From: Candidatus Zhuqueibacterota bacterium | GTDB taxonomy: Bacteria; KSB1; UBA2214 | DNA length: 5,083 nt | Assembly: GCA_022706175.1 (NCBI GenBank) | Contig: JAKJDB010000245.1 | Coordinates: 1-5,083, forward strand | Direction: 5' to 3' | Shown here: piece by piece, positions 1 to 5,083 of the stretch | How positions within the stretch are numbered: position 1 is the stretch's first letter | Layout of the letters: every line of letters starts with the position of its first letter | Made by a program: the position numbers and the translations under genes | Notes under the pieces: model-generated | The model's input: only the letters and a program-made list of their open reading frames with translations | What the model was told of the DNA's origin: nothing | The model's database searches: none

Positions 1-28
1 CAGTATGAGACCTGGCAATCATTTTGAG

Positions 29-57
29 ACAGGCCGGATCACTGACGATCCACCTAG
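29..57 (-). other. Newest spacer of the array (boundary tentative)
   Basis: This is the unique sequence between the two repeat copies: 29 nt if the repeat is 44 nt long, up to about 36 nt (29-64) if the repeat is about 37 nt. Being next to the leader it should be the most recently acquired spacer. It holds a small inverted pair, GGATC at 36-40 and GATCC at 47-51, around a 6-nt loop. That could be part of a hairpin in the source sequence or chance. No target can be named from the sequence alone. Confidence 0.6.
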
Positions 58-101
58 GTTTCAGGTCGCAATCCAGTATGAGACCTGGCAATCATTTTGA
101 G
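58..101 (-). repeat. First (leader-adjacent) CRISPR repeat, probable 44-nt unit
   Basis: Positions 74-101 are confirmed by the second copy at 1-28. Positions 58-73 are assigned by the GTTTC/GAAAC hallmark and the 6-bp inverted pair CAGGTC (62-67) and GACCTG (82-87), which has a 14-nt loop. The hexamer GCAATC also occurs twice within it, after each arm. The 5' end in transcript sense (CTCAAAATG) is firm because the match stops at 101. The 3' end is inferred. Confidence 0.6.
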
Positions 102-102
102 T

Positions 103-131
103 ATAATAGGAAAAATAGTTCAAAAAATCAA
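103..131 (-). promoter_or_regulatory. Candidate sigma70-type promoter for the CRISPR array
   Basis: On the minus strand TTGATT (131-126, 4 of 6 to TTGACA) is followed after exactly 17 bp by TATTAT (108-103, 5 of 6 to TATAAT). Transcription would start near position 96, just inside the first repeat, losing only a few bases of that repeat. The region is AT-rich, so a chance match is possible. The -35 box overlaps the IHF-like site. Confidence 0.4.
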
Positions 132-138
132 TAACTTG
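126..138 (+). promoter_or_regulatory. IHF-consensus-like site in the leader
   Basis: The 13 bases AATCAATAACTTG match the IHF consensus WATCAANNNNTTR at every defined position. The site begins 25 bp from the first repeat, close to where IHF bends the leader for spacer integration in the E. coli type I-E system. Whether this host uses IHF or a related HU-family protein here is unknown, and AT-rich DNA raises the chance of a random match. Confidence 0.35.
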
Positions 139-237
139 ATAAGATCTTGCCGCTGATCGCCTTGAAAAGGGAGTTAGATATTGTCTATTCTGATAAGGAT
201 TTGTTTAAAGAATGGCTGATAAGTACAATAATTTGCC

Positions 238-261
238 AATTTAGAGCATGGCCGCTAAATT
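238..261. repeat. 7-bp inverted repeat in the leader
   Basis: AATTTAG at 238-244 and CTAAATT at 255-261 are perfect inverted arms around a 10-nt centre (AGCATGGCCG). No T-run follows on either strand, so it does not look like an intrinsic terminator. It might be a protein-binding dyad or chance. Confidence 0.3.
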
Positions 262-327
262 CGATAGGGCTGTGTAAAATGCGTCAATGGCGGTAAGATA
301 TAAAAAATAATTGATTAAACATAAAAA

Positions 328-630
328 TCAAATAACTATAATACGGTCCTCATCTGCTTCCCGCCAACCGCGCTTTGTCCCCAAAGATAGAATCCTTTTA
401 CTGCAGGCTTGGCAAAGAAAGTATACGCGTAAACTGTCCTTTTTCAAATCGAGAAGCGGTTTGATCTGTTCAAGAAGGGTTTGAAACTGCGCCTTGTTCA
501 GGCAGCATTCGAAAACGCTGTACTGAACCCTCTGACCATAGTCCTGCAGCCGTTTTGCAACGCGCGTGCGTTTTTTATCGTCGATAATATCATAGGAAAT
601 CAACAAAAAACGTTTATTGTTCAATGACAT
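328..630 (-). CDS. cas2: CRISPR-associated protein Cas2
   Basis: This gene encodes a 100-residue Cas2, the usual size. Cas2 dimers bridge two Cas1 dimers in the spacer integration complex. The N-terminus is a ferredoxin-like first strand with the conserved aspartate, RFLLISYDIIDDKKR (D14). It is followed by the family pattern RLQDYGQRVQYSVFEC (about 26-41), a helix, and the last strand region DSLRVYFLCQAC with LGTKRG after it. I chose the ATG at 628-630. An in-frame GTG at 664-666 would add 12 residues (MQRFGNEGGITL) that are not typical of the family. The chosen start lies inside the end of cas1 (17-nt overlap including the cas1 stop), which suggests translational coupling. A G-rich Shine-Dalgarno-like stretch lies about 10 nt upstream, inside a small hairpin. 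The gene ends with TGA next to the leader. The family call is secure; nuclease activity is not implied. Confidence 0.95.
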   Translation of the reverse strand: MSLNNKRFLLISYDIIDDKKRTRVAKRLQDYGQRVQYSVFECCLNKAQFQTLLEQIKPLLDLKKDSLRVYFLCQACSKRILSLGTKRGWREADEDRIIVI

Positions 631-1597
631 AAGGGTGATACCCCCTTCGTTGCCGAATCGCTGCACTCAACCGCTGTACTTGTCGGCGCATCACCTCACG
701 ATAGGACTTGTTCTGATCTTCTCTGGCGCGCATCCAAGTTTCATACTGACCAAAGTATTTTTTAAGCGATGCTTCCTTTAAAAGGATTCCCCGTTCTTCG
801 TCCTGTTCAAAATCCGCTGTTTGAAAGATGCGTTTGTTGAACAGTTTCAATGTCAATCGATCAATGATGGGATGGCGAAATTCTTCGATCATGTCCAGCG
901 CCAGGGATGGGCGGCCATAGACAATGCCATGCAAAAAACCGATATAAGGATCAAACCCATGGGCGGTCAACAGGCCGGTCATTTCATTGGTCAACATGGT
1001 GTAACCCAGGCTTAATAGGGCATTGACCGGATCTTTGGGCGGTCGACGACTGCGTTGTTCAAAAGTCCATTCCGTGCGGAACAGTTTTCCGAATCCGCGA
1101 AAATAGGCCGCCGCTGCAACACCTTCACAGCCGCGCAGGGCGGCAACAGTTTTCTGCTCAGGCAACCGATCGAGGGTTTGCTCCAAAGTCCGCTCCTCGC
1201 TCGCCAGATCGCATGCTGGATGATTGCGGCCGTATTTTTTAAGCAAAGCCCGTGCATTTTTTAATTTTGCCTGCACGATCATTCGAACCAATTGCAGCTG
1301 AAAGGCCTCATCCAAGTACCGTTCATATTGGGATAAACGCAATAGCACATTCTTCGATTCGGCCGCCGCAAGCCGGCCGCGCAAGCGGCCCGAGATCGAG
1401 AAGAAAGCTACGTCGATGCCGCTGTCGAGCAGCAATTCCACCGCCTGCGTTGTCAGCTGCACACGGCCGAATAAGCACAGCCGTTCTATCTTGATCACAG
1501 GCCATTGGATTAATTTTTCCCCCTGTTTTTCCACATACAGGGTTCTGCTTTTTTGCCTGACTGTCGCGCCCTGTTCGCAAATGTAGACCGGATTCAT
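614..1597 (-). CDS. cas1: CRISPR-associated endonuclease/integrase Cas1
   Basis: Cas1 joins spacer DNA into the array at the leader-repeat junction as a complex with Cas2. The product is 327 residues, the usual length. Its N-terminal beta domain begins NPVYICEQGATVRQKSRTL and carries the typical KIERLCLFGRVQLTTQAVELL stretch. The alpha-helical catalytic domain has the three metal ligands: Glu158 in RGCEGVAAAAYF, His223 in DPYIGFLHG, and Asp235 in SLALDMIEEFRHP. The conserved DPVNALLSLGYTML segment is also present. I chose the ATG at 1595-1597 because family members normally start right at this strand. A TTG at 1625-1627 in the same frame would add ten residues and overlap the upstream gene by 11 nt. 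The RT gene lies directly upstream, in the order seen in RT-Cas1 fusions, but in a different frame, so here Cas1 is a separate protein. The 3' end overlaps cas2. Confidence 0.97.
   Translation of the reverse strand: MNPVYICEQGATVRQKSRTLYVEKQGEKLIQWPVIKIERLCLFGRVQLTTQAVELLLDSGIDVAFFSISGRLRGRLAAAESKNVLLRLSQYERYLDEAFQLQLVRMIVQAKLKNARALLKKYGRNHPACDLASEERTLEQTLDRLPEQKTVAALRGCEGVAAAAYFRGFGKLFRTEWTFEQRSRRPPKDPVNALLSLGYTMLTNEMTGLLTAHGFDPYIGFLHGIVYGRPSLALDMIEEFRHPIIDRLTLKLFNKRIFQTADFEQDEERGILLKEASLKKYFGQYETWMRAREDQNKSYREVMRRQVQRLSAAIRQRRGYHPYVIEQ
631..647 (-). promoter_or_regulatory. Hairpin over the cas2 ribosome-binding site, inside cas1
   Basis: In the mRNA, AAGGG (647-643) can pair with CCCUU (635-631) around a 7-nt loop, and the stem abuts the cas2 AUG. 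The G-run that would serve as Shine-Dalgarno sits in the stem and loop. Ribosomes finishing cas1 must cross it, because the cas1 stop lies downstream of the cas2 AUG. This arrangement would tie cas2 translation to cas1 translation. The sequence pairing is seen; the regulatory role is inferred. Confidence 0.4.
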
Positions 1598-1616
1598 AGG
1601 CTTAGCGTCACTTGAT

Positions 1617-4514
1617 TTATATTTCAAGAATCCAGGTTGTTTTATCGCTGCGGACTTGTCGTCGTAAACAGCCCCAAGGAGTCGGCAGTTCTACAAGTCC
1701 ACGTTTTTCAAAAACAATATTCAATTTTTCCTGCAGAGCTTGCAGCCGTTTTTGCACTTTGCGTTCATCCGCTTTAATTTTGAGCAATTGCCGCACCAAC
1801 AATTCAACGTCCGGCTCCAGGACCTCCGGCGTCGGCTCAGCGCTGTTTGTTGCCGGTTCTTCACGCGCTGGCAGAGTTGTCGCTGGAGCCGGCGTGGGAA
1901 TCTCTTTGGCTAAAGTCTGGATTGCTTGTCGAGTCAAAAGCTCGGAATATTTACGTTCACCACAGTGCAGCAAGGGTGAAGGATAATTGTTTTCGGATAA
2001 AGTAAATTGACAAAAGCATCCGATGGAGGGCGTTATTTCGTGATGCCACTGCCGTATTCTAGGACAGCTGAGCGGATTGCTTTTCAGGCGCAACAACCAT
2101 CGCTCGGTAATCCTGTGGCTGTAATTGGTGGTTTGCCGCATGACCGCGTGCAGGACCTCTTTTCCCAGTTCTCCCATAAAACCGACCACGCCTAAAAAAG
2201 TGAGTCTTTCGACATGGCTGAGGCGACCATCCTTTTGCGCCTTGTCGAATAAAAAATGTAAAACCCTGCATCCTTTGAAAAGTGCCTGTACCTCGGGATG
2301 ATTCAACGCCTGTTCAGGGTCGGCGTCTTGCGTGTTTTCAAGGCGGCTCCATTGTTGTAGTATTTGATAAAAATGATTTGAGCTGATCTGTTCCAACGAT
2401 GGCATGGGATAAAGCCAATCGGTATGAGGCCGACCATCCGAATCAAGGAACAGACATCGGCGACCGCTGGCTTGATGCACGCCGAATGGCAGTTTGATAA
2501 GACTGCCCATTCCTTTGTCGCCGGTTTCCTTACGTGGCAAGCTTTCTATGTTAACGCCTTCCGGCAGCGGGCCATGCAGACCGGCCAATCGTTTGCAAAA
2601 GAGGAGCAAGTCTTTTACCGGAATCGGTTCTGAAAAAAAGTACCATACATGCAGGCCTTTGGCGCCGGAATCTTCCAAATAGCCGGGCAGACCGTGCTGA
2701 TCCGTTTGCTTTTTCACCTGAAGCGCTGCTCGCAACACCAAATTCATCCAGAGTTGTCGGTCGCTCTCCTTTTTTATAAACTCTGATTGCACCTGTTTGT
2801 TCAGGTCGAAATCCAGCACGAGATGAAAGGCCGTCTGATCCGAACGGACTAAATAAAGTCCGAGGGTGTGTTGACCGCGCAGATGACCCGCCCAATCCTC
2901 CATTGTGAGGGCGCGGAATTGCGGCGTGTAGCCGATTCTGCCATCGGTGTTCAACCATTGTTTGGCAAATACCCCTTCGCGCCCTTTAAACGTTTGTTGC
3001 AGCTGTTCCAGATCCCTTTGTGTAAAAGGATAGTCGGTACGATCGGATTCTGATTTAAAAATAGGATCCTCTGCAATTCGTTGGAGAGATGGATCCAAAG
3101 CGATGGCTTGATGAAAGGATTTTAGAGCAGCGCCGGTTAAATGATATTTTTTCAAGGCCATGCCCAGGGCATAGTGGGCGAAGCCGAGCTGCGGTTGAAG
3201 CCCCACCGCTTTTTGTAAAAAGCGGATTGCTTTATCCAATTGTCCCTGCCTTAGATAAAGCATGCCCAACCAAAGGGCGGTTTCAGCATGATCCGGGTTT
3301 TCTCGCAGCGCGGCAATAAAGACATCTCGTGCTTCAGACTCGAGTCCGAGACACTGGCAAAGAAGTCCCCATTGCCAGTTTATTTCCGCTGATTGAATCG
3401 GCTCTTGACAGCCGGCAAGCGCTTCATGCGCTTTGGCAAAATCCCCTTGCTTGATCATCACTGCAGCGCGCAGCAGCGCAGACCCTATCGGTCCATCGAC
3501 CTGTTCGGCTGGATAGCCGGCGGCTGCGCTTTCCATTAGATTATTGCTGTTGAGATGAAAATAATTCGTCCATCCTCGGATAATTTGGTCTACTTTGTCG
3601 TTCATTTTTTCTTTTGTAATGGCATCCGGGTGATCCAGAACGTGGCGGAGATTTTCCTGTAAATGCTGCCACGCTGAGGGAGCCGGCCTTCGCCCCTCAA
3701 GATTGAAATGAAAACCGAGAAACACAAAACCTTTTTCGATTTTTCCTGCAAAGGTCTTTTTTAAATTCAGTGCCAAATGGACCTGTTTTAATCCGTCTTG
3801 AATTCGAGCAGCCGCTTCCGACTTTGTTGTTTCTTCCGAGGCAAGTACGAGGAGGTTGTCGCTGTAGCGGATATAGTTCCACTGATCCGACTGCACCAGC
3901 GCATCAAATTCGTTGAGATAAATATTCGAAAGAAGAGGAGAGAGAATCATCCCTTGAGGTATTCCCAGCCCGGAGGAGGTTTCCAACGCCAGCACCGGCT
4001 TGAGGATGAGCTCAATCAACGTGTCTTCGTCGAACTGGCGAGCCAGGAATGATTGTAAAAGCCGGCGGTCGATGGTGTCAAAAAAATTTTCAATGTCGGC
4101 GCTGAAAAACCAGGTCCGTCCTTTTTTAATCCACCGTTCCACCTTATCAGCGGCTTTGCTCGCTGATTTTCCGCTCCGATAGGCATAGGAACAAGACAGC
4201 AATTTTTTGTCCACTACCGGTTGAATAATCTGCAGAAGAGCATATTGTACCAATCGGTCCCGTAGCGCCGGTATATGCAGTGTGCGCGTCTTGTTGCCTT
4301 TAGTATGAGTAAAGGTCAGCAAGGGCAGCGGTTCATACGACCGATCGGCCACCATCTGCCGAACCAGACAAAGATTCGATTCAAGATTTGCAGCAAACTC
4401 GTCGACGGTTATCCGATCGATCCCCGGCGCCCCCATGTTGGCGCGTAAACGTTGCCAGGCCAGGGTGAAATTGCGCTTCTCGATAACCTGACGCCAGAGA
4501 GAATCGCCTTTCAT
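1617..4514 (-). CDS. Reverse transcriptase-TPR-primase/polymerase fusion protein (RT-CAPP type)
   Basis: This 965-residue multidomain protein is encoded in an adaptation operon. Residues 1-325 are a group II intron-like RT. They show GAPGIDRITVDEF (28-40), LHIPALRDRLVQYALL (79-94), motif A FFSADIENFFDTI (D140), motif B GIPQGMILSPLLSNIYL, and motif C YSDN (217-220) in place of YxDD. KGFVFLGFHF and a thumb-like IIRGWTNYFHL (311-321) follow. Residues about 343-479 form four TPR-like helical repeats with a 34-residue period. Residues about 495-700 are an archaeo-eukaryotic primase domain of the CAPP/TOTE sort: FKGREGVFAKQW, GYTPQF, the metal motif LDFD (D568, D570), SGAKGLHVW (H622) and SLIKLPFGVHQ. 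Residues about 745-855 have Cys749, Cys817, Cys833/835 and Cys851, like a primase large-subunit Fe-S domain. A Pro/Ala/Glu-rich linker (about 870-900), a coiled coil and a small tail end the protein. The ATG has a strong AGGAGAG Shine-Dalgarno. Likely role: making DNA from RNA or ssDNA spacer precursors (inferred). Confidence 0.95.
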   Translation of the reverse strand: MKGDSLWRQVIEKRNFTLAWQRLRANMGAPGIDRITVDEFAANLESNLCLVRQMVADRSYEPLPLLTFTHTKGNKTRTLHIPALRDRLVQYALLQIIQPVVDKKLLSCSYAYRSGKSASKAADKVERWIKKGRTWFFSADIENFFDTIDRRLLQSFLARQFDEDTLIELILKPVLALETSSGLGIPQGMILSPLLSNIYLNEFDALVQSDQWNYIRYSDNLLVLASEETTKSEAAARIQDGLKQVHLALNLKKTFAGKIEKGFVFLGFHFNLEGRRPAPSAWQHLQENLRHVLDHPDAITKEKMNDKVDQIIRGWTNYFHLNSNNLMESAAAGYPAEQVDGPIGSALLRAAVMIKQGDFAKAHEALAGCQEPIQSAEINWQWGLLCQCLGLESEARDVFIAALRENPDHAETALWLGMLYLRQGQLDKAIRFLQKAVGLQPQLGFAHYALGMALKKYHLTGAALKSFHQAIALDPSLQRIAEDPIFKSESDRTDYPFTQRDLEQLQQTFKGREGVFAKQWLNTDGRIGYTPQFRALTMEDWAGHLRGQHTLGLYLVRSDQTAFHLVLDFDLNKQVQSEFIKKESDRQLWMNLVLRAALQVKKQTDQHGLPGYLEDSGAKGLHVWYFFSEPIPVKDLLLFCKRLAGLHGPLPEGVNIESLPRKETGDKGMGSLIKLPFGVHQASGRRCLFLDSDGRPHTDWLYPMPSLEQISSNHFYQILQQWSRLENTQDADPEQALNHPEVQALFKGCRVLHFLFDKAQKDGRLSHVERLTFLGVVGFMGELGKEVLHAVMRQTTNYSHRITERWLLRLKSNPLSCPRIRQWHHEITPSIGCFCQFTLSENNYPSPLLHCGERKYSELLTRQAIQTLAKEIPTPAPATTLPAREEPATNSAEPTPEVLEPDVELLVRQLLKIKADERKVQKRLQALQEKLNIVFEKRGLVELPTPWGCLRRQVRSDKTTWILEI

Positions 4515-4516
4515 GG

Positions 4517-4524
4517 TCTCTCCT
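4517..4524 (-). promoter_or_regulatory. Strong Shine-Dalgarno of the RT-primase fusion gene
   Basis: In transcript sense AGGAGAGA lies just upstream of ATG, with AGGAG ending 5 nt before the start. It fixes the ATG at 4512-4514 as the start and is the best ribosome-binding site in the window, which suggests the fusion gene is translated independently of cas6. Confidence 0.75.
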
Positions 4525-4527
4525 GTT

Positions 4528-4545
4528 ATGGATTTTGCGATCCAT
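4528..4545. repeat. Perfect 6-bp hairpin in the cas6/RT intergenic gap
   Basis: ATGGAT (4528-4533) and ATCCAT (4540-4545) are perfect inverted arms around a 6-nt loop. They fill half of the 35-nt gap between the cas6 stop and the RT Shine-Dalgarno. No T-run follows in the direction of transcription, so it is not an intrinsic terminator. It may be an mRNA processing or stability element, or chance. Confidence 0.4.
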
Positions 4546-4549
4546 CTAT

Positions 4550-5083
4550 TTAGGGGCTGATCAGATATTTGCCCATTCCAAAGCTGGTGTTTTTGCCGAT
4601 GTGAAGGTATTCTCCCAAACGGAGCAGAGGCAGGAAGAGGGCAAAATTTCCCTGCAGGCGGATCTCCCCGACCAATCCTCCCAACTGCATTCGACGTTGT
4701 TGCCGGTTAGAATAACGCTCCCAGTCCCACCAGCGTAATTGCGAGGAGAGCGTACGGATGCAGGACGCTTGCTGAAGAATGGCCGAATAATCCAGCAACC
4801 ATTTCTGCGGCGTATGAATCTCGGCCAACAGGGAAGCCCGCCGCAACAGGTTTCGAAACAGAAGCGAAAAAGAGAGCTCCTGGCACAACTTGCCCATTTC
4901 CGTGATTCGCAAGGGTGTGGATATAGTCAGGGAGAGTGCATCCGGGATAAAATCAGCGACAAAATCAGGCGGCTGCCGCAGCCAGGGTTGGTTCTTCAAT
5001 ATTCCGTCGGCAGCGGAATAGATCTCCTGATCCTGCTCATTATGCACGCTGAGCAAGGAGAACTTGCCGCGCTGTCTGCCTAA
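4550..5083 (-). CDS. cas6: CRISPR pre-crRNA endoribonuclease Cas6 (C-terminal part, 5' end outside window)
   Basis: The frame is open to the right edge, so only the last 177 residues are seen; full Cas6 of this kind is roughly 250-300 residues. Cas6 cuts the array transcript within each repeat to release crRNA units. The visible part starts in a mid-protein segment, LGRQRGKFSLLSV, then has a helical region, and ends with the hallmark C-terminal RAMP features. These are WWDWERYSNRQQRRMQLGG, GLVGEIRLQGNFALFLPLL, and the glycine-rich loop HIGKNTSFGMGKY four residues before the end. The catalytic residue of Cas6 is usually an N-terminal-half histidine and is not visible here. A TTG at 5054-5056 could be read as a start but falls inside conserved sequence, so I treat the gene as cut by the window. 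It ends in TAA 35 nt upstream of the RT fusion gene, apparently the same operon. Confidence 0.9.
   Translation of the reverse strand, partial: LGRQRGKFSLLSVHNEQDQEIYSAADGILKNQPWLRQPPDFVADFIPDALSLTISTPLRITEMGKLCQELSFSLLFRNLLRRASLLAEIHTPQKWLLDYSAILQQASCIRTLSSQLRWWDWERYSNRQQRRMQLGGLVGEIRLQGNFALFLPLLRLGEYLHIGKNTSFGMGKYLISP

Follow-up and report, generated by a model that had tools for sequence, protein, structure and literature searches.

The gene at positions 1617..4514 on the (-) strand of the 5,083-nt stretch of DNA analyzed here (the window) encodes a genuine fusion of a reverse transcriptase (RT) with a primase-polymerase in a single ORF of 965 aa. Its existence is confirmed, and with the domain order RT-TPR-AEP-CTD-Gam it is a variant of the already published kind in which an RT is joined to a CRISPR-associated primase-polymerase (CAPP), the RT-CAPPs. 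Codons 217-220 of the fusion (3855..3866, (-) strand) specify YSDN where YxDD is expected, as seen in the translation and in the alignment of homologues. This YxDN change recurs in the RT-CAPP family, and all four loci with a fused primase that has lost its catalytic motif encode a second CAPP nearby. The fusion might best be explained as an enzyme with two polymerases that serves adaptation in a type III-like CRISPR system, with a live AEP domain and an RT that would handle RNA with altered metal use; we give this reading an even chance of being correct.

All domains are encoded on the (-) strand. Residues 1-325 (3540..4514) form a group II-like reverse transcriptase region with the catalytic residues D140 and D219. 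It is followed by a TPR region of four helical hairpins (residues 343-474; 3093..3488; Pfam TPR at 394-476, model helices at 343-473), an archaeo-eukaryotic primase (AEP, Prim-Pol) domain with the motifs LDFD and SGAKGLH (residues 495-720; 2355..3032), a PriL-like C-terminal domain with the four cysteines C749, C817, C833, and C835 (residues 735-859; 1938..2312), and a Mu Gam/Sipho Gp157-like tail of the TOTE type (residues 906-965; 1620..1799; PF22709, 1.4e-9). These assignments, based on Pfam and NCBIfam profile matches and a structure model, bear out the domain calls of an earlier sequence-only reading (RT at 1-325, TPR, AEP at 495-700, a four-cysteine region, and an extra tail). With respect to the RT motifs, that reading had correctly recognized the domain but missed the altered catalytic motif YSDN. 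The profile search it had proposed for residues 495-700 detected an AEP domain, and NCBIfam NF040561 (CAPP type A1) scored 311.2 bits over residues 354-879 of the fusion, with a cut-off of 200. An alignment with MsCAPP places the Prim-Pol motifs that characterize CAPP type A1 at D568, D570, S616...H622, and E657, the last of which is, in our own reading, the motif III acidic residue. The predicted AEP model aligns with the MsCAPP structure along its full length at about 25% identity. All four cysteines of the PriL-like domain are kept in 109 of the 112 rows having that domain. Three TPR-CAPPs without RT (P0028, P0029, and P0043), which form one clade (100/100), have lost the AEP catalytic residues; P0028 and P0029 retain the four cysteines.

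The gene order on the (-) strand of the window is cas6, fusion, cas1, cas2, probable leader, and CRISPR. The cas6 gene is represented by its C-terminal part and runs past the window edge (4550..5083; Pfam CRISPR_Cas6, 9.6e-20). Judging from the translation, cas1 (614..1597, (-) strand) likely starts with the ATG at 1597; a longer frame from 1627 matched Cas_Cas1 with 1.7e-94. The translation of cas2 (328..630, (-) strand; CRISPR_Cas2, 4.2e-25 on 328-618) begins with an ATG at 630 and overlaps the end of cas1. These two profile matches beside the fusion agree with the earlier claim that a chain carrying RT and primase adjoins cas1-cas2, and the fusion has the operonic association with cas1 and cas2 by which CAPP type A1 is recognized. 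The interval between cas2 and the first repeat is a probable leader by its position (102..327, (-) strand). It is followed on the same strand by the leader-proximal CRISPR repeat of 37 nt (65..101), which shares 29 of 37 bases with the 37-nt repeat of the array at a KSB1 locus (L001), by a single spacer of 36 nt (29..64), and by a second repeat truncated at the window end (1..28). A comparison of the window with Rfam gave nothing at the gathering threshold.

The effector genes of the window fusion fall outside the window. At L001, whose fusion is 55% identical to that of the window, csm1-csm5, a csm6-like gene, and cas6 precede the fusion; cas1, cas2, and an array with 17 or more repeats follow it. 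Among 27 fusion genomes, 6 had a Csm1 match above cut-off. The spacers of the L001 array had no match in phages or plasmids, the 21-nt core of the window spacer had none in viral_contigs, and the L004 array gave one chance-level match to phages (E 0.4). Two YxDN fusions are immediately preceded by other genes, namely one for a Card1-like CARF nuclease (L006, 1113-2243) and one for a Csm6-like HEPN protein (L010, 4155-5441). At L003, 32-bp tandem repeats lie in the interval between cas2 and the CRISPR array (8417-8576).

A protein search with the AEP-to-tail half of the fusion gave 31 proteins, 13 of which are full-length RT-TPR-AEP-tail fusions. In a genome scan with one genome per species, covering 84,980 species, 80 loci of 130 relatives were kept, and 28 of these loci contain an RT-AEP fusion, which is broken in L014 and L029. 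Their hosts include KSB1, Nitrospinota, Planctomycetota, Verrucomicrobiota, methanogen-related archaea, and others. Either cas1 or cas2 is present at 27 of the 28 loci, the exception (L002) being a short contig, and cas6 at 13. The broken fusion of L014 (3594-6439), from a Methanophagales archaeon, is interrupted between the RT part and the remainder. The MAG DBS1-1.bin125 has two different RT-CAPP loci (L011, 5542-8439; L029, 4641-6857), and most of the RT is missing from the L029 ORF. A tree of AEP+CTD was calculated without 8 near-duplicate proteins and without fusions whose AEP scored below 75 bits, whose CTD gave no hit, or whose stretch was shorter than 250 aa, which included the fusions of L047, L053, and L068. 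It requires three changes between RT-bearing and stand-alone CAPPs, two of which, as read, are the broken L014 and the distant P0030; therefore, a single old fusion fits these data, from which three fusions whose AEP has decayed are absent. Searching plasmids with the complete fusion gave at least 5000 records, none of which covered 80% of the query; the 15 matches listed align only to query residues 2-377, which are mainly RT, and 11 of these 15 are annotated as group II RT.

The statement of the sequence-only reading that CAPPs and RT-CAPP fusions are known in outline holds true, since such fusions (CART-CAPPs) of Caloramator australicus (CCJ33120) and Geobacillus lituanicus are already in print, as described in the accessible portions of PMC8211822 and PMC10415136. 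The window fusion likewise carries the RT N-terminal to the Prim-Pol domain in a single chain, but adds a TPR block between RT and AEP as well as the Gam-like tail. According to the same portions of these papers, the two assayed members have an intact catalytic DD pair, an active RT, and a primase domain found inactive in vitro, whereas the window fusion has YSDN at this position and AEP residues that are intact as judged from the sequence. It has the TPR, the AEP, and the cysteine-bearing C-terminal domain in common with the CAPP-TPR type of Marinitoga piezophila (MpCAPP) and Marinitoga sp. 1137 (MsCAPP; 7nqf/7p9j), but only the window fusion begins with an RT and ends in a Gam-like tail. With group II intron RT/maturases and RT-Cas1 proteins it shares the RT fold and motifs, with approximately 20-33% identity among the group II matches listed. 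The scores for TIGR04416 (238.1 of 300 bits) and GIIM (19.2 of 23 bits) both remained below the cut-offs for a group II intron RT/maturase and, unlike in RT-Cas1, the RT is fused to a primase instead of Cas1. UG10 RTs with a fused AE_Prim_S also unite RT and primase in one protein; the available text of PMC8934634 names UG10 as a separate RT class. In PMC10910872, of which a figure legend was at hand, RVT, AEP, and PrimPol appear among adaptation-module associations, and the RT-primase architecture may have been noticed there. Neither the recurrent YxDN of RT-CAPPs nor the pattern of a second CAPP at all four lost-primase loci was found described in the accessible parts of PMC8211822, PMC10415136, PMC6013744, PMC5541045, PMC8934634, PMC10910872, PMC12669027, PMC10345425, and PMC5513706, with subscription papers, preprints, and supplements lying outside this scope.

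YxDN is present in 10 of the 13 full-length fusions of the first alignment and, on the AEP tree, in 13 of the 42 rows that represent fusions. Among RTs outside the RT-CAPP family, 115 of 116 have YxDD (those left of the best 120 among 634 hits after removal of the family partials P0045-P0048). The sole YxDN protein in this outside group as listed is P0119 (322 aa, YADN), which was named Cas1 by JGI and is perhaps CRISPR-linked; it has a long branch and its placement is unsure. An RT tree of 70 rows, calculated with the motif columns left out, required five D/N changes, or four without P0119, and the AEP+CTD tree, in which RT columns are not included, required four. YxDN as one clade was rejected on the RT tree (p-AU 2e-11; 6.7e-81 without P0119) and on the AEP+CTD tree (p-AU 1.7e-5), values to be read with the reservation that the AU test presumes a group named beforehand and that a first tree had already been inspected. 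In the first RT tree, long branches united L018 and L043; the second was calculated without P0041, L018, L043, P0001, P0003, short rows, and about 5/6 of the background RTs. The phylogeny of the RT and AEP parts, which had been proposed as a check, was thus carried out, and both trees give at least four D/N state changes, some of which could be reversals. A single inherited change or mere noise as the origin of YxDN was rejected on the basis of these trees and the YxDD of the outside RTs.

In the 15 YxDN RTs compared, R77, R85, R113, D140, F145, G184, Q187, G188, P193, R216, D219, and K253 are invariant; F144 is replaced in one of them and D146 in two. Position 138, two residues before the catalytic D140, is always Asp in the nearest YxDD RTs (12 of 12), as against 7 of the 15 YxDN RTs. 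The variation at 138, F144, and D146 could reflect a loosened constraint. A general decay of the RT in YxDN lineages is unsupported, as the ratio of RT to AEP end branches after pruning had a median of 0.68 for 13 YxDN rows versus 0.76 for 27 YxDD rows (p 0.82). Mutation of the GDD aspartates of poliovirus polymerase reportedly alters its metal needs, according to a title in a reference list. In structure 8bgj, a single metal is held by D73, I74, and D154, not by D155 (PMC10415136, accessible part), so that the observed ligand within the pair is its first Asp. Taken together, the 8bgj ligand and the poliovirus title lead us to favor, with modest confidence, a YxDN RT that would be active with altered metal use over one that is dead.

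The alternative that the YxDN RT does not polymerize and persists as an RNA- or hybrid-binding arm, with all DNA synthesis in the lineage left to the AEP, is a serious possibility, but one we rather doubt. In its favor, a residue of the catalytic triad was replaced, with at least four state changes and with DxD and SxH of the AEP intact each time, and position 138 varies among YxDN RTs. In addition, DN double mutants of several RTs (PMC10415136) and of HIV-1 RT (PMC5498913) are described as inactive in the text available from these papers, although these are not single changes of the second Asp. However, the twelve other active-site residues are fixed in all 15 YxDN RTs and the RT domain evolves no faster, whereas domains that look truly dead, such as the AEP of L047, L053, and L068, lose several motif residues together, L061 being a milder case.

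Both DxD and SxH of the AEP are retained at 24 of the 28 fusion loci. In L047, L053, L061, and L068 the fused AEP lacks DxD, three of them also lack motif II, and the RT stays YxDD. Counted by proteins, DxD and SxH are intact in 13/13 YxDN fusions compared to 21/25 YxDD fusions; YxDN and a lost AEP never occur in one protein (0/13 vs. 4/25), an exclusion that is not significant (p 0.28). A second, stand-alone CAPP is present at all four loci with a lost AEP, which represent at least three RT lineages. The 24 loci that keep the fused AEP intact show none in their visible flanks, many of which are short and on MAG contigs (Fisher p 4.9e-5, ignoring kinship, with L053 and L068 being sisters on the RT tree). 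When at least 3 kb had to be visible on both sides, a limit not imposed on the four, the ratio was 4/4 to 0/5 (p 0.008). DxD and SxH of the second CAPP are intact in L047, L053, and L061, and the one of L053 runs past the contig end; the L068 copy contains a stop, and neither motif I nor motif II is readable in its ORFs. The Myxococcota locus L043 (9782-14566), which has cas6, cas1, and cas2 and encodes a YADD RT near a stand-alone CAPP with intact motifs, was left out of the fusion count, as the RT has no detectable AEP. Exactly one AEP-TOTE gene was found in 18 of 23 genomes with an intact fused AEP, these being MAGs of undefined completeness. Three of the remaining genomes carry one additional strong match each (273-314 bits), taken by score alone to be TOTE-system primases; another has the second RT-CAPP, that of L029, and the fifth has three further matches. 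The count in 27 whole genomes points in the same direction as the second-CAPP pattern.

According to the part of PMC10415136 available, the RT of two CART-CAPPs performed both priming and extension in vitro and the primase domain showed no activity, a situation that the authors suggest is common. A scheme in which the primase primes and the RT copies is therefore no safe default. Still, we consider it improbable that the window fusion follows the proposal for the Caloramator and Geobacillus proteins, with the RT responsible for all priming and extension and the AEP an inert remnant. These published assays favor the proposal, but the AEP motifs are conserved at most fusion loci, loss of the fused AEP coincides with a second CAPP in 4/4 cases, the AEP model matches MsCAPP from end to end, and in the lineage of the window the loss of a catalytic residue is on the RT side. 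The retention of the AEP, and the additional CAPP at loci whose fusion has lost it, suggest that both activities seem to be needed at RT-CAPP loci, contrary to what has been suggested in print, namely that the RT as a rule takes the place of the primase. The earlier interpretation survives in part: two polymerase domains sharing the work of spacer acquisition would fit the AEP data, but that reading took no account of the altered RT motif or of the inactive published primase, and the step it assigned to the primase, making either a primer for the RT or the second strand, is a conjecture.

That the fusion is an assembly artefact or a gene in decay, as might be suspected from its occurrence in one window only and from broken relatives such as L014, is hardly credible in view of the identical architecture in many independent records and the cas1 or cas2 genes beside all but one of the fusion loci; two ORFs joined in assembly, an alternative raised by the sequence-only reading, are ruled out by the independent full-length homologues.

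Stand-alone CAPPs prime and extend on DNA and prefer DNA templates, MpCAPP primes poorly on RNA, and MpCAPP binds Cas1, as reported in the accessible part of PMC8211822. If the fusion is a two-polymerase adaptation enzyme, it would be produced from one operon with cas6, cas1, and cas2. Its live AEP, aided by the PriL-like domain, would start strands de novo and copy DNA, and its RT would take RNA templates, which are poor substrates for the stand-alone CAPPs that were assayed. The YxDN RT would most likely bind the main catalytic metal via D140 and D219 and make DNA slowly or with another metal preference, so that the AEP would bear more of the synthesis. The resulting duplex prespacers would be handed over to Cas1-Cas2 by a putative docking interaction. 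In this explanation, the domains, the state of the motifs, the gene order, the repeated D/N change, the kept AEP residues, and the extra CAPP at loci with a lost fused AEP are observed; we infer the activities, the docking to Cas1-Cas2, the order of steps, and the altered metal use.

The question addressed by these proteins is how RT-primase fusions convert invader RNA or DNA into spacers, and the assayed members, as presented in the accessible literature, suggest an inert primase. We tentatively propose, with slightly less than even confidence, that RT-CAPPs are obligate two-polymerase machines in which the catalytic load can shift either way: YxDD would have repeatedly changed to YxDN, making the RT a specialized RNA-template enzyme or a clamp and the primase the main polymerase, and elsewhere the fused primase would die only beside a second stand-alone primase. 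If true, this would represent a recurrent switch in the active site of a CRISPR RT, in the direction opposite to the published model of an inert primase. The family provides natural versions with a changed RT and a kept primase and others with a lost primase and a second one alongside, so that the division of labor would be directly testable by comparison, and its YxDN members offer a test of whether a YxDN reverse transcriptase can work.
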